Below are positions 1 to 64,000 of a stretch of 64,000 nucleotides of DNA, piece after piece. Position numbers and translations under genes: made by a program. The DNA comes from Actinomycetes bacterium (GTDB taxonomy: Bacteria > Actinomycetota > Acidimicrobiia > Acidimicrobiales > SZUA-35). A model generated the notes under the pieces. The model was not told the origin of the DNA and made no database searches. It was given only the letters and a program-made list of their open reading frames with translations. Location: NCBI GenBank assembly GCA_024276425.1, contig JAJRXF010000180.1, forward strand, positions 1-64,000, written 5' to 3'. The number at the start of each line of letters is the position of its first letter. Within the stretch, counting starts at the first letter, position 1.

Positions 1-132
1 CCGCTGTTGTGGTGGTTGTGGCCTCGGTAGTGGTGGTTGTGGCCTCGGTAGTGGTGGTTGTGGCCTCGGTAGTGGTGGTTGTGGCCTCGGTAGTGGTGGT
101 TGTGGCCTCGGTAGTGGTGGTTGTGGCCTCCT
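1..132. repeat. 21-bp tandem repeat (gcctcggtagtggtggttgtg), about 5 near-perfect units plus partial flanking units, encoding TEATTTT on the minus strand
   Basis: 'gcctcgg' recurs at 21, 42, 63, 84, 105 with a variant at 126; period exactly 21 bp and in frame with the minus-strand CDS. Confidence 0.95.
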
Positions 133-2878
133 CTGTGAACGTCACGTTGGCGCTCTTAGTCACGGTGAGACCCGTCGCCACGTCCTGAGCGGTCAGGGCC
201 ACCGTAACGGTCCCGGCAACGTCGTACTGGATGTCAACTCGGAAAGGGTTCATGAGCCATGAGCTGGCCTGAGTGGGATCGGGCCAACTGATATCCCAGC
301 TCGGGTTCAAGAAGTCAGCCGGGTCGCCAACCAGTTCACAACCTGTCAGAGTTCCTGCTGCGATGGTGGCTGCACGACAAGACACTCCGAAGGGCGAGGC
401 AGCGGGAGCCGGATCCGACACCGTAACGTTGCGGGTTGCCGTGTCGTTTCCGCCTGGACCAGTGACTGAGACCGTCACCGTGTAGGTTCCGGGGGTGGTG
501 AAGGTATGGCTAATGGTGGCTCCCGAACCGGAAGGTCCTCCACTGATTTGCCAGGCGTAGGAATCGATTGAGCCACCACTATTGTTTACCGACCAGGAGC
601 CATTCTGACCTGTTTCACGGCTCGCCGGGCCGTTTACGGAAATAACGGGCGCAGGGTCAACCGGGGGAGGATCGGTGACAGTTACGAACAGTGATCCCTC
701 TCCCTCGACCGAGCCATCACTAGTAGAGACAGTGATTTCATAGGTGCCCGGCCCAGACCAGGAGGCTTCAAGACTGGTTCCGTTCGGAGTAACTGAGTCG
801 GCTCCCTGCACATTCCAATGGGGGTTTGGTGTTCCGTTCGGATTGGACGTTGTGACCGAGTAGCCGACCGTTTGGCCTACCTGCACGTTGGCGTCTCCGA
901 CGATTGTCAGCAGATAGGGCGGAGCCTTGTCGACAACCTCGATGGTGAGATTCGTTGTGTTGGTTCTGCCATCATCGGTCATGACCGTGAGGACAACACT
1001 CTTGGGGCCGGTGGTATCGAAGGTAACCGAAGGGTTCTGAGCCGTGGAGGATCCGGGTGTCCCTCCCTCAAAGGTCCACTCCCAGGAGGTTGGATCGCCC
1101 TGACTGGCATCGAAGAGCTTTGCCGCCTCACCGACGGTTACCTTGCTCGGAGCAGTCACCGCCGCCACTAACTCGACTTGAATATCGGAGGGAATGACCC
1201 TGACGGCGATGGTTTCAGAATCACAGATGTTGTCTGGGTCACAAGCTTCGAGCGTCACTCGATAGTCACCCGCGCTCGGGAACGTGTAATCAAAGCGGCC
1301 AAAGGAGATGATCGGCGCCAGAAATCCCGTGTCGGGCGAAACCGCTAGATCAAAGAACCGAGGATTCCCAGCCAGGGTGACAGATTGAAAGGTAATGGAC
1401 TCACCCACCTTGATCTGGCTTGCGGTTGAGGCTAGTTGAATGTCGATAATGGGCGGGGTGGTTGTCGACTCTGGGGCCGAGGAGAACGGTGTTGTTTCCG
1501 CTGGCCGTCCGGTGATTGGGGGGGCTGGTGGCGCCACACCCTCAACCGTGGTGGTCGTCTCCTCCAGCGTCGGGCCAAGCGGATCGACCTCGGGCTGGGT
1601 CAACTCGGGCCCACTGTCATTGAGCCCCTGTCCATCGTCAGGGACAAGCTGATCTTGGCTCGGCCCAGGGGCAGCGCTGTCACTTCGATCGCCCCCTCCG
1701 CTGAGTGCAATTGCCTGACCATCAACGCCGGGATCATCAATCGGAGCAGCGACAAAGCCCGAATCTGACCCTTGATCGTATTTGGCCACCGGGATAACGT
1801 CGCCATTTCTACGAACGAGTCCAGCCACTGTGGAGTTTGGATCATTGAACCAAACCGTCCCAGTTTCGGTCACGAGATCGAAGGATGCTCCAAGGGTTAT
1901 GCCATCAACGGACTGCCGAGCAACGATGCTCTTGGTTTCGAGATCGACGATAACGACCTCACCACGACTGAAGTCTGGGATGACTCCCCAACCTTGGGTA
2001 ACCGCTGGGGTTCCATAGCTTCCTGCCTCCATGGAGAAGAAGGCCTCAGAACTCGGGCAACCAGACTCGGCTGGGGACCACATCATGACTCCACCATCGT
2101 CGGAGACAACAAGCAGTTGACCGTCGCCACCACCGACTCCAAGCTTGGCACCATCGGGAAATTCCAGCCGAGGACAGACCACTCCAGACCCCTCCAGCCA
2201 GACTCGCTGATCATCAAGGTCGACACCTGCCTGTACTCCACCGAGATCTCGCAAGGCGACTGGGCCCGTCATCTCCGAAATGGTGATGCTGGCACCATCG
2301 GCGGAGAAGCGACGCATGGGTGCGTTAGGTTCCAGCGAAGAATAGAGCAGCGCACCATCCTCGGTAACGGCACCTTCAGATAGGCGGCCAGACACGGGGG
2401 CTGAAGGTCGACGCTCAAGGGTTTCAAGATCAATCGGAGCAACCGACCCTGGCTGAACCAACCAGCCAGAATCCTGGCTGGCCAGGATGTTCAGAGAAGC
2501 TCCAGGCTCACCAAACTTCACTCGCCCGGTGGCAATGGACCAGTCGGCCCCATCCAACCTGCTGACGGTACCGTCGGACTCGTTGACCAGAATCGCATCC
2601 GAACCCCACTGTACGACTTCGAAGCGGTCACCCTGATCGGCCACCCCCAGAGAAGTGGCGATGGATCCGCTGCCCCCATCAAGCAGTGACACTCCACCGA
2701 TGGCGAGCGAGGGAAGCCAAACCGAGCCATCGGCCAAACGAAGCTCAACCTCAGCCCGAGGATCGGAGCGAACGACGAAAACGCCAGCCAGCAGAATCAG
2801 AGCGGCCGCGACCGCACCAAAGACCACGCCGTCAACTCGGGGACCAACCTGCTGTTGAAGTTTCTGTAACCGACTCAC
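1..2878 (-). CDS. Large membrane-anchored surface protein (partial, runs off left edge): N-terminal TM anchor, repeat-rich/propeller-like region, PKD-like domains, Thr-rich repeat tail
   Basis: Manual reverse-strand translation from GTG at 2878 (GGAGG upstream) stays open to position 1: MSRLQKLQQQVGPRVDGVVFGAVAAALILLAGVFVVRSD...; PKD-like stretches (DPTSWEWTFEGGTPGSSTAQNPSVTFDTTGPKSVVLTVMTDDG; GSWSVNNSGGSIDSYAWQISGG...YTVTVSV); ends in (TEATTTT)n. Absent from ORF track because no stop lies in the window. Confidence 0.85.
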   Translation of the reverse strand, partial: MSRLQKLQQQVGPRVDGVVFGAVAAALILLAGVFVVRSDPRAEVELRLADGSVWLPSLAIGGVSLLDGGSGSIATSLGVADQGDRFEVVQWGSDAILVNESDGTVSRLDGADWSIATGRVKFGEPGASLNILASQDSGWLVQPGSVAPIDLETLERRPSAPVSGRLSEGAVTEDGALLYSSLEPNAPMRRFSADGASITISEMTGPVALRDLGGVQAGVDLDDQRVWLEGSGVVCPRLEFPDGAKLGVGGGDGQLLVVSDDGGVMMWSPAESGCPSSEAFFSMEAGSYGTPAVTQGWGVIPDFSRGEVVIVDLETKSIVARQSVDGITLGASFDLVTETGTVWFNDPNSTVAGLVRRNGDVIPVAKYDQGSDSGFVAAPIDDPGVDGQAIALSGGGDRSDSAAPGPSQDQLVPDDGQGLNDSGPELTQPEVDPLGPTLEETTTTVEGVAPPAPPITGRPAETTPFSSAPESTTTPPIIDIQLASTASQIKVGESITFQSVTLAGNPRFFDLAVSPDTGFLAPIISFGRFDYTFPSAGDYRVTLEACDPDNICDSETIAVRVIPSDIQVELVAAVTAPSKVTVGEAAKLFDASQGDPTSWEWTFEGGTPGSSTAQNPSVTFDTTGPKSVVLTVMTDDGRTNTTNLTIEVVDKAPPYLLTIVGDANVQVGQTVGYSVTTSNPNGTPNPHWNVQGADSVTPNGTSLEASWSGPGTYEITVSTSDGSVEGEGSLFVTVTDPPPVDPAPVISVNGPASRETGQNGSWSVNNSGGSIDSYAWQISGGPSGSGATISHTFTTPGTYTVTVSVTGPGGNDTATRNVTVSDPAPAASPFGVSCRAATIAAGTLTGCELVGDPADFLNPSWDISWPDPTQASSWLMNPFRVDIQYDVAGTVTVALTAQDVATGLTVTKSANVTFTEEATTTTTEATTTTTEATTTTTEATTTTTEATTTTTEATTTTTA

Positions 2879-3163
2879 GACCTCGTACCTCCACTCCTGG
2901 CCTGCCAAGGCCAACGAGGAAACCGCATTCTGTCCGGACGGGGATCCGCATCTCCCCAACCCAGTTCTCCAGTCTGCCAGGTTCCGCCCCTGACTTCCTG
3001 TTCGTTGACTAATGCTGGGGAGATACCGATCATTCAGGTTCCCGTCGGCCATTGCGGGCTCCGCAATAGTTCTTCCCACTCATATTGCCCACAGAAGCGC
3101 CGACTGGCATCGGGGATTCCCCCAAACAATCCCCCAGTAAAGCGATGAATCGGCGACTAACTG

Positions 3164-4015
3164 TCAGCGCCACTCCTGGGTCCGGAGCCGCCGAATTCGT
3201 TCGGCCGGATCAGGGTGAGTGGCAAAGAGCTTCGACATGGCGACCCGTCGGTTAGCCAAAGGATTGATGATGTAATGGCTGGCTTGGGGTGGGGGGATAT
3301 TCGACGAGATCTGCAAGCTGTAGCCGTGAAGTTTCTCCAAAGCTCGGGCCAATGATTCTCCCTCGCCAAGCATCCGCGCTGCATCTCGATCGGCCTCGAA
3401 CTCTCGACTCCGACTGATGGCCATTTGGATCAGACCAGCAGCCATCGGGGCCAGCATGGCAAAAGCCAACAAGATGATGGGGTTCCCATCGTTGTTGGCT
3501 CGCCGCCGACCACCGAACAGCCCGCTGTACATAGCCATATTGGCGGCGTAACTGATAGCAGTGGCGATGGCTGCCGCCACCGAGCCAGTAAGAATATCCC
3601 GGCTTTTGACGTGGGATAGTTCGTGGGCAAGTACCCCGCGGACCTCCCCCCATTCGAGTGTCTGAAGCAGACCCTGGGTCACACACACGGCGGCGTTAGA
3701 CGGGTTCCGACCGGTGGCAAAAGCATTTGGCTGCTGTTCCGGCGAGATATAGAGTCTGGGCATTGGCATGTTGGCCAGAGCAGTCAACTCCACCATTATG
3801 GAGTGATACTCCGGGTATTGGATGGGTGAGATCTCGATCGCCTTAGCTGATCGAATAGCGAGGGTGTCACTACGCCAATAGGACCAACCAACGGTGCCTA
3901 GAGCAAGGATGGCACCAATGGTCAGCCCGCCTCGGCCACCAAGGGCGGCTCCGGCCATCATGAACAGACTTGCCAGTCCTCCAAGGAGTACGGCAGTCTT
4001 CAACCCGTTTTTCAT
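3164..4015 (-). CDS. htpX: HtpX-like M48 family membrane zinc metalloprotease
   Basis: N-terminal TM segments, HELSH zinc motif (GVLAHELSHVKSRD), downstream REFEADRDAARM. Confidence 0.9.
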   Translation of the reverse strand: MKNGLKTAVLLGGLASLFMMAGAALGGRGGLTIGAILALGTVGWSYWRSDTLAIRSAKAIEISPIQYPEYHSIMVELTALANMPMPRLYISPEQQPNAFATGRNPSNAAVCVTQGLLQTLEWGEVRGVLAHELSHVKSRDILTGSVAAAIATAISYAANMAMYSGLFGGRRRANNDGNPIILLAFAMLAPMAAGLIQMAISRSREFEADRDAARMLGEGESLARALEKLHGYSLQISSNIPPPQASHYIINPLANRRVAMSKLFATHPDPAERIRRLRTQEWR

Positions 4016-4023
4016 CTTGCCCC

Positions 4024-5979
4024 TTAGTCGTCCTCGCCAGCCGATGCGCGGTCTGCAATCTCCTGGACAACTGCTGGGTCGGCCAGAGTTGTCGTGTCAC
4101 CGAGCGATCGGCCATCGGCCACATCACGTAGTAGCCTCCGCATGATCTTTCCTGAGCGAGTTTTGGGAAGGTCCGGCACGATGACAACCGTCTTTGGACG
4201 AGCGATTTTTCCGAGTTTATCGCCAACATGAGCGCGAATCTCATCGCCAAGCTCTTGAGATGCTTCGTGGGTACCGCGGAGAATTACATAGCCAATAATG
4301 GCCTGCCCAGTCAGATCATCGTTGCCACCAACGACCGCTGCTTCGGCCACCGCTGGGTGACCGACTAGCGCCGATTCTACTTCGGTCGTCGAAATCCGGT
4401 GACCCGATACGTTCATAACATCATCGACTCGTCCGAGTAGCCAGAGATAACCGTCGGCGTCAAGCTTGGCCCCATCACCAGCAAAGTAACGACCCTCATA
4501 GGTTGACCAGTATGTCTCCCGATAGCGTTCTTCGTCGCCCCAGATTCCTCGCAACATCGAAGGCCACGGACGAGAAATCGTGAGATAGCCCCCGCCTTCG
4601 GTCACCACATTGCCGCCGTCATCCACCAAATCAACAAACACCCCAGGGATAGCGCCACAGGCCGATCCCGGTTTGGTCTCGGTGACGCCTGGCATCGGCG
4701 CAATCATGTGTCCCCCGGTTTCGGTCTGCCACCAGGTGTCAACAATGGGGCGCTCACCACCTCCAATGTTGTCGTGATACCACATCCACGCCTCCGGATT
4801 GATTGGCTCACCCACCGTTCCTAATACTCGCAACGACGTCAGATCGTGACGAGCTGGCTCTTCAGTCCCCCACTTCATGAACATTCGAATAGCAGTCGGA
4901 GCGGTATAAAGCTGGGTAACCCCGTAACGCTCGATGATCTCCCAGAACCGGTCCTTGTTTGGGGTGTCCGGCGTTCCCTCATACATGACCGAGGTACATC
5001 CGTTGGTGAGTGGGCCATACACGATGTAGCTATGTCCGGTTACCCAGCCAATGTCAGCAGCGCACCAATAGACATCAGTCTCAGGTTTGAGGTCGAAAAT
5101 GTACTTGTGGGAGAAGGCCACCTGCGTCAGGTACCCGCCGGTCGTGTGCATGATTCCTTTGGGCTTGGCCGTGGTCCCCGAGGTATAGAGCAGGTACAGC
5201 AACTGCTCGGAGTCCATTGGCTCCGCCGGACAGTCCGGCGACGCGTCCGCCATCAGGTCGTGCCACCAAAGGTCACGGCCCTCGACCATCTCCGGATTGG
5301 TGTCACAGCGGTTGGCGACGATTACCTTCTCGACCGATGGGGCCCCAATGTCCAAAGCAGCATCAACGGTAGGCTTCAGCAAGGCAGCCGATCCCTTACG
5401 GAACCCAGCATCGGCGGTAATGATGAGCTTGGTTTCGGCATCGTTGCAACGGTCCACGATGGCGTCGGCGGAGAAACCACCAAAGATCACCGAGTGGGCC
5501 ACACCGATACGAGTACAGGCCAACATGGCTATCGGCAGCTCAAGGATCATGGGCATGTAGATGGCAACCCTGTCACCCTTTTGAAGCCCAAGACTTTTGA
5601 GGACATTGGCAAACTTCTTGACCTCAGTAAGAAGCTCGCTATAGGTCAGGGTGACCTTGTCCCCGGGCTCGCCCTCCCAGTGATAGGCAACTTTGTCTCC
5701 CCTGCCCGCCTCGACGTGGCGGTCAAGACAGTTGTAGGAGACGTTGAGCTTGCCGCCGACAAACCAGTGGGCAAAGGGGAGCTTCCAGTTCAGCGTGGTT
5801 TCAAAGTCAGCATCCCAACTCAACAACTCTCGTGCCTGCCGGGCCCAGAACGCCTCATAGTCGGCCTCTGCCTCGTCGTACAAGGACCGATCACTGGTGT
5901 TGGCCTGAGCGGCGAAAGCAGCCGACGGAACAAACTTCCGCTGCTCATTCTCATAAACCTCGATCGCTGGCTCTGACAT
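4024..5979 (-). CDS. acs: Acetyl-CoA synthetase (AMP-forming)
   Basis: 651 aa; YTSGTTAKPKGIMHTTGGYL, DVYWCAADIGWVTGHSYIVYGPL, C-terminal KTRSGKIMRRLLR. Confidence 0.95.
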   Translation of the reverse strand: MSEPAIEVYENEQRKFVPSAAFAAQANTSDRSLYDEAEADYEAFWARQARELLSWDADFETTLNWKLPFAHWFVGGKLNVSYNCLDRHVEAGRGDKVAYHWEGEPGDKVTLTYSELLTEVKKFANVLKSLGLQKGDRVAIYMPMILELPIAMLACTRIGVAHSVIFGGFSADAIVDRCNDAETKLIITADAGFRKGSAALLKPTVDAALDIGAPSVEKVIVANRCDTNPEMVEGRDLWWHDLMADASPDCPAEPMDSEQLLYLLYTSGTTAKPKGIMHTTGGYLTQVAFSHKYIFDLKPETDVYWCAADIGWVTGHSYIVYGPLTNGCTSVMYEGTPDTPNKDRFWEIIERYGVTQLYTAPTAIRMFMKWGTEEPARHDLTSLRVLGTVGEPINPEAWMWYHDNIGGGERPIVDTWWQTETGGHMIAPMPGVTETKPGSACGAIPGVFVDLVDDGGNVVTEGGGYLTISRPWPSMLRGIWGDEERYRETYWSTYEGRYFAGDGAKLDADGYLWLLGRVDDVMNVSGHRISTTEVESALVGHPAVAEAAVVGGNDDLTGQAIIGYVILRGTHEASQELGDEIRAHVGDKLGKIARPKTVVIVPDLPKTRSGKIMRRLLRDVADGRSLGDTTTLADPAVVQEIADRASAGEDD

Positions 5980-6032
5980 TCTCTCGCTCCTCGGAGATCA
6001 AATGGGTAGTGGGCTGATCGTAACCCGCTCGT

Positions 6033-6665
6033 TCAGTCCAGACCGTATGTGGCTCGCAAACCTGCCACCAGAGCATCGAGGCCGCGCTTGAAGATCTCGT
6101 CTGGAGTGACTTCCTGGCTTATATTAATGAAGAGGGCGAAGTCTTCATCATCCAGTTCACTGGTGTCAACTACGAGCCCATCTCGGATCTGGCGCATCGA
6201 ACCGAACTCGGTAGCGGCATGGCCAAGAACATAAGAAACACAGAAATGAAACGCCTGCCCAGATTGCAGAACGTCGAGTCCCGCTGCCTTGAAACGCTCG
6301 AGTGCCCACCGGAGAACGCGGAAGGCTGACATCGAGCGGCCGGGTCGATTAACGAAGAGTTCCAGGGAGCCCGGATGTTCCAACATCACCTGGTGAAACG
6401 AACGAAGGGCGCTTCGGATTGCCTGCTCCCAGTCTGAATCCGGCAGTTCTTGTGGCAGTTCTATCTTGTCATAGAGTTGATCGAGGACAGCATCGAGAAG
6501 GTCATCCTTGTTGGACACATAGTGGTAGAGCGACATGGCTTCGACCCCGAGTTCGGCGCCGAGTTTGCGCATCGAGAGGCCGGGAAGGCCAACGTCACCG
6601 ATCATGGCCAGAGCCCGCTCGGCGATACGTTGACGCGACAGAGGGGTTCGATCGACGATGGCCAT
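6033..6665 (-). CDS. TetR-family transcriptional regulator
   Basis: N-terminal HTH: RQRIAERALAMIGDVGLPGLSMRKLGAELGVEAMSLYHYVSNKDDLLDAVLD. Confidence 0.88.
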   Translation of the reverse strand: MAIVDRTPLSRQRIAERALAMIGDVGLPGLSMRKLGAELGVEAMSLYHYVSNKDDLLDAVLDQLYDKIELPQELPDSDWEQAIRSALRSFHQVMLEHPGSLELFVNRPGRSMSAFRVLRWALERFKAAGLDVLQSGQAFHFCVSYVLGHAATEFGSMRQIRDGLVVDTSELDDEDFALFINISQEVTPDEIFKRGLDALVAGLRATYGLD

Positions 6666-6749
6666 TGGCTCAGATTACCAAGTCAAGTCGTCGGAGACCT
6701 CAGGGCGAGTCGAACCGGCGTCACACCAGTACTTGGCTAGCAGCATCAC

Positions 6750-7679
6750 TCACGAAGAGTAAGTCAGGACGAGCCAGCTCCCAAGACCGCTCGGATCGGT
6801 GAGGGCAGCAGACTCCCCAACACGACTGCGCATTCGGAACGCCTTCAGCGTCGGGGCATCGGCATGTTCTTGCCAGTATGCCCGACCCTCCTCAACCAGT
6901 TGCCCAATTCCCCAGTGGCCAAGCCAGTCTGCCTGGTTGGTGACGGTGTCTGGCTTCGGCAACTGATCGACCGCTACGTCGGTGGTGATGTCCCATTGCC
7001 CCGGTTCGAAAAGCGGGTCATGTCCTCGTCGATGTTGCTGATAAGTCCGAAGCCAGCCGCCACGATTGGCGAGCTCTGCGGTCGTCTTCAGCCCATAGTC
7101 AAACACAATAAGCTTGGAGGCCCCCCGCTCAAGTACGTTCGTGACCCATTGCCTAGCAGCGGACAACATGGGAGCCCGCTGGCCCACGGCAAGCTCAAAC
7201 CCGGGCTGGAACCCTTTGGGGCAATCAACGAGTCGTTCTCTTCTACCCTCAGCATTGCCCTCTATATAAACCTCCCGCCAGCCTCTGGCTTGCCGTTCGA
7301 CGACCCGAAACACCAGGTTGTCCAGAAGCTCGTTGGCAATCACGACCGAGCCACGGAGATCCCCCGGGAGTGGCGTGCGAGCGGCCCGATCAACTCCGAG
7401 AAGCTCCCAGGCCCGGGCGCAAGGAGGGTCGGCCTTGGTCAGGCTCTTGAGCAGCGTCCCAGGACCCGTACCGGCGTCGATGACCCGAAAGTTGGGTGGT
7501 CGTCCGTTGTCAGCCCACCAAGAGTTCACCGCACGGGCGAGCACCGCTCCAAAGAGTGGCCCAACCTCGGAGCTGGTTAGGAAGTCGCCGCTTCTCCCGC
7601 CAGCCACCCCTCGACCTGAACCGTAGAATCCGTTTGGTCCATACAGACTTTGCTCCATGAACGCATCGAAGCGCTGCAC
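6750..7679 (-). CDS. NDUFAF7/MidA-family (DUF185) SAM-dependent methyltransferase, putative complex I assembly factor
   Basis: LYGPNGFYGSGRGVAGGRSGDFLTSSEVGPLFGAVLA, VIDAGTGPGTLL, VVIANELLDNLVFRVVE...GWREVYIE, LIVFDYG, DITTDVAVDQL; directly downstream of nuoN1. Confidence 0.82.
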   Translation of the reverse strand: MQRFDAFMEQSLYGPNGFYGSGRGVAGGRSGDFLTSSEVGPLFGAVLARAVNSWWADNGRPPNFRVIDAGTGPGTLLKSLTKADPPCARAWELLGVDRAARTPLPGDLRGSVVIANELLDNLVFRVVERQARGWREVYIEGNAEGRRERLVDCPKGFQPGFELAVGQRAPMLSAARQWVTNVLERGASKLIVFDYGLKTTAELANRGGWLRTYQQHRRGHDPLFEPGQWDITTDVAVDQLPKPDTVTNQADWLGHWGIGQLVEEGRAYWQEHADAPTLKAFRMRSRVGESAALTDPSGLGSWLVLTYSS

Positions 7680-7696
7680 GGCCTGAGCCTCCCAAA

Positions 7697-9217
7697 CTAG
7701 GGTAAGGCCAGTTGGAGACTGCCGGAAATATCGCTAACGAGGCCGGGCAGAATGCCACTGACAATGGTTACCAACAAGGTCAGAGCGAGTGCCACCTGCA
7801 ACGCGGGTGGAGTCACGATCCGGGACGTATCACCATCGGGCGTTGGCAGGAACCACATCTGACGGGTGATATTGAGGTAGTAGACGGCGGCAATGACCGA
7901 GTTTACTGCCAAGACGATGGCCAGCATGATACCCAGGTAGCGGTTGCCGTCCGTGAGGACTCGGAATAGTTCGAACTTTGCCCACCATCCACCCGCTGGA
8001 GGGATACCAGCCAAAGAGAACAAGAACATCGTCATGGCTAGAGTCAGCCCTGGGGCATACCCAAACATGCCGCCGTAGCTGGAGATCTCGGCAGAACCCG
8101 TCTTGCGGGCAGCAATAATCACCACGGCAAAAGCCCCAAGGTTCATGGCGGCGTAGATCACTAGATAGGTGACCATGGCCGATGGCACCCGGTCGACGTT
8201 CGTTCCATAGACCGCCAATGGAGCCATGATGTAGCCAGCCTGGGCTACACCGGAATATGCCAGCATGCGCACCAGGTTCGTCTGCCGCAAGGCAATAAGG
8301 TTGCCCACCGTCATGGTCACCCCAGCAAGGACGGCCATCAAGGGCTCAACAACGTCAGACTGGCCGGGGAAGGCCACGATGACCACATTCATGAGAGCGA
8401 CAAAACCGGCCGCCTTGGATGCGACAGCAAGAAAGGCGGTGAGGGGAGTCGGTGCGCCCTCGTAGGTGTCCGGTGCCCAAGTGTGAAAAGGCACGGCCGA
8501 GACCTTGAAGCCGAAACCGATGACGCTGAACACGATGGCCAAGGTGATCAATGGCTTCGATTCGCCAATGGACAAGGCAGCAGCAATGTCAACCAGCTTG
8601 GTTGATCCGGCCAGTCCGTAAAGTAGTGACATGCCATAGAGCAAGATGGCCGAGGCAAAGACGCCCATCAGCATGTACTTGAGTCCCGCCTCATTGGACC
8701 TAAGGTCCCGCTTGCGCCAGGCCGCCATAAGATAGGCGGGAATCGAGATCAGTTCGAGCGCTACGAAAATTGAGATGAGATCCCGGGATGAACTCATCAC
8801 CAGCATGCCGAGAATCGATGCAGCAATAAGCTGATAAAACTCGCTGTCGTAATAGTCACCTTCGCTCATGTAGTTCGTCGATAGCAACGCGATCACGTAA
8901 CCCGTGAGAAGAAACAGGCCCTTCAGAACCAGCGAATAGCGATCCACAACATAGGCCCCGTCAAATAGGGACCGGGGCAACTCATCTTCCTGACTCCAAA
9001 GGGTTAGGACAGGAATGAGGGCAGCCAGGAAGGCAAAGCTGGTCAGGGTTGGCATTAGCTTGCGTACCCGCTCCAGCCCGACAAGATCGATGATCGTGAT
9101 CAAAGCACCAGCCGCCAACAGCACCAACTCGGGCGCTACCGCATGCCAATCAATCGCAGGCCGATTGAATGGCTCCAGTGTCACTTGAGCCAGAAGGCTG
9201 GCGGCGTAGGCAAACAT
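7697..9217 (-). CDS. nuoN: NADH-quinone oxidoreductase subunit N (cluster 1)
   Basis: 506 aa polytopic; EAGLKYMLMGVFASAILLYGMSLLYG, KVSAVPFHTWAPDTYEGAPTPLTAFLAVASKAAGF. Confidence 0.93.
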   Translation of the reverse strand: MFAYAASLLAQVTLEPFNRPAIDWHAVAPELVLLAAGALITIIDLVGLERVRKLMPTLTSFAFLAALIPVLTLWSQEDELPRSLFDGAYVVDRYSLVLKGLFLLTGYVIALLSTNYMSEGDYYDSEFYQLIAASILGMLVMSSSRDLISIFVALELISIPAYLMAAWRKRDLRSNEAGLKYMLMGVFASAILLYGMSLLYGLAGSTKLVDIAAALSIGESKPLITLAIVFSVIGFGFKVSAVPFHTWAPDTYEGAPTPLTAFLAVASKAAGFVALMNVVIVAFPGQSDVVEPLMAVLAGVTMTVGNLIALRQTNLVRMLAYSGVAQAGYIMAPLAVYGTNVDRVPSAMVTYLVIYAAMNLGAFAVVIIAARKTGSAEISSYGGMFGYAPGLTLAMTMFLFSLAGIPPAGGWWAKFELFRVLTDGNRYLGIMLAIVLAVNSVIAAVYYLNITRQMWFLPTPDGDTSRIVTPPALQVALALTLLVTIVSGILPGLVSDISGSLQLALP

Positions 9218-9223
9218 TGGCGC

Positions 9224-10777
9224 CTACTTCCCGGCCGCAGCTAGGGCGTCAGTTAGAACCGTCACTGGCCCATCAGTCATGTCGAAGATGAGACCTGGAA
9301 CGAAACCAAGCAAGACAATCAAAGCCAACAATGGCACCCACGCAATCCATTCGGTAGGCACAACATCGGTGATGGCCGGATCATTCTCGAACTCTTCGCT
9401 AGGCCGACCAAAGGCCGTCCTCTGAAGCAGCCAAAGAAGATAGCCAGCAGCCAAGACCGTCCCGATGGCCGCCACCACCATGTAGACCCGGAACAGTCCA
9501 ACCGAGATCCCTTCCTGGGGGCTGTACGCGGCCAGAATCGCCGGGAACTCGCCCCAGAAGCCAGCCAGACCAGGAAGGCCCAGGGATGCCATCGTGGCTA
9601 GACCCAAGATCCACCCCATCCGCGGAGCCGAGATCAACAGACCACCAAGGCGCTTGATCTCCAAGGTGTGATACCTCTCCTTAATCGAGCCAGCAACAAA
9701 GAACAACAGGCCGGTGATCAAGCCGTGAGCCACCATGCCAAAGATGGCCGCATTGAGACCGAAGTCGGTCATGGTTGCGATGCCGAGCATGACATAGCCC
9801 ATGTGAGCCACCGAAGAGAAGGCGATAAGTCGCTTCATATCCGTTTGAGCCAAACAGCCAAGGGCACCATAAATGATGCCAATGACAGCCAACAAACCAA
9901 TCCAGGGGGCCCATTTTATCGAAGCTTCGGGAAGGATCTGAATGGCAATCCGGATGAACCCGTAGGTGCCGAGCTTCAACAAGACTGCGGCCAGGATTAC
10001 CGAGCCCTGGGTTGGAGCCTGGGTGTGGGCGTCGGGGAGCCAGGTGTGAAACGGAAACATCGGCACCTTGATACCAAAGCCCAAGAACATGCCAGCGAAG
10101 ATCAGAACCTGAGTGCTGAGCTTGACGTCATTGGACTGGACGGCTTCGGCTAAGCCGACCATGTTGAAGGTGGTTCCGCCGGTGACCCAGTAGAGGGCCA
10201 GGAAGCTCACCAGCATGAGGGCAGACCCAAACAAGGTGAAGAGGAAAAACTTGATGGCGGCATAGAGCCGGTTCTCGCCGCCCCAGACGCCGATCATGAA
10301 GTACATGGGGAGGAGAACGACCTCGAAGAAGACGAAGAACAACACCAAGTCTTGGGCCACAAAGCTGCCAAGCATGCCGGTGTGGAGCACCAGCGTCAGC
10401 ATCAGGAATGCCTTGGTATTGCCGGGCTGAGGGATGTGATTCCAGCTGTAGACGATGACCAATGGGACGACCAGCAAGGTCAGGGCAATGAGCGGAACAG
10501 AAATGCCATCAACGGCCACGGTGTAGCGGGCATTAATGATATTGATCCAGGGTCTGTCAATGAGATAGCTGAGCTCGCTCCATTTCGCCGACCCCAGTCG
10601 ATAGAAATCGACCACCATCCAGCCACCAATAATTCCGGTGATGACCGTTGTGGCCAAGGCGATGGTTTTGTGGGCTTCTTCATTCTTGCCTGGGACCATC
10701 ATCATTATGGCCGCCCCAACCAGAGGCAGGAAGACCATGAGAGTGATGCCGTAGTCGGCGAGGAAGGACTGTTCCAT
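9224..10777 (-). CDS. nuoM: NADH-quinone oxidoreductase subunit M (cluster 1)
   Basis: 517 aa; FFVFFEVVLLPMYFMIGVWGG, KVPMFPFHTWLPDAHTQAPTQGSVILAAVLLKLGTYGFIR. Confidence 0.95.
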   Translation of the reverse strand: MEQSFLADYGITLMVFLPLVGAAIMMMVPGKNEEAHKTIALATTVITGIIGGWMVVDFYRLGSAKWSELSYLIDRPWINIINARYTVAVDGISVPLIALTLLVVPLVIVYSWNHIPQPGNTKAFLMLTLVLHTGMLGSFVAQDLVLFFVFFEVVLLPMYFMIGVWGGENRLYAAIKFFLFTLFGSALMLVSFLALYWVTGGTTFNMVGLAEAVQSNDVKLSTQVLIFAGMFLGFGIKVPMFPFHTWLPDAHTQAPTQGSVILAAVLLKLGTYGFIRIAIQILPEASIKWAPWIGLLAVIGIIYGALGCLAQTDMKRLIAFSSVAHMGYVMLGIATMTDFGLNAAIFGMVAHGLITGLLFFVAGSIKERYHTLEIKRLGGLLISAPRMGWILGLATMASLGLPGLAGFWGEFPAILAAYSPQEGISVGLFRVYMVVAAIGTVLAAGYLLWLLQRTAFGRPSEEFENDPAITDVVPTEWIAWVPLLALIVLLGFVPGLIFDMTDGPVTVLTDALAAAGK

Positions 10778-10789
10778 TTGCTATTTCCC

Positions 10790-13048
10790 TTACACAGCGA
10801 CGATGAAGACGGCGGCCAGCAAGGCGGCCGCTGCAAACATCAGGGTTGCGTACTGTCGGATCTTTCCGGACTGCACCTTGCGGAGGACTTCACCGGAGCT
10901 TTCTGCTCCGAATCCTGAAGCGTTGACTGCACCATCAATTGCGCCTTGGTCAATGAAGCGATAAACGAACCGACCAATAATGGTCGACCCGGTTCCGGCC
11001 GCATTGATGATGCCATCCAAGACGTTCTGGTTGAACCAATAGGCGGCTCGAGCCACCGGCCCCTTCGTTCCACCGGCAATCACGCCAGTATAAAGGTGGT
11101 CCAGATAATACTTCTCAACCAGCAACTTGTGACCAGCTCGGGCCAGCCTGTTCTTGTCCCGGAGGCCTCCGGTTACCTCGGTGGCCAGCTTGTCCTTTGC
11201 GTACAGCTTGGAGTAGTACGTCCAGACCAGCAGCCCCGTCGCCAAACCAATAATGGTTGCCAACAAGGCCAGGGCCACGCTGGGCTTAGCATGCCCAATC
11301 GTTGGGAAGGAACTGATACCGGACGGTTCGACCCAGCGAATGAACTTCTCCCCAATCCGGCTTCCCAGGACTGGGAATCCCTCAGGAATGTTGAATAGGC
11401 CAGCGAACACTGCTCCAAAGGCCAGAATGATCAAGGGGGTAGTAATCAGTGGGCCGGACTCGTGTGGCGTCTCGTGACCCCGGTACTCTCCAAAGAACGT
11501 CAGCCAGATAACTCGGACCATGTACCCAGCCGTCATTCCTGCTGCGATCATGCCGAAAATGAACGGAACCCAATAGGTTCCGTTACCACCGGTTCCGGGG
11601 AACGCACCGGCTCCAACCAAGATCTCGTCCTTGGACCAGAATCCAGCCAGGGGTGGGATGCCAGCCAGTGCTCCGGATGCAATGACGAAGGTCCAGAACG
11701 TCTTGGGCATGAACTTGCGTAGACCCCCCATGTCCTTCTTCATATCAAAGCTGTGATGGCAGGCGTGGCTGACCGAGCCAGCGCCAAGGAACAGGGCCGC
11801 TTTGAAGATGGCGTGGGTGAACAAGTGGAAGAAGGCCGCGGTATAGGCGCCGACACCAAGGGCTAGCACCATGTAGCCGAGCTGTGAGACCGTTGAGTAG
11901 GCCAGGACCTTCTTAATGTCGTCTTGAACAAAGGCCAAGGCGCCTGCCCCCACAGTGGTGATACCGCCGATGAGGGCCATGGCATTGAGGGTCCCTCCCG
12001 AGATGCCAAAGCCGATGAAGAAGACGGCATAAAGGCGACCGATGAGGTAGATACCAGCGACGACCATGGTGGCGGCGTGGATCAGAGCAGACACTGGTGT
12101 TGGTCCAGCCATGGCGTCAGGCAGCCAAGTGTGAAGGATGAACTGCCCCGACTTGGACATGACAGCGGCCATCAAGAAGAGACCAGCTACGAGAAGGGTG
12201 TTCTTGGAGATGGCACCGGAGATAGCAGCTTCATTGATGGCGACAATGTCAAAGGTCTTACCGGCCCCAAAATAGAGGATGATCATGCCGACCAACAGAC
12301 CAATGTCACCGACACGGTTGGTCAAGAAGGCCTTGAGTGCGGCATCGGAGTTTGGTTTTTCCTCCCACCAATGCCCAATTAGGGCAAAGGAGCAGACTCC
12401 AACCAGTTCCCACCCGACGATCAACTGGAGCGTGCTGGAGGACAACACCATAAACAACATGGAGGCCGTGAACAGCGACAAGAATGCAAAGTAGTGGGTG
12501 TAGCGGCGATCCCCAGCCACATAGTCAGTGGAATAGACGTGGACCAGTCCGGATATGAACGTCACAACCACCAAGAGCAGCACGGACTGACCATCAACCA
12601 GGGTGCCAACGGTGATATCAGAGCCACCCTCCGAAGCCGGCCCGCCATTTTGGAACCAGGTGACGTCATTGACGACGGGGCAGGGACTGAACCTTTGCTC
12701 ACCGTGGCCACTCTCGCCACCGCCCTCTCCCTCACCTTCGCCCTCAGCCGCAGCCTCAGTGTCGTGATTGCTCCCACCAACGGCTACTTCACCTCCGGCG
12801 CAGGAAATCGGACCAGCCTGAGCCTCGTTGACGTCCCCGTTGTAGCCGATCCAGGAAAAGGCGATGACGAGCGCAAACAAGAAGGAGCCAACGACCGCTG
12901 GCACACCAACCAGGTGCGGCTTGATGCTCAATCGTTTGGAGAAAAACAGAATGAAGAGAAAGGAGGCGGCCATGACAGCCGGAATAAGCCAGACATAGTT
13001 AAAGACCGTGGGCACAGCGACGGCTTCGGCAGCAAGAAGAAGGTTCAC
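10790..13048 (-). CDS. nuoL: NADH-quinone oxidoreductase subunit L (cluster 1), with enlarged N-terminal loop
   Basis: 752 aa; FALIGHWWEEKPNSDAALKAFLTNRVGDIG, LHTWLPDAMAGPTPVSALIHAATMVVAGIYLIGR. Confidence 0.95.
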   Translation of the reverse strand: MNLLLAAEAVAVPTVFNYVWLIPAVMAASFLFILFFSKRLSIKPHLVGVPAVVGSFLFALVIAFSWIGYNGDVNEAQAGPISCAGGEVAVGGSNHDTEAAAEGEGEGEGGGESGHGEQRFSPCPVVNDVTWFQNGGPASEGGSDITVGTLVDGQSVLLLVVVTFISGLVHVYSTDYVAGDRRYTHYFAFLSLFTASMLFMVLSSSTLQLIVGWELVGVCSFALIGHWWEEKPNSDAALKAFLTNRVGDIGLLVGMIILYFGAGKTFDIVAINEAAISGAISKNTLLVAGLFLMAAVMSKSGQFILHTWLPDAMAGPTPVSALIHAATMVVAGIYLIGRLYAVFFIGFGISGGTLNAMALIGGITTVGAGALAFVQDDIKKVLAYSTVSQLGYMVLALGVGAYTAAFFHLFTHAIFKAALFLGAGSVSHACHHSFDMKKDMGGLRKFMPKTFWTFVIASGALAGIPPLAGFWSKDEILVGAGAFPGTGGNGTYWVPFIFGMIAAGMTAGYMVRVIWLTFFGEYRGHETPHESGPLITTPLIILAFGAVFAGLFNIPEGFPVLGSRIGEKFIRWVEPSGISSFPTIGHAKPSVALALLATIIGLATGLLVWTYYSKLYAKDKLATEVTGGLRDKNRLARAGHKLLVEKYYLDHLYTGVIAGGTKGPVARAAYWFNQNVLDGIINAAGTGSTIIGRFVYRFIDQGAIDGAVNASGFGAESSGEVLRKVQSGKIRQYATLMFAAAALLAAVFIVAV

Positions 13049-13060
13049 AGAGGCTCCCGA

Positions 13061-13360
13061 TCAACCCTTGAGTAGGTCGGCTTCAGCGACATTGATACTG
13101 CGGCGATTGCGAAAAATCAGAAGCACGATGGCCAACCCCACTCCGACCTCTGCCGCAGCCACTGCGATGACGAACAAGACGAACACCTGACCAGAGATGT
13201 CCTGGTGAAGAGCCCCGAATGCCACCAGGTTGATGTTGACCGCATTGAGGATGAGTTCGATCGACATCAAAACTAAGACACCGTTCTTGCGAGTAAGAAC
13301 GCCATAGACCCCGATGCTGAACAAGATGGCGGCGAAGAAGAGGAACTGATTGAGGAACAT
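13061..13360 (-). CDS. nuoK: NADH-quinone oxidoreductase subunit K (cluster 1)
   Basis: 99 aa; ILFSIGVYGVLTRKNGVLVLMSIELILNAVNINLVAF. Confidence 0.95.
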   Translation of the reverse strand: MFLNQFLFFAAILFSIGVYGVLTRKNGVLVLMSIELILNAVNINLVAFGALHQDISGQVFVLFVIAVAAAEVGVGLAIVLLIFRNRRSINVAEADLLKG

Positions 13361-13363
13361 CGG

Positions 13364-13921
13364 CTAATCCCTTCTGGCCACGACGACGGCCCCAATCAGG
13401 GCGGCGAGCAGGAGCATGGACAATGCCTCAAAGGGCACGATGTATTGGCTGAAGATCGAATTCGCCACCTGGCCAGTTCGCTGTACTGCCATATCGGCCG
13501 GGAGTTCGTCAGTCCCAAAGGCCTCCCACAACGAGTAGCCCATGACGGCAAACATGGAGACCGCGCTCAACCCGCCGATCCACTTCGAGTCATAGTCAAG
13601 ATCGCCGTCATCACCAATCTTGGCCCGAGTCAACATGACACCAAACAGCAGGAGCACCATGACCGCTCCGATGTAAACCATGACCTGAGTAGCGGCAGCA
13701 AACTCGGCCCCAAGCACGATGTAGGTGGCAGCCACCACCGTAAGCACCACTAGCAGATAGAGGGCGGCGTGAACCACGTTCTTGGTGGTCACCATCTTGA
13801 GAGCAGCCACTATTCCAACAGCAGCAATGACATAGAAGAACGTATTGATAACCCACAATTCGTTTGGGGTCAGAGCAATCGGATTGGTCGACTGAATGGC
13901 CAGCAGGGCAGAGGACATCAT
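13364..13921 (-). CDS. nuoJ: NADH-quinone oxidoreductase subunit J (cluster 1)
   Basis: 185 aa; NVVHAALYLLVVLTVVAATYIVLGAEFAAATQVMVYIGAVMVLLLFGVML. Confidence 0.93.
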   Translation of the reverse strand: MMSSALLAIQSTNPIALTPNELWVINTFFYVIAAVGIVAALKMVTTKNVVHAALYLLVVLTVVAATYIVLGAEFAAATQVMVYIGAVMVLLLFGVMLTRAKIGDDGDLDYDSKWIGGLSAVSMFAVMGYSLWEAFGTDELPADMAVQRTGQVANSIFSQYIVPFEALSMLLLAALIGAVVVARRD

Positions 13922-14484
13922 GGGCGCGGCACCTTCTTTACCTTTGCTGCGGACCCGGCCTCATAGGACTCATACTCTGGCACCGTCTCCATCCACTGAC
14001 TCAACCGAGTCTTATCGTGGAGCAGGTCGGCGATCCGTGGTTCGGAGTACTCATACTCTGGGCTCCAGAAGATGGCGTCGAAGGGGCAAACCTCGACACA
14101 AATCCCACAGTACATGCACAAGCCGTAATCGATATCGAACCGGTCAAGGGCGTTCACCGTCCGTGGCTTGCCCCCGGTTCGGCGGGGCGGAGCCAACGTC
14201 TTATGACCCTCGATGAAAATGCACCAATCGGGACACTCCCGAACACAAAGCATGCAGGCCGTGCAGTTTTCTTGGTGGAGGGCAATGACACCCCGAGCCC
14301 GAGGTGGTGGGTCTTCCTTCTCGTGGGGGTACTGAACCGTTTCCGCACCGGTGGTCACAGTCTTGATGATTTCCTTAAAGGTGACACCAAGGCCGGTAAT
14401 CAAGCCTGGAACTAGACCCATGAGAGTCCTCCTGTGCTCGGAACTACCCTCGTCACACCCATCACAGCCATACCTTGAAAGCAC
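13918..14484 (-). CDS. nuoI: NADH-quinone oxidoreductase subunit I (cluster 1), 2x[4Fe-4S]
   Basis: CTACMLCVRECP and CMYCGICVEVCP ferredoxin motifs; between nuoH and nuoJ. Confidence 0.92.
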   Translation of the reverse strand: MLSRYGCDGCDEGSSEHRRTLMGLVPGLITGLGVTFKEIIKTVTTGAETVQYPHEKEDPPPRARGVIALHQENCTACMLCVRECPDWCIFIEGHKTLAPPRRTGGKPRTVNALDRFDIDYGLCMYCGICVEVCPFDAIFWSPEYEYSEPRIADLLHDKTRLSQWMETVPEYESYEAGSAAKVKKVPRP

Positions 14485-15526
14485 CGGTAACGGCGATGTT
14501 GAGCAGCGAAAGCGGAATCAGGAATTTCCAGGCGAACTTTTGCAACTGATCTTCCCGAAAGCGAGGGAAAGTGAAGCGAACCCAATAGACAACAAAGGTC
14601 AAGAGCAACATCTTGGCCAGCATGACTCCGGGACCAATAAGGTTGAAATACTGCCAGTTGGCGTCCACCCCGAGCAGATCATGGACGAAGGGTGGGACCT
14701 GCCACCCACCAAGAAACAAGGTGGCACCAAGGAAGGCGAAAATGTTCGCTGTGGCGAACTCGCCGATGAAGAACATCAGGAACCGAAACCCGGAGTACTC
14801 CGTCATGTAACCCGAGACCAGTTCGGACTCGGCAATGGGCATATCGAATGGAACCTGGGTCAACTCGGCCTGAACGGCAACCAGAAAGATGAAGAAGCCG
14901 ATGAACTGGGTGAAGAAGTAGGGGTTGCCAAGCCCACCGAAGCCGAAGATCTCCCCTTCGGTTTGGGCGGTAACGATGCCTTGCAGGTTGAGGGTGCCCG
15001 CCTGGATGACAACACCAACAACGGCCAGGATGAGGGGTAACTCATAGGCAATCAACTGACCAGCCGCTCGCAAGCCACCCAACAAGGAGTATTTCGAGGC
15101 CGAAGCCCAGCCAGCCATGATCACGCCAACAACCGAAACCGATGACACAGCGAGAGCAAAGAACACGCCCGTGTCGAGATTGATGAAGGTCGCTTGGGGC
15201 CCGAAAGGGATGACAACGGCCAACAAGAAGGTGCTAAGCAAGACAACATAGGGAGCTAGCGCAAAGACCCTCCGGTCGGCCTTGGCCGGAAAAATATCTT
15301 CCTTTTGAAGGTTCTTACCGACCTCGGCCAGAAGTTGCATCGAACCATACGGACCGGCCTCCATCGGGCCAAGGCGACTCTGCATGAACGAAACCATCTT
15401 GAACAGGTAGAGGTACACGGTCACACCGGCAGGCAGTAGCACCACCACAATGGCAAAAATTAGGCGGACAACTGTGTCAGCCCACCACGGCCAATCCAGC
15501 CAGAACCACTCAACGGCGAGCATCAT
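14462..15526 (-). CDS. nuoH: NADH-quinone oxidoreductase subunit H (cluster 1); start re-assigned to MMLAVEW
   Basis: ORF track start 15607 overlaps nuoD; ATGATG at 15526 overlaps the nuoD stop. Motifs: PAGVTVYLYLFKMVSFMQSRLGPMEAGPYGSMQLLAEVGK. Confidence 0.92.
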   Translation of the reverse strand: MMLAVEWFWLDWPWWADTVVRLIFAIVVVLLPAGVTVYLYLFKMVSFMQSRLGPMEAGPYGSMQLLAEVGKNLQKEDIFPAKADRRVFALAPYVVLLSTFLLAVVIPFGPQATFINLDTGVFFALAVSSVSVVGVIMAGWASASKYSLLGGLRAAGQLIAYELPLILAVVGVVIQAGTLNLQGIVTAQTEGEIFGFGGLGNPYFFTQFIGFFIFLVAVQAELTQVPFDMPIAESELVSGYMTEYSGFRFLMFFIGEFATANIFAFLGATLFLGGWQVPPFVHDLLGVDANWQYFNLIGPGVMLAKMLLLTFVVYWVRFTFPRFREDQLQKFAWKFLIPLSLLNIAVTGAFKVWL

Positions 15527-16695
15527 CGGTCGATGTCTCCCAGGATGAAATAAAGCGAGGCAAGGATAGTGATCACGTCCGGTACGTAGGCCCCCTTGAG
15601 CAGCCATGGCGAGATGGACATGTTCGAGAAGCTGGCGGAACGAATCTTAACCCGGAACGGCTCAAGGCCACCCTGACTGACAACGTAATAACCCATCACC
15701 CCCAGTGGATTTTCGGTTTCGACGAAGGCTTCGCCCTCGGGAACCTTGATGATCCTCGGGACTTTGGCCATGATCGGGCCAGCGGGGATGGAATCCAAGA
15801 GCTGTTCAACAATCTTGCAGCTCTCCCGGGTTTCCTGCAGACGGACCCAATAGCGGGCGAAAGAGTCGCCATCGGGGTGAGTCCAGACCCGCCAGTCAAC
15901 CTGGTCATAGGCCAGGCCAGCGGGGCTGTCTCGACGGAGATCCCAATCGACCCCTGAGGCCCGTAGGTTTGGTCCGCTCAGGCCATAGCTCAGAGCAACG
16001 TCGGGCGGAATGACTCCGATATTGCGCGTCCTTGCTTGGAAGATTTCGTTGCCGATGATCAGATCGTCCATCTGGTCACAGAACTTGTGAATCTCACGAA
16101 GGGAACGCTTTGTCTCTTCGATCCAGCCAGCGGGGAGATCGTCCTTCAGCCCACCGATACGATCGAAGTTCGGGTGAAAACGACCGCCGGTGGCCGATTC
16201 GATCTGGTTCAGGATGTGCTCGCGGTCACGGAACGCATAGAAGATCGGGGTAACCGCGCCCAACTGCACCCCCATGTCGCCCAGGAAAAGCGTGATGTTG
16301 GCGATCCGGGCCATTTCAAACAAAATGGTGCGAATGTGTTGGGCCCGGGGAGGAGCCTCAATGCCCATGAGTTGCTCACAGGCAAGAATAAACGGGACCT
16401 CATTGGCAAAGCTCCCCAGCCAGTCGATCCGATTAATCAGGGCCGTGACCTGAGGGTAGGTGCGAACCTCGGCCAGTTTCTCATAGCCGCGGTGCATATA
16501 GCCCATGACTGGATTGGCTTCGACGACCTGCTCACCATCAAGCCGAGCAACGATTCTCAGCGTGCCGTGAGTGGCCGGGTGCTGAGGCCCAATGTTTAGC
16601 GTCATTCCCTCGGCCTCAAGCTCGACGTTCACCCGAGCGTCCGCTGCTTGGGCCGCTATGTAGGCAAGTTGTCTGCGATCGCTAATGGCGGTCAT
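15523..16695 (-). CDS. nuoD: NADH-quinone oxidoreductase subunit D (cluster 1)
   Basis: NIGPQHPATHGTLRIVARLDGEQVVEANPVMGYMHRGYEKLAEVRTYPQVTALINRIDWLGSF. Confidence 0.94.
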   Translation of the reverse strand: MTAISDRRQLAYIAAQAADARVNVELEAEGMTLNIGPQHPATHGTLRIVARLDGEQVVEANPVMGYMHRGYEKLAEVRTYPQVTALINRIDWLGSFANEVPFILACEQLMGIEAPPRAQHIRTILFEMARIANITLFLGDMGVQLGAVTPIFYAFRDREHILNQIESATGGRFHPNFDRIGGLKDDLPAGWIEETKRSLREIHKFCDQMDDLIIGNEIFQARTRNIGVIPPDVALSYGLSGPNLRASGVDWDLRRDSPAGLAYDQVDWRVWTHPDGDSFARYWVRLQETRESCKIVEQLLDSIPAGPIMAKVPRIIKVPEGEAFVETENPLGVMGYYVVSQGGLEPFRVKIRSASFSNMSISPWLLKGAYVPDVITILASLYFILGDIDR

Positions 16696-17426
16696 GAGGG
16701 TACGTCTTGTGGATTCTCAGTGGAGGCGGATGGTGAAAGTTTGGGCTCAGCCGTCGGTGGCTCTACAGCTTCAGGCATTGGTTCAACGTCAACGATGCCA
16801 GGCCAAGGTTTTACTATGCGAGACAACAGTGGAAAATCCTTCCGGAGAGGATGTCCCTCAAAAGCGCTAGGGAGGTACAGGGCGGTGAGACCAGGGTGTC
16901 CGGCGAAGTGAACTCCAAACATTTCGGCCGCTTCTCGCTCGTGCCAGTTGGCTCCGGGATACTCCTTGACCCAAGTGCCAACGCTCAGGGTGTCCTCGGG
17001 GAAGTCGGCCTTGACCGTTAGTCCCAGATTGGTGGTCAGACTATGGACCCGAGCGAGAACCTGGAAGCGAGTTGAGCCCCCGCCATAACCTGTCCCCAGC
17101 GTTTGGTCTGCTTCTTCGATTGACTCCCCGGCTGCTTGAGCCAGTGACACCTCGACCGCTGAATCATTCGAGCGGCCATAGGGGGAAGGCAACCAGTCGA
17201 TCACGGACAAGAAGTTGAAGAACCGGAACTGCTGATGGTTTTGTAGGTACTCAGCGGTGGCCCCCCACGATTCGCTGCTAACCCGGATCCACAGATCTTT
17301 TCCTGGCAGAAGATGCGATCCGACTAAGTCGTGGCCAAGATCAGCCGCAATCGCCTCAAGAAGGGCAGACCTGGCCTCATCGACCACAGGCTCCTCCGTG
17401 GTCGTCTCATCTGAGGAGTCGGCCAT
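16692..17426 (-). CDS. nuoC: NADH-quinone oxidoreductase subunit C (cluster 1)
   Basis: WHEREAAEMFGVHFAGHPGLTALYLPSAFEGHPLRKDFPL. Confidence 0.92.
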   Translation of the reverse strand: MADSSDETTTEEPVVDEARSALLEAIAADLGHDLVGSHLLPGKDLWIRVSSESWGATAEYLQNHQQFRFFNFLSVIDWLPSPYGRSNDSAVEVSLAQAAGESIEEADQTLGTGYGGGSTRFQVLARVHSLTTNLGLTVKADFPEDTLSVGTWVKEYPGANWHEREAAEMFGVHFAGHPGLTALYLPSAFEGHPLRKDFPLLSRIVKPWPGIVDVEPMPEAVEPPTAEPKLSPSASTENPQDVPS

Positions 17427-17935
17427 TAGTCGACCACCCCAACCGCGAGGGGATCACGTTTCCACTTCTGGGCCATGTCCTCATTCTGGATGATCTCTTG
17501 AAGAAGCACGATTCCCTCGAGCAGCGCCTCAGGCCTGGGTGGACAGCCAGGAACATACACGTCGACGGGAATGATCTGGTCAACCCCCTTAGTCACCGAG
17601 TAACTATCCCAATATGGCCCACCGCAGTTGGCGCATGAACCCATAGAGATTACGTATTTTGGTTCGGGCATCTGCTCGTACAAACGGCGGATGGCTGGGG
17701 CCATCTTGTCAGTAACAGTTCCCGAGATGACAACAAGGTCGGCCTGGCGTGGACTGGCCGGGAGGGGGATGACGCCGAGCCGCATGACGTCGTAGCGAGG
17801 CGAGCCAAAAGCAGCACCCATCTCGATGGCACAGCAAGCAAGACCCCACTGGTACACCCAGAGTGAGTATTTGCGACTGGTATTCAGGATTGCTGTCAGG
17901 GGCTTGGGAAGCTTGCCTGATTCGACCAGACCCAT
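17426..17935 (-). CDS. nuoB: NADH-quinone oxidoreductase subunit B (cluster 1), N2 cluster subunit
   Basis: [64 protein letters not shown]. Confidence 0.95.
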
Positions 17936-18047
17936 CGGGGCGCCTCTCTACCTACGATCTCGGAACGGAATACAACACCGAACCAATGATTGACCTTGCT
18001 TCGGAACTGCGAAATAAACGGGGTGAAACGAACGGCGAACGTGCTGC

Positions 18048-18467
18048 CTATACCCAGCGGAGTACACCCTTGCGCCAGGCGTACGCCAGACCAAGGGCAA
18101 GAATAAAAATGAAGATGACCATCTCCACCAAACCAAAGACACCGAACTGCTCAAGTCCGACAGCCCACGGGAAGATGAAAACTGCTTCAACATCAAACAT
18201 GACAAATAGCAGAGCAAAAATGTAGTAGCGGATCTGGCTTTGGGACCAGCCATCCCCGACGGGGTCAACGCCGCTTTCATAGTTCTCGATCTTGGCTGCA
18301 GTTGGGCGATCTGGTCGGAAAACACGAGCCAGCCCAATGAAGGTAGCGACGGTAGCGAATGCGAGCACACCAAAGAGACCAACTATGAGATACTCACGAA
18401 GAAAGTTCGAGTAGTCAGACACGGCACGAGATGCTATCTCGCCCAGAGCCCCCGAACCAAGGTTCAT
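18048..18467 (-). CDS. nuoA: NADH-quinone oxidoreductase subunit A (cluster 1)
   Basis: YESGVDPVGDGWSQSQIRYYIFALLFVMFDVEAVFIFPWAV; ATG at 18467 overlaps the glgB stop (ATGA). Confidence 0.92.
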   Translation of the reverse strand: MNLGSGALGEIASRAVSDYSNFLREYLIVGLFGVLAFATVATFIGLARVFRPDRPTAAKIENYESGVDPVGDGWSQSQIRYYIFALLFVMFDVEAVFIFPWAVGLEQFGVFGLVEMVIFIFILALGLAYAWRKGVLRWV

Positions 18468-20524
18468 GCCACAAACTCTTCCCCGGCTCGATTTTGTCCG
18501 CTGGATTGAGACCTTTTTGCGCCGCTTGGGTCTGGGTTGCCGACGGGGCAAAGTACCAACGCACCAAGTGGCGCCAAGTCCAAGGACAGCGCCTGCTCGC
18601 GGCCGTGGGCTCCGGGCTTTTTGGTCTCAACCCACCGCTCCCCATCAAGCAGTTGGCCTTGACTCTGGCTCGACCCGGAACCGCCAAAGTCGAGATCGTT
18701 CGAGTCAAGTAGGATCTGCCAACCTCCAGGCAGCGGCACACCAATTCGGTAGTCGGCTCGAGGAACCGGCGTCATGTTGAGCACACATAACACCGGCTTG
18801 GCTCCCGTCGAGATGTCCCCATGACGCAGCCAAGCCAAAACCGAGTTCTCCCCATCATCCATGATTACCCATTCAAAACCAGCAGAATCGTTGTCTAACT
18901 GATGAAGGGCTGGCGTGGAGCGGTAGAGGGAGTTGAGGGCACCAACAAAGGTTGCAATGCCGCTGTTGGCTGGCTCCGATGCCTCGCTCCAGGCCAACTC
19001 CTGGTCATGATCCCATTCGGCATCCATGGCAAACTCTTGCCCCATGAACAGGAGTTTCTTACCCGGACTCAGCCACTGATTGGCATAAAGAAGACGGATA
19101 TTGGCCAGCCGTTGCCATTGGTCGCCGGGCAACTTGGCCACAATTGACCCCTTGCCATGAACGACCTCGTCGTGGGAGAGCGGCAGCACATAGTGTTCGC
19201 TAAAGGCGTAGAGCGAACGGAACGTGATCTCGTCGTGGTGATAGCGACGATGGGCACTGTCGCGACTGAAATAAGCCAACGTGTCATGCATCCAACCCAT
19301 GTCCCACTTGTAATGAAAGCCAAGCCCACCTTCGCTCGTCGGTCTGGTGACGCCAGGGAAAGCGGTTGACTCCTCGGCGATGGTGATCACATCGTGGTGA
19401 TTCTTTCCGATCGTGGCGTTGAGTTGTTGTAGAAACTCGATGGCCTCAAGGTTCTCCCGACCCCCATACATGTTGGGAACCCACTCCCCTTCCTCACGGG
19501 AGTAGTCGCGGTACAACATCGAGGCCACTGCATCAACCCGTATCCCATCAATGTGATATTGCTCGATCCATGACATTGCACTAGAGACCAGAAACGACCG
19601 AACCTCATGTCGCCCATAGTTGAAGATATGGCTCTTCCAATCAGGGTGCCAGCCCTCCTTTGGGTCTCCGTGCTCGTAGAGGTGGGTGCCATCGAAGTTG
19701 CCCAAAGCGAAGTCGTCAGAGGGAAAGTGAGAGGGCACCCAATCGAGAACGATGCCGATCCCCCGCTGGTGGAGCCGGTCAACAAAGGCCATGAACTCGG
19801 TTGGAAGCCCATGACGGGCAGTCGGGGCAAAGTAGGACGTTGTCTGGTATCCCCACGATCCGTAGAAGGGGTATTCCATGATCGGCAACAACTCGACATG
19901 GGTAAAGCCGTGTTCGTCAAGATAGTCACAGAGCGGATCGGCCAGGCCTATCCAGCGATAACTCTCGTGGGCCCCGACATGGCGCCACGAACCAACATGC
20001 ATTTCATAGATGGAGATGGCTTTGTCGTGACGCTGAACCTGAGCCCGCTCCGCCAGCCACTTTTGGTCATGCCATTCATAGCTCAGATCGGTCACAACCG
20101 ACGCAGTAGCCGGGGGGAGCTCGGTAGCAAAAGCCAGCGGGTCAGATCTCTCTACTTCATCACCGCCTTTGGTCAGAATGCGGAACTTATAGCGATCACC
20201 AATTCCGGCCTGTGACACGACCCCGGACCAAATCCCCGAGTCACCCTGAGGGCTCAACGCTGAGGAGGCCTCCGCACTCCAGCCGTTAAAGTCTCCAACG
20301 ACCCAGACGCTGATTGCAGACGGAGCCCAGACCGAGAATCGACGGCCGGGGTTCGCCCAACCATCGAGTGGTTGGGCGCCCAGAACCCGATGCAGCCCGG
20401 CGTGAGCTCCTTCGCCAAATAGCCATCGGTCCTCATCGGAGATCAACTCACAATCCTGCATTGGGGCCAAGGCTACGTCAGTGATTCGTGGCAAACTCCC
20501 TGGGTGCAAATTGGTTCGCTTCAA
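18464..20524 (-). CDS. glgB: 1,4-alpha-glucan branching enzyme (GH13); start may be internal at 20461
   Basis: YEMHVGSWR, HVELLPIMEYPFYGSWGYQTTSYFAPTARHG, GIRVDAVASMLYRDYSR, LSHDEVVHGKGS. Confidence 0.93.
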   Translation of the reverse strand: MKRTNLHPGSLPRITDVALAPMQDCELISDEDRWLFGEGAHAGLHRVLGAQPLDGWANPGRRFSVWAPSAISVWVVGDFNGWSAEASSALSPQGDSGIWSGVVSQAGIGDRYKFRILTKGGDEVERSDPLAFATELPPATASVVTDLSYEWHDQKWLAERAQVQRHDKAISIYEMHVGSWRHVGAHESYRWIGLADPLCDYLDEHGFTHVELLPIMEYPFYGSWGYQTTSYFAPTARHGLPTEFMAFVDRLHQRGIGIVLDWVPSHFPSDDFALGNFDGTHLYEHGDPKEGWHPDWKSHIFNYGRHEVRSFLVSSAMSWIEQYHIDGIRVDAVASMLYRDYSREEGEWVPNMYGGRENLEAIEFLQQLNATIGKNHHDVITIAEESTAFPGVTRPTSEGGLGFHYKWDMGWMHDTLAYFSRDSAHRRYHHDEITFRSLYAFSEHYVLPLSHDEVVHGKGSIVAKLPGDQWQRLANIRLLYANQWLSPGKKLLFMGQEFAMDAEWDHDQELAWSEASEPANSGIATFVGALNSLYRSTPALHQLDNDSAGFEWVIMDDGENSVLAWLRHGDISTGAKPVLCVLNMTPVPRADYRIGVPLPGGWQILLDSNDLDFGGSGSSQSQGQLLDGERWVETKKPGAHGREQALSLDLAPLGALVLCPVGNPDPSGAKRSQSSGQNRAGEEFVA

Positions 20525-21640
20525 CTCGCAACGCCGGTCATTCTGGCACCGATGGCTGGGGTGACCAATGCGCCGTTTCGGCGACTTTGCCGCCGGTTTG
20601 CCCAGCAGGGGCCTGCAACCCCGGGTGAGGCCAGTTTGTTCGTCAACGAGATGGTTTCAGCCCGAGCACTGGTCGAAGGGAACCACAAGACCGACCGGTT
20701 GGCCAGCTTCGATCCGGATGAATCACCACGAAGCCTCCAGCTCGCAGGAGTCGAGCCGAAATACGTGGGGGAGGCCGTAAGCCGGCTGGTGTCTGAAGGC
20801 CGGATCGACCATCTGGATCTCAACTTCGGCTGTCCCGTTCGTAAAGTCACAAAGAACGGGGGCGGAGGCGCTCTTCCCTACAAACGAAAGCTGTTTGCCG
20901 CCATCATCCACGCTGCCGTTAGCAATGCTGGCCAGATTCCCGTCACCGTCAAGATGCGGGTTGGAATTGATGATGCTCACCCGACCTACCTTGAGGCTGG
21001 CCGGATAGCGGCGGACCTGGGAGTTTGCGCGTTGGCCTTGCACGGGCGGACTGTGGCCCAGCTTTATAGCGGACAGGCCGACTGGACGACGATTGGACGG
21101 CTTAAGGAAGCAGTGCCGGAGATTCCGGTCCTCGGCAATGGTGATATTTGGGAGGCTGGGGACGCGTTAGCAATGATGAATGAAACCGGTTGTGACGGGG
21201 TCGTGATTGGTCGAGGTTGTCTTGGGCGACCGTGGCTCTTTGCCGAGCTTGCAGCCGCCCTTGCGGGCCAGCCGGTCCCCGAACCACCAACAGTGTCCGA
21301 GATCGTTCCCGTCATGACCGAGCATGCTGCCTCCCTCCAGGAGTGGTTTGGAACCGACCGCGGAATTCGAGAATTCCGAAAGCACACCGGCTGGTACCTA
21401 AAGGGGTACCCCGTCGGGGGAAAGACTCGGGGCCTGCTCGCGAACGTTGCCAGCATGGACGAACTCGAATGGATCCTCGGAAAGATCGCCGATGCGCCAC
21501 TTCCACCAGAGAACCGTCGTGTCGCTCGCGGTCACACTCGCGGACCTCAAAACGTTTCCCTCCCCCAAGGGTGGTTGGACGACCCCGACGACGACGCGCT
21601 GGCTAGTCCCGAGGGAGATTCTGCCGCATCTGGGGGCTAG
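20504..21640 (+). CDS. dus: tRNA-dihydrouridine synthase (Dus family)
   Basis: LAPMAGVTNAPFRRLCRRF, DHLDLNFGCPVRKVTKNGGGGAL, VTVKMRVGID, ALHGRTVAQLYSGQADW, GCDGVVIGRGCLGRPWLF. Confidence 0.92.
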   Translation: MQIGSLQLATPVILAPMAGVTNAPFRRLCRRFAQQGPATPGEASLFVNEMVSARALVEGNHKTDRLASFDPDESPRSLQLAGVEPKYVGEAVSRLVSEGRIDHLDLNFGCPVRKVTKNGGGGALPYKRKLFAAIIHAAVSNAGQIPVTVKMRVGIDDAHPTYLEAGRIAADLGVCALALHGRTVAQLYSGQADWTTIGRLKEAVPEIPVLGNGDIWEAGDALAMMNETGCDGVVIGRGCLGRPWLFAELAAALAGQPVPEPPTVSEIVPVMTEHAASLQEWFGTDRGIREFRKHTGWYLKGYPVGGKTRGLLANVASMDELEWILGKIADAPLPPENRRVARGHTRGPQNVSLPQGWLDDPDDDALASPEGDSAASGG

Positions 21641-23259
21641 CGAACAAGGGCAAGAGCGGCTTCGGCCAGGGCACCAGAACCAATATCAGGGAAGATCCCA
21701 AGAACCAGAGTTACAACCGCAGCGAGAAGCACAACCGCCAACGTTGCCGGTGGAACCTCCAACGCCCGCACCTCCACTAGGGCCAACGTCTCATCCGCAG
21801 AGTCAGCCATTTCAGTGCTAGGCGACTCCTGAACATCGAGGAACATAGCAACGACGACCCTCAAGTACAGGTATGCCCCAACCGCGGCTCCAAGCATGGC
21901 CACGCCAGCCAGGATGTAGGCCTCGGTCCGCTCAACCTGAGCCGCCGCAGCAATGACCCGAAACTTGGCAAAAAACCCGGCCGTGAAGGGGGCACCAACT
22001 TGTCCAAAAAGCAAAACCGTGAATGCCATCGCAAGAAGTGGCTCCCGTTTGGCCAATCCTCGGTACGCCTCAATGCTGTGGTTTCCGTCTCCCTTCTTAC
22101 CCACGATAGAAATCACTGCGAAGGTACCAATGGACATGAAGGTGTAAGCCAAGAGATAAAAAAGAACCGCTCTTTTCCCTGTGTCGCCGATGGCGACTGG
22201 GCTGGCTGCGGCATACAGCCCCACCAACATGAACCCGGCGTGAGCAATCGAAGAAAAGGCCATCGTACGCTTGATGTTGGTCTGGACAATGGCCAAGAAA
22301 GAACCAAACAGAATCGTGAAACCGGCCATAAACAAGACCAGGACTCGCCAATCCGAAGCGAAGGTGCCACCGAATCCCACCAGGAAAACCCGCATCATTC
22401 CACCGAAGGCCGCTACCTTGACCGCCGAGGTCATGAAGCCGACGATCGGGGTCGGTGATCCCTGGTAGACATCCGGAGTCCAGATGTGAAGAGGGAAGGC
22501 GGAGACCTTAAAGCCAAAGCCAATCAACATCAGAGCGATACCGACCATGACCAGAGAAGAATCGACCGCCGGAGATAACCCGGCCGCATTCCTTCCCGTC
22601 ATTGAGCCCGCGACTCCGGTCAGGGTGGTCGAACCAGTGGCCCCATAGACCATGGCAATGCCGTACAAGAAAATGGCTGACGACAAGGCCCCAAGAATGA
22701 AGTATTTGAACCCTGCTTCCTGAGATTCGGAGCGACGTAGATGAAGGGCAGCCAGAACATACACAGCGATCGACAAAATCTCCAGGCCAAGGAAGGTAAC
22801 AATGAGATCCTCGGCCGAAGCCAGAATGACTCCGCCACTAGCCGATATCAGGAGCAGGGCGTACCACTCGGGAGACTCAAACCCCTCCCGTTCCAGATAG
22901 CCATCCAGCATGACCGCCACCAATATCACGGCCACAGATATCAAGCCGCTTACCCAAAGGGTGAAATGGTCAACCACCAAGGCCGAACTAACCAGGTCAA
23001 CTGCAGGCCGACCCCCCTGCCCCGCGACAGGGTCGACAAGACCATCAAGCCGGGCTGCAATGAAGGGAAGAAAAGCCAGGGCTAGAACGCCAGTAGCTAC
23101 GGTAAACAGGGCTGAGATGTGACGCCCTCGCATGACCGGGGCAACCGAGGTCAGAGTGATCAACAGGACGCCGCCTAGGGCGAGGATAAGAATGGGTGCC
23201 AGATAGAACCATTGGATTTCTGGAGTCGATACTGGCACTTGGGCGAAGAGCGACATCAT
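21637..23259 (-). CDS. nuoN: NADH-quinone oxidoreductase subunit N (cluster 2)
   Basis: EAGFKYFILGALSSAIFLYGIAMVYG, KVSAFPLHIWTPDVYQGSPTPIVGFMTSAVKVAAF. Confidence 0.93.
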   Translation of the reverse strand: MMSLFAQVPVSTPEIQWFYLAPILILALGGVLLITLTSVAPVMRGRHISALFTVATGVLALAFLPFIAARLDGLVDPVAGQGGRPAVDLVSSALVVDHFTLWVSGLISVAVILVAVMLDGYLEREGFESPEWYALLLISASGGVILASAEDLIVTFLGLEILSIAVYVLAALHLRRSESQEAGFKYFILGALSSAIFLYGIAMVYGATGSTTLTGVAGSMTGRNAAGLSPAVDSSLVMVGIALMLIGFGFKVSAFPLHIWTPDVYQGSPTPIVGFMTSAVKVAAFGGMMRVFLVGFGGTFASDWRVLVLFMAGFTILFGSFLAIVQTNIKRTMAFSSIAHAGFMLVGLYAAASPVAIGDTGKRAVLFYLLAYTFMSIGTFAVISIVGKKGDGNHSIEAYRGLAKREPLLAMAFTVLLFGQVGAPFTAGFFAKFRVIAAAAQVERTEAYILAGVAMLGAAVGAYLYLRVVVAMFLDVQESPSTEMADSADETLALVEVRALEVPPATLAVVLLAAVVTLVLGIFPDIGSGALAEAALALVR

Positions 23260-24986
23260 TTGGTTGTCTCGCCTTCTGCCAGGGAAGCCTCACGGCCCTC
23301 TTCATCGACTGAATCTTCCACTTCGCCCTCCTCCCTGGCGGCCTTTTTCTCGGCCTCCTCCAAGGCTTCGGTGAGGGTGACTGCATCGCTGGGTCGCTCG
23401 GGTACTTGCACAGGCCCTGGCTCGATGAAACCGTCAACATTGGCCTCGACGTGGGCTACCAGTCGTTCGATCGACGGCTCGATTCGTTCCAACATTGGTT
23501 TTGGGTATACCCCCATGAATACGATCAGAACGAGTAGTGGGAGCAGAACAAGTCCCTCAGAGGCCTTCAGTTCCGGCATATCGATATTGTCGCCAGTTGG
23601 GGTGCCATGGAAGACCCGCTGATAGGCCCAAAGAAGGTACAGGGCAGCAAGAATGACTCCAAGCACAGCAAAAACGGTCCACCAGCGTGCCGCCTGGAAG
23701 CCACCGAGCAAAATCAGGAACTCACCGGTGAAACCATTGAGGCCAGGCAAGCCAATACTCGACAGCATCACCAGGGTGAACGCCGCGGCAAAGATGGGCG
23801 CAGGCTTCTGAAGACCACCAAGTTCCGCAATTTGTCGAGTGTGTCGTCGCTCATAGACCCAGCCCACCATGATGAACAACGCGCCGGTCGAAACGCCGTG
23901 CGCCACCATCTGGAATACCGATCCAGTAAGTCCCTGGGTGTTGAGCGTGAAGATGCCAAGAACAATAAATCCGAGGTGAGCAACCGAAGAATAGGCAACG
24001 AGGCGCTTGAGATCTTTCTGCATGGTTGCCACCACGGCGGCATACAGAATGCCGACCACTCCGAGGGTCAAGAAGATCCAAGCAAGGTCATAGGCCGCTT
24101 GGGGGAAAAGATAGACGCCGAAACGGATATAGCCATAGGTGCCCAACTTCAGCATGACACCAGCCAGGATGACCGAACCAGCAGTTGGTGCCTCGGTGTG
24201 AGCATCTGGCAACCAGGTGTGGAGGGGAAAGATGGGGACCTTCACCGCAAAGGCTAAGGCGAAAGTTAAGAAAATTAGCCGTTGAGCGGTTGTCCCCAGG
24301 GCCTGGGCCTCAGCCAATTGGGTGACGTCAAAGGTGAGCGCATTGCCAGTTCGTGAGGCCGTTAGGAAGGCAAGGCTGACAATGCCAACCAGCATCAGAG
24401 CCGAACCCGCCATGGTGTAGATAAAGAACTTGAGGGCAGCATAAATTCGGCGACCGTGACCCCAGCCCCCAATCAAGAAATACATGGGGATCAGGACAAC
24501 CTCGAAGAAGACAAAGAACAACAAAAGATCCAGAGCCATAAAGACACCCATAGATCCGGCCATGAGGACCATGATCCACGCGTGGTATGCCTTGGAGTCG
24601 TGTTGGGGTACCGCGGCAAGAATGGCTATCGGAAAAAGGATCCCGGTGAGAACAATCATGAACAACGAAATGCCGTCGACGGCAAAATGCCAGTTCAGGC
24701 CCATGCTTGTGAGCCAGGGCTCATTCACGACGAACTGGAAGCCAGCCTCAGTCTTGTCGAATGCAGCCATCATCCAGACGGCCATCGCTCCGGTAATAGT
24801 CGAACCGGCAAGGGCAACCAGTCGGACCTCGGACTGGCGATGAGATGGAACGAGCAGGATTGCCACCGCGCTAAGCAATGGCGTGATAATGAGAGCGGGC
24901 AGAATGGGAAAAGCCGTTTGTGCGGCCAGAACCGAACTTTGGGCTAGAGCAGGGATCATCAGGCGAACAACCTCACTACGAACCAA
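23256..24986 (-). CDS. nuoM: NADH-quinone oxidoreductase subunit M (cluster 2), with acidic C-terminal tail
   Basis: FFVFFEVVLIPMYFLIGGWGHGRRIYAALKFFIYTMAGSALML, KVPIFPLHTWLPDAHTEAPTAGSVILAGVMLKLGTYG. Confidence 0.95.
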   Translation of the reverse strand: MVRSEVVRLMIPALAQSSVLAAQTAFPILPALIITPLLSAVAILLVPSHRQSEVRLVALAGSTITGAMAVWMMAAFDKTEAGFQFVVNEPWLTSMGLNWHFAVDGISLFMIVLTGILFPIAILAAVPQHDSKAYHAWIMVLMAGSMGVFMALDLLLFFVFFEVVLIPMYFLIGGWGHGRRIYAALKFFIYTMAGSALMLVGIVSLAFLTASRTGNALTFDVTQLAEAQALGTTAQRLIFLTFALAFAVKVPIFPLHTWLPDAHTEAPTAGSVILAGVMLKLGTYGYIRFGVYLFPQAAYDLAWIFLTLGVVGILYAAVVATMQKDLKRLVAYSSVAHLGFIVLGIFTLNTQGLTGSVFQMVAHGVSTGALFIMVGWVYERRHTRQIAELGGLQKPAPIFAAAFTLVMLSSIGLPGLNGFTGEFLILLGGFQAARWWTVFAVLGVILAALYLLWAYQRVFHGTPTGDNIDMPELKASEGLVLLPLLVLIVFMGVYPKPMLERIEPSIERLVAHVEANVDGFIEPGPVQVPERPSDAVTLTEALEEAEKKAAREEGEVEDSVDEEGREASLAEGETTK

Positions 24987-27319
24987 AGTCCAATCAAACC
25001 AGCCGAACCGCTAATAAAAAGGGCGTACTGCCGAACAAGACCGGATTGAGAAGTCTTCAACTCCTTGCCGGTGAATTGGGCGAGACTCGCCGCACCATTG
25101 ACCGCTCCATCAATGAAGGTCTTATCGAACCAGGCCATCCAATCAAAGAGGGTCCTGCCCGGGCCACCCATGAACCGAGCCAGGATGGCGTCCCATGTCA
25201 CGGCCAAAGCAAAGTTCTTGCTTTCTATTTGTTCCGTGTTGCCTTGGCCATGTAGGTACACCCTGAACGCTACAAAAATGGCCGCCAGTCGACCAAGAAC
25301 AGCGACTACAGCCAGGAGCCACTTGGTTGAGGTTGCCGACGTCACGTGCGCCTCGTTCACAAACAGAGAAGGCTCAAGCCAGTTCCCAAGAAACTGGAGC
25401 CGTTTGGCAAAGGGCAAGTTGATAGCTCCGCCGAGAGCCGCAAGCACGGCAAGTACGACCAGAGGCAGCGTCATAGTCCAGGGAGATTCGTGAGGTGTGT
25501 ATTCCTTGCGTTCGTGGTAGGACTCCGGCAACTTGTCAACAAAGGCCTCAACTTCGGGCGCCTCGGTCAGAGCGGTCACCACTGGGGACACGGTTGGCGC
25601 TTCGGTCCTTCGACTGGCGGCGCGCTTCGCCTCAAGTTGGGCCGCTACAACCAACCCCTCGGCCTGGTCAACCGCATCGTCAAGCTCAGAAACCTTGCTG
25701 GTCGCTTTGGCCAGGGCAGCCTCGGCCTTGGGGACCGACTTGTTTGCCTTCTCAACCGCCTTAACCAGCTTGTCATACCCCTCTAGGCCCTCCGAACTCT
25801 CTGCCAGGGCATTGGTGGCCTCAGCAAGACTGTTTTGAGCCTTGGTTAAAGCCTCCGTTCTCTTTGCGACATCGGAACGGGCCTTGTCCAATGCGGTTGA
25901 GGTCTCATCGACCGTCTCTGCCGCCACGAGGTGTGCCGCCTGAGCCTCCTCGGCAAACTGGTCATAGGCGAAAGCGATCTCTTCGTTGGTGACATCCCAA
26001 TAGCGAGTACGGCCGAAGAACGTGAGAATGACCTGCCTGGTCATGTAAAAGGCGGTCAAGATGGCGGTAACAAACCCGACGATCCACAAGGCCGGATTCT
26101 CATTCCAGGCCGACAGAAGGATCTCATCCTTGCTCCAGAAGCCCGAGAACGGCGGAACTCCGGCAATCGCCAACCACCCAACGATGAACGTTCCAGCGGT
26201 GATGGGCATGAATCGGGCCAGGCCGCCCATGCGCCTCATGTCTTGTTCGCCGTCTACACCATGGATTACTGAGCCCGATCCCAAGAACAACAACGCCTTG
26301 AAGAAGGCGTGTGTGATCATATGAAAGATTGCCGGGATGTATGCCCCGACTCCGACGGCCAGGAAGAGGTATCCAAGCTGGGAGACCGTCGAATAGGCCA
26401 AAACCTTCTTGATGTCGGTCTGACTAATGGCAGCCAGGGCGGCAACGAAAGCAGTAATGGCACCGACCCAGGCAATCATGCTTGTGGCCCATGGATCAGC
26501 CTGGGCAAGTACCGGGTTTAGACGCGTAAGCAAGTAGACCCCTGATGTCACCATCGTGGCGGCATGGATCAGGGCCGAGACGGGCGTTGGTCCCGCCATT
26601 GCATCGGGCAGCCACACAAAGAGTGGAATCTGAGCCGACTTTCCCGCTGCGGCAAGCAGAAACAAAAGCACAATGGCTGTCGCCGCACCAGCCGTAATTG
26701 GAGAGGTGAGGACATCGACATAGCGAATCGAGCCAATCTGGTTGAACACCAAGAAGGTTCCAAGCATGAACCCGAAGTCACCAACTCGATTGGTAACGAA
26801 GGCCTTCTTTCCCGCCGAGGCGTTGGCGTCAGAGTCGAACCAGAAGGAGATGAGAAGATAGGAGCAGGCCCCTACTCCCTCCCAACCTAGGAACGTAATC
26901 AACAAGTTGTCACCCAGGACAAGCATCAGCATGGAGGCAGCAAACAAGTTGAGATACAGGAAGAACTTGGAGAAGTTGGCGTCACCGTGCATGTATCCGA
27001 TGGAGTACAGATGGATGAGGAATCCAACGCCGGTGACGAAGAGACTCATCGTTATCGACAAGGGATCGACAAGAAATCCAAGGTCGACGCTGAAGGACCC
27101 GACAGGGATCCACGTAAAGATCTTTTGGATATAGAACCGCTCGGCTGGAGCCTTATTCAGAAGCCCGATCAGTACGACGACGGTGGAGAGGAAACTCCCC
27201 CCGATTGCTCCGGTAGCCAGCCAACCAGCGAGCGGCTCACCCAGGCGACGGCCAAGCAACAACAGGGTCAAGAATCCGGCAAGGGGGAGGGCGGGAATAA
27301 GCCATGCGGCCTCAAGCAT
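24959..27319 (-). CDS. nuoL: NADH-quinone oxidoreductase subunit L (cluster 2), with about 165-aa coiled-coil-like insertion
   Basis: LGWEGVGACSYLLISFWFD, FVWLPDAMAGPTPVSALIHAATMVTSGVYLLTR; insertion between ...VILTFFGRTRYWDVTN and ESPWTMTLPLVVLAVL. Confidence 0.95.
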   Translation of the reverse strand: MLEAAWLIPALPLAGFLTLLLLGRRLGEPLAGWLATGAIGGSFLSTVVVLIGLLNKAPAERFYIQKIFTWIPVGSFSVDLGFLVDPLSITMSLFVTGVGFLIHLYSIGYMHGDANFSKFFLYLNLFAASMLMLVLGDNLLITFLGWEGVGACSYLLISFWFDSDANASAGKKAFVTNRVGDFGFMLGTFLVFNQIGSIRYVDVLTSPITAGAATAIVLLFLLAAAGKSAQIPLFVWLPDAMAGPTPVSALIHAATMVTSGVYLLTRLNPVLAQADPWATSMIAWVGAITAFVAALAAISQTDIKKVLAYSTVSQLGYLFLAVGVGAYIPAIFHMITHAFFKALLFLGSGSVIHGVDGEQDMRRMGGLARFMPITAGTFIVGWLAIAGVPPFSGFWSKDEILLSAWNENPALWIVGFVTAILTAFYMTRQVILTFFGRTRYWDVTNEEIAFAYDQFAEEAQAAHLVAAETVDETSTALDKARSDVAKRTEALTKAQNSLAEATNALAESSEGLEGYDKLVKAVEKANKSVPKAEAALAKATSKVSELDDAVDQAEGLVVAAQLEAKRAASRRTEAPTVSPVVTALTEAPEVEAFVDKLPESYHERKEYTPHESPWTMTLPLVVLAVLAALGGAINLPFAKRLQFLGNWLEPSLFVNEAHVTSATSTKWLLAVVAVLGRLAAIFVAFRVYLHGQGNTEQIESKNFALAVTWDAILARFMGGPGRTLFDWMAWFDKTFIDGAVNGAASLAQFTGKELKTSQSGLVRQYALFISGSAGLIGLWFVVRLFA

Positions 27320-27324
27320 TGGGG

Positions 27325-27630
27325 CTATCCCTTCATCTCGGCGAAATCATCAACCGTCGCCGTCGGGTTTCGACGGAGCAGGGCAACGACGATTGACAGT
27401 CCAACGACCACTTCGGCTGCGGCAACGACAAGCACAAAGAAAACCGCGGTCTGGCCAGCGAGATCTCGGAGCGATCGAGAGAAGGCCACGAAACTAATAT
27501 TGACCGCGTTCAGCATCAATTCGACGCACATGAACATGACCAAAGGGTTTCTCCGAACCAACAGACCAAAAGATCCAAGCGCAAAAAGAACCGCACTTAG
27601 TACGAGATACCAGGTAGTGGTTACCTCCAC
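27325..27630 (-). CDS. nuoK: NADH-quinone oxidoreductase subunit K (cluster 2)
   Basis: [36 protein letters not shown]. Confidence 0.95.
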
Positions 27631-27706
27631 GACAATTCTCCTTGGTCAAAACCAGAACGAGGCGCTGGGAACCTACAGTTATCAGCCCTGTTCTTCGGGA
27701 AGCCAG

Positions 27707-28285
27707 TCATCGCACGCTTGTCCCTGGCTCGTCGACCACCAGATCTTCGCCTCCCCGGTTCTTGACCAGGACAACGGCTCCAACCGTGGCAATGGTCAAC
27801 AACAGACCTGTCGCTTCAAAGGCAAAGACGTTGCGGGTGAACAGATCATTGGCTAACTGGACCACATTGGGATCGGTGGTCAGTGGCACCATCTGGGAGG
27901 GCTTGCCCGTCAGAGCGACGGCCCCCCGGTTACCTCCTGGTCCGGAGAGAAATAGGCCAGCGAGGATGACGCCGAGCAGCAGAACCGAACCAATCAGGGC
28001 CGCAGCTCGCTGGCCGGGAATCGGTTCATCATCGAATCGTTCGATCTCCTCCACGCCAAGAAGCATGATCACAAAGAGGAATAGGACAACCACGGCTCCG
28101 CCATAAACCACGACCTGGACCAGAGCGAGGAAATGGACCTCCTGAAGGATGAAAAGCACCGCCACCCCGAAAAAGCTAGCGATGAGCGACAGTGCCGCAT
28201 GCACCGGGTTCTGATTGAAGATCACCCCGACCGCACCACCAAGGATGATGATGGCCGAGACAATGAAGACAATGGCATCAACCAT
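27707..28285 (-). CDS. nuoJ: NADH-quinone oxidoreductase subunit J (cluster 2)
   Basis: NPVHAALSLIASFFGVAVLFILQEVHFLALVQVVVYGGAVVVLFLFVIMLLG. Confidence 0.94.
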   Translation of the reverse strand: MVDAIVFIVSAIIILGGAVGVIFNQNPVHAALSLIASFFGVAVLFILQEVHFLALVQVVVYGGAVVVLFLFVIMLLGVEEIERFDDEPIPGQRAAALIGSVLLLGVILAGLFLSGPGGNRGAVALTGKPSQMVPLTTDPNVVQLANDLFTRNVFAFEATGLLLTIATVGAVVLVKNRGGEDLVVDEPGTSVR

Positions 28286-28986
28286 TAGTTGTGGCCTCCG
28301 TCGTGATCGCCTTGTTCATGAACTTCAGATTCCTCAGCACGATCGACCGCTTTGTCAGCAAAGGTTTGGCCCTTCTCCGGGTGGCGAACTCCGTATCCAA
28401 GTTCGCCCGACCATCCAATCTTGTTCTGATAGTCGGCTCGACCGGCGGGAGCGGTCGCCCTCATCCAGCCAGACGTATTGTCATCATCACCCGGCCGCCA
28501 GTCTTCCCAGGGCAGAAACTGGGGCCTGCCATCATCTCCAACCAGGAGCTCGTCCTTGGTGTAGATGGCGTCCTCCCGGTTCGTGAAACTGAATTCGAAG
28601 AGCTTCGTTTCGGTAATGGCCTGGGTCGGACAAGCCTCAACACACAAGTCGCAGTGGATACAGCGCAGGTAGTTGATCTCATAGACAAACCCAAAGCGCT
28701 CCCCTGGAGATTTAGGATCATCGATCGGGTTGTCCGCACCCCGGACGTAGATGCACTTCGCGGGGCAAACTCCAGCACAGAGTTCACAGCCAATACATTT
28801 CTCCATTCCGTCTTCGTACCGGTTCAGTACGTGTCGGCCATGGGCCCGCGACGGCTTGTCGATTTTCTGGTCCTTTGGCGACGGCTTGCCGTCGCTGTTC
28901 GGTCGCCCGCCTCGATATTCGGTGCTTACCTTCTGCTTACGCGGCCACTGCCGCAACGTGACCGCAAAACCCTCCAAGTATCCCAT
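28285..28986 (-). CDS. nuoI: NADH-quinone oxidoreductase subunit I (cluster 2), 2x[4Fe-4S]
   Basis: [45 protein letters not shown]. Confidence 0.95.
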
Positions 28987-30305
28987 TAGTGGCCTCCTTG
29001 GGTTGTACCGGTCTGATGGCCTGCCAGCGACTCAGAATCCTGCGACTTGGGGGCGATTAGCTTGAGGCCTTCCTCCGCCAATCGCTCGCTTCGTGAGGTG
29101 CGTATCGCGGCGTTCAGCATGGCATAGCCAAGCAGGCCAATGGCCAGTCCAAGGGCGATGACAATGACCAGGTCGGCCGAAGTGCTGTCAACAAAGGACA
29201 GATCACCGGATCGAACAAGTTGGAGCCCACCGAGCATTAACAGCCAGGCCAGAGAAATCGGGATGAGGACCTTCCAGCCAAGGTCCATCAACTGGTCATA
29301 GCGGACTCGGGGAAGAGTGGCCCGGAACCACACAAAGATAAAGAGGAAGACCATGAGCTTGAGGAAAAACCAGATGAAGCCCATGAACGCACCAAGGGGC
29401 AAGAGTTGGGGGCCAGAGGGGCCACCAAAGAACAGGGTGACGATGATGCCACCCATGGTCACGGTATTCATGAACTCGGCCAGGAAGAACAAGGCGAACC
29501 GGAACGATGAGTATTCGGTATGGAATCCACCGACGAGTTCCTGTTCGGCCTCGACCAAATCAAATGGCGGTCGGTTTAGCTCGGCCGTCGCAGCGATGAG
29601 GAACACAATGAAGGGGATCAAGCCGGTTGTCACCACATTCCAGCGAGTGAAGTTAAAGCCGCCGTACCCTTCGGCTACTTGATTCAGGACGATCTGATTG
29701 GTACTCAACGCGCCACTCACCAGGAAAACCGCAGCCAATGAAAGGCCGAGAGCTGCCTCATAAGAGATGGCTTGGGCGGTGGCCCGAACAGAACTGATTA
29801 GTGGATACTTCGATCCCGACCCGTAGCCAGCTAGAACGATGCCATACACGGCTAAGGAACTCATGGCCAAGAAAAACAGAATGCCGATGGGCACATCGGC
29901 AACCTGCCACAGAAACTCCCGACTTCCAAGAAAGCCGGGCAACGTGCTACTGCCAGATCCCCCATTGGAAAAGTCACCAGCAATCGGAACTACCGTGAAG
30001 GTTAAGAAGGCGGGAACTACCGCCAAGAAGGGAGCCAGAACAAACAGGACCTTGTCGGCCTTGGCCGGGATGAGGTCTTCTTTGAACAACAGTTTCATGC
30101 CGTCGGCCATCGTTTGAAGCAGGCCAAATGGGCCAGCAACATTGGGACCGATTCGGTTCTGAAGGCGACCAACAACCTTGCGTTCGAACCAGACCATCAA
30201 CATGGTCATGACGAGCGTAAGAACTAAGGCAACAAGGGCCAAGACAACGGCCAAGATGACGTCGCCAAAATCGACGCCGTCGGCGAGGAAAGGATGCCCA
30301 CCCAC
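28986..30305 (-). CDS. nuoH: NADH-quinone oxidoreductase subunit H (cluster 2)
   Basis: [72 protein letters not shown]. Confidence 0.95.
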
Positions 30306-32749
30306 TAGCGCGCCACCCGAATTGTCGTTACCGGACTGCTAACAGAGATCAACTCGCCAACGTCAAACCCTGGTAGGCGAAAGGGAATGTGCGCCGTTCC
30401 ACGAGGACAGGAATCATCGATGGTCACGACAAGATTTGCGCTGGCGCGTTCTGTCTCGATGGTGACTCGCTCACCCTCTTCGGTGGCCAACTTCTCGAAG
30501 TCGGACCTGGACAATGCCAGCCCAGCCTTCTCTGGCAGGCCAGCCAACGTGGCGGAGTTCTGAACCAAAGTCCCGAGATCCCACAATTTATGATCGACAA
30601 CAAGGGCAAGCCCATAGCCGTCAACCGCGGGCACCGCCTTGCGCTCACCAAACTCAGGCGACCAGTCTCTCGTCGAATCGAGCAATGGCCCGTCGTCACC
30701 ACGTCCCAGGTTGATCCAATCGACCTGAGAGAAACTCGCCACGTTGGCAGATAGGTCGATGCGCAGTTCTTCCAAGGTCGAAAAACCGAGATCGGCACCC
30801 AGCGATGCTGCCACGCCAACCGCGATAAGCCAGTCATCCCGAGATTGGCCCTTCGACGTTACTTTGGCCTGGATGGGACTCAGACGACCCTCGATATTGA
30901 GAAAACTACCATCAACCTCACCAAAGCCAGCCGCTGGAAGGACGATGTCGGCCAGGGTCGAGGAACTCGAAAGGAAGGTGTCAAGAGCAATAAGGTTGGT
31001 TACCTGGTCGAAGGCTTGAGCAGCCAAGGCTCGATCAGGAAAGTCAGAGAGCGGATCTGCGCCAAGAAGCAGAAGCGTCTCGATTTGACCACCAACAACC
31101 GCTCGGAGAATCTGCTCGGTCGAGCATCCTCCCTCCGTTGGAACCCCGCCCATACCGAAGCCCGGGGCCAGTCCCATCTCAAACGCACCCATCAGGTTTC
31201 CGCGACGTAGCGCAGGCAAGAACTTTGCGTTGGGGGCAATAGTAAGGATCGATTGCACCGCGTCACGGAGAAAGTCTGAGGACTCGGCCAGATTCGCTCG
31301 GCCCAGAATGACCGTAACTGGCCGGTCACTGCCTAGGAGTTCGGCCGCCGCTTGGAGATCGCTCCCTTCGACCCCACCAACTGTTCCGCTGAAGGACCCA
31401 TTGGCCATCGCCTCCGTTACCGAACCCAGGGCCCCAGGACGAGGGTGAAGGCTGAGGGCTGCATGCTTAGTCAACGATGTCCGTCGAGGTGTGATCTCGA
31501 CAATCGAGACCCCATCCTCAACCGCTGCGTGGCGTAGACGAAGGAAGAGAGTTGGCAGTTCTTCCTTTGGATCCCCTGCCATCAGAACAACAACGGACCC
31601 GGGTGCCACCGTTTCGGCAATACTCGCCCGTGGTAGGCCAAGGGCTAGATCAGCCGGAATACCATCGCCAAGGTCGGCATCGACATTGCTGATCAAGGCC
31701 ACTTTGCTCAAAAGCTTGGACCACGCATATTGAGCTTCGACGCTCAATCGAGCGCCTCCGATGACTCCTACTCGCTCGGGGTTGGCGCCGAGGGCGGCGG
31801 CCGTTCGTGCCAGCGCGTTGTTCCACCGAATCGGAGCAAACCCAATATCACTTGTCTGGCCAGAACCGGTCTTGACTAGTGGTTCCGTCAACCGACTCGA
31901 TGAGTTCGCCGACTCGTATCCAAACCGTTCCTTGTCTGACAACCATCCCCAATTGATGGCCTCGCTATCAACGCCAAGCACTCGGACTAGTTCATCTTGG
32001 GAGGATTGCAATGCAATGCGGGCGCCGGTGCCGTCAATGACGGCCGTCGACTCGGTCGCGGTTAGGTCCCACGGGCGCGCCTTGAATCGGTAGGGCGAGG
32101 CCGTGAGGGCCCCGACCGGACAGATCTGGACCGTATTCCCACTGAAATAGGAGGAGAAGGGGTGGTCCGGGAAGGTGTTGACCTGGGTCTCACTCCCCCG
32201 GCCCATAAAGTGAATGAGTGGATCGCCAGCCACCTCCTTGGAGAAACGCGTGCACCGATCACACAAGATGCAACGCTCACGGTCCAGGTTAACCAGGTCA
32301 CTGATCGGGATCGGCTTTTCGTAGTGCCGCTTCTCTTCCACAAAGCGGCTTTCACCGGGCCCATAGCTATACGCATTGTCTTGAAGTGGGCACTCTCCAC
32401 CCTTGTCACAAACCGGGCAATCCAACGGATGGTTGATTAGGAAAAGTTCGAGCACTCCGCTCTGAGCCCGCTGGGTGACCTCATTCTCCGTCTGTACCTT
32501 CATTTCCGGTGTGACCGGCAACATGCAGCTTGGCTGTAGGGCAGGACCGCGGCCAGTGTCGACCTCGACCAGGCACATTCGACACATTCCAACCGGTGTC
32601 ATGCGTTCGTGGTAACAGAATCGTGGAATGTGAACTCCGTTACGTTCACACGCATCAATCAGAAGTTCGCCCTTGTTGGCGGTGAGTGACTTACCGTTGA
32701 GGAAGAAGGGAACCCCGGTTGCCGCCTCGGTCGATTCGGTTGCAGTCAT
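30305..32749 (-). CDS. nuoG: NADH-quinone oxidoreductase subunit G (cluster 2)
   Basis: FCYHERMTPVGMCRMCLVEV, HPLDCPVCDKGGECPLQDNAYSYG, CILCDRCTRFSKEVAGDPLIHFMGRG. Confidence 0.95.
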   Translation of the reverse strand: MTATESTEAATGVPFFLNGKSLTANKGELLIDACERNGVHIPRFCYHERMTPVGMCRMCLVEVDTGRGPALQPSCMLPVTPEMKVQTENEVTQRAQSGVLELFLINHPLDCPVCDKGGECPLQDNAYSYGPGESRFVEEKRHYEKPIPISDLVNLDRERCILCDRCTRFSKEVAGDPLIHFMGRGSETQVNTFPDHPFSSYFSGNTVQICPVGALTASPYRFKARPWDLTATESTAVIDGTGARIALQSSQDELVRVLGVDSEAINWGWLSDKERFGYESANSSSRLTEPLVKTGSGQTSDIGFAPIRWNNALARTAAALGANPERVGVIGGARLSVEAQYAWSKLLSKVALISNVDADLGDGIPADLALGLPRASIAETVAPGSVVVLMAGDPKEELPTLFLRLRHAAVEDGVSIVEITPRRTSLTKHAALSLHPRPGALGSVTEAMANGSFSGTVGGVEGSDLQAAAELLGSDRPVTVILGRANLAESSDFLRDAVQSILTIAPNAKFLPALRRGNLMGAFEMGLAPGFGMGGVPTEGGCSTEQILRAVVGGQIETLLLLGADPLSDFPDRALAAQAFDQVTNLIALDTFLSSSSTLADIVLPAAGFGEVDGSFLNIEGRLSPIQAKVTSKGQSRDDWLIAVGVAASLGADLGFSTLEELRIDLSANVASFSQVDWINLGRGDDGPLLDSTRDWSPEFGERKAVPAVDGYGLALVVDHKLWDLGTLVQNSATLAGLPEKAGLALSRSDFEKLATEEGERVTIETERASANLVVTIDDSCPRGTAHIPFRLPGFDVGELISVSSPVTTIRVAR

Positions 32750-34182
32750 TTACTCACCTCCAGTTGCTCCACCGCATCGGGCCCAACAGTAGGTGCCGTC
32801 GCCGAGATCAGTTCACTCTTAGGAATCAGCGCTTCGAACTCGGACCGGAACCGGCGAACCGCCGAGGTGATTGGAGCCACCGAAGACGGACCGAGCGGGC
32901 AAATTGTCGTCTGTTTTGGAGGAAAGGGCACAGGGTCCAAATCCTCAGAAATGAATGAGGCTACGGGGTAATCTCCGGGGCTAATGCTCTGTCCAATCTC
33001 AAGAAGCAGGTCGAGGTCTTCGGGTCGACCGTGGCCGTCCGAAATACGCTGCAAGACCTTTTCTTCCCACGCAGTACCTTCGCGACACGGCGTGCATTTA
33101 CCACACGACTCCCTGGCATAGAACCGAACAAGCCGGAGACAAGCCTTGACGATGTCGGTTGTCTCGTCCATCACCATGATGGCGCCAGAACCAAGCATCG
33201 AGCCCTGTGATCCGACCTCAGACGCCTCGATGGGAAGATCGAGTTGGTCTTCAAAGAACCAGGGAGCAGATCCACCGCCGGGCACAAAAGCCTTCAGCGC
33301 GTTACCATCCCGGATTCCCTGACAGAACTGTTCGCCGTAGAAAAGGTCTCGGAAGGTCACAACACCCTGTTCGACTTCGTAAACCCCCGGCCGGTTGACA
33401 TGGCCACTGATGGCCAACATCCGGGTTCCTGGCGATTTCTCCGACCCATAGGATCGGAACTTGTCGGCCCCATTCACCATCAACCACGGCAAGTTAGCCA
33501 ACGTCTCGACGTTGTTGACAATGGTTGGCTTCAAGTAGAGACCCTTCGCGGCCGGAAAGAACGGTGGCTTCAGCCGAGGCCGGCCAGGGTTTCCTTCCAG
33601 GCTTTCGATGAGGGCCGTCTCTTCACCAACGATGTAGGCACCTGCGCCCCAGTGCAAAACGACATCGATGGAGACGTCAGTACCCAAAATATTCTTGCCA
33701 ACATAGCCCGCGGCATAGGCGTCGTTGAGGGCCTGGGCGATCCGCTCCTGAGCCAGGGCCATCTCTCCCCGGACATACAAGAAGCATTGATTGAGTCCGA
33801 GGGCATAACAGGTGATGACGCAGCCTTCAATGAGCTGGTGGGGGTCGCGTTCCATGAGGAGCCGATCCTTATAGGTGCCCGGTTCGGACTCGTCACCGTT
33901 GACCACCAGATATCGGGGCCAGACCGGTGGCATGAAGCCCCACTTAATTCCGGCTGGGAAACCAGCGCCGCCTCGTCCAAGTAAAACCGCATTCTTTACT
34001 TCACCCGCAACCTCGGCTGGTGAGCGCCGAAGGGCATCTTTAAGGCCGTCGTACCCGCCGGTGGCCAGAGCCCGAACCAACGTATAGCTATCCTCATGGA
34101 GAAACCGGCTGGTGACAATCTTGGGACCGTCATTGTCGACATAGCCCGCGGCGTGTGGGACATAGGCGTTCGTGGCCACCAT
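32746..34182 (-). CDS. nuoF: NADH-quinone oxidoreductase subunit F (cluster 2; NADH/FMN-binding)
   Basis: LLGRGGAGFPAGIKWGFMP, VNGDESEPGTYKDRLLMERDPHQLIEG, FYARESCGKCTPCREGTAWEEKVL. Confidence 0.96.
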   Translation of the reverse strand: MVATNAYVPHAAGYVDNDGPKIVTSRFLHEDSYTLVRALATGGYDGLKDALRRSPAEVAGEVKNAVLLGRGGAGFPAGIKWGFMPPVWPRYLVVNGDESEPGTYKDRLLMERDPHQLIEGCVITCYALGLNQCFLYVRGEMALAQERIAQALNDAYAAGYVGKNILGTDVSIDVVLHWGAGAYIVGEETALIESLEGNPGRPRLKPPFFPAAKGLYLKPTIVNNVETLANLPWLMVNGADKFRSYGSEKSPGTRMLAISGHVNRPGVYEVEQGVVTFRDLFYGEQFCQGIRDGNALKAFVPGGGSAPWFFEDQLDLPIEASEVGSQGSMLGSGAIMVMDETTDIVKACLRLVRFYARESCGKCTPCREGTAWEEKVLQRISDGHGRPEDLDLLLEIGQSISPGDYPVASFISEDLDPVPFPPKQTTICPLGPSSVAPITSAVRRFRSEFEALIPKSELISATAPTVGPDAVEQLEVSK

Positions 34183-34811
34183 CAGGCCTTTCCAGAGTCT
34201 TCGGGGGCGGGCTGACGGCTGGCAAACCAGCTTGGGGTTCCGGCCTCTTCGGGAGATTCATTTCCAGCCAGACGATCCGCCGGAATGTGCTGGCGCACAA
34301 GCCCGAGGGTTCCATGCTCTGGGAGGTCGCTCCTGTTGCCCGTGCGAATGTCGTTGATGAGTTCGTCAAAGTCAGACGTGGTCAGGCGGTACTCGTAGCG
34401 ATAGTTGACCTGCATGCATGGGGCCTCAGTACAAGCGGCTATGCACTCGACATCCTCGACGGTGAACAATCCGTCATCGGTGACATCTCCCGGGCGGACA
34501 CCAAGGGCCTGCTCGGCATGGTGAAGCAGTTCTTCTCCCCCGTTGAGCTGACAACTTAGGTTGGTACAGATATTCAGAACGTATTTGCCAACGGGTTCGC
34601 GTTTGAACATCTCATAGAAGGTGCAAGTCCCCAAAACCTCAGCCGGGGCAACCCCGACCAACTCGGCCAACTGTTCCATGGCATCAGCCGCCACATAGCC
34701 GTCTTGCTCTTGGGCCAGATGCAACAACGGTATGAGCGCAGACTTGGGACGGGGGTAACGCGAAATAATCTCTCGCGCCAGGGTTTCATTGGCGGCACTT
34801 AGCCTGCTCAT
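34182..34811 (-). CDS. nuoE: NADH-quinone oxidoreductase subunit E (cluster 2), [2Fe-2S]
   Basis: GTCTFYEMFKREPVGKYVLNICTNLSCQLNGGEELLHH...ECIAACTEAPCMQVNYRYEY. Confidence 0.94.
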   Translation of the reverse strand: MSRLSAANETLAREIISRYPRPKSALIPLLHLAQEQDGYVAADAMEQLAELVGVAPAEVLGTCTFYEMFKREPVGKYVLNICTNLSCQLNGGEELLHHAEQALGVRPGDVTDDGLFTVEDVECIAACTEAPCMQVNYRYEYRLTTSDFDELINDIRTGNRSDLPEHGTLGLVRQHIPADRLAGNESPEEAGTPSWFASRQPAPEDSGKA

Positions 34812-36142
34812 CGGTCGGACTCACCCATAATTGGATCGGCGGAGGACAAAATGGCAACACCGTCGGCTAGCAAGCCGCCAGCCATCATGTGCGGCAATGT
34901 TTGAATGTTGATGAAACTCGGGCCTCGGACATGCATACGATAGGGCTTGGAACCACCGTCGCTGACGATATAGCAACCAAGTTCGCCCCGCGGAGACTCC
35001 ACAGCGGCGTAGACCTCGCCCTCGGGAACTTTGAACCCCTCGGTAAAGATCTTAAAGTGGTGAATAAGGGCCTCCATTGATTCATCAATTCGAGCCCGAG
35101 GTGGCGGAGTGACTTTGGCATCCAGGGCGCGCCAGTCGCCCTCTGGCATCTTCTCCACGCACTGATCCACGATTCGAATTGATTCACGGATCTCGTTGAG
35201 GCGGATGGCGTAGCGATCAAAACAATCGCCATAGGTTCCGACCACTGTGTCGAAGTCAACCTGGTCGTAGAACAAATAGGGCTCGTCGTGGCGGAGATCT
35301 CTGGCCATGCCGGTCGAACGCAGGATCGGCCCGGTGGTCGACAGGGCAATGGCCTCATCCGCGGTAAAAACACCAACGCCTTGGAGCCGGTCACGCCAGA
35401 TCGGCTGTCCCGTCATCAGAATGTCGTACTCGTCGAGACGGTCGGGCAACATGGCGGTGAGTGCCTGCACATCTTCTCGCCAGCCATCGGGCAGATCGGC
35501 TGCTACGCCACCAGGACGAATGTAGTTGTGATTCATCCGTAATCCGGTTGTCTTTTCGAAGAACCGAAGAATTTGCTCACGTTCCCTCCATCCGTACAGC
35601 ATCATGGAGACCGCTCCAAGGTCCATACCATTTGTGGCCATGAACAGAAGGTGTGAGGCAATTCGGTTGAGCTCGGTCATGAGCATGCGGATCCAGGTTG
35701 CTCGCTCCGGAACCTCGATTTCCAGAAGCTCCTCGACTGCGAGCGAGAACGCCAACTCAGTGAAAAGAGGGGAGATGTAGTCCATCCGGGTGACATTGGT
35801 GGTGCCCTGGAGAAACGTTAGGCTTTCGGCCTGCTTTTCCATGCCGGTATGGAGGTAGCCGACGATCGGCTTGGAGCGAACCACCGTCTCACCATCGAGT
35901 TCAAGCATGAGACGGAGCACACCATGGGTACTCGGATGGGCTGGTCCCATGTTGATTAGCATGGTCTGATCGGTCTCGTCGTCAATGCGTTCGTTGGCTG
36001 TTTCGGCCATCCGAACTTCGGTCATCCGCAACACATTGTCCCGATGGGGCAAAAGATGAAGTTGACCAATCGGCCGACTTGCCGGGTCCGGGTTTTTTGT
36101 CGTATCTGCCCGGGCTGTCTCCTCCGAATCAATAGCGGTCAT
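34808..36142 (-). CDS. nuoD: NADH-quinone oxidoreductase subunit D (cluster 2)
   Basis: NMGPAHPSTHGVLRLMLELDGETVVRSKPIVGYLHTGMEKQAESLTFLQGTTNVTRMDYISPLF. Confidence 0.95.
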   Translation of the reverse strand: MTAIDSEETARADTTKNPDPASRPIGQLHLLPHRDNVLRMTEVRMAETANERIDDETDQTMLINMGPAHPSTHGVLRLMLELDGETVVRSKPIVGYLHTGMEKQAESLTFLQGTTNVTRMDYISPLFTELAFSLAVEELLEIEVPERATWIRMLMTELNRIASHLLFMATNGMDLGAVSMMLYGWREREQILRFFEKTTGLRMNHNYIRPGGVAADLPDGWREDVQALTAMLPDRLDEYDILMTGQPIWRDRLQGVGVFTADEAIALSTTGPILRSTGMARDLRHDEPYLFYDQVDFDTVVGTYGDCFDRYAIRLNEIRESIRIVDQCVEKMPEGDWRALDAKVTPPPRARIDESMEALIHHFKIFTEGFKVPEGEVYAAVESPRGELGCYIVSDGGSKPYRMHVRGPSFINIQTLPHMMAGGLLADGVAILSSADPIMGESDR

Positions 36143-36696
36143 GGCCGCGACCCTTCCGCCTTCGAGGATCCCTTGAACTGCACCGGTATTGCCCCGATGG
36201 CATAGTCCTTGCGGAGAGGGTGACCAACCCAGGATTCTGGCATGAGCACCCGAGATAGATCAGGATGACCGGTGAAAACGATGCCGAACATATCAAAGAC
36301 CTCGCGTTCCATGAAGTCAGACCCTGGATAGAGCACAAAAAGCGAGCTGATCGTCAAGGCATCGGCGTTCACCTGGGTCCGCATTCGGATTCGGTCCCTT
36401 GTCACAAAGTTGGCAAAGCCTGCCACCACCTCGTACCGCTCCGGATTGATTCCCTCCGGGAGATCTCGTTGAGCCCTATAGGTCAGGTAGTCGACAGCAG
36501 TCAGGTCGATACACATCCTGTAGCCGTCCTCAAGGAGCGCCTGAGCGGTGGTAAACCACTGATCCTTGGATGGATGTATGACCCGCTGATTTCGGGAATA
36601 GCTGACCACGCAGTTATAGGCCATCTCGGGAGCTGGCTGGGCCCGAGCTTCCTCCTCACTGCCTTGTTGCTTCTCGGTGGCTGGGTCTGTAGTCAA
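36139..36696 (-). CDS. nuoC: NADH-quinone oxidoreductase subunit C (cluster 2)
   Basis: [40 protein letters not shown]. Confidence 0.93.
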
Positions 36697-37280
36697 CTTC
36701 TGCTCAGATCAATCATGTGGGCCTCACCCTGGCCATCGAGTTGTTCGATCGTTACTCCCGCACCGGCTCCCGTGGTGCTTCGTCGGTGCAACAGTTCGCC
36801 GCTTTCAATCTTAAGATGAAGGGTGTTGATTGCGTGGAGAAGGGTCTGAGGTCCCGGAGGACAGCCGGGAGCGTACACGTCGACGGGCACGATCTGATCG
36901 ACTCCCTGGACAATGGCATAGTTGTTGAACATGCCGCCACTGGAGGCGCAGACCCCCATAGAAATTACCCACTTTGGCTCCATCATCTGGTCATAAACCT
37001 GACGCAGAACCGGGGCCATCTTTTGGCTGACCCGACCGGCAACGATCATAACGTCGGCCTGACGTGGAGAAGCTCGGAACACTTCCATGCCCAGGCGAGA
37101 GATGTCGTAGTGGGCCCCGCCAGTAGCCATCATTTCAATGGCACAACATGCCAGTCCGAACGAGGCTGGCCAACTCGACCGAGCTCTAGCCCAATTCACC
37201 ATGCTCTCAACGTGGCCGGTGATCACGTTGTGCTCAAGGGCTCCGATGCCATCAAACTCGAAATCGTCAAGCTTTGCCAT
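36693..37280 (-). CDS. nuoB: NADH-quinone oxidoreductase subunit B (cluster 2)
   Basis: [63 protein letters not shown]. Confidence 0.95.
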
Positions 37281-37825
37281 CAGGCTGCTGCTCCGTCTTG
37301 TTCAGGAACCGAATCTGTCGCAGCGTTACCATCGATCAAGGCGTCCTTCAGACTCTCGACCTCTTCGAAACGACCGACTAACCCCACCTTGCGGACCGTC
37401 GATTCCACGGTGCGATCCTCGTTGACCATGGGACTAAGGCGACGGTTGACCTGGAGGGTGCCCCAATCAAGGGCGCCCTTGGATATGAGATAGATGAAGG
37501 ACTCAAAGACAAGAGCCGAGAAGATCAGGATGGCAACAAGTCCGAAGCGACCGAGCCCCGCGTTGGCAACCGCCCAGGGATACAAAAACACAATCTCAAT
37601 ATCGAAAATGATGAAGAGCATGGCAATAAGGTAGAAGCGAACAGGGAACCGGTGTGGAGGCTCGCGACCGGGCACGATCCCACACTCATAAGGAGCGAGC
37701 TTTTCTTCTGTCGGCCGACTTGGCGAAACAAGCTTGGACACGACCAGATTGATTGCAGCAAATCCGGACCCAAGGAGTAACAGAGCCAACACCGGCAGGT
37801 ACTGGGCCATACTATGTCCTTTCAC
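37280..37825 (-). CDS. nuoA: NADH-quinone oxidoreductase subunit A (cluster 2)
   Basis: [41 protein letters not shown]. Confidence 0.94.
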
Positions 37826-37873
37826 AAATTGTCAGAGATGTCCGCAAATCGGGATACGGCGGTCTCCAGGGTA

Positions 37874-38824
37874 CTACGCAGCGGCGGACCGAATGGCCTG
37901 TTCGCGACGGTCACGTAAGTGCATTGACCAGACGAGTAGTCCAAAGATGATGCCGTTAAAGATGCCAAAGAGGGCTGGAGTAACCCGAGTTCCACCGAAC
38001 AATATCGGTAGCGGGCCACCACGATCACGTTCCATCACCACACTGATGACGGGCTTGTCCGGGTCTGGAGTAGCCACGGGCGGCGCTTCGCCCGGCAAGG
38101 CCGGTGTATCGATGACCCCTTGGACCTGGATGACCATGAGTTCTCGTGGATGCCAGAAACGTATGAACGTTGTGTCGAACTTGTGAAGCACTCGGTCATA
38201 CCAGCGAGGGTCCTCAACCAAGAGTGGTTTCCCACCAATGTTGTAGGCCCCAAAACGAAGGGGAACATAGGCTGAGGTGTTCTCGAAAATCTTCTCTTCG
38301 CTCAGATACTCATCGGCCGAGGCCTGAGCCTCCCCCCTTCGAGGATTCGAGGTAACCAAGTAGCGCCATCCAGCAAGTGAGTCGGTGTTCTTCTTGGCAT
38401 AGATTGATGCCTCTTCCTGGGCTGCCTCAGGGTCATCTGATTGCACGCCATCAGCAATGGAAAAGGTCTCCAACGCCCGGGCTAGTTCAAGTACCTCTTC
38501 GTCTTCAGAAAAGACCAAGCCATCATCGCTTAGTGCTGGCGCATCGGCATCGATCTCCACCAGTTTCCACGACTCGGCCTCACCCTTCCAACCAATGCCA
38601 TAAACGGTCCAAAAGACCCCCATCGTGGCCATCCAACCAAAGAGCGCGGCCGCCGAGATGAGGCCACCTAAGCGAGGGCCCGAGTTGGTCGAGACGATCA
38701 GGTATGTGCTGCCCATGAGCACGACGACACCGACCATAACCACCAGCACGCCACGGAAAAACGGGTCGAAGGCGACGCCACCAATGAAGGCCAGGCTATT
38801 GACCCCAGCAAGGCTACCCATCAC
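37874..38824 (-). CDS. Membrane protein of unknown function, distal gene of the cytochrome bc-type operon
   Basis: Two N-terminal TM segments, large soluble domain, C-terminal TM; 4-bp overlap with upstream cytochrome c gene. Confidence 0.7.
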   Translation of the reverse strand: MMGSLAGVNSLAFIGGVAFDPFFRGVLVVMVGVVVLMGSTYLIVSTNSGPRLGGLISAAALFGWMATMGVFWTVYGIGWKGEAESWKLVEIDADAPALSDDGLVFSEDEEVLELARALETFSIADGVQSDDPEAAQEEASIYAKKNTDSLAGWRYLVTSNPRRGEAQASADEYLSEEKIFENTSAYVPLRFGAYNIGGKPLLVEDPRWYDRVLHKFDTTFIRFWHPRELMVIQVQGVIDTPALPGEAPPVATPDPDKPVISVVMERDRGGPLPILFGGTRVTPALFGIFNGIIFGLLVWSMHLRDRREQAIRSAAA

Positions 38825-40380
38825 AGACCCCGGACATAGTCGATAGCCGCCTGAATGTATTCAGCCGGAAGGAGACCCGCAAAACTCGGCATCATCCCGG
38901 CGTTGCTTTGTCCACCGTCGCCATAACCTGCTCCAGCCTCCGCGCCATTGGAAACGAAGTTGAACTGGGCCCGGCTGGTTCGTTCCGGCATCTCGACAAT
39001 CGTACAGTCGCCACCAAGTCGACCATCGGCAAACTCAATAACCGTTCCCGAAAGACTTCGGGCATTCAGTCGAGGGGGATCGATGAAGTTGCCATCGGCA
39101 TCCACTTGGACTTTGAAACTTGGATCGAATGGATAGGCGTTGGCCGCTACTCCACCTGGTTCCCACAGTTTGGAGTTGTACCCACAGACAGCCAGGTCCC
39201 CATACTGTTCACCACTCAGGATCTGATAAGGAATGGGATTGCCGTCGGCGTCTGTCTCATCAGATATTGGCCTGCCGGTGTCATCAAGGCGAATTTCCTG
39301 GTTGTCCATCGACAAGTAGTATCTATATTCGACAATGTCGGGATCGGACGCGAGATAGCTGGGATGTCCCCCCTCAGGAGCCCAGGTCCCGTCCGGATTC
39401 TTCCACGCATCGTCGGGGAAGCGTTCGGTTATACCACCACACAAGCTGAAGCCAATTCCCGACGGATCACCACCACCACAACCAGCCACTCCAAGGGCCA
39501 ATGGATCGGTGCCAGCCTCACGCGGAATATCTGGTCCCAAAGACCAGCCAGCGGTATGGCAGCGAGCGCAACTTAGCGAGCCAGCCTTGAACCCACTGAA
39601 GTAGCCAAGATTGAACACTGCTTCGCCAATAGTGGAGAACTCACCGTCGTCGATTGATCGCTGGAGTTCGTCTCGAATCTCTTGGGCTAGTTCGTCGGCT
39701 GCTGCTTGAGCGGCCACGGAGTCTTCCTGCTGAGAAATGACAATGGGATCAAGCGTTTGCACCTGGAAGGTCTGAATGTACTCGATGATGTTTTGCACCT
39801 GTTGGCTCGTAAGGGGACCACCGCCAGGAGTGCCCCAAGCCGCCATCGGCGAACCGGGGCGCCCGTAATTGAGAATGTAGGTGACCTCTTCTTCGTCGTA
39901 GCGGTTGAAGATGTTATTCAACGCTGGCGCTTGCCATGTTGCATTCGCGATGAATTGACCGTCGGCGTCCTGTAACACATAGGGAGCCGAGCCGCCTACG
40001 CCACCAGCCGCATGGCAATTCACACACTGTGCTCCGCTCAGATAGCTACCTTCGCCTCGGCTCTCGAAATTCAACTGGTAGGCGTTGACGGCGCCCTCTT
40101 GCCGACCCGGTTCCGCCAGCCAATAGAAGGGAAGCGAGATGGAAACGACTGCCAAAAGCACTAAGGCGAAGCTGAGAGACTTGTCGAGCTTGGGTCCTTC
40201 AAGCTCTTCGTCGTTGAGGTAAGGAACCCGGTTGGCGGCAAGTTCGATTTCCGAGCCGAGTTCCGGTTTTGCTATGAAGACATTGCGAATAAAGAGCGCG
40301 ACAAAGGCAACGAGAACAACCACTGCCACGGTGAGGCCGATGCCGCGAAAACTCACGGCGAGAAGGACAGCGAAGGTCAT
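38821..40380 (-). CDS. Membrane-anchored diheme c-type cytochrome of the bc-type complex operon
   Basis: Two CXXCH motifs (CVNCH, CARCH), N-terminal TMs; adjacent to Rieske gene. Confidence 0.88.
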   Translation of the reverse strand: MTFAVLLAVSFRGIGLTVAVVVLVAFVALFIRNVFIAKPELGSEIELAANRVPYLNDEELEGPKLDKSLSFALVLLAVVSISLPFYWLAEPGRQEGAVNAYQLNFESRGEGSYLSGAQCVNCHAAGGVGGSAPYVLQDADGQFIANATWQAPALNNIFNRYDEEEVTYILNYGRPGSPMAAWGTPGGGPLTSQQVQNIIEYIQTFQVQTLDPIVISQQEDSVAAQAAADELAQEIRDELQRSIDDGEFSTIGEAVFNLGYFSGFKAGSLSCARCHTAGWSLGPDIPREAGTDPLALGVAGCGGGDPSGIGFSLCGGITERFPDDAWKNPDGTWAPEGGHPSYLASDPDIVEYRYYLSMDNQEIRLDDTGRPISDETDADGNPIPYQILSGEQYGDLAVCGYNSKLWEPGGVAANAYPFDPSFKVQVDADGNFIDPPRLNARSLSGTVIEFADGRLGGDCTIVEMPERTSRAQFNFVSNGAEAGAGYGDGGQSNAGMMPSFAGLLPAEYIQAAIDYVRGL

Positions 40381-41246
40381 TAGTGGCCTGCTCCTACACA
40401 GTTGGGGCCCTCAGCCTCTTGGCCGGTGGTGTTGGTGCCAATGGGCGGGCCGTTGATGATGATCCCGGTATCGACGACTAGTTCGTTTGCCGCGTTGATT
40501 TCCATGGGGAACCGATCCATGCCACGAGGGGCGGGGCCCCCCTTCTTTTCTCCGACACGGTTGTACTGGGAACCGTGACAGGGGCACTCAAACCATTGGG
40601 AGGTGCCGCATTCGGGAACCCGGCATCCAAGGTGGGGGCAAGTTTGCCATAAGGCCACGACACCTGCCTTCAGTCCCGGCGAAATCTGGTCATAAAAGCC
40701 ATAGGTGCTAGCTGCCTTAGCCAAAGCAAAGTCGGGATACTCGGTAACCCACATTCGACCTTCGGGAACGTAGAAGAATCCCCCACCAGCCTTGATTGAT
40801 GCCTTGATGTCGGGAATTCGACCGACATTGATCTTGGATCCGAAACCGCTGGATCCTTGTGGCCACAGGAAGGCAATGCTGGCTGCTCCGAATCCACTTA
40901 GCCCGACAATAAAGGTGAGCAAGATACTCCGATTCAGAAACTGGCGACGGGCGACACCCAACGTCTCAGGATCTGGCGGCACGTAGGCAACCGGGGCTGG
41001 GGCAGCAGCGCTCACCAGCTTGCCCGAGCGCTCCTCTTGGACAAATTGTTCGATGTCTCGACCCGACGTGGGGCGCGTTTGGGTGTCGGAGGACTCAAGA
41101 TCTAGGGCACCGCGATCTCTTTTGATGGCCTCACCAGAGAGCTGACCGATGGCTCCCTCGGTGTCTTTGCGTCGCATCGACGCCATGGTCCCAACAAGGG
41201 CGACCAAAGCGAGTAAGACGACACCTACCACGAGGACAATTTCCAT
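40380..41246 (-). CDS. Rieske [2Fe-2S] iron-sulfur protein (QcrA-like); start re-assigned to MEIVLVVG
   Basis: CPHLGCRVPECGTSQWFECPCHGSQYN. Confidence 0.92.
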   Translation of the reverse strand: MEIVLVVGVVLLALVALVGTMASMRRKDTEGAIGQLSGEAIKRDRGALDLESSDTQTRPTSGRDIEQFVQEERSGKLVSAAAPAPVAYVPPDPETLGVARRQFLNRSILLTFIVGLSGFGAASIAFLWPQGSSGFGSKINVGRIPDIKASIKAGGGFFYVPEGRMWVTEYPDFALAKAASTYGFYDQISPGLKAGVVALWQTCPHLGCRVPECGTSQWFECPCHGSQYNRVGEKKGGPAPRGMDRFPMEINAANELVVDTGIIINGPPIGTNTTGQEAEGPNCVGAGH

Positions 41247-41256
41247 GACTACCTCT

Positions 41257-41994
41257 CTAGAGCTCGAAGAATAGGCCGTCGGCCCACGGGAAGACGAAGT
41301 TGAAGCCGGGGCCACGGAAGAACGATCCGATCAAGACGAGCACCGACCAGAACATCATGAACGTGGTGAAAAGGCTGATGGCGAACTTGCGGTCCTCTGG
41401 CTTGTTGCTGGGGTTCTTGTCGATGTATGGCGCCATTGTCAGGATAATCAGGCCGATCCCGGGCACGGTTACCCCCGCCACCATCGGGTGGAACATGGTG
41501 AGCATTTCCTGCAGCCCCAGGAAGTACCAGGGGGCCTTGGACGGGTTAGGAGTCTCATTGAAGTTCGCCAAGATCAACAGCGGCGCGTTGACAAAGATGG
41601 AGAAGATGGTGAGAAAGGCGAGGCTGAACAACGCTGCACCGAATTCGACGATAATTAGGTGAGGCCAGACATGCACCTTGTCCATTGGCTTCATCTTGAT
41701 GTCTTGGATCGAACCAGACTTGACCACCGTGAGCAGCCGCTGGGTATGACCAGCGGCTCCAGTCATGACTGGGCCATCTGCGACCGCGGTGGCTGTGGCC
41801 ACCGCGGCGGCTGCACTCGGTGCGGCCGCCGCCGCCCCCTTGCCTTTGGCTGAGCGGGATCGCTCAAGCAAGTGGGCGGGAATTTTCGAGCCAGAATCGC
41901 TGGCTGCCAGCGCTGACTCGGGAGCCGCAGCCGATTCGGCCTTTTTCCTAGCCTCTGATGCTCTTTTTCGAAGGTGTTCGGGGATCTCGGTCAT
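41257..41994 (-). CDS. Cytochrome b C-terminal half (subunit IV-like), with long N-terminal extension carrying two IPxHLxxR motifs
   Basis: ANFNETPNPSKAPWYFLGLQEMLTMFHPMVAGVTVPGIGLIILTMAPYIDKNPSNKPEDRK. Confidence 0.88.
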   Translation of the reverse strand: MTEIPEHLRKRASEARKKAESAAAPESALAASDSGSKIPAHLLERSRSAKGKGAAAAAPSAAAAVATATAVADGPVMTGAAGHTQRLLTVVKSGSIQDIKMKPMDKVHVWPHLIIVEFGAALFSLAFLTIFSIFVNAPLLILANFNETPNPSKAPWYFLGLQEMLTMFHPMVAGVTVPGIGLIILTMAPYIDKNPSNKPEDRKFAISLFTTFMMFWSVLVLIGSFFRGPGFNFVFPWADGLFFEL

Positions 41995-42046
41995 TCGGTT
42001 GTTCCTCTATTCCGGCAATCGATTCGGTGAGTTGAAAGCTGCTGGC

Positions 42047-42838
42047 CTAGAGCGGGCCAGAGATTCCACCATCCTTGCGAACACGCCAGAAGTGAATAGC
42101 CATGAAGATAACAGTGACGAAGGGAAGCATGAGGACATGGAGCACATACCAACGAAGGAGTGTGTCGGTTCCGATTACTTTGCCTCCGAGGAGAACAAAT
42201 TTAACCTGCTCACCGAAGACCGGGGTGTAGCCCATCATGTTCGTGCCAACAGTCACCGCCCACAGAGCGAGTTGATCCCACGGAAGGAGGTAGCCGGTGA
42301 AGGAAAGAAGCAGGGTGAACTGGAGCAGCATTGTGCCAATAACCCAGTTGAATTCTCGGGGCGCCTTGTAGGCCCCATGGTAAAAGACCCTGGCCATGTG
42401 GAGAAATACACTGAGCACCATGAGGTGAGCGCCCCAGCGGTGCATGTTTCGTACGAGGAGACCAAAGGTGACCGACGTCTGCAAGGTATAGATGTCTCCC
42501 CAAGCGGCGGCGGCCGTGGGACGATAGAAAAACATCAAAAAAATGCCTGTCACCGTCAAGATAATGAACAAGAAGAAACTCAAGCCGCCGAGACACAAGG
42601 TGTAGGACACCTTGACCGCGTGGCGCTTCACCTTGACCGGATGCAGGTGATAGAGCACCGAGTTCATGATCACATACGAGCGATTCCGGGGACTGTCGGT
42701 ATAGCCCTTACGAAAGATGGAGCCTGGGCGAAAAATGGAGTTCCAAACCTGACCGCCCTGCACGCTGTTCATCGTGTCCGTCAGTTGAGTTGCTGCTTTT
42801 TCAGCCATCGAGGGCTTGTCTTGAATCGACTTTGCCAT
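42047..42838 (-). CDS. Cytochrome b N-terminal half (b6-like); start re-assigned to MAKSIQDKP
   Basis: VRNMHRWGAHLMVLSVFLHMARVFYHGAYKAPREFNWVIGTMLLQFTLLLSFTGYLLPWDQLALWAVTVG; paired His in predicted TM helices. Confidence 0.92.
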   Translation of the reverse strand: MAKSIQDKPSMAEKAATQLTDTMNSVQGGQVWNSIFRPGSIFRKGYTDSPRNRSYVIMNSVLYHLHPVKVKRHAVKVSYTLCLGGLSFFLFIILTVTGIFLMFFYRPTAAAAWGDIYTLQTSVTFGLLVRNMHRWGAHLMVLSVFLHMARVFYHGAYKAPREFNWVIGTMLLQFTLLLSFTGYLLPWDQLALWAVTVGTNMMGYTPVFGEQVKFVLLGGKVIGTDTLLRWYVLHVLMLPFVTVIFMAIHFWRVRKDGGISGPL

Positions 42839-42899
42839 GGAGATTCCTGTGGTAAGTATCGAGGGAAGTAGGGGAACGAAAAGGGGGAACGAAAAGGAG

Positions 42900-43316
42900 T
42901 TAGCCGAGGCGCATGCCATAGCCATAGCCATGGGACGGCGTGCGCTGGTGGTGGTCGCCAGTAGGACTGGCGTCGGAAATCTTGCCGAGGATGATTACCC
43001 CGGTCGGGCAACGGTCAACGCACAGAGCGCAACGGGTGCACACGTCGTCGTCGATCGTGAAGATGAAGGCATCGGCGGGGTCGTCGCCAGGCCGGGCAAT
43101 ACCGAAACTCTCCGCCACGGAGTCGGTTTTTTGCATGTGGATACATTTCCATGGACAGATGTCCACGCAACCCTCGCAGGTAATGCATTCTGATTGGTCG
43201 ATATGGATGAACTGTTTCGGTTTGACGGCCCGAGCCAAATAGTCTGCGTCAACCTCAACCAAAACATAGTCGTCCCGGAATTCGGGAAGCGGGGGATTTG
43301 CGTCGGTGTAGCCCAT
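42900..43316 (-). CDS. 2x[4Fe-4S] ferredoxin-like protein in the bc-type operon; start re-assigned to MGYTDANPP
   Basis: CITCEGCVDICPWKC and CTRCALCVDRCP motifs. Confidence 0.88.
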   Translation of the reverse strand: MGYTDANPPLPEFRDDYVLVEVDADYLARAVKPKQFIHIDQSECITCEGCVDICPWKCIHMQKTDSVAESFGIARPGDDPADAFIFTIDDDVCTRCALCVDRCPTGVIILGKISDASPTGDHHQRTPSHGYGYGMRLG

Positions 43317-43324
43317 CGAACCGG

Positions 43325-43768
43325 TCAGCCCCGCTTTACCAATGGACGGCCATAGGTGCTCTTGGCCACGTCGGCACCCGCCTTGGACTTGCCCCGAGAC
43401 TGCCACGACCCCCACATCCCAGACATGATACCGAGGAAGATGATGTAGATGAGCGCTGCCACCGAATCAGAGATTACTCGGCGGGTAATATCGAAGGGGA
43501 GCCAGCCTCCCTGGCTCTGGGGGCGGACAATGTCGCCCCAGCCAAAGACAAACTTGTCGGAGCGGAAACTCCACTCGTTTTCTGCCAACGTCAGCCACTG
43601 ATGCGGGACGATGCCGAAAACAATGAACATCAGAAAGAAAATGTAGGCAGAAAACAATGCTGCCTCGCCCCAGGTCATGGTGGCACCAACGGGGCGCCGC
43701 TTGGAATACCGCCAAATGCCAGCGGCCATGAGCACGGAGATGAGTACCGACACCACTAGGGCAACCAT
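43325..43768 (-). CDS. Membrane protein of unknown function, first gene of the bc-type operon
   Basis: 147 aa, predicted TMs (MVALVVSVLISVLMAAGIW; ALFSAYIFFLMFIVFGIVPHQW; VAALIYIIFLGIMSGMW), Lys-rich C-terminus. Confidence 0.75.
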   Translation of the reverse strand: MVALVVSVLISVLMAAGIWRYSKRRPVGATMTWGEAALFSAYIFFLMFIVFGIVPHQWLTLAENEWSFRSDKFVFGWGDIVRPQSQGGWLPFDITRRVISDSVAALIYIIFLGIMSGMWGSWQSRGKSKAGADVAKSTYGRPLVKRG

Positions 43769-43787
43769 TGGCGAGAACTCCTCGTTT

Positions 43788-43813
43788 ACTGCGATCGAAC
43801 GCTACTGCGATCG
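43788..43813. repeat. Perfect 10-bp direct repeat ACTGCGATCG, 16 bp apart, just upstream of the bc-type operon
   Basis: actgcgatcg at 43788-43797 and 43804-43813. Confidence 0.85.
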
Positions 43814-44175
43814 GGGCGGACTAGGGACTGGGGGCTGCACCCTCTCTCGCATGAGCGAGATTGAGCGCGGTTTTGATCGGCTGACACAGATCAACGTGTG
43901 CATAATCTACATCGCCAAAGGCTCGACATGACAAACTCATCGAGACCTTCATCGAATGGTCGCTATTTGTTTGCGCTTACAAGGGGCGCTTACCGGGCAA
44001 TGTCAGCTACCTCGACAGGCAAACCACCGGAGCATCCGACGCGAGAAGGTGTAGCACGACTTGGTTCCAACTACCGTCATGAGTCGAAAATTCAGGACGA
44101 AGAGATCGTGGTCGCGGGAAGTTTCGGCCTAGAGTTAGCCAGCCTGTACCCGCATGATTTGAGTGAGAGCATTCC

Positions 44176-44991
44176 GTGACCGAGATCCCTGAACATCTCC
44201 TGAAACGCAGCAAGTCGGCCAAGGGCCAAAAAACGGGTGATGGCCCAGCTTCGACCGCCGAGTCAAGCTCGAGTGCGGTTACTCCCGCCGCGAGTGAGAC
44301 CCCGGCTCCTTCGGGCCCTCCGGCCATTGCTGCAGCAGCCGCCGCTATTCCCAAGGACGTCGAACCCGCACCTGCCGCCCCAGAGCCACATTACGTTGCC
44401 GCGTCCCGGGCTCGAAACCGGATCCCGATGTGGGCCCTCCCGTTAGTATTCGCCTTGCCCATCTGGGCTCTGTCTTATGCTGGCACCATGCAGCTTCCAC
44501 CAACGGAAGACTTATTGTTTGTCGACGCGGCCCAGGCGTACTCAAGTTGTGCGTCATGCCACGGAGCCACCGGAGGCGGCGGCGTCGGCTACGCCCTCAG
44601 CGGCGGCGAAGTTCTGCAGACCTTTCCCGAACCCGTTGATCAGATGGCCTATGTTGCCCGAGGCTCCGCAGCCATTGCCGGAGAAACCTACGGTGCCAAT
44701 GGTCGCCGAGTGGCGGGTGAACTTGGCGTAATGCCTGCCCACAAGGACACCTACACGCTTCTCGAACTCGAACTTGTGGTCTTCTACGAGCGGGCAATCT
44801 TGTCCGAGGAGGACACAACCGATGCGTCCTATCTGGAGTGGATGGACAACCTCCGGGAACGGATCGAAGCGAACGAACAAGACCCTATTGACCTTGACCA
44901 ACTCCTGGGCTGCGCCGATCCCGCAATCACCCCTGGAGGCGGAGGCGGAGGCGGAGGCCCGGAGTGCCCCGGACCTGCCTCAGCGGGCTGA
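44176..44991 (+). CDS. Membrane-anchored monoheme c-type cytochrome with IPEHLLKRS N-terminus and Gly-rich C-terminus
   Basis: MTEIPEHLLKRSKSAKG..., TM WALPLVFALPIWALSYAGT, CASCH heme motif, GGGGGGGG near C-terminus; divergent from the bc operon. Confidence 0.82.
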   Translation: MTEIPEHLLKRSKSAKGQKTGDGPASTAESSSSAVTPAASETPAPSGPPAIAAAAAAIPKDVEPAPAAPEPHYVAASRARNRIPMWALPLVFALPIWALSYAGTMQLPPTEDLLFVDAAQAYSSCASCHGATGGGGVGYALSGGEVLQTFPEPVDQMAYVARGSAAIAGETYGANGRRVAGELGVMPAHKDTYTLLELELVVFYERAILSEEDTTDASYLEWMDNLRERIEANEQDPIDLDQLLGCADPAITPGGGGGGGGPECPGPASAG

Positions 44992-45073
44992 AACCATTCC
45001 TTCATCTGACGCTAACCTTCAACTAGTCAAGAAGTCTGATGGTCTGCGTCAGAGTTAGCCGTGTCTCCCAAGT

Positions 45074-47431
45074 TTGCTCAACTGGAGGACCCCTCGCTCA
45101 AACAGAGGACCCCTCTATGCCGATAAGGAACTTGTGATCGCACGCCCCCAACTTTTTCTCCCGCTAATCTCCTTCGCCCTTCTTATTGGCTCAACCCTGT
45201 CCGCCGTTGAGCCAGTTGGGGCCACACAACCAGCGCCAACAGACCAGCTCACCAACGAGAACCCAGACGTCCCCTTTATTGTGGATGTCTGGGATCCAAC
45301 CATCGATGCCGGGTCCGAAGCAGTACAGGAGGCGATGATGGCCTCCCTGGCCAAGGCGGACTCTTTGGCGAGAGCGGCAACCATCAATCTCCCACCGGGA
45401 CAGACCGCGCTGCGAGCCTCGGCCATTGGTGGCCAAATATCGGTCAGGTTCAAGAACTCGACGCCACCCGACGTTCAGAACATTGTTAACACCGCTGCAG
45501 CCGACTGGAACGCCGTACTCAATATTCCCAGCGGCGCCCCAGTCGAAATTGATTTCTACTGGCAGCCCCTTGATCCGGGTTTCCTGGGATCATCTCGCCC
45601 CACCTATATCGAACGTCTGGCCAGCCTGCCAACCCTGGACTACTACCCGGTTTCTTTGGCCAACGCTCTCCTGGACACAGACCTCCGACCCGACGACGCC
45701 GAAATCGAGATCGCTGTTGCCTCCAACCTCTACAATGTCTCCAACGGCTGGTATGCGGGAACGGGGCCAGTTCCCTTTGACCGGCGCGACTTGTATTCGA
45801 CCATGGTGCATGAAATTGGTCATGGGCTCGGCTTTATCGGAACCGCCAGGAAACCAACGGCCGGCCAGCCAACACTTGATCAGATCCCGATGGTCTTTGA
45901 CCGCCTTGCCCGCTACAACGGTGCGCCCATCGTAGGGATTCCCAACCTCAGCTCGGCTCTAACCTCAAACAACCTTCACATCAATCTCGGTGGCGAACGT
46001 CTGCTCCAACTCTACGCTCCGGGCTCATTCGTCAATGGCAGCAGCTTTTCCCACCTCGACGAGAAGTACCAGCCTGGCCAGCCAGGCTCGATGATGACGC
46101 CAGCTCTTGGACGTGGTCAGACCGACCGGAGGATTGACGCTGCGGTTCTCGGGGTGATGCTCGGTATTGGCTGGGATGTCAAAGCCAATCCTTTGACCCC
46201 AACATCACTCAGTGTGACGTCTCAATCCCAACAACTCACGGCGAACTGGTCGGTCGATCTCAGCCAGTCGGGACTTCCCCCCACAGGCTATGTTGTCCAG
46301 GTCGCTCAGGGCTCCTCGGTTATCGCCTCCAATAGTCTTTCCTGGGAGTCAAGTTCAACCACAATCGGTGGACTCACGAATTTCGAGGACTATGAGCTAG
46401 AAGTGAATGCGATTGCTGGCAACGGCTCGATGTCCAGCTTTTCCGTCCGTACCGTTGGCCACCCGTACCTGGTGAGGGCAACTGGCGGTGGTCTAACCCG
46501 GACTCTGAGTTGGGAGCCTATGAACTCGCCAGGAACAAATGGTGCTACCTATAGCGTTGAGCGATCAAAGGACGGAGGTCCTTTCCATCCAGTCGGTTCC
46601 ACCACTGGGACCAGCCTGTTCGATCCAGCACTCACACCAGGCGTCTTTCAGTATCGGGTCACCGGATCCTCGGCTGGCGGAACCAGTATTTCAGCCCGCT
46701 CGCTGTTTGTGGGTGCAACCACCACGACCGTGAGGCCATTCTCACTCGACGGTCAGGTTGCTCGGCTCTATCGGGCCTATTTTGACCGTGAACCGGATGC
46801 ATCGGGCATGGCCTACTGGCTGGACCGGCGGGCCGGTGGTCTGACCTTGGAGGCAATGTCGGCTGGGTTCGCCAGTGGACCGGAGTTTGCAGCCACCTAC
46901 GGTTCGCTCAGCAACGCCGATTTCGTCAACCTGGTTTATACCAAAGTGATCGGTCGGTCCGCTGACCCTGAGGGCTTCAACTACTGGCTCAATCAACTCA
47001 ATGATGGCATGAGCCGCGGAGCCATGATGGTTGGATTCTCTGATGCCCCCGAATACATCGCCGCAACCGGAACCGTCGCTCCTCAAACCTCCGTCGAAGC
47101 TAGCGTCTACCGACTTTATGTGGCGTACTTCCTGCGGGCGCCCGACTCCCCAGGCTTTGACTACTGGGTCAGCCAGGCAACCTCAGGCACGTCCATCCCG
47201 GCCATCTCGGCCCAGTTCGCCACCAGTCCGGAGTTTCTAAATCGATACGGATCGGTTGACAATGAGGACTTCGTCAACCTGATCTACCAAAACGTTCTGA
47301 CCCGCCAGCCTGATGCCGCTGGCTTTGAGCACTGGACCAGCCAGCTCAATGCCGGGGCGTCGCGGGGTGAACTCATGGTTGGGTTCTCCAACAGCAAGGA
47401 GTTCCTGCTGGCCACTGGCACCCTGCCCTAG
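45074..47431 (+). CDS. Secreted zincin-type metalloprotease-like protein with FN3-like region and DUF4214-like repeats; true start probably GTG at 45134
   Basis: HEIGHGLGFIG zinc motif; repeated 'VARLYRAYFDREPDASGMAYWLDRR...FASGPEFAATYGSLSNADFVNLVYTKVIGRSADPEGFNYWLNQL'; signal-like VIARPQLFLPLISFALLIGSTLSA. Confidence 0.8.
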   Translation: MLNWRTPRSNRGPLYADKELVIARPQLFLPLISFALLIGSTLSAVEPVGATQPAPTDQLTNENPDVPFIVDVWDPTIDAGSEAVQEAMMASLAKADSLARAATINLPPGQTALRASAIGGQISVRFKNSTPPDVQNIVNTAAADWNAVLNIPSGAPVEIDFYWQPLDPGFLGSSRPTYIERLASLPTLDYYPVSLANALLDTDLRPDDAEIEIAVASNLYNVSNGWYAGTGPVPFDRRDLYSTMVHEIGHGLGFIGTARKPTAGQPTLDQIPMVFDRLARYNGAPIVGIPNLSSALTSNNLHINLGGERLLQLYAPGSFVNGSSFSHLDEKYQPGQPGSMMTPALGRGQTDRRIDAAVLGVMLGIGWDVKANPLTPTSLSVTSQSQQLTANWSVDLSQSGLPPTGYVVQVAQGSSVIASNSLSWESSSTTIGGLTNFEDYELEVNAIAGNGSMSSFSVRTVGHPYLVRATGGGLTRTLSWEPMNSPGTNGATYSVERSKDGGPFHPVGSTTGTSLFDPALTPGVFQYRVTGSSAGGTSISARSLFVGATTTTVRPFSLDGQVARLYRAYFDREPDASGMAYWLDRRAGGLTLEAMSAGFASGPEFAATYGSLSNADFVNLVYTKVIGRSADPEGFNYWLNQLNDGMSRGAMMVGFSDAPEYIAATGTVAPQTSVEASVYRLYVAYFLRAPDSPGFDYWVSQATSGTSIPAISAQFATSPEFLNRYGSVDNEDFVNLIYQNVLTRQPDAAGFEHWTSQLNAGASRGELMVGFSNSKEFLLATGTLP
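45076..45115. repeat. 20-bp imperfect tandem duplication (GCTCAA...GAGGACCCCTC)
   Basis: gctcaactggaggacccctc at 45076-45095 and gctcaaacagaggacccctc at 45096-45115, 17/20 identical. Confidence 0.85.
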
Positions 47432-47456
47432 ATGAAACCACTTTGGTGGCCATTGG

Positions 47457-48758
47457 CTACCCCTCAGCTAGCTCTTGGCCAACCTCTGAGGCGGCATCAA
47501 TGGTGCGCTCGATCTCAGCATCGCTATGAGACAAGCTTGGAAACATGACCTCGTAGGGACCCGGCGCAAAGGCAAAGCCACGCTTGAGCATGCCGTGGAA
47601 GAAACCCGGGAACTGACCCGTGTCGGCCGACCGTTTTGCGTCGTCATAGTTGAGGACCTCACGACTATCGAAGAACAACCCAACCAGGGCGCCAACCTGG
47701 GGAATCTGAACGCTCAACCCGGCCCCACCCAATGCTGCTCGGAGGCCATCGGCCAAACGAGTGGCCGTTGTCTCCAACTGGTCAAACCGGTCCTGGCCTA
47801 GTTGACCGAGTGCTGCCAACCCCGCGGCAGTGGCAAGAGGATTCCCGGAAAGGGTCCCTCCCTGATAGACCGGCCCAAGGGGGGCAACATGATTCATGAG
47901 CTCTAGCGTTCCGCCGAAACATCCGACGGGAAGGCCCCCACCAATGACCTTGCCAAATGCCCACAAGTCCGGGGTCACGCCACTCCAGGCCGTGGCCCCT
48001 CCCCTCCCGAGACGGAACCCGGTGATGACCTCATCAAAGAGTAGGAGGGCCCCAACGCGGTCACATTCGGACCGGCATGCCTGGAGAAAGCCTGGTTCCG
48101 GGGGAACGAGACCCATGTTGGCCGCAACGGGTTCGACGATAAGCACGGCAGTGTCCTGATCGAGCTGGGGTACGACGTTGTAGGGAGCGACGACAGTGTC
48201 GGCCACTGCCGATTCAGTGACTCCGGCCGACCCAACCAATCCCTGGTTGGCTACTCCGGAACCTCCGGCCACCAAAAGTGCGTCAACGTGACCGTGATAG
48301 CAACCGGCGAACTTGACCACCTTGGAGCGTCCGGTCGCTCCGCGGGCTAGCCGAATGGCTGACATCGTTGCCTCGGTGCCCGAGGAAGTCATTCTCACCA
48401 TTTCCAAACCGGGCACCCATTGGCACAAGAGTTCCGCCAGCTGAACCTCGCGCCTTGTCGGGGCCCCAAAGGTCGTCCCCTCTGTGGCTGCCTCGCGGAT
48501 GGCCCGAACAACCATCGGATCGGCGTGGCCCAAGATCGAAGCCCCATAGCTCTGGACATAGTCGATATAGCTCCTGCCATCCTCATCCCAGACTGTCGAA
48601 CCCCTCGCGTTCTTCACGAAATACGGGGTGCCGCCGACAGACAAAAAAGCTCGCACCGGTGAGTTCACCCCACCGGGGAGCACCGCCTTGGCCCGCCCGA
48701 AAAGCTCCTCGTTGGTTGAGGCTGGCATGGCATCAAACTCTTCTTGTTCTGAGCTCAC
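47457..48758 (-). CDS. hemL: Glutamate-1-semialdehyde 2,1-aminomutase
   Basis: LPGGVNSPVRAF, MVRMTSSGTEATMSAIRLARGATGRSKVVKFAGCYHGHVDALL, VIGGGLPVGCFGG. Confidence 0.96.
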   Translation of the reverse strand: MSSEQEEFDAMPASTNEELFGRAKAVLPGGVNSPVRAFLSVGGTPYFVKNARGSTVWDEDGRSYIDYVQSYGASILGHADPMVVRAIREAATEGTTFGAPTRREVQLAELLCQWVPGLEMVRMTSSGTEATMSAIRLARGATGRSKVVKFAGCYHGHVDALLVAGGSGVANQGLVGSAGVTESAVADTVVAPYNVVPQLDQDTAVLIVEPVAANMGLVPPEPGFLQACRSECDRVGALLLFDEVITGFRLGRGGATAWSGVTPDLWAFGKVIGGGLPVGCFGGTLELMNHVAPLGPVYQGGTLSGNPLATAAGLAALGQLGQDRFDQLETTATRLADGLRAALGGAGLSVQIPQVGALVGLFFDSREVLNYDDAKRSADTGQFPGFFHGMLKRGFAFAPGPYEVMFPSLSHSDAEIERTIDAASEVGQELAEG

Positions 48759-49765
48759 TGGTTGTCTCCAGCCTTGGTTTCTTGTTGGTTTAGGTAATGA
48801 GCCACTTCGGCCGCCAGGTAGGTGAGGATGAAGTCGGCACCGGCGCGCTTGATTGCCGTGAGGGTTTCCACTGCCGCCAATTCACCGTCAATCCAACCGT
48901 TGGCCGAGGCGGCCTTCAGCATGGCGTACTCGCCGCTCACGTGGTAGGCGGCCAGGGGAACATCGACCGCCGTGCGGGCTTGGGAGATGATGTCCAGATA
49001 GGTCATCGCTGGCTTGATCATCACCATGTCGGCCCCCTCGGCGAGATCCAGGCGGATCTCCTCCATTGCCTCACGGCTATTGTGAAAGTCCTGCTGATAG
49101 GCCTTACGATCTCCCCCGCCAGAAATAGTCACCCCAACCGCGTCACGGAACGGGCCATACATGGCACTTGCGTACTTGGCCGAATAGGCCAGGATCGGAA
49201 TCTGAGCAAACCCCGCCCCATCTAAGGCTTGTCGAATGGCCCCAACCTGGCCGTCCATCATTCCCGAAGGAGCAATCACATCGGCCCCGGCCCTTGCTTG
49301 GGCCACCGCTGCCTTGGCGTAAAGTTCCAGCGTCTGGTCGTTGTCAACCTCTCCGTTGGCATCAACGACACCACAATGACCGTGATCGGTGTACTCATCC
49401 ACACACAAGTCAGCCATCAACACAATCTTGGTCCCAAAGGCCTGGCGCAGATGACGGAGCGCAACCTGAACAATGCCTTGCGGATCCCAGGCCTGAGAGC
49501 CGACGGAATCTTTGTGCTCGGGGATACCAAAGAGGATGCAGGCCGGAACCCCAAGTTCAACCAGGGTGGCCACCTCTGCTCGAAGGGAATCAAGGGTGTG
49601 CTGACACACTCCGGGTAAGGAACTGATGGGCTGAGGTTCGGTGATCCCCTGGCGAATGAAGAGGGGGGCAACAAGGTCGTCCACACTGAGTCGGGTCTGG
49701 GCCACCAGGCGACGCAAGGCGGCACTTCGACGAAGTCGACGGAGTCGACGCTGGGGAAAGCTCAT
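48755..49765 (-). CDS. hemB: Porphobilinogen synthase (delta-aminolevulinic acid dehydratase)
   Basis: LVAPLFIRQGI, VLMADLCVDEYTDHGHCG, VIAPSGMMDGQVGAIRQAL, MVMIKPAMTYLDII, AAYHVSGEYAML. Confidence 0.96.
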   Translation of the reverse strand: MSFPQRRLRRLRRSAALRRLVAQTRLSVDDLVAPLFIRQGITEPQPISSLPGVCQHTLDSLRAEVATLVELGVPACILFGIPEHKDSVGSQAWDPQGIVQVALRHLRQAFGTKIVLMADLCVDEYTDHGHCGVVDANGEVDNDQTLELYAKAAVAQARAGADVIAPSGMMDGQVGAIRQALDGAGFAQIPILAYSAKYASAMYGPFRDAVGVTISGGGDRKAYQQDFHNSREAMEEIRLDLAEGADMVMIKPAMTYLDIISQARTAVDVPLAAYHVSGEYAMLKAASANGWIDGELAAVETLTAIKRAGADFILTYLAAEVAHYLNQQETKAGDNQ

Positions 49766-50523
49766 GCCCCGATGGTACGCACCGTTGCCTCGATCAGCCC
49801 CATCGCGGTGTGGGGATTGGCAACCTCTGTCGCTTTGGCCCCTCCTTTCTCCAGAGCGGAGGCGGTCTGGGGACCAATGCAGATCAGCGCAGCTTCCGTT
49901 TGGAGCCCAGCATCGGCGAAGAGCCCCAGGAGACGGTCGGCGATCGAGCCCGAAGTCAACAAAATCGCATCCGCTTCCGCCGCATCCGCAACCGACTGGG
50001 GCGAAACCGGGGGCATGACACTTCGATAGGCCACAACGGCGTTAACCGAAAGACCATGAGCTAGCAGGCCATCAACGAGATCCGAGCCAGCAAGCTCACC
50101 AAGGGGGGCCAGAATCTGTTGGGGCTGGTCCGAAGACTGGGCTAGTTTTCCCAAGTCCTGAGCCAAGGCAGCCGCCGTCGCCTGAGTCGCCACAAGGGAA
50201 ACCGGAATTCCCGCATCAATGAAAGGTTGAGCGGTTGCCGAGCCAACCACGGCCACCTTGGTCCTTGCCGGCCATGGCCGTAACCCCCGGCCATCCACGA
50301 CCATTCGAGCCGAGTTTTTTGATGTGCATGCCACCCAGGTGTATGACTCCAGGCTGTCGATGGCCCGACCGAGCCCTTGGCCAACGATGGGTACAACGGC
50401 CACTAGAGGCAAAAGCAAAACGGTCGCACCCAGTGACCCAAGAGCGGCCGCGAGGTCATTCGCCTGATCCGGGGCCCGGCATAGGACTACCGTGCGATCA
50501 GCCAAGACGGTGGCGAGACTCAC
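49762..50523 (-). CDS. hemD: Uroporphyrinogen-III synthase
   Basis: WVACTSKNSARMVV, ADAILLTSGSIADRLLGL, CIGPQTASALEKGGAKATEVANPHTAMGLIEA; between hemC and hemB. Confidence 0.88.
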   Translation of the reverse strand: MSLATVLADRTVVLCRAPDQANDLAAALGSLGATVLLLPLVAVVPIVGQGLGRAIDSLESYTWVACTSKNSARMVVDGRGLRPWPARTKVAVVGSATAQPFIDAGIPVSLVATQATAAALAQDLGKLAQSSDQPQQILAPLGELAGSDLVDGLLAHGLSVNAVVAYRSVMPPVSPQSVADAAEADAILLTSGSIADRLLGLFADAGLQTEAALICIGPQTASALEKGGAKATEVANPHTAMGLIEATVRTIGA

Positions 50524-51416
50524 GATCGGGTCGACTCCACCCGCTGCCGAAGTTCGACCGCTGCTGCCACACCGACCTCGCGATGACCCCGACCGGTCAT
50601 AGCGAGTTCGATTCGCTCGTAGGCCCCGGTATCTGGATCGGCCAACATCGCTGACAGGGCGAACTCATTCGGCTTGTCTCGTGCAGGCCCACAAAATGCC
50701 CCGGCAGGCAGATCACAGTCACCGCCAAGCTCGGCCAAGAATGCCCGTTCGGTTTCCACCTGCAATCTGGTGAGTGGATCGTCGATCTTGGCCAACAAAC
50801 CAGCAACGTCACTGTTGTCTTCACGACATTCGATGGCCAAGGCCCCCTGTCCGACCTGCGGAATCATGAGCCTGGGCTCAAGAACCTCCACCGCGTCCGG
50901 CTGTTCACCTAAGCGTTGCAGCGCGGCGGCAGCCATCACGATAGCCCCACCGTCGGGGATCTTGGACAACCGGGTTCCGATATTGCCCCGTAGCCCAACA
51001 AAGCTCAGATCGGGACGAATCCGAGCCAGTTGTGCCTGTCGACGATTGGATCCGGTGGCCACAACCGCACCCAAGGCTAAACCCTTGAGGGTCGACCCCA
51101 CTAAAGCGTCTCGAACATCGCCCCGTCGCGGAAAGGCGGCGATGATCAGCCCATCGGGTGAGACCGCTTGCAAGTCCTTGGCCGAGTGAACAGCAATATC
51201 GGCCTCCAAGCCAAGAACTTGGGCCTGAACTTCCTTGCTAAATGCGCCCTTGCCTCCAAGGGCCGAGATTGGCAAACTCTGGTTCCGGTCCGCCTGAGTT
51301 TCCAGCTTGACAAACTCAATCTTGACCGCGGGATCGACCATGCTGAGGAGTGCGGCAATATGGCGACTCTGCCAGAGAGCCAACGGACTCTGGCGGGTAG
51401 CAATCCTGATGGTCAC
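50520..51416 (-). CDS. hemC: Hydroxymethylbilane synthase (porphobilinogen deaminase)
   Basis: IRIATRQSPLALWQSRHIA, KGAFSKEVQAQVL, DIAVHSAKDL, VATGSNRRQAQL, GQGALAIECR. Confidence 0.96.
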   Translation of the reverse strand: MTIRIATRQSPLALWQSRHIAALLSMVDPAVKIEFVKLETQADRNQSLPISALGGKGAFSKEVQAQVLGLEADIAVHSAKDLQAVSPDGLIIAAFPRRGDVRDALVGSTLKGLALGAVVATGSNRRQAQLARIRPDLSFVGLRGNIGTRLSKIPDGGAIVMAAAALQRLGEQPDAVEVLEPRLMIPQVGQGALAIECREDNSDVAGLLAKIDDPLTRLQVETERAFLAELGGDCDLPAGAFCGPARDKPNEFALSAMLADPDTGAYERIELAMTGRGHREVGVAAAVELRQRVESTRS

Positions 51417-52672
51417 GATATGTCGAAAAGCTCTCGAAGTGCTTCGGCCAGACGGTCACCACGTCGCGAACCGGCAGCGTCGCGAAGCTGGATCGAGGGA
51501 TCATGGAGCATTTTGGCAACAACGGCATGGGTCAAGGCTTCGACTGCTTCGAACTCCGCCTCACTGAGGTTCTTGAGACGTTTCTGATAGTGCTCAACCT
51601 CGCCTCGACGAATGGCCTCTGCCTTGCGATGAAGCTGCCCAAGAAGCGGGGCCACCTCGGTTGCGCTTCTAGCTGATCGATAGCGAATGACCTCGTCGAC
51701 GACGACTAGCCGAGCCTCTGCGGCTTGCTTGTGTCGCTCTTGAAGCCCTCGGTTGGCAAACTCCTGTAGATCACGAAGAGTAAGCAGGCTGACCCAGTCA
51801 AGCTGGGTGACCTCGGGGTCGACGTCATGGGGCACGGCCAGGTCGAGAATGAGCATTGGCTCACGAGAGCTGGTGCGGGCACCCTCAATATCAGCCGTGC
51901 TAATCACGATCCCGGGGGCCCCCGTTGCACTAATGACCACATCTGCCTCGGCTAAGGCCAAAGGCAGGTCACGAAACGGAGTGGTTTCCCCACCCAAGGT
52001 CTGCGCAATGGCTGAGGCCTTGGATGCTGTGCGGTTGGTTACGACAAGATTGACATCTACCGAGCGAGACAGGGCCGTTGCCACCCCAGCGCCGACCTCA
52101 CCGGCACCAACGAGGAGTACGCGCTTCCCGTCAAGATCTCCACCGCTTTCCGCTACCAAACTAACCGCGGCCTGAGAAATGGACGCGGTACGCCGGCCAA
52201 TGGCCGTGTCGGTACGGACTCGACGCCCCGCCCCGATCGCTGATGAGAAAAGCGAATCGAGAGCCCTTCCAACCACACCCTCAGCCTTGGCCGTCTCCCA
52301 GGCGGTCCGAATTTGACCAAGAATCTCATGCTCGCCCAGAACAGCGGAATCAAGCCCAGCGGCTACTTCAAACAGGTGCCTAACGGCGTCATCGTGGTAG
52401 TGAACATACAGGTGATCACTGAAGTCATCCGGATCGACACCGGTGATGATCGAAAAGGCGTTTCGGACCTCCCGGTAGGCATCGTGGAACTGCTCGGCGT
52501 GAACGTAGACCTCGGTTCGATTGCAGGTTGCCAATAGCACGGCTTCACTAACGAACTCACCACCAGTCAACTCGCCAAGCGCCTTTGGAACCCGATCGGC
52601 CGGCAAATTCATGCGCTCCAATAGATCGAGGGGCGCAGAGCGGTAATTCAGGCCAATGGCGACGATAGACAT
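51413..52672 (-). CDS. hemA: Glutamyl-tRNA reductase
   Basis: IGLNYRSAPLDLLERM, VLLATCNRTEVYVHA, AAGLDSAVLGEHEILGQIR, KRVLLVGAGEVGAGVA, DLAVPHDVDPEV. Confidence 0.96.
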   Translation of the reverse strand: MSIVAIGLNYRSAPLDLLERMNLPADRVPKALGELTGGEFVSEAVLLATCNRTEVYVHAEQFHDAYREVRNAFSIITGVDPDDFSDHLYVHYHDDAVRHLFEVAAGLDSAVLGEHEILGQIRTAWETAKAEGVVGRALDSLFSSAIGAGRRVRTDTAIGRRTASISQAAVSLVAESGGDLDGKRVLLVGAGEVGAGVATALSRSVDVNLVVTNRTASKASAIAQTLGGETTPFRDLPLALAEADVVISATGAPGIVISTADIEGARTSSREPMLILDLAVPHDVDPEVTQLDWVSLLTLRDLQEFANRGLQERHKQAAEARLVVVDEVIRYRSARSATEVAPLLGQLHRKAEAIRRGEVEHYQKRLKNLSEAEFEAVEALTHAVVAKMLHDPSIQLRDAAGSRRGDRLAEALRELFDIS

Positions 52673-52842
52673 GGAACTCCCTGGGCGAACGGCGGCGGCC
52701 GCTGTTGGGGTGGAACCCAGTCAACCCGAAGAACGCTGCGCTTCCACCCCTCAACCTGGTCCCAATGTCGGGTACCTACCGGAGCTGCGGTGTCAAGCAT
52801 GACCCGACACAGCACATCAACCTGGTCTCAGCGCCTATCTGG

Positions 52843-54399
52843 TCAGGAATCAGGCAGATCCTGGCGTCGGAGCTTTCCGATTGTGCTGATCGGCAACTCC
52901 AGCACGGGGCTGATACGCGTCGGCACCTTGTAACGCGCGAGTTCGGTGCCACAATGCTCTCGCAACAGGTGTGGGTCGATCGTGTGGTCGGCCGCAGCCA
53001 CGACATAGGCGACGATTCGCTCGCCGGTTGTGTCATCGGGTTCTCCCCTAACTGCGGCTGCGACCACAGACGGATGAGAAACCAGGGCTGTTTCAACCTC
53101 GGTCGGGTGCACATTGAAACCCGAAACGATGATCAGATCCTTGATACGAGTCATGATTGCGAGCCGACCGAAGTCATCAACAACAGCTAAATCGCCGGTC
53201 CGAAGCCAGCCGTTTTCGGTTTGGCTGGATGAGACAATTTCACCATCACCGCCCTCACCTAGTACCCAGTAGCCCGGAGACAGCATTGGACCCCGTACCC
53301 AAATCTCACCAACGTCGCCCACCAATACATTGTTTCCCTGAAGGTCAACCAGGCGAGCCTCAACGCCGGGCATGAGAGGCCCAACGGATCCGACCGGGGC
53401 ATCGCTACCCATGCTGGAGGACAGAACTCCACCGGTTTCTGTCAACCCATAGCCTTCTTTAATGTCAAGTCCAAGCTTGTCTCGTACCTCTAGGGCCAAG
53501 GCCGGTTCTAACCGAGCCGCTCCAGATACGGCAAGTTCGACGCTCGTCATGTCAGTTGCTTGGATCGTCGGATCCCGAATGAGACTGGCCCACATGGTTG
53601 GTGGCCCGACCAAAATGCTGACGGCATTCTCGCGAACCAACTCGCCGATCCGACCAGGACCGTCATGATCTTCAAGCACGATGGTCGCTCCGGTTGTGAG
53701 GGCCAAGTTGACAATCAGATTGATCCCAAAAACATGGAAGAGGGGGATCACGGCCAGCGCGGTGTGATGTTGGTTGAAGAAGTCCGGATTGACCGAGATC
53801 ACCGACAGGATGCTTGTCCGCAAGTTCCGGTGAGTCAGCACGGCTGGTTTGGGATCTCCAGCAGTCCCCGAGGTAAAAAGGAAGATTGCCGGGTCGTGGT
53901 CGGCAACCTCAGCAACTGCTCCTGGTGTCCCCCTTTCAAGGTCGCTGATCGTTGGTACGGAGTCAAGGTCGTCGCTGGCCCCCTCACCGTGGCCAGCGAC
54001 GAAACACAACCCATCATCGAGGTCTCCCGAAAGGCCCATGGCGCGCAACTCCGACCAGACCTCACATCCAGCAACACCAACAATGATGGAACGGGCTGCT
54101 ACCGCGTCGAGTTGACGCCGGAGTTCGGCTGGGGGGGATTGAGGGTTCAACGGGACCGTCACCAAGCCGGCGGTCAGACACGCGAGATAACCAATGACAA
54201 AGATCTCGTCGTTTCCCGAAAGCAAAGCAACTCGATCACCGGGCCTGAGACCCGCAGACCTCAGCGAACCTCGCCAGCGGTCTACCCGCTCCGCCAGGGC
54301 GCTATAGCTCGTGGACCGCCCACCGGCGACCAGGGCGACGCGATCCATGGGAGGGGTAGGAAATGACTCGGCGAGGTTCACCTCAAGAGTCAAACACAC
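52843..54399 (-). CDS. AMP-dependent acyl-CoA synthetase/ligase
   Basis: FLFTSGTAGDPKPAVLTHRNL, KEGYGLTETGGVLS, WLRTGDLAVVDDFGRLAIMTRIKDLIIVSGFNVHPTEVE; exact start uncertain. Confidence 0.9.
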   Translation of the reverse strand: MCLTLEVNLAESFPTPPMDRVALVAGGRSTSYSALAERVDRWRGSLRSAGLRPGDRVALLSGNDEIFVIGYLACLTAGLVTVPLNPQSPPAELRRQLDAVAARSIIVGVAGCEVWSELRAMGLSGDLDDGLCFVAGHGEGASDDLDSVPTISDLERGTPGAVAEVADHDPAIFLFTSGTAGDPKPAVLTHRNLRTSILSVISVNPDFFNQHHTALAVIPLFHVFGINLIVNLALTTGATIVLEDHDGPGRIGELVRENAVSILVGPPTMWASLIRDPTIQATDMTSVELAVSGAARLEPALALEVRDKLGLDIKEGYGLTETGGVLSSSMGSDAPVGSVGPLMPGVEARLVDLQGNNVLVGDVGEIWVRGPMLSPGYWVLGEGGDGEIVSSSQTENGWLRTGDLAVVDDFGRLAIMTRIKDLIIVSGFNVHPTEVETALVSHPSVVAAAVRGEPDDTTGERIVAYVVAAADHTIDPHLLREHCGTELARYKVPTRISPVLELPISTIGKLRRQDLPDS

Positions 54400-54456
54400 T
54401 TCTGGGCGAAGATCCTCACATCCTCAAATCGCGGCCAATGCTGCCGATGACAATGG

Positions 54457-55224
54457 GTGATGATGGCATTGTCCAAATCCCTATTGGCCACAGCTTCGCG
54501 GTCTCGGTTGCGGCTCCTGCTAGCCGTGGTTGTCAGCTTGGGTGCCCTGGCGATGAGTGGATCGGCTGTGCTAGCGGCCGAGGCTGACGACGAGGTAGCC
54601 TTCATCGAGCGAATCAACGATTTGCGCGTCCGTGAGGGGCTCGCTCCGCTTCAAGTTGATAAGGAACTGGAAACTGCCGCTCGAATCTGGGCTAACCAGA
54701 TTAGTATCGATGGTGCGCTGTCTCATGCTCCAGACCTATCGGTCGGGGTCTCATCGGAGTGGGCCAAGCTGGGCGAAAACGTCGGAGTGGCCGACGCTGA
54801 TCAACTTGATGAACTATTCGACGCCTTTGTGAATAGCCCCGGCCACTACGCCAATCTGACAGACCCATCGTTCACCCATATCGGGGTTGGGGTGGTCTAT
54901 GACCAACAGGGACAAATGTGGACTACTCATCGGTTTATGGCCAAAGTCGAGACCACCACGGTCACCCTCGCCCCTACACCAACATCCGAGGTGACCTCCA
55001 CAACCTTGGTTGCTACGACGTCGGTTCCGTCCTCCACATCAACTGTGCCATCCAGCCAACCGACACCAACCACGACTGAACTCAAGGACCCAACCACAAC
55101 GGCGGCACCCACGACGACCGAACTCGTTCGATCAGAGAGTGGGCGCAGCCCGTTACAGGTCGTTCCGACCAAACCAATCGACACCAAAGTATTGGCCGAC
55201 CTCTTCGCCTCGTTGAGTCGCTAG
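54457..55224 (+). CDS. Secreted CAP/SCP-domain protein with Thr/Pro/Ser-rich C-terminal region
   Basis: FIERINDLRVREGLAPLQVDKELETAARIWANQISIDGALSHAPDLS...GENVGVADADQLDELFDAFVNSPGHYANLTDPSFTHIGVGVV. Confidence 0.88.
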   Translation: MMMALSKSLLATASRSRLRLLLAVVVSLGALAMSGSAVLAAEADDEVAFIERINDLRVREGLAPLQVDKELETAARIWANQISIDGALSHAPDLSVGVSSEWAKLGENVGVADADQLDELFDAFVNSPGHYANLTDPSFTHIGVGVVYDQQGQMWTTHRFMAKVETTTVTLAPTPTSEVTSTTLVATTSVPSSTSTVPSSQPTPTTTELKDPTTTAAPTTTELVRSESGRSPLQVVPTKPIDTKVLADLFASLSR

Positions 55225-55228
55225 GTCC

Positions 55229-55324
55229 CTAGTTGTTTGGGACGAGCAGATAGAACTGCAACGCACCCGCGATTAGTATTGCTAGTAGGAGAAAGGCCAT
55301 CAGGGCCACTGTCCTCGCTCTCAT
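55229..55324 (-). CDS. Putative 31-aa single-TM small protein
   Basis: Manual translation: MRARTVALMAFLLLAILIAGALQFYLLVPNN*; below the ORF-track length cutoff. Confidence 0.45.
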   Translation of the reverse strand: MRARTVALMAFLLLAILIAGALQFYLLVPNN

Positions 55325-55361
55325 CGCTCAACCCGTCTCATGATGAAGCCTGCCTCAAGAT

Positions 55362-56282
55362 TCAGCCGGTACTCGGTTCGGGGCTCGGCGCCACAGTGGT
55401 TGGCTTGGATTGCCCAACAACAGGTGATTGAATAACCACTGGCGAGGGAGCGCTTGTGGGACCATCGGCTGCTCGAATCCTGACTTGTGAACCCTCATCG
55501 ATTGCGAGTTCTAGGGCCGCCGAGCCCTGATCGACAGCGATGGCAAGCAGACCATATGAATCAACCACAAGTCCGACTGAACCGGTTGAAATCTCAGCGA
55601 AGCTGGTCACTCTCTTGGCTGTGCGGGTGCTCCGCCCTCCCTCAACTTGTACAAACTCACCCCAAGACTCCAATTCCTTCGGGTCCACATTAAGTTGGAC
55701 ATTGCCAAATCGGTCAACCCAGAGGACCTCGGCCCGAATTGATCCATCATCATCCGCCTGACTAACAGGAAGGATGCCCGGAACGAGCCCAGACGGATCG
55801 ATCGGGGACCCAAGTTCGACCAAAGGTACGCCCTGGCAAAGATGAGCGGCCACGGGCCCAAAAATGTCTCGACCATCAAAGGTTGGTCCGGGGGCGCTCA
55901 GGTGATAGTTGGTGTTGTCCAATATCACCGCAGCGGTTGCGCCACCGACCAGCGAGACTGCCGGAGCGAACAGGCCGTTGTCCGGTCCAACCAGATAAGC
56001 CTCCCAATCCGCTACTTCGATTGCAATGGGTTTTCGCTCCGTCGCCACGCCCGGATCAACAACCCCAAGTACTACGCCGGGTGCCATGTATTGCACCGCT
56101 CGAGCCAAGGCCAAGCCTCCAGCGCGAATATCGTGAGGCTCGATGTCATGGCTGATATCGATCACTCTCACGTCGGGTGCAATCGAGCGAATGACCGATT
56201 TGACCACGCCAACAAACTCGTCCTTAAGGCCGTAGTCGGTCAGGAATGAAATTGTTGATCGTTCCGGGGGCGATGCGCTCAC
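55362..56282 (-). CDS. SAM hydroxide adenosyltransferase (DUF62) family protein
   Basis: ISFLTDYGLKDEFVGVVKSVIRSIAPDVRVIDISHDIEPHDIRAGGLALARAVQYMAPGVVLGVVDPGV; VGPDNGLFAPA; FDGRDIFGPVAAHL. Confidence 0.88.
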   Translation of the reverse strand: MSASPPERSTISFLTDYGLKDEFVGVVKSVIRSIAPDVRVIDISHDIEPHDIRAGGLALARAVQYMAPGVVLGVVDPGVATERKPIAIEVADWEAYLVGPDNGLFAPAVSLVGGATAAVILDNTNYHLSAPGPTFDGRDIFGPVAAHLCQGVPLVELGSPIDPSGLVPGILPVSQADDDGSIRAEVLWVDRFGNVQLNVDPKELESWGEFVQVEGGRSTRTAKRVTSFAEISTGSVGLVVDSYGLLAIAVDQGSAALELAIDEGSQVRIRAADGPTSAPSPVVIQSPVVGQSKPTTVAPSPEPSTG

Positions 56283-57082
56283 GCTCCGTCATCCTCGATG
56301 GTGGTCCCTAGTTCGAACGACCGTTGGCTCGCAGCCCCCACAGCATCAATCAGGGCTGCCCGAATGCCGCTCTGCTCAAGGACTCGTAGGCCCGCAGCCG
56401 TCGTTCCCGCCGGGGTTGTGACTGCGGCCCGCAGAACTCCTGGTTCGTCCCCGGTTTCGGCCAGCATGGCAGCCGCTCCAGTCATTGTTTGTTCGGCCAG
56501 GGTTTTGGCGATTGGTCGAGGCAAGCCGGCAGTAACCCCAGCGTCAATAAGGGCTTCCACCATCAGGAAGAAGTAGGCCGGCCCCGATCCAGATAGCCCG
56601 GTCACCGCATCGAGTTGAGCTTCGGTTACCACAACAGCCTTGCCAACGGCTGAGAGGAAGGACAGCGCCCATGCCAGATCATCATCGGTTGCCATTGACC
56701 CGGCGGCCAACGCGGATGCCCCAGCCCCAACCAATGCAGGAGTGTTCGGCATGATCCGAACCACCGGGGTGCCTTCGGGAAGTACTGACTCCATCCGAGA
56801 AGTGGTGATGCCAGCGGCGACCGATGCCACTCTGGCTGGTTTGGGCAGGGCCTTTGCCGCGGCTAGAACATGATGAGGTTTGGTGGCCAGAACGGCATCA
56901 ACCCCTGGCTGGGCGACATCCAACACCTGAACTCCGGGAAACAGGTTCGTGAGGTGTTTCCGCTGGCCAGGATCCAGATCGACAACTACCAATTCTTCTG
57001 GTTTGGCCCAGTTCGCGGCAATCATGCCGCCAAGCAGCGCTTGGCCCATCTTGCCACCACCAACCATCTGCAGCTTCGTCAT
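56279..57082 (-). CDS. proC: Pyrroline-5-carboxylate reductase; start re-assigned to MTKLQMVGGGKMG
   Basis: VGGGKMGQALLGGMI, VVRIMPNTPALVGAGASAL, DAVTGLSGSGPAYFFLMVEALIDAGVTAGLPRPIA. Confidence 0.94.
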   Translation of the reverse strand: MTKLQMVGGGKMGQALLGGMIAANWAKPEELVVVDLDPGQRKHLTNLFPGVQVLDVAQPGVDAVLATKPHHVLAAAKALPKPARVASVAAGITTSRMESVLPEGTPVVRIMPNTPALVGAGASALAAGSMATDDDLAWALSFLSAVGKAVVVTEAQLDAVTGLSGSGPAYFFLMVEALIDAGVTAGLPRPIAKTLAEQTMTGAAAMLAETGDEPGVLRAAVTTPAGTTAAGLRVLEQSGIRAALIDAVGAASQRSFELGTTIEDDGA

Positions 57083-57123
57083 GACCCCAAAGTTATCGTT
57101 ACCCGGCTGGGTGTGGACCATTT

Positions 57124-57156
57124 CAGTGCGCCTTATCAGTGCGCATATCAGTGCGC
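57124..57156. repeat. Three short direct repeats CAGTGCGC at 12-13-bp spacing, about 40 bp upstream of proC
   Basis: CAGTGCGC starts at 57124, 57137, 57149. Confidence 0.8.
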
Positions 57157-57311
57157 CTTGATATGCCCGGGGCAACAAGCAGAGCCAAGGGCAGGCAAAG
57201 AAGCGGTTGGTTGGAGCGGCATTCTGAGGGCTTCCCCGACCCCTATCCAACACCGCCCCAACCGAACGATGAATCGTACTCTATGACGATGTTTATGTAA
57301 TTCAACCGTAT

Positions 57312-57770
57312 TTAAGAGAAATAAGAAGAAAATCCGATACGTAAGGCTGGTCGAAAAAACTGTTCGATCCATACGTAGATCGACCCAAGCACCCGGTCAA
57401 GTTCGCCGGAGTTGACGAGGCTGTTGTCCACATGGCCTTCAAGGTAGATGCCGTCCTCGTCACCAACGGAGAACTTAGCTCCATAAAGCCGATGGTTCCG
57501 TCGAAGTAGATGGGCGAAGAATTCGACCTCATTGTCAATCGGCCACGGCATGACATAGGCCTCGAAGAAGAGCGTTCTTTGCCCAAGTTCGAACCGGACG
57601 GTAGTGAAATCCTTCTCGTTCCCCTCAAGACGAACGAACCAGCGGCGACTGGGGGCCACACGTTCAACCGAGACTACCGCTGGGTTCGATTCCAGCTGAT
57701 TGTCAAACCAATGATCAAGAAACTCCTCAAGTCGGTGCAGGTTCTCGTCTGTCTGAAGGTTCGGTGTCAA
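57312..57770 (-). CDS. YbjN-domain-like protein
   Basis: FTTVRFELGQRTLFFEAYVMPWPIDNEVEFFAHLLRRNHRLYGAKFSVGDEDGIYLEGHVDNSLVNSGELDRVLGSIYVWIEQFF; adjacent to mshA, a common actinobacterial arrangement. Confidence 0.75.
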   Translation of the reverse strand: MTPNLQTDENLHRLEEFLDHWFDNQLESNPAVVSVERVAPSRRWFVRLEGNEKDFTTVRFELGQRTLFFEAYVMPWPIDNEVEFFAHLLRRNHRLYGAKFSVGDEDGIYLEGHVDNSLVNSGELDRVLGSIYVWIEQFFRPALRIGFSSYFS

Positions 57771-57785
57771 CCTAGTGGTCCAAGG

Positions 57786-59105
57786 CTATTCCGAACACGG
57801 TGCGAGCGTCCGGGTTGTCACATCGGCATAAATCCGCCGAAGGCGGGCGGCCGAGGTACTCCAGGTGTAGTCCGCGGCCCGGGCCGCCGAGGACACCGAC
57901 AGGCGTCGAGCCAGAACCGGGTCACCCAGAATGGCGTCAACCCATTCGGCGTAGAGTGCAGGATCTCTAGAGTCCACGAGATAGCCCGTGGTTCCATGTT
58001 CGACCAACGTCAGCAAACCACCGACAGCCGACGCAATTACGGGTGTTCCGCACGCCGCCGCCTCAAGCGCCACCAATCCAAAGGATTCAGAACGACTCGG
58101 AACCAAACAAAGGTCGGCGGCTCGATAGAACGTAGACAGCAGGTGGTGAGGTTGTGGGGGCACAAACCGAACTCGATCGATTAACCCTAGATCACTAACC
58201 ATCTGCCGGATGCGCTGTACCTCCTGGGCTCCACCAGTCCCGCTCGCGCCACCAACAATCCAAAGTTTGGCGTCAGCCCGCTCAATTTGCGCCAGCGTAG
58301 AGATGGCAACATCCACTCCCTTGAGCGGCTGGATCCGACCAACAAACAGCAGGAATGGAGAGTCGTCTGCTCCCAGAGCCCAGCGAGCTCCCGCCTGACT
58401 CCCAGGGGAAAAGAACGCCTGGTCAACTCCGGGCGTGACAATTTCGACCCGATCCCGATCGACTTCATAGAACTGGGCCAGCTGCTCAGCCTCCGGTTGA
58501 CAGTTGGCCAATACCACATCGGCGCAAGCCATCACGTTGGCCTCAGCCAAAGCCCGCGCCTCAGGCTCCCGATCACCACTGACGGCCTTGACTCGGGCCA
58601 GGGTATGGAAGGTGGTGACCAAGGGCAGATCGAGCTTTCGTTTCACAATCTGACCCGCTACCCCCGAGAGCCAGTAGTTGGCGTGAACTACATCTGGTTG
58701 AAACTCGACGAGATCATCGATCACGCCAACCGCAAACTCTTCAACCAGTCCCGGCAGTTGTTCTTTTGTCGCGTCCGGTGGGCCCGCAGGAATGTGAACA
58801 ACATCGAAGCCGGGCTCTACCTGAACCCGGCGCTGCAACGAAGCGTCCCAAGCCCGGACATAAACCCGACACAGCACACCAGCCTGGGCGAGAGAAGACA
58901 CCAGCTCGCGAACGTACACATTCATGCCTCCACCATCCCCCGTGCCTGGCTGGGCCAGGGGGGACGTGTGCAACGACAAGACGGCTACCCGCCGGACAAA
59001 AGGCTTCAAGGCGTCGGCTTTCTCAGTCGGCTTCTCCCGCCGGACGAGCGTAGCAAGGCGTTGGATCTCCTCATGAGAGAAAGGTATCCACAGAGACTTC
59101 CCCAT
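57786..59105 (-). CDS. mshA: D-inositol-3-phosphate glycosyltransferase (mycothiol biosynthesis); start re-assigned
   Basis: RRVAVLSLHTSPLAQPGTGDGGGMNVYVRELVSSLAQAG, FHTLARVKAV, VPSRSESFGLVALEAAACGTPVIASAVGGL. Confidence 0.92.
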   Translation of the reverse strand: MGKSLWIPFSHEEIQRLATLVRREKPTEKADALKPFVRRVAVLSLHTSPLAQPGTGDGGGMNVYVRELVSSLAQAGVLCRVYVRAWDASLQRRVQVEPGFDVVHIPAGPPDATKEQLPGLVEEFAVGVIDDLVEFQPDVVHANYWLSGVAGQIVKRKLDLPLVTTFHTLARVKAVSGDREPEARALAEANVMACADVVLANCQPEAEQLAQFYEVDRDRVEIVTPGVDQAFFSPGSQAGARWALGADDSPFLLFVGRIQPLKGVDVAISTLAQIERADAKLWIVGGASGTGGAQEVQRIRQMVSDLGLIDRVRFVPPQPHHLLSTFYRAADLCLVPSRSESFGLVALEAAACGTPVIASAVGGLLTLVEHGTTGYLVDSRDPALYAEWVDAILGDPVLARRLSVSSAARAADYTWSTSAARLRRIYADVTTRTLAPCSE

Positions 59106-59604
59106 CTCGATATCTGCGGCCAATTTCGATCTGGATGGTATCGATGCGCTCGTGCAACTGCCGACGAACCGACGACAAGGATGCTTCAAACTCGCCAATC
59201 CGTTCGCACACCATCCGCAGGGAACCATCATCGAGCGAGTCAACCCCGCTGAGATCACCAGGGGAGACCACAGCGTCCAACTCCTCAACCAACATGAGAG
59301 CGATCGATCCAGGCTCGTTGATCACAACGGCCCGGCCGCTGGTCCCTCGAGACTGACTACTCAGGATGTCGGGCAAACTAAAGAGCAGGCCGGGTAGATC
59401 AGATCCATCCCCCTCGGCACCAGCCCTACGCCGTATTTCATGACCAACAATGTCAAGTCGACCCTGGGCAACACGCCGAACCAAGGACACATCATTCTCC
59501 GCCTGAGCGGCCGTGACTCGGGCCTGGCGAAGATCCGGAAGAGGCCGGGTTGTAATGTCGGTGAGAATGTCGTCGTCAAGTAGGCGATTCAGCTGTTCGT
59601 TCAC
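59071..59604 (-). CDS. RsiG-like protein with two helical c-di-GMP signature motifs (putative anti-sigma factor family)
   Basis: ENDVSLVRRVAQGRLD fits E(X)3S(X)2R(X)3Q(X)3D exactly; EASLSSVRRQLHERID fits with H in place of Q. Confidence 0.75.
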   Translation of the reverse strand: MNEQLNRLLDDDILTDITTRPLPDLRQARVTAAQAENDVSLVRRVAQGRLDIVGHEIRRRAGAEGDGSDLPGLLFSLPDILSSQSRGTSGRAVVINEPGSIALMLVEELDAVVSPGDLSGVDSLDDGSLRMVCERIGEFEASLSSVRRQLHERIDTIQIEIGRRYRDGEVSVDTFLS

Positions 59605-59675
59605 TTCTACAGGCTAGCCGAATGATTGCTGTCACCCGTCCAGGTGACTGTCTGGTACCAGTCTCAGGGGCGGGA

Positions 59676-60500
59676 CTACAGGAGGAGCAACCAGAGCGGG
59701 CCAGCCAAAAGAAGAGAGTCCAGTCGACGCAATCCAGGAGCCCAAGCGTCGCCACGGGGCAAGATTGCCGAACCAAAGATCTGACCCAGCGGACAGCAGG
59801 CGGCAGTCAGGATCGAGAAACTGATGGCGCTGGGACCATCGAAGGGAAGAGGTTTGGCCAAGGCCAATCCCGCGCCAACGACGGCCAAGACGGCTACCCC
59901 AGCAATGGGACCCTCCACCGCGTTGGCCGAGCCGCTCCCAACCAAATAGTCGCCGACCTCATACCCACTAACCAACAAGAACAGAGCAATGGCCGCACCA
60001 ACTCCGCGACCAGTTAAAACGATGAGGGAACCCGCAGCCAGTCCCACCGGTAGGGAAGAACGCACCAAGACCCCAGCAAAGCGGGTTACGTCCTGGTCGC
60101 TTTTGTGCAATACGCCAAGATGAGAGTAAGCCAATCCAGCAAAAGCGAGGACTACGACCCCCAGACCGAGGCCAAAGGTGCCAGCCAATCCGGATAGGGC
60201 GAGAACCGCCGCAAACAACGCACTAACTCGACGGTCCGAAGGAACATAACGAGACCAAGCGTGACCAGTCTGAAGTCCTGCAATCGCTGCTACTGGAACC
60301 ACCACGGCCGCCACCAACCACCCCGAGATCGACATGGCAACAACAATGGAGACGAACCACCCAACACTCAGACCAATAGTTGGCCTATCCATACGGTAGG
60401 GCACGGCATAGCGATCACTCTTCCAGCGCTGTTCCCGATCTTGATTTCGACGGGCACCGACCTGCTTCTTGCGTTGCCTGCGAGTTGATGGGGTCGCCAT
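59676..60500 (-). CDS. Polytopic membrane protein, divergent phosphatidate cytidylyltransferase (CdsA)-like
   Basis: Multiple TMs; C-terminal GSAILPRGDAWAPGLRRLDSLLLAGPLWLLLL resembles the CdsA signature end (GHGG..DRxDSLL..P). Confidence 0.5.
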   Translation of the reverse strand: MATPSTRRQRKKQVGARRNQDREQRWKSDRYAVPYRMDRPTIGLSVGWFVSIVVAMSISGWLVAAVVVPVAAIAGLQTGHAWSRYVPSDRRVSALFAAVLALSGLAGTFGLGLGVVVLAFAGLAYSHLGVLHKSDQDVTRFAGVLVRSSLPVGLAAGSLIVLTGRGVGAAIALFLLVSGYEVGDYLVGSGSANAVEGPIAGVAVLAVVGAGLALAKPLPFDGPSAISFSILTAACCPLGQIFGSAILPRGDAWAPGLRRLDSLLLAGPLWLLLL

Positions 60501-60509
60501 GGCCTGTGG

Positions 60510-60746
60510 TTATCCACCAGAGACCGGGGGCAGGACAGCTATCTCGTCTGCCGAACTAACGGCATCTTCCTCCAGTGCCGGATGACCATTCAGCCAAACC
60601 TTCGAACCGGCAAGGACAGCGGAGAACCCCTGGCCAAAGGCGCTCTCCGCTTGGCTCAAGATTTCTCCGACCGTTGACCCATCGAACTCAACGCTCTTGT
60701 TGCCAGCGGCCTCCCGGGCCTGAGCGAAAAGACGAAGAGTAGCCAC
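60510..60746 (-). CDS. MoaD/ThiS-family sulfur carrier protein
   Basis: 78 aa ubiquitin-like: MATLRLFAQAREAAGNKSVEFDGSTVGEIL...WLNGHPALEEDAVSSADEIAVLPPVSGG ending in GG. Confidence 0.85.
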   Translation of the reverse strand: MATLRLFAQAREAAGNKSVEFDGSTVGEILSQAESAFGQGFSAVLAGSKVWLNGHPALEEDAVSSADEIAVLPPVSGG

Positions 60747-60862
60747 GCCCCCAAGTTTAGACGCCTAGCAAGACATCCAGGACCCCAAATCTGTTCCCCA
60801 TGTCCCGAATGCTTCCTCAACCTGTCTACTCGTTGGTTGACTGCCCTATGGTCAGGCAGATG

Positions 60863-61456
60863 ACTGATCTTCTCCTGACCCGCCATGGGCAATCGACATG
60901 GAACGCGGAGGCGCGCTGGCAGGGTCAGGCAGATCCACCCCTGTCTAGCCAGGGCCGAGATCAGGCCTACTTTGCCGCACGGAGAGTTGGCATGGTCGAT
61001 CTCATCGCATCGTCCCCCCAGATTCGAGCCTTAGAGACAGCGACGATTATCGCCAGACACCTTGGTCTCGAACCCGTCATTGTGGTCGACGATCTTCGAG
61101 AACGAGCAGCTGGGCCGTGGTCGGGGCTTACCCGTTCGGAGATTGACGAGAAATGGCCGGGCTGGGTCGAATCTGGAGAACGTCCTGAGGGCTATGAGCT
61201 GGATGAACCTCTCTTTCAGCGGGTGGACGCTGCCCTGAAAAGGCTGGTTTCCGAATACCCGGTCGACTCTATGCTTGTCCTCTCCCACGGGGGAGTCATC
61301 AAGACCATCGAAGAGCACCACGCCTGTTGGGAGGGTCGCATACCAAACTTGTCTGGTCGAGTTTTGCAGCACCGAAATCAGACGTGGACACTCGGGGATC
61401 AGATTCGTTTGCTTGATGATGACCTGATGACCGGCGGGGATGGTGTGCGAGTGTGA
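60863..61456 (+). CDS. Histidine phosphatase (phosphoglycerate mutase-like); ORF extends to 60800, start chosen at MTDLLLTRHG
   Basis: LLLTRHGQSTWNAEARWQGQADPPLSSQGRDQA; SMLVLSHGGVIKTI. Confidence 0.88.
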   Translation, partial: TDLLLTRHGQSTWNAEARWQGQADPPLSSQGRDQAYFAARRVGMVDLIASSPQIRALETATIIARHLGLEPVIVVDDLRERAAGPWSGLTRSEIDEKWPGWVESGERPEGYELDEPLFQRVDAALKRLVSEYPVDSMLVLSHGGVIKTIEEHHACWEGRIPNLSGRVLQHRNQTWTLGDQIRLLDDDLMTGGDGVRV

Positions 61457-62052
61457 GTAACGACCCCCACCAGCTTCCGCTTACCTTCGCCCCACCCACA
61501 TCCTCTTCGGGGTACTCAGGGGCTGAAGACCAATCCCAACCTGATCAACTACCGGACGAAATGTCGATCAAGGGCCTGGCTCCCGTAGACGTTATTCGCA
61601 GCGCCAGACGCAAAAAGTCTTCCCAAGCCCGGCTTATCAACGGCCGACTGGAAGTTCGAATCCCCGCCTGGTTCAACCACCAGCAAGAAATGGACACCGT
61701 CGACTTTTTCTCAAAGAAGTTCGCCAAACGAAGCGCAACCACAGCCATCGATCTAGATAAACGGGTCGCCGTCCTGATTGCTCGCTACGGATTTCGACAG
61801 CCGGTGTCCATCCGATGGGTCTCGAATCAGGTTCACCGTTGGGGATCTTGCACTCCCGCACATGGATCGATCCGAATTTCTGATCGACTGGCCAACTATC
61901 CAGTCTGGGTCCTGGACTATGTGCTCTGTCATGAACTCGCTCACCTCACTCATTCAAATCACGGCAGGGAGTTCTGGGAATTGGTTGAGAACTATCCACT
62001 GACGGAACGAGCCCGGGGTTTTCTGATGGCCAAAGGGCTATCAGAGGCCTAG
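61453..62052 (+). CDS. YgjP-like (DUF45/SprT-like) metallopeptidase
   Basis: RWGSCTPAHGSIRISDRLANYPVWVLDYVLCHELAHLTHSNHGREFWELVENY. Confidence 0.85.
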   Translation: MSNDPHQLPLTFAPPTSSSGYSGAEDQSQPDQLPDEMSIKGLAPVDVIRSARRKKSSQARLINGRLEVRIPAWFNHQQEMDTVDFFSKKFAKRSATTAIDLDKRVAVLIARYGFRQPVSIRWVSNQVHRWGSCTPAHGSIRISDRLANYPVWVLDYVLCHELAHLTHSNHGREFWELVENYPLTERARGFLMAKGLSEA

Positions 62053-62083
62053 TTGGTGATCGAGGTAATTGGTGATCGAGGCA
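62053..62083. repeat. Short direct repeat TTGGTGATCGAGG
   Basis: ttggtgatcgaggtaattggtgatcgagg directly after the YgjP-like stop. Confidence 0.7.
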
Positions 62084-62121
62084 GAGACTCCAGATTGCAC
62101 CAAGCAAAGTCGAATCCGACC

Positions 62122-62331
62122 CTAGGACAAGCCCTGTTTCGGCCGGTCCAGTTCAGCCAGGGTTTGATCAATCTGATCAAGGGAGACCGCTAAGGAATCA
62201 ATGTCTGCCATGGTCGGAAGACTTCCAAGTCCTTCTGGGCGATCCAGGTCCTCAGGGTCTTGGTTCAACACAGGGTCTTGGTTCAACACAGGGTCTTGGT
62301 TCAACACAGGGTCATGGTCAAATGAGGTCAC
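62122..62331 (-). CDS. Small 69-aa acidic protein with N-terminal DPVLNQ repeats
   Basis: MTSFDHDPVLNQDPVLNQDPVLNQDPEDLDRPEGLGSLPTMADIDSLAVSLDQIDQTLAELDRPKQGLS; overlaps the 3' end of the upstream lipoprotein gene. Confidence 0.6.
   Translation of the reverse strand: MTSFDHDPVLNQDPVLNQDPVLNQDPEDLDRPEGLGSLPTMADIDSLAVSLDQIDQTLAELDRPKQGLS
62255..62315. repeat. 18-bp tandem repeat gggtcttggttcaacaca x3 plus partial unit
   Basis: Unit starts at 62255, 62273, 62291, partial at 62309; encodes DPVLNQ on the minus strand. Confidence 0.95.
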
Positions 62332-63428
62332 TGGCTAAGAGTATCTCGACCCACTGAAAGCCGCTGGCGGGCAAAAGTAACCGACAACGGATCGGTGACG
62401 TCAATGACCTGGGCCGGTTCCTCCCCAAAAGGATCGAGAATCTCGACTGTTGACCCCTCCGGGTCCTCCCGAAGGTAGACCAGGCGCTGGCCGTCAAAGG
62501 AAAGCTGACTGATCTTCTGTCCGGCTCCGCCAATGGACAGATTGAACAGTTCCGCTTGGCTGGCCAGGTCCTCAGCGACGATCCTGGTCAGCGAGACGAC
62601 CCCGTCGCTGCGGTAGCTCTGCTCGGTGTACACAACGCTGCTCCGGTCTGGACCGAGGGCAACCGCCCCATAGGCTGGTCGCCTCGCGACCACACAGGCT
62701 GGTCGACCAGGGCCACCGAGATCGACAAGTTCCCCAGACGAATTGAAAAACACCAGGTCTCCACAATTCTGATCGGACAGGACCACCGCATGGAGCCCAT
62801 TGCTGGCCGACATATCGAGAAGGCTGCTGCCCTCTTCCAACCTCAGAAAAGGCACCCGCTCACCGGTTGTGAGACTGTAGGTATCAACCTGATCCCTACC
62901 AACAAGAATGAGGGCATGAATGGCCGATGTCGCGTCCAGGAACCCGACGTCAAGCAACTGTCCGCCCGTTGAGTCCACCACAAGTGGTTCTCCCCCTTGG
63001 GCTCCAAACCATCGAATGTCACCCGAAGCTTCCTGCACAACAATTCCGCCATAAAAGTCGTCGACCAGTTTGGTTGCGATGGTGTCCCCGACGGGAGCAA
63101 GAAGTTCGGTGATGCCCAAGCCATCGTCGAGCACAAACAAGCCCGAGGGCGTCCCACCCAGAACTGAGGGCACATAGCCTTCTGGTCGAGGTGGGGCGAA
63201 GTCTCGAATGAGTGGCGAAAGAGGAACCGTTGCCTCCTCCGCTGGCGTGGCACCTTGGTCGGTACCAACGCTCGTGGTGACCGAAGTAACCGGATCCGCT
63301 CCAAGTTCTGGTTGCCCTATTTCCGCACACGCGCTGAGAGCAGCCAACCCAAACCCGGCCAACATGGCCATCCTCAGGCCGTTTCGTCGTGCGGAGGGCA
63401 AGGTCGTGCGAAGTAACATCACCGACAT
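62328..63428 (-). CDS. Putative lipoprotein of unknown function; start re-assigned to MSVMLLRTT
   Basis: Signal MAMLAGFGLAALSAC (lipobox LSAC); repeated short beta-strand-like segments. The longer ORF to 63653 overlaps the tRNA. Confidence 0.72.
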   Translation of the reverse strand: MSVMLLRTTLPSARRNGLRMAMLAGFGLAALSACAEIGQPELGADPVTSVTTSVGTDQGATPAEEATVPLSPLIRDFAPPRPEGYVPSVLGGTPSGLFVLDDGLGITELLAPVGDTIATKLVDDFYGGIVVQEASGDIRWFGAQGGEPLVVDSTGGQLLDVGFLDATSAIHALILVGRDQVDTYSLTTGERVPFLRLEEGSSLLDMSASNGLHAVVLSDQNCGDLVFFNSSGELVDLGGPGRPACVVARRPAYGAVALGPDRSSVVYTEQSYRSDGVVSLTRIVAEDLASQAELFNLSIGGAGQKISQLSFDGQRLVYLREDPEGSTVEILDPFGEEPAQVIDVTDPLSVTFARQRLSVGRDTLSQ

Positions 63429-63532
63429 GTTGCCACTGGACGTGGACCGACGGGAGCCGCGACCAAAAACTTCCTGAGCAATGTCAAGGGCCCATGGGCG
63501 TCGGCCGAGGCTTTGGCCGATAGCCTCGTCTC

Positions 63533-63607
63533 GCCCCTGTGGCGCAGTCTGGTTAGCGCAGTGGACTTTTAATCCATTGGTCGTGGGTTCGAATCCCACC
63601 GGGGGCA
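63533..63607 (+). tRNA. tRNA-Lys (anticodon TTT), no encoded CCA
   Basis: Cloverleaf by eye: acceptor GCCCCTG/CGGGGGC, anticodon arm GTGGA-CTTTTAA-TCCAT, T arm GTGGG-TTCGAAT-CCCAC, discriminator A. Confidence 0.95.
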
Positions 63608-63723
63608 CTGCATATGATTCCGCCCCGACGGGGTCGATTGAGACCGATTGCACCTCTCACACCTCACGAGCACCTAGAATTTCACAACACACCCATCGCT
63701 GATCCACCGGGAGTCTGAACCTT

Positions 63724-64000
63724 ATGGCCAAACAGGTGCTAGAACTCGATACTCCGTTTCGAACTGGTGAGCGGGTCATTACCACTCGCGATCTTCGAGG
63801 TGCACCAACCGGAACCCCCGGCAAGGTTCGGCTTGTGAATGGACTCTCCGATTCCGGCGGGGGCAACCCCTGGATTCGGTACTGGGTCCGATTCAATGAT
63901 GGACAGTTTCTCGGGCATATCGACCACGATGACCTGGTGCGACCAGCCCAGCTTGATGAGTGGAACGCCAGAATGACCCTACGAGAGGAACAGCAAAATC
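63724..64000 (+). CDS. Small conserved-looking protein of unknown function (partial, runs off right edge)
   Basis: Open from ATG 63724: MAKQVLELDTPFRTGERVITTRDLRGAPTGTPGKVRLVNGLSDSGGGNPWIRYWVRFNDGQFLGHIDHDDLVRPAQLDEWNARMTLREEQQN...; not in ORF track because no stop lies in the window. Confidence 0.65.
   Translation, partial: MAKQVLELDTPFRTGERVITTRDLRGAPTGTPGKVRLVNGLSDSGGGNPWIRYWVRFNDGQFLGHIDHDDLVRPAQLDEWNARMTLREEQQN

What the first reader, a model, noticed from the sequence alone, without database searches (positions are those of the whole stretch)
59071..59604. RsiG-like protein with paired c-di-GMP signature motifs next to mshA
Seen: residues 36-51 ENDVSLVRRVAQGRLD (59452-59499) match E(X)3S(X)2R(X)3Q(X)3D exactly; residues 140-155 EASLSSVRRQLHERID (59140-59187) match except H for Q. 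Established: Streptomyces RsiG binds c-di-GMP through two copies of this motif in a coiled coil and sequesters sigma WhiG. Inference: c-di-GMP-gated anti-sigma control in this lineage, possibly of a motility or developmental sigma factor, with a variant second site.
Basis: partly seen in the sequence, partly recalled or inferred. Interest (0 to 1): 0.8.

Follow-up and report, generated by a model that had tools for sequence, protein, structure and literature searches.

The report
Twin-motif RsiG c-di-GMP anti-sigma factor
The gene encodes an ordinary member of a published bacterial protein family, RsiG, which uses the signal molecule c-di-GMP to hold the sigma factor WhiG inactive; the altered residue in its second binding motif is normal for this bacterial class, and the likely partner and the enzymes that make and break the signal are all in the same genome.

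Summary
The ORF at 59071-59604 (-), 177 aa, is a twin-motif RsiG: Pfam PF22802 (1.7e-27), full-length match to S. venezuelae RsiG (2.4e-14), and a predicted two-helix fold whose top PDB hits are all S. venezuelae RsiG. Both refutation tests were passed: the genome (an Acidimicrobiales relative) holds a WhiG orthologue (6e-85 to S. venezuelae WhiG, c-di-GMP-contact residues kept) and 23 GGDEF matches. RsiG and WhiG co-occur in 177 of 296 class genomes (100 have neither). His for Gln in motif 2 is not decay: in 91 sampled class RsiGs that position is mostly H or F, none has Gln in both motifs, and a published His-bearing RsiG binds c-di-GMP. Modest additions: (i) an aromatic second site across the class; (ii) the flagellar cluster has its own FliA-like sigma without the contact residues, so WhiG is probably not the flagellar sigma; (iii) WhiG/FliA-type promoter-like sites directly upstream of 4 of 23 GGDEF genes (0 of 400 shuffled patterns), suggesting feedback on c-di-GMP. 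Twin-motif RsiG was already reported in Acidimicrobiales in 2021. New member of a known kind; no binding was measured.

The parts
59071..59604 (-). rsiG: twin-motif RsiG-family anti-sigma factor, 177 aa, GTG start
59425..59541 (-). first long helix of the coiled coil (residues 22-60 in the model)
59452..59499 (-). c-di-GMP motif 1, ENDVSLVRRVAQGRLD, all five motif residues present
59107..59229 (-). second long helix of the coiled coil (residues 126-166 in the model)
59140..59187 (-). c-di-GMP motif 2, EASLSSVRRQLHERID, His at the Gln position as in most of the class
59230..59424 (-). linker between the helices (residues 61-125), the counterpart of the WhiG-contacting loop of S. venezuelae RsiG
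   Evidence: model with lower confidence in residues 61-100; role of the loop from PMC8325347
57786..59105 (-). mshA-like GT4 glycosyltransferase directly downstream; starts at ATG 59105 (overlapping rsiG) or TTG 59009
57312..57770 (-). YbjN-family gene downstream of mshA, part of the conserved neighbourhood
59676..60500 (-). uncharacterised membrane protein gene directly upstream of rsiG, conserved next to rsiG in Acidimicrobiales
   Evidence: (no Pfam match)

Best explanation
The gene encodes a monomeric twin-motif RsiG. Its two long helices form an antiparallel coiled coil that binds a dimer of c-di-GMP, one motif per half. Loaded with c-di-GMP it captures the genome's WhiG (contig C191) and keeps it from RNA polymerase; when c-di-GMP falls, WhiG is released. 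His in motif 2 stacks on guanine in place of Gln. In this genome WhiG is probably not the flagellar sigma, because the flagellar cluster has its own FliA-like factor. Part of the WhiG output is probably a set of GGDEF/EAL enzymes, which would make a feedback loop on c-di-GMP. Shown here: family, fold, partner gene, co-occurrence, promoter-like sites. Inferred: binding, sequestration, regulon.
For: Pfam RsiG 1.7e-27; full-length match to 6pfj_T; E/S/R/D of both motifs invariant or nearly so in an alignment of 19; AlphaFold mean pLDDT 87 with helices 22-60 and 126-166; Foldseek ranks 1-4 all S. venezuelae RsiG, probability 1.00, rank 5 at E 0.41. WhiG: TIGR02479 269.5 bits, 6.4e-85 to S. venezuelae WhiG with PLVKYVAGR matching K57/G61/R62 (contacts described in PMC8325347). 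The two FliA-like paralogues read PLVKHVVFQ and PLVEHIVNR. 23 GGDEF matches. RsiG and WhiG: both 177, RsiG only 7, WhiG only 12, neither 100. 30 of 30 sampled class WhiGs read K-[G/S]-R at the contact positions. The only two sites with at most 1 mismatch to TAAA-N15-GCCGATAA lie 31 and 86 bp before starts of GGDEF-EAL genes; 4 of 23 GGDEF genes carry a site with at most 2 mismatches, against a mean of 0.2 and 0 of 400 shuffled patterns.
Against: No binding or transcription data. The promoter consensus is shared by FliA and WhiG, so the flagellar FliA could be the one that reads the GGDEF promoters. Genome-wide the consensus is not enriched over its reversed control (2 against 14 at 1 mismatch; 130 against 156 at 2 mismatches), and sites with at most 1 mismatch in 12 related genomes were not seen upstream of GGDEF genes among the 28 inspected.
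Confidence: 0.87

Rival explanations
1. It is an RsiG, but its target is the flagellar sigma factor in the C185 flagellar cluster, so c-di-GMP directly gates motility.
For: The genome has a flagellar cluster with a FliA-like sigma. RsiG is enriched in flagellated genomes: 46 of 49 FlhA genomes have RsiG.
Against: 138 of 184 RsiG genomes lack FlhA. The C185 sigma lacks the K57/G61 contact residues (PLVEHIVNR), while the C191 WhiG keeps all three and is as widespread as RsiG.
Confidence: 0.06
2. The second site is degenerate: His disables c-di-GMP binding at motif 2 and the protein works with one site, or without c-di-GMP.
For: One of ten motif residues departs from the original consensus.
Against: H, F or Y at this position occurs in 78 of 91 class RsiGs while E, S, R and D of motif 2 are kept in 87-91 of 91. 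Conexibacter RsiG with His at this position binds c-di-GMP with Kd 25 uM, and the authors judged His able to stack on guanine (PMC8325347).
Confidence: 0.05
3. It is an RsiG-fold protein that has lost sigma binding and serves another c-di-GMP function linked to the neighbouring mycothiol/cell-envelope genes.
For: rsiG sits in a conserved membrane protein-rsiG-mshA-ybjN neighbourhood in Acidimicrobiales, not seen in the Streptomyces loci sampled.
Against: RsiG tracks WhiG across the class. Neighbourhood need not mean shared function; two relatives have proC directly after rsiG with no mshA between (L285, L291).
Confidence: 0.02

Closest known systems
Streptomyces venezuelae RsiG (PDB 6pfj, 6pfv)
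   Same: Two motifs on two long helices, full-length alignment at 2.4e-14, same predicted fold, WhiG partner with K/G/R contacts.
   Different: About 35% identical. His for Gln in motif 2. Next to mshA, whereas no MshA match was found within 3 kb of the sampled Streptomyces rsiG genes. The host genome has a flagellar cluster and is an Acidimicrobiales relative, so the output is probably not sporulation (inference).
Single-motif RsiG of Rubrobacter and Conexibacter (PDB 7lq2-7lq4)
   Same: Same motif and helix; Conexibacter RsiG has His at the Gln position; WhiG-type promoters precede GGDEF/EAL genes in Rubrobacter (PMC8325347), as appears here.
   Different: Those are small homodimers with one motif; this one has both motifs in one chain.
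Twin-motif RsiG of Acidimicrobiales (reported in 3 of 4 species, PMC8325347)
   Same: Same order, same architecture; closest named relatives found here are 42-76% identical.
   Different: No difference in kind. The paper describes Gln-to-His only in motif 1; in this class the substitution is mostly in motif 2.

Membership tests
RsiG (c-di-GMP-dependent anti-sigma of WhiG) | Matches the curated RsiG family model | tested here: met
   PF22802 95.3 bits against cut-off 27, two stretches
RsiG (c-di-GMP-dependent anti-sigma of WhiG) | Two E(X)3S(X)2R(X)3[Q/H](X)3D motifs in one chain | tested here: met
   Residues 36-51 (Q) and 140-155 (H); the [Q/H] form is given in PMC8325347
RsiG (c-di-GMP-dependent anti-sigma of WhiG) | Antiparallel coiled-coil fold of S. 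venezuelae RsiG | tested here: met
   AlphaFold model pLDDT 87; Foldseek ranks 1-4 are RsiG chains, TM 0.62-0.73
RsiG (c-di-GMP-dependent anti-sigma of WhiG) | Cognate WhiG with the c-di-GMP-contact residues in the same genome | tested here: met
   C191 WhiG, PLVKYVAGR
RsiG (c-di-GMP-dependent anti-sigma of WhiG) | Binds c-di-GMP (two molecules per protein) | not testable with these tools
   Needs biochemistry
RsiG (c-di-GMP-dependent anti-sigma of WhiG) | Sequesters WhiG in a c-di-GMP-dependent way | not testable with these tools
   Needs co-purification or a transcription assay; co-occurrence in 177 genomes is only indirect support
WhiG-type sigma regulon (partner system) | Promoters TAAA-N15-GCCGATAA upstream of targets | tested here: inconclusive
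   4 of 23 GGDEF genes have a site, but the consensus is not enriched genome-wide and WhiG cannot be told from FliA by promoter alone

The most novel reading that the evidence does not exclude
In Acidimicrobiia the RsiG-WhiG switch has become mainly a c-di-GMP homeostasis loop: WhiG drives GGDEF-EAL enzymes, is uncoupled from flagella by a separate FliA that lacks the c-di-GMP contacts, and is gated by an RsiG whose second site uses an aromatic residue (His, Phe or Tyr) in place of Gln.
Probability: 0.3. Interest if true: 0.5.

Novelty: new member of a known kind. Interest (0 to 1): 0.3.

Why it matters
It shows that the RsiG-WhiG pair is close to a standard feature of Acidimicrobiia, including many members without flagellar genes, and points to a class where its function is unknown and flagella cannot be the general answer. 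The GGDEF-EAL promoters give a direct, testable hypothesis of feedback, like the one proposed in Rubrobacter.

Tried and rejected
Type IV pili as the general target: strong PilT-family matches do not follow RsiG; for example G223 has RsiG and WhiG but only 2.2e-15 to PilT, while several RsiG-negative f5 genomes have strong PilT. Flagella as the general target: only 46 of 184 RsiG genomes have FlhA. Compensatory coupling of position 12 between the two motifs: Gln-Gln is absent in 91 class proteins, but the tree needs only about 3 changes per site, so independence cannot be tested, and Streptomyces and Frankiales are commonly Gln-Gln. Promoter conservation in relatives: no GGDEF association among the sites inspected. 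A sigma-70 promoter scan of the rsiG neighbourhood found nothing (uninformative in this lineage). A paper search for RsiG in Acidimicrobiia found nothing relevant.

Full report
OBSERVATION. Five fixed residues in a helix could occur by chance, but the whole protein matches Pfam RsiG PF22802 at 1.7e-27 in two stretches, S. venezuelae RsiG over residues 12-176 at 2.4e-14, and the Rubrobacter RsiGs at about 2e-3. The NCBIfam library has no match.

FOLD. An alignment of 19 class members gave an AlphaFold model with mean pLDDT 87.3 and two long helices, residues 22-60 and 126-166. Foldseek against the PDB puts four S. venezuelae RsiG chains first (E 1.4e-5 to 5.1e-5, probability 1.00); the next hit is at E 0.41.

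GENOME. The window lies in a 3.95 Mb, 96% complete genome of 203 contigs. Its closest named relatives by RsiG are Acidimicrobiales and other actinobacterial MAGs, 42-76% identical.

PARTNER. The best FliA/WhiG match (C191:13396-14073, 269.5 bits) is 6.4e-85 to S. venezuelae WhiG. Its PLVKYVAGR keeps K57, G61 and R62, the residues that touch c-di-GMP (PMC8325347). It lies downstream of a dprA-like gene and upstream of genes that look like an M23 peptidase and rpsB-tsf-pyrH-frr, read from ORF sequences by eye; from memory this resembles the Streptomyces whiG locus. The C17 FliA-like sigma lacks G61 and R62, and the C185 one lacks K57 and G61. The C185 sigma sits inside the flagellar cluster with FlhA, so flagella have their own sigma. 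Among 30 class WhiGs, 24 have K-G-R and 6 have K-S-R.

CO-OCCURRENCE. In 296 genomes of the class, RsiG is in 184, a WhiG at about E 1e-60 or better in 189, and both in 177; 100 have neither (the sets were copied by hand from the two tables). FlhA is in only 49, 46 of them with RsiG. PilT does not follow the RsiG pattern cleanly. So neither flagella nor type IV pili is the general target.

THE HIS. At the Gln position, 91 class RsiGs show Q61/H29/Y1 in motif 1 and H57/F18/Q13/Y3 in motif 2, with pairs QH 42, QF 18, HH 15, HQ 12, four others, and no QQ; S and R stay near invariant in both motifs and E and D in most. In 80 named loci, all with Q in motif 1 because the search pattern required QGR, motif 2 is H in 39, F in 8 and Q in 33. 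The Q cases are Streptomyces, Frankiales and kin; Acidimicrobiia have H or F and Nitriliruptoraceae have F. A tree needs about 3 changes per site, so this is a clade trait, not shown to be compensation. The 2021 paper notes Gln-to-His only for motif 1 and shows that Conexibacter RsiG with His binds c-di-GMP (PMC8325347).

NEIGHBOURHOOD. Directly downstream is an mshA-like gene (3c48 at 1.7e-80; below the TIGR03449 cut-off), overlapping or within about 65 bp, followed by a YbjN gene. The membrane protein-rsiG-mshA-ybjN order recurs in Acidimicrobiales, and MshA was not found within 3 kb of rsiG in Streptomyces.

POSSIBLE OUTPUT. The flagellar/WhiG consensus TAAA-N15-GCCGATAA with at most 1 mismatch occurs twice in the genome (reversed control 14). 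Both sites are upstream of GGDEF-EAL genes, 31 bp (C94) and 86 bp (C137) before a start. With 2 mismatches, a C31 GGDEF-EAL gene and a C73 GAF-GGDEF gene also have a site close to the start. In 23 windows upstream of GGDEF genes the count of 4 was reached by 0 of 400 shuffled patterns. Genome-wide there is no enrichment, and related genomes did not show the same association in the sites inspected. In Rubrobacter five WhiG-type promoters sit before GGDEF/EAL genes (PMC8325347), so feedback is plausible but not established here. In Streptomyces a GGDEF-EAL phosphodiesterase, RmdB, binds WhiG directly and displaces RsiG (PMC13232838), which would add a second route if a counterpart exists here; that was not tested.

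CONCLUSION. A real, intact RsiG of a kind already known in this order. The function in Acidimicrobiia is open, and the GGDEF promoters are the lead worth testing.

Noticed in passing
59676-60500 (-): Conserved membrane protein next to rsiG with no Pfam match; its C-terminal sequence looks by eye like a divergent CDP-diglyceride synthase signature.
   Followed up: no
54424-54450 (+): WhiG/FliA-type promoter-like site (TCAA-N15-GCCGATGA, 2 mismatches) just before the ORF at 54457-55224, which looks by eye like a secreted CAP-type protein. About one such site per 60 kb is expected by chance.
   Followed up: no
L010 (G000 C17:21895-22554): A third FliA/WhiG-like sigma outside the flagellar cluster, near a gyrA-like ORF, without the full set of c-di-GMP-contact residues.
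   Followed up: partly
L021, L033, L038, L223, L246, L251, L266: A group of RsiGs (mostly family f2) with Asp for Glu in motif 1 and Phe for Gln in motif 2.
   Followed up: no
L285, L291: rsiG followed directly by proC with no mshA match between, so the mshA linkage can be lost.
   Followed up: no
L311: An RsiG with motif-2 Asp changed to Ala beside mshA, in a record labelled Acidobacteria; probably a mislabelled or chimeric MAG.
   Followed up: no
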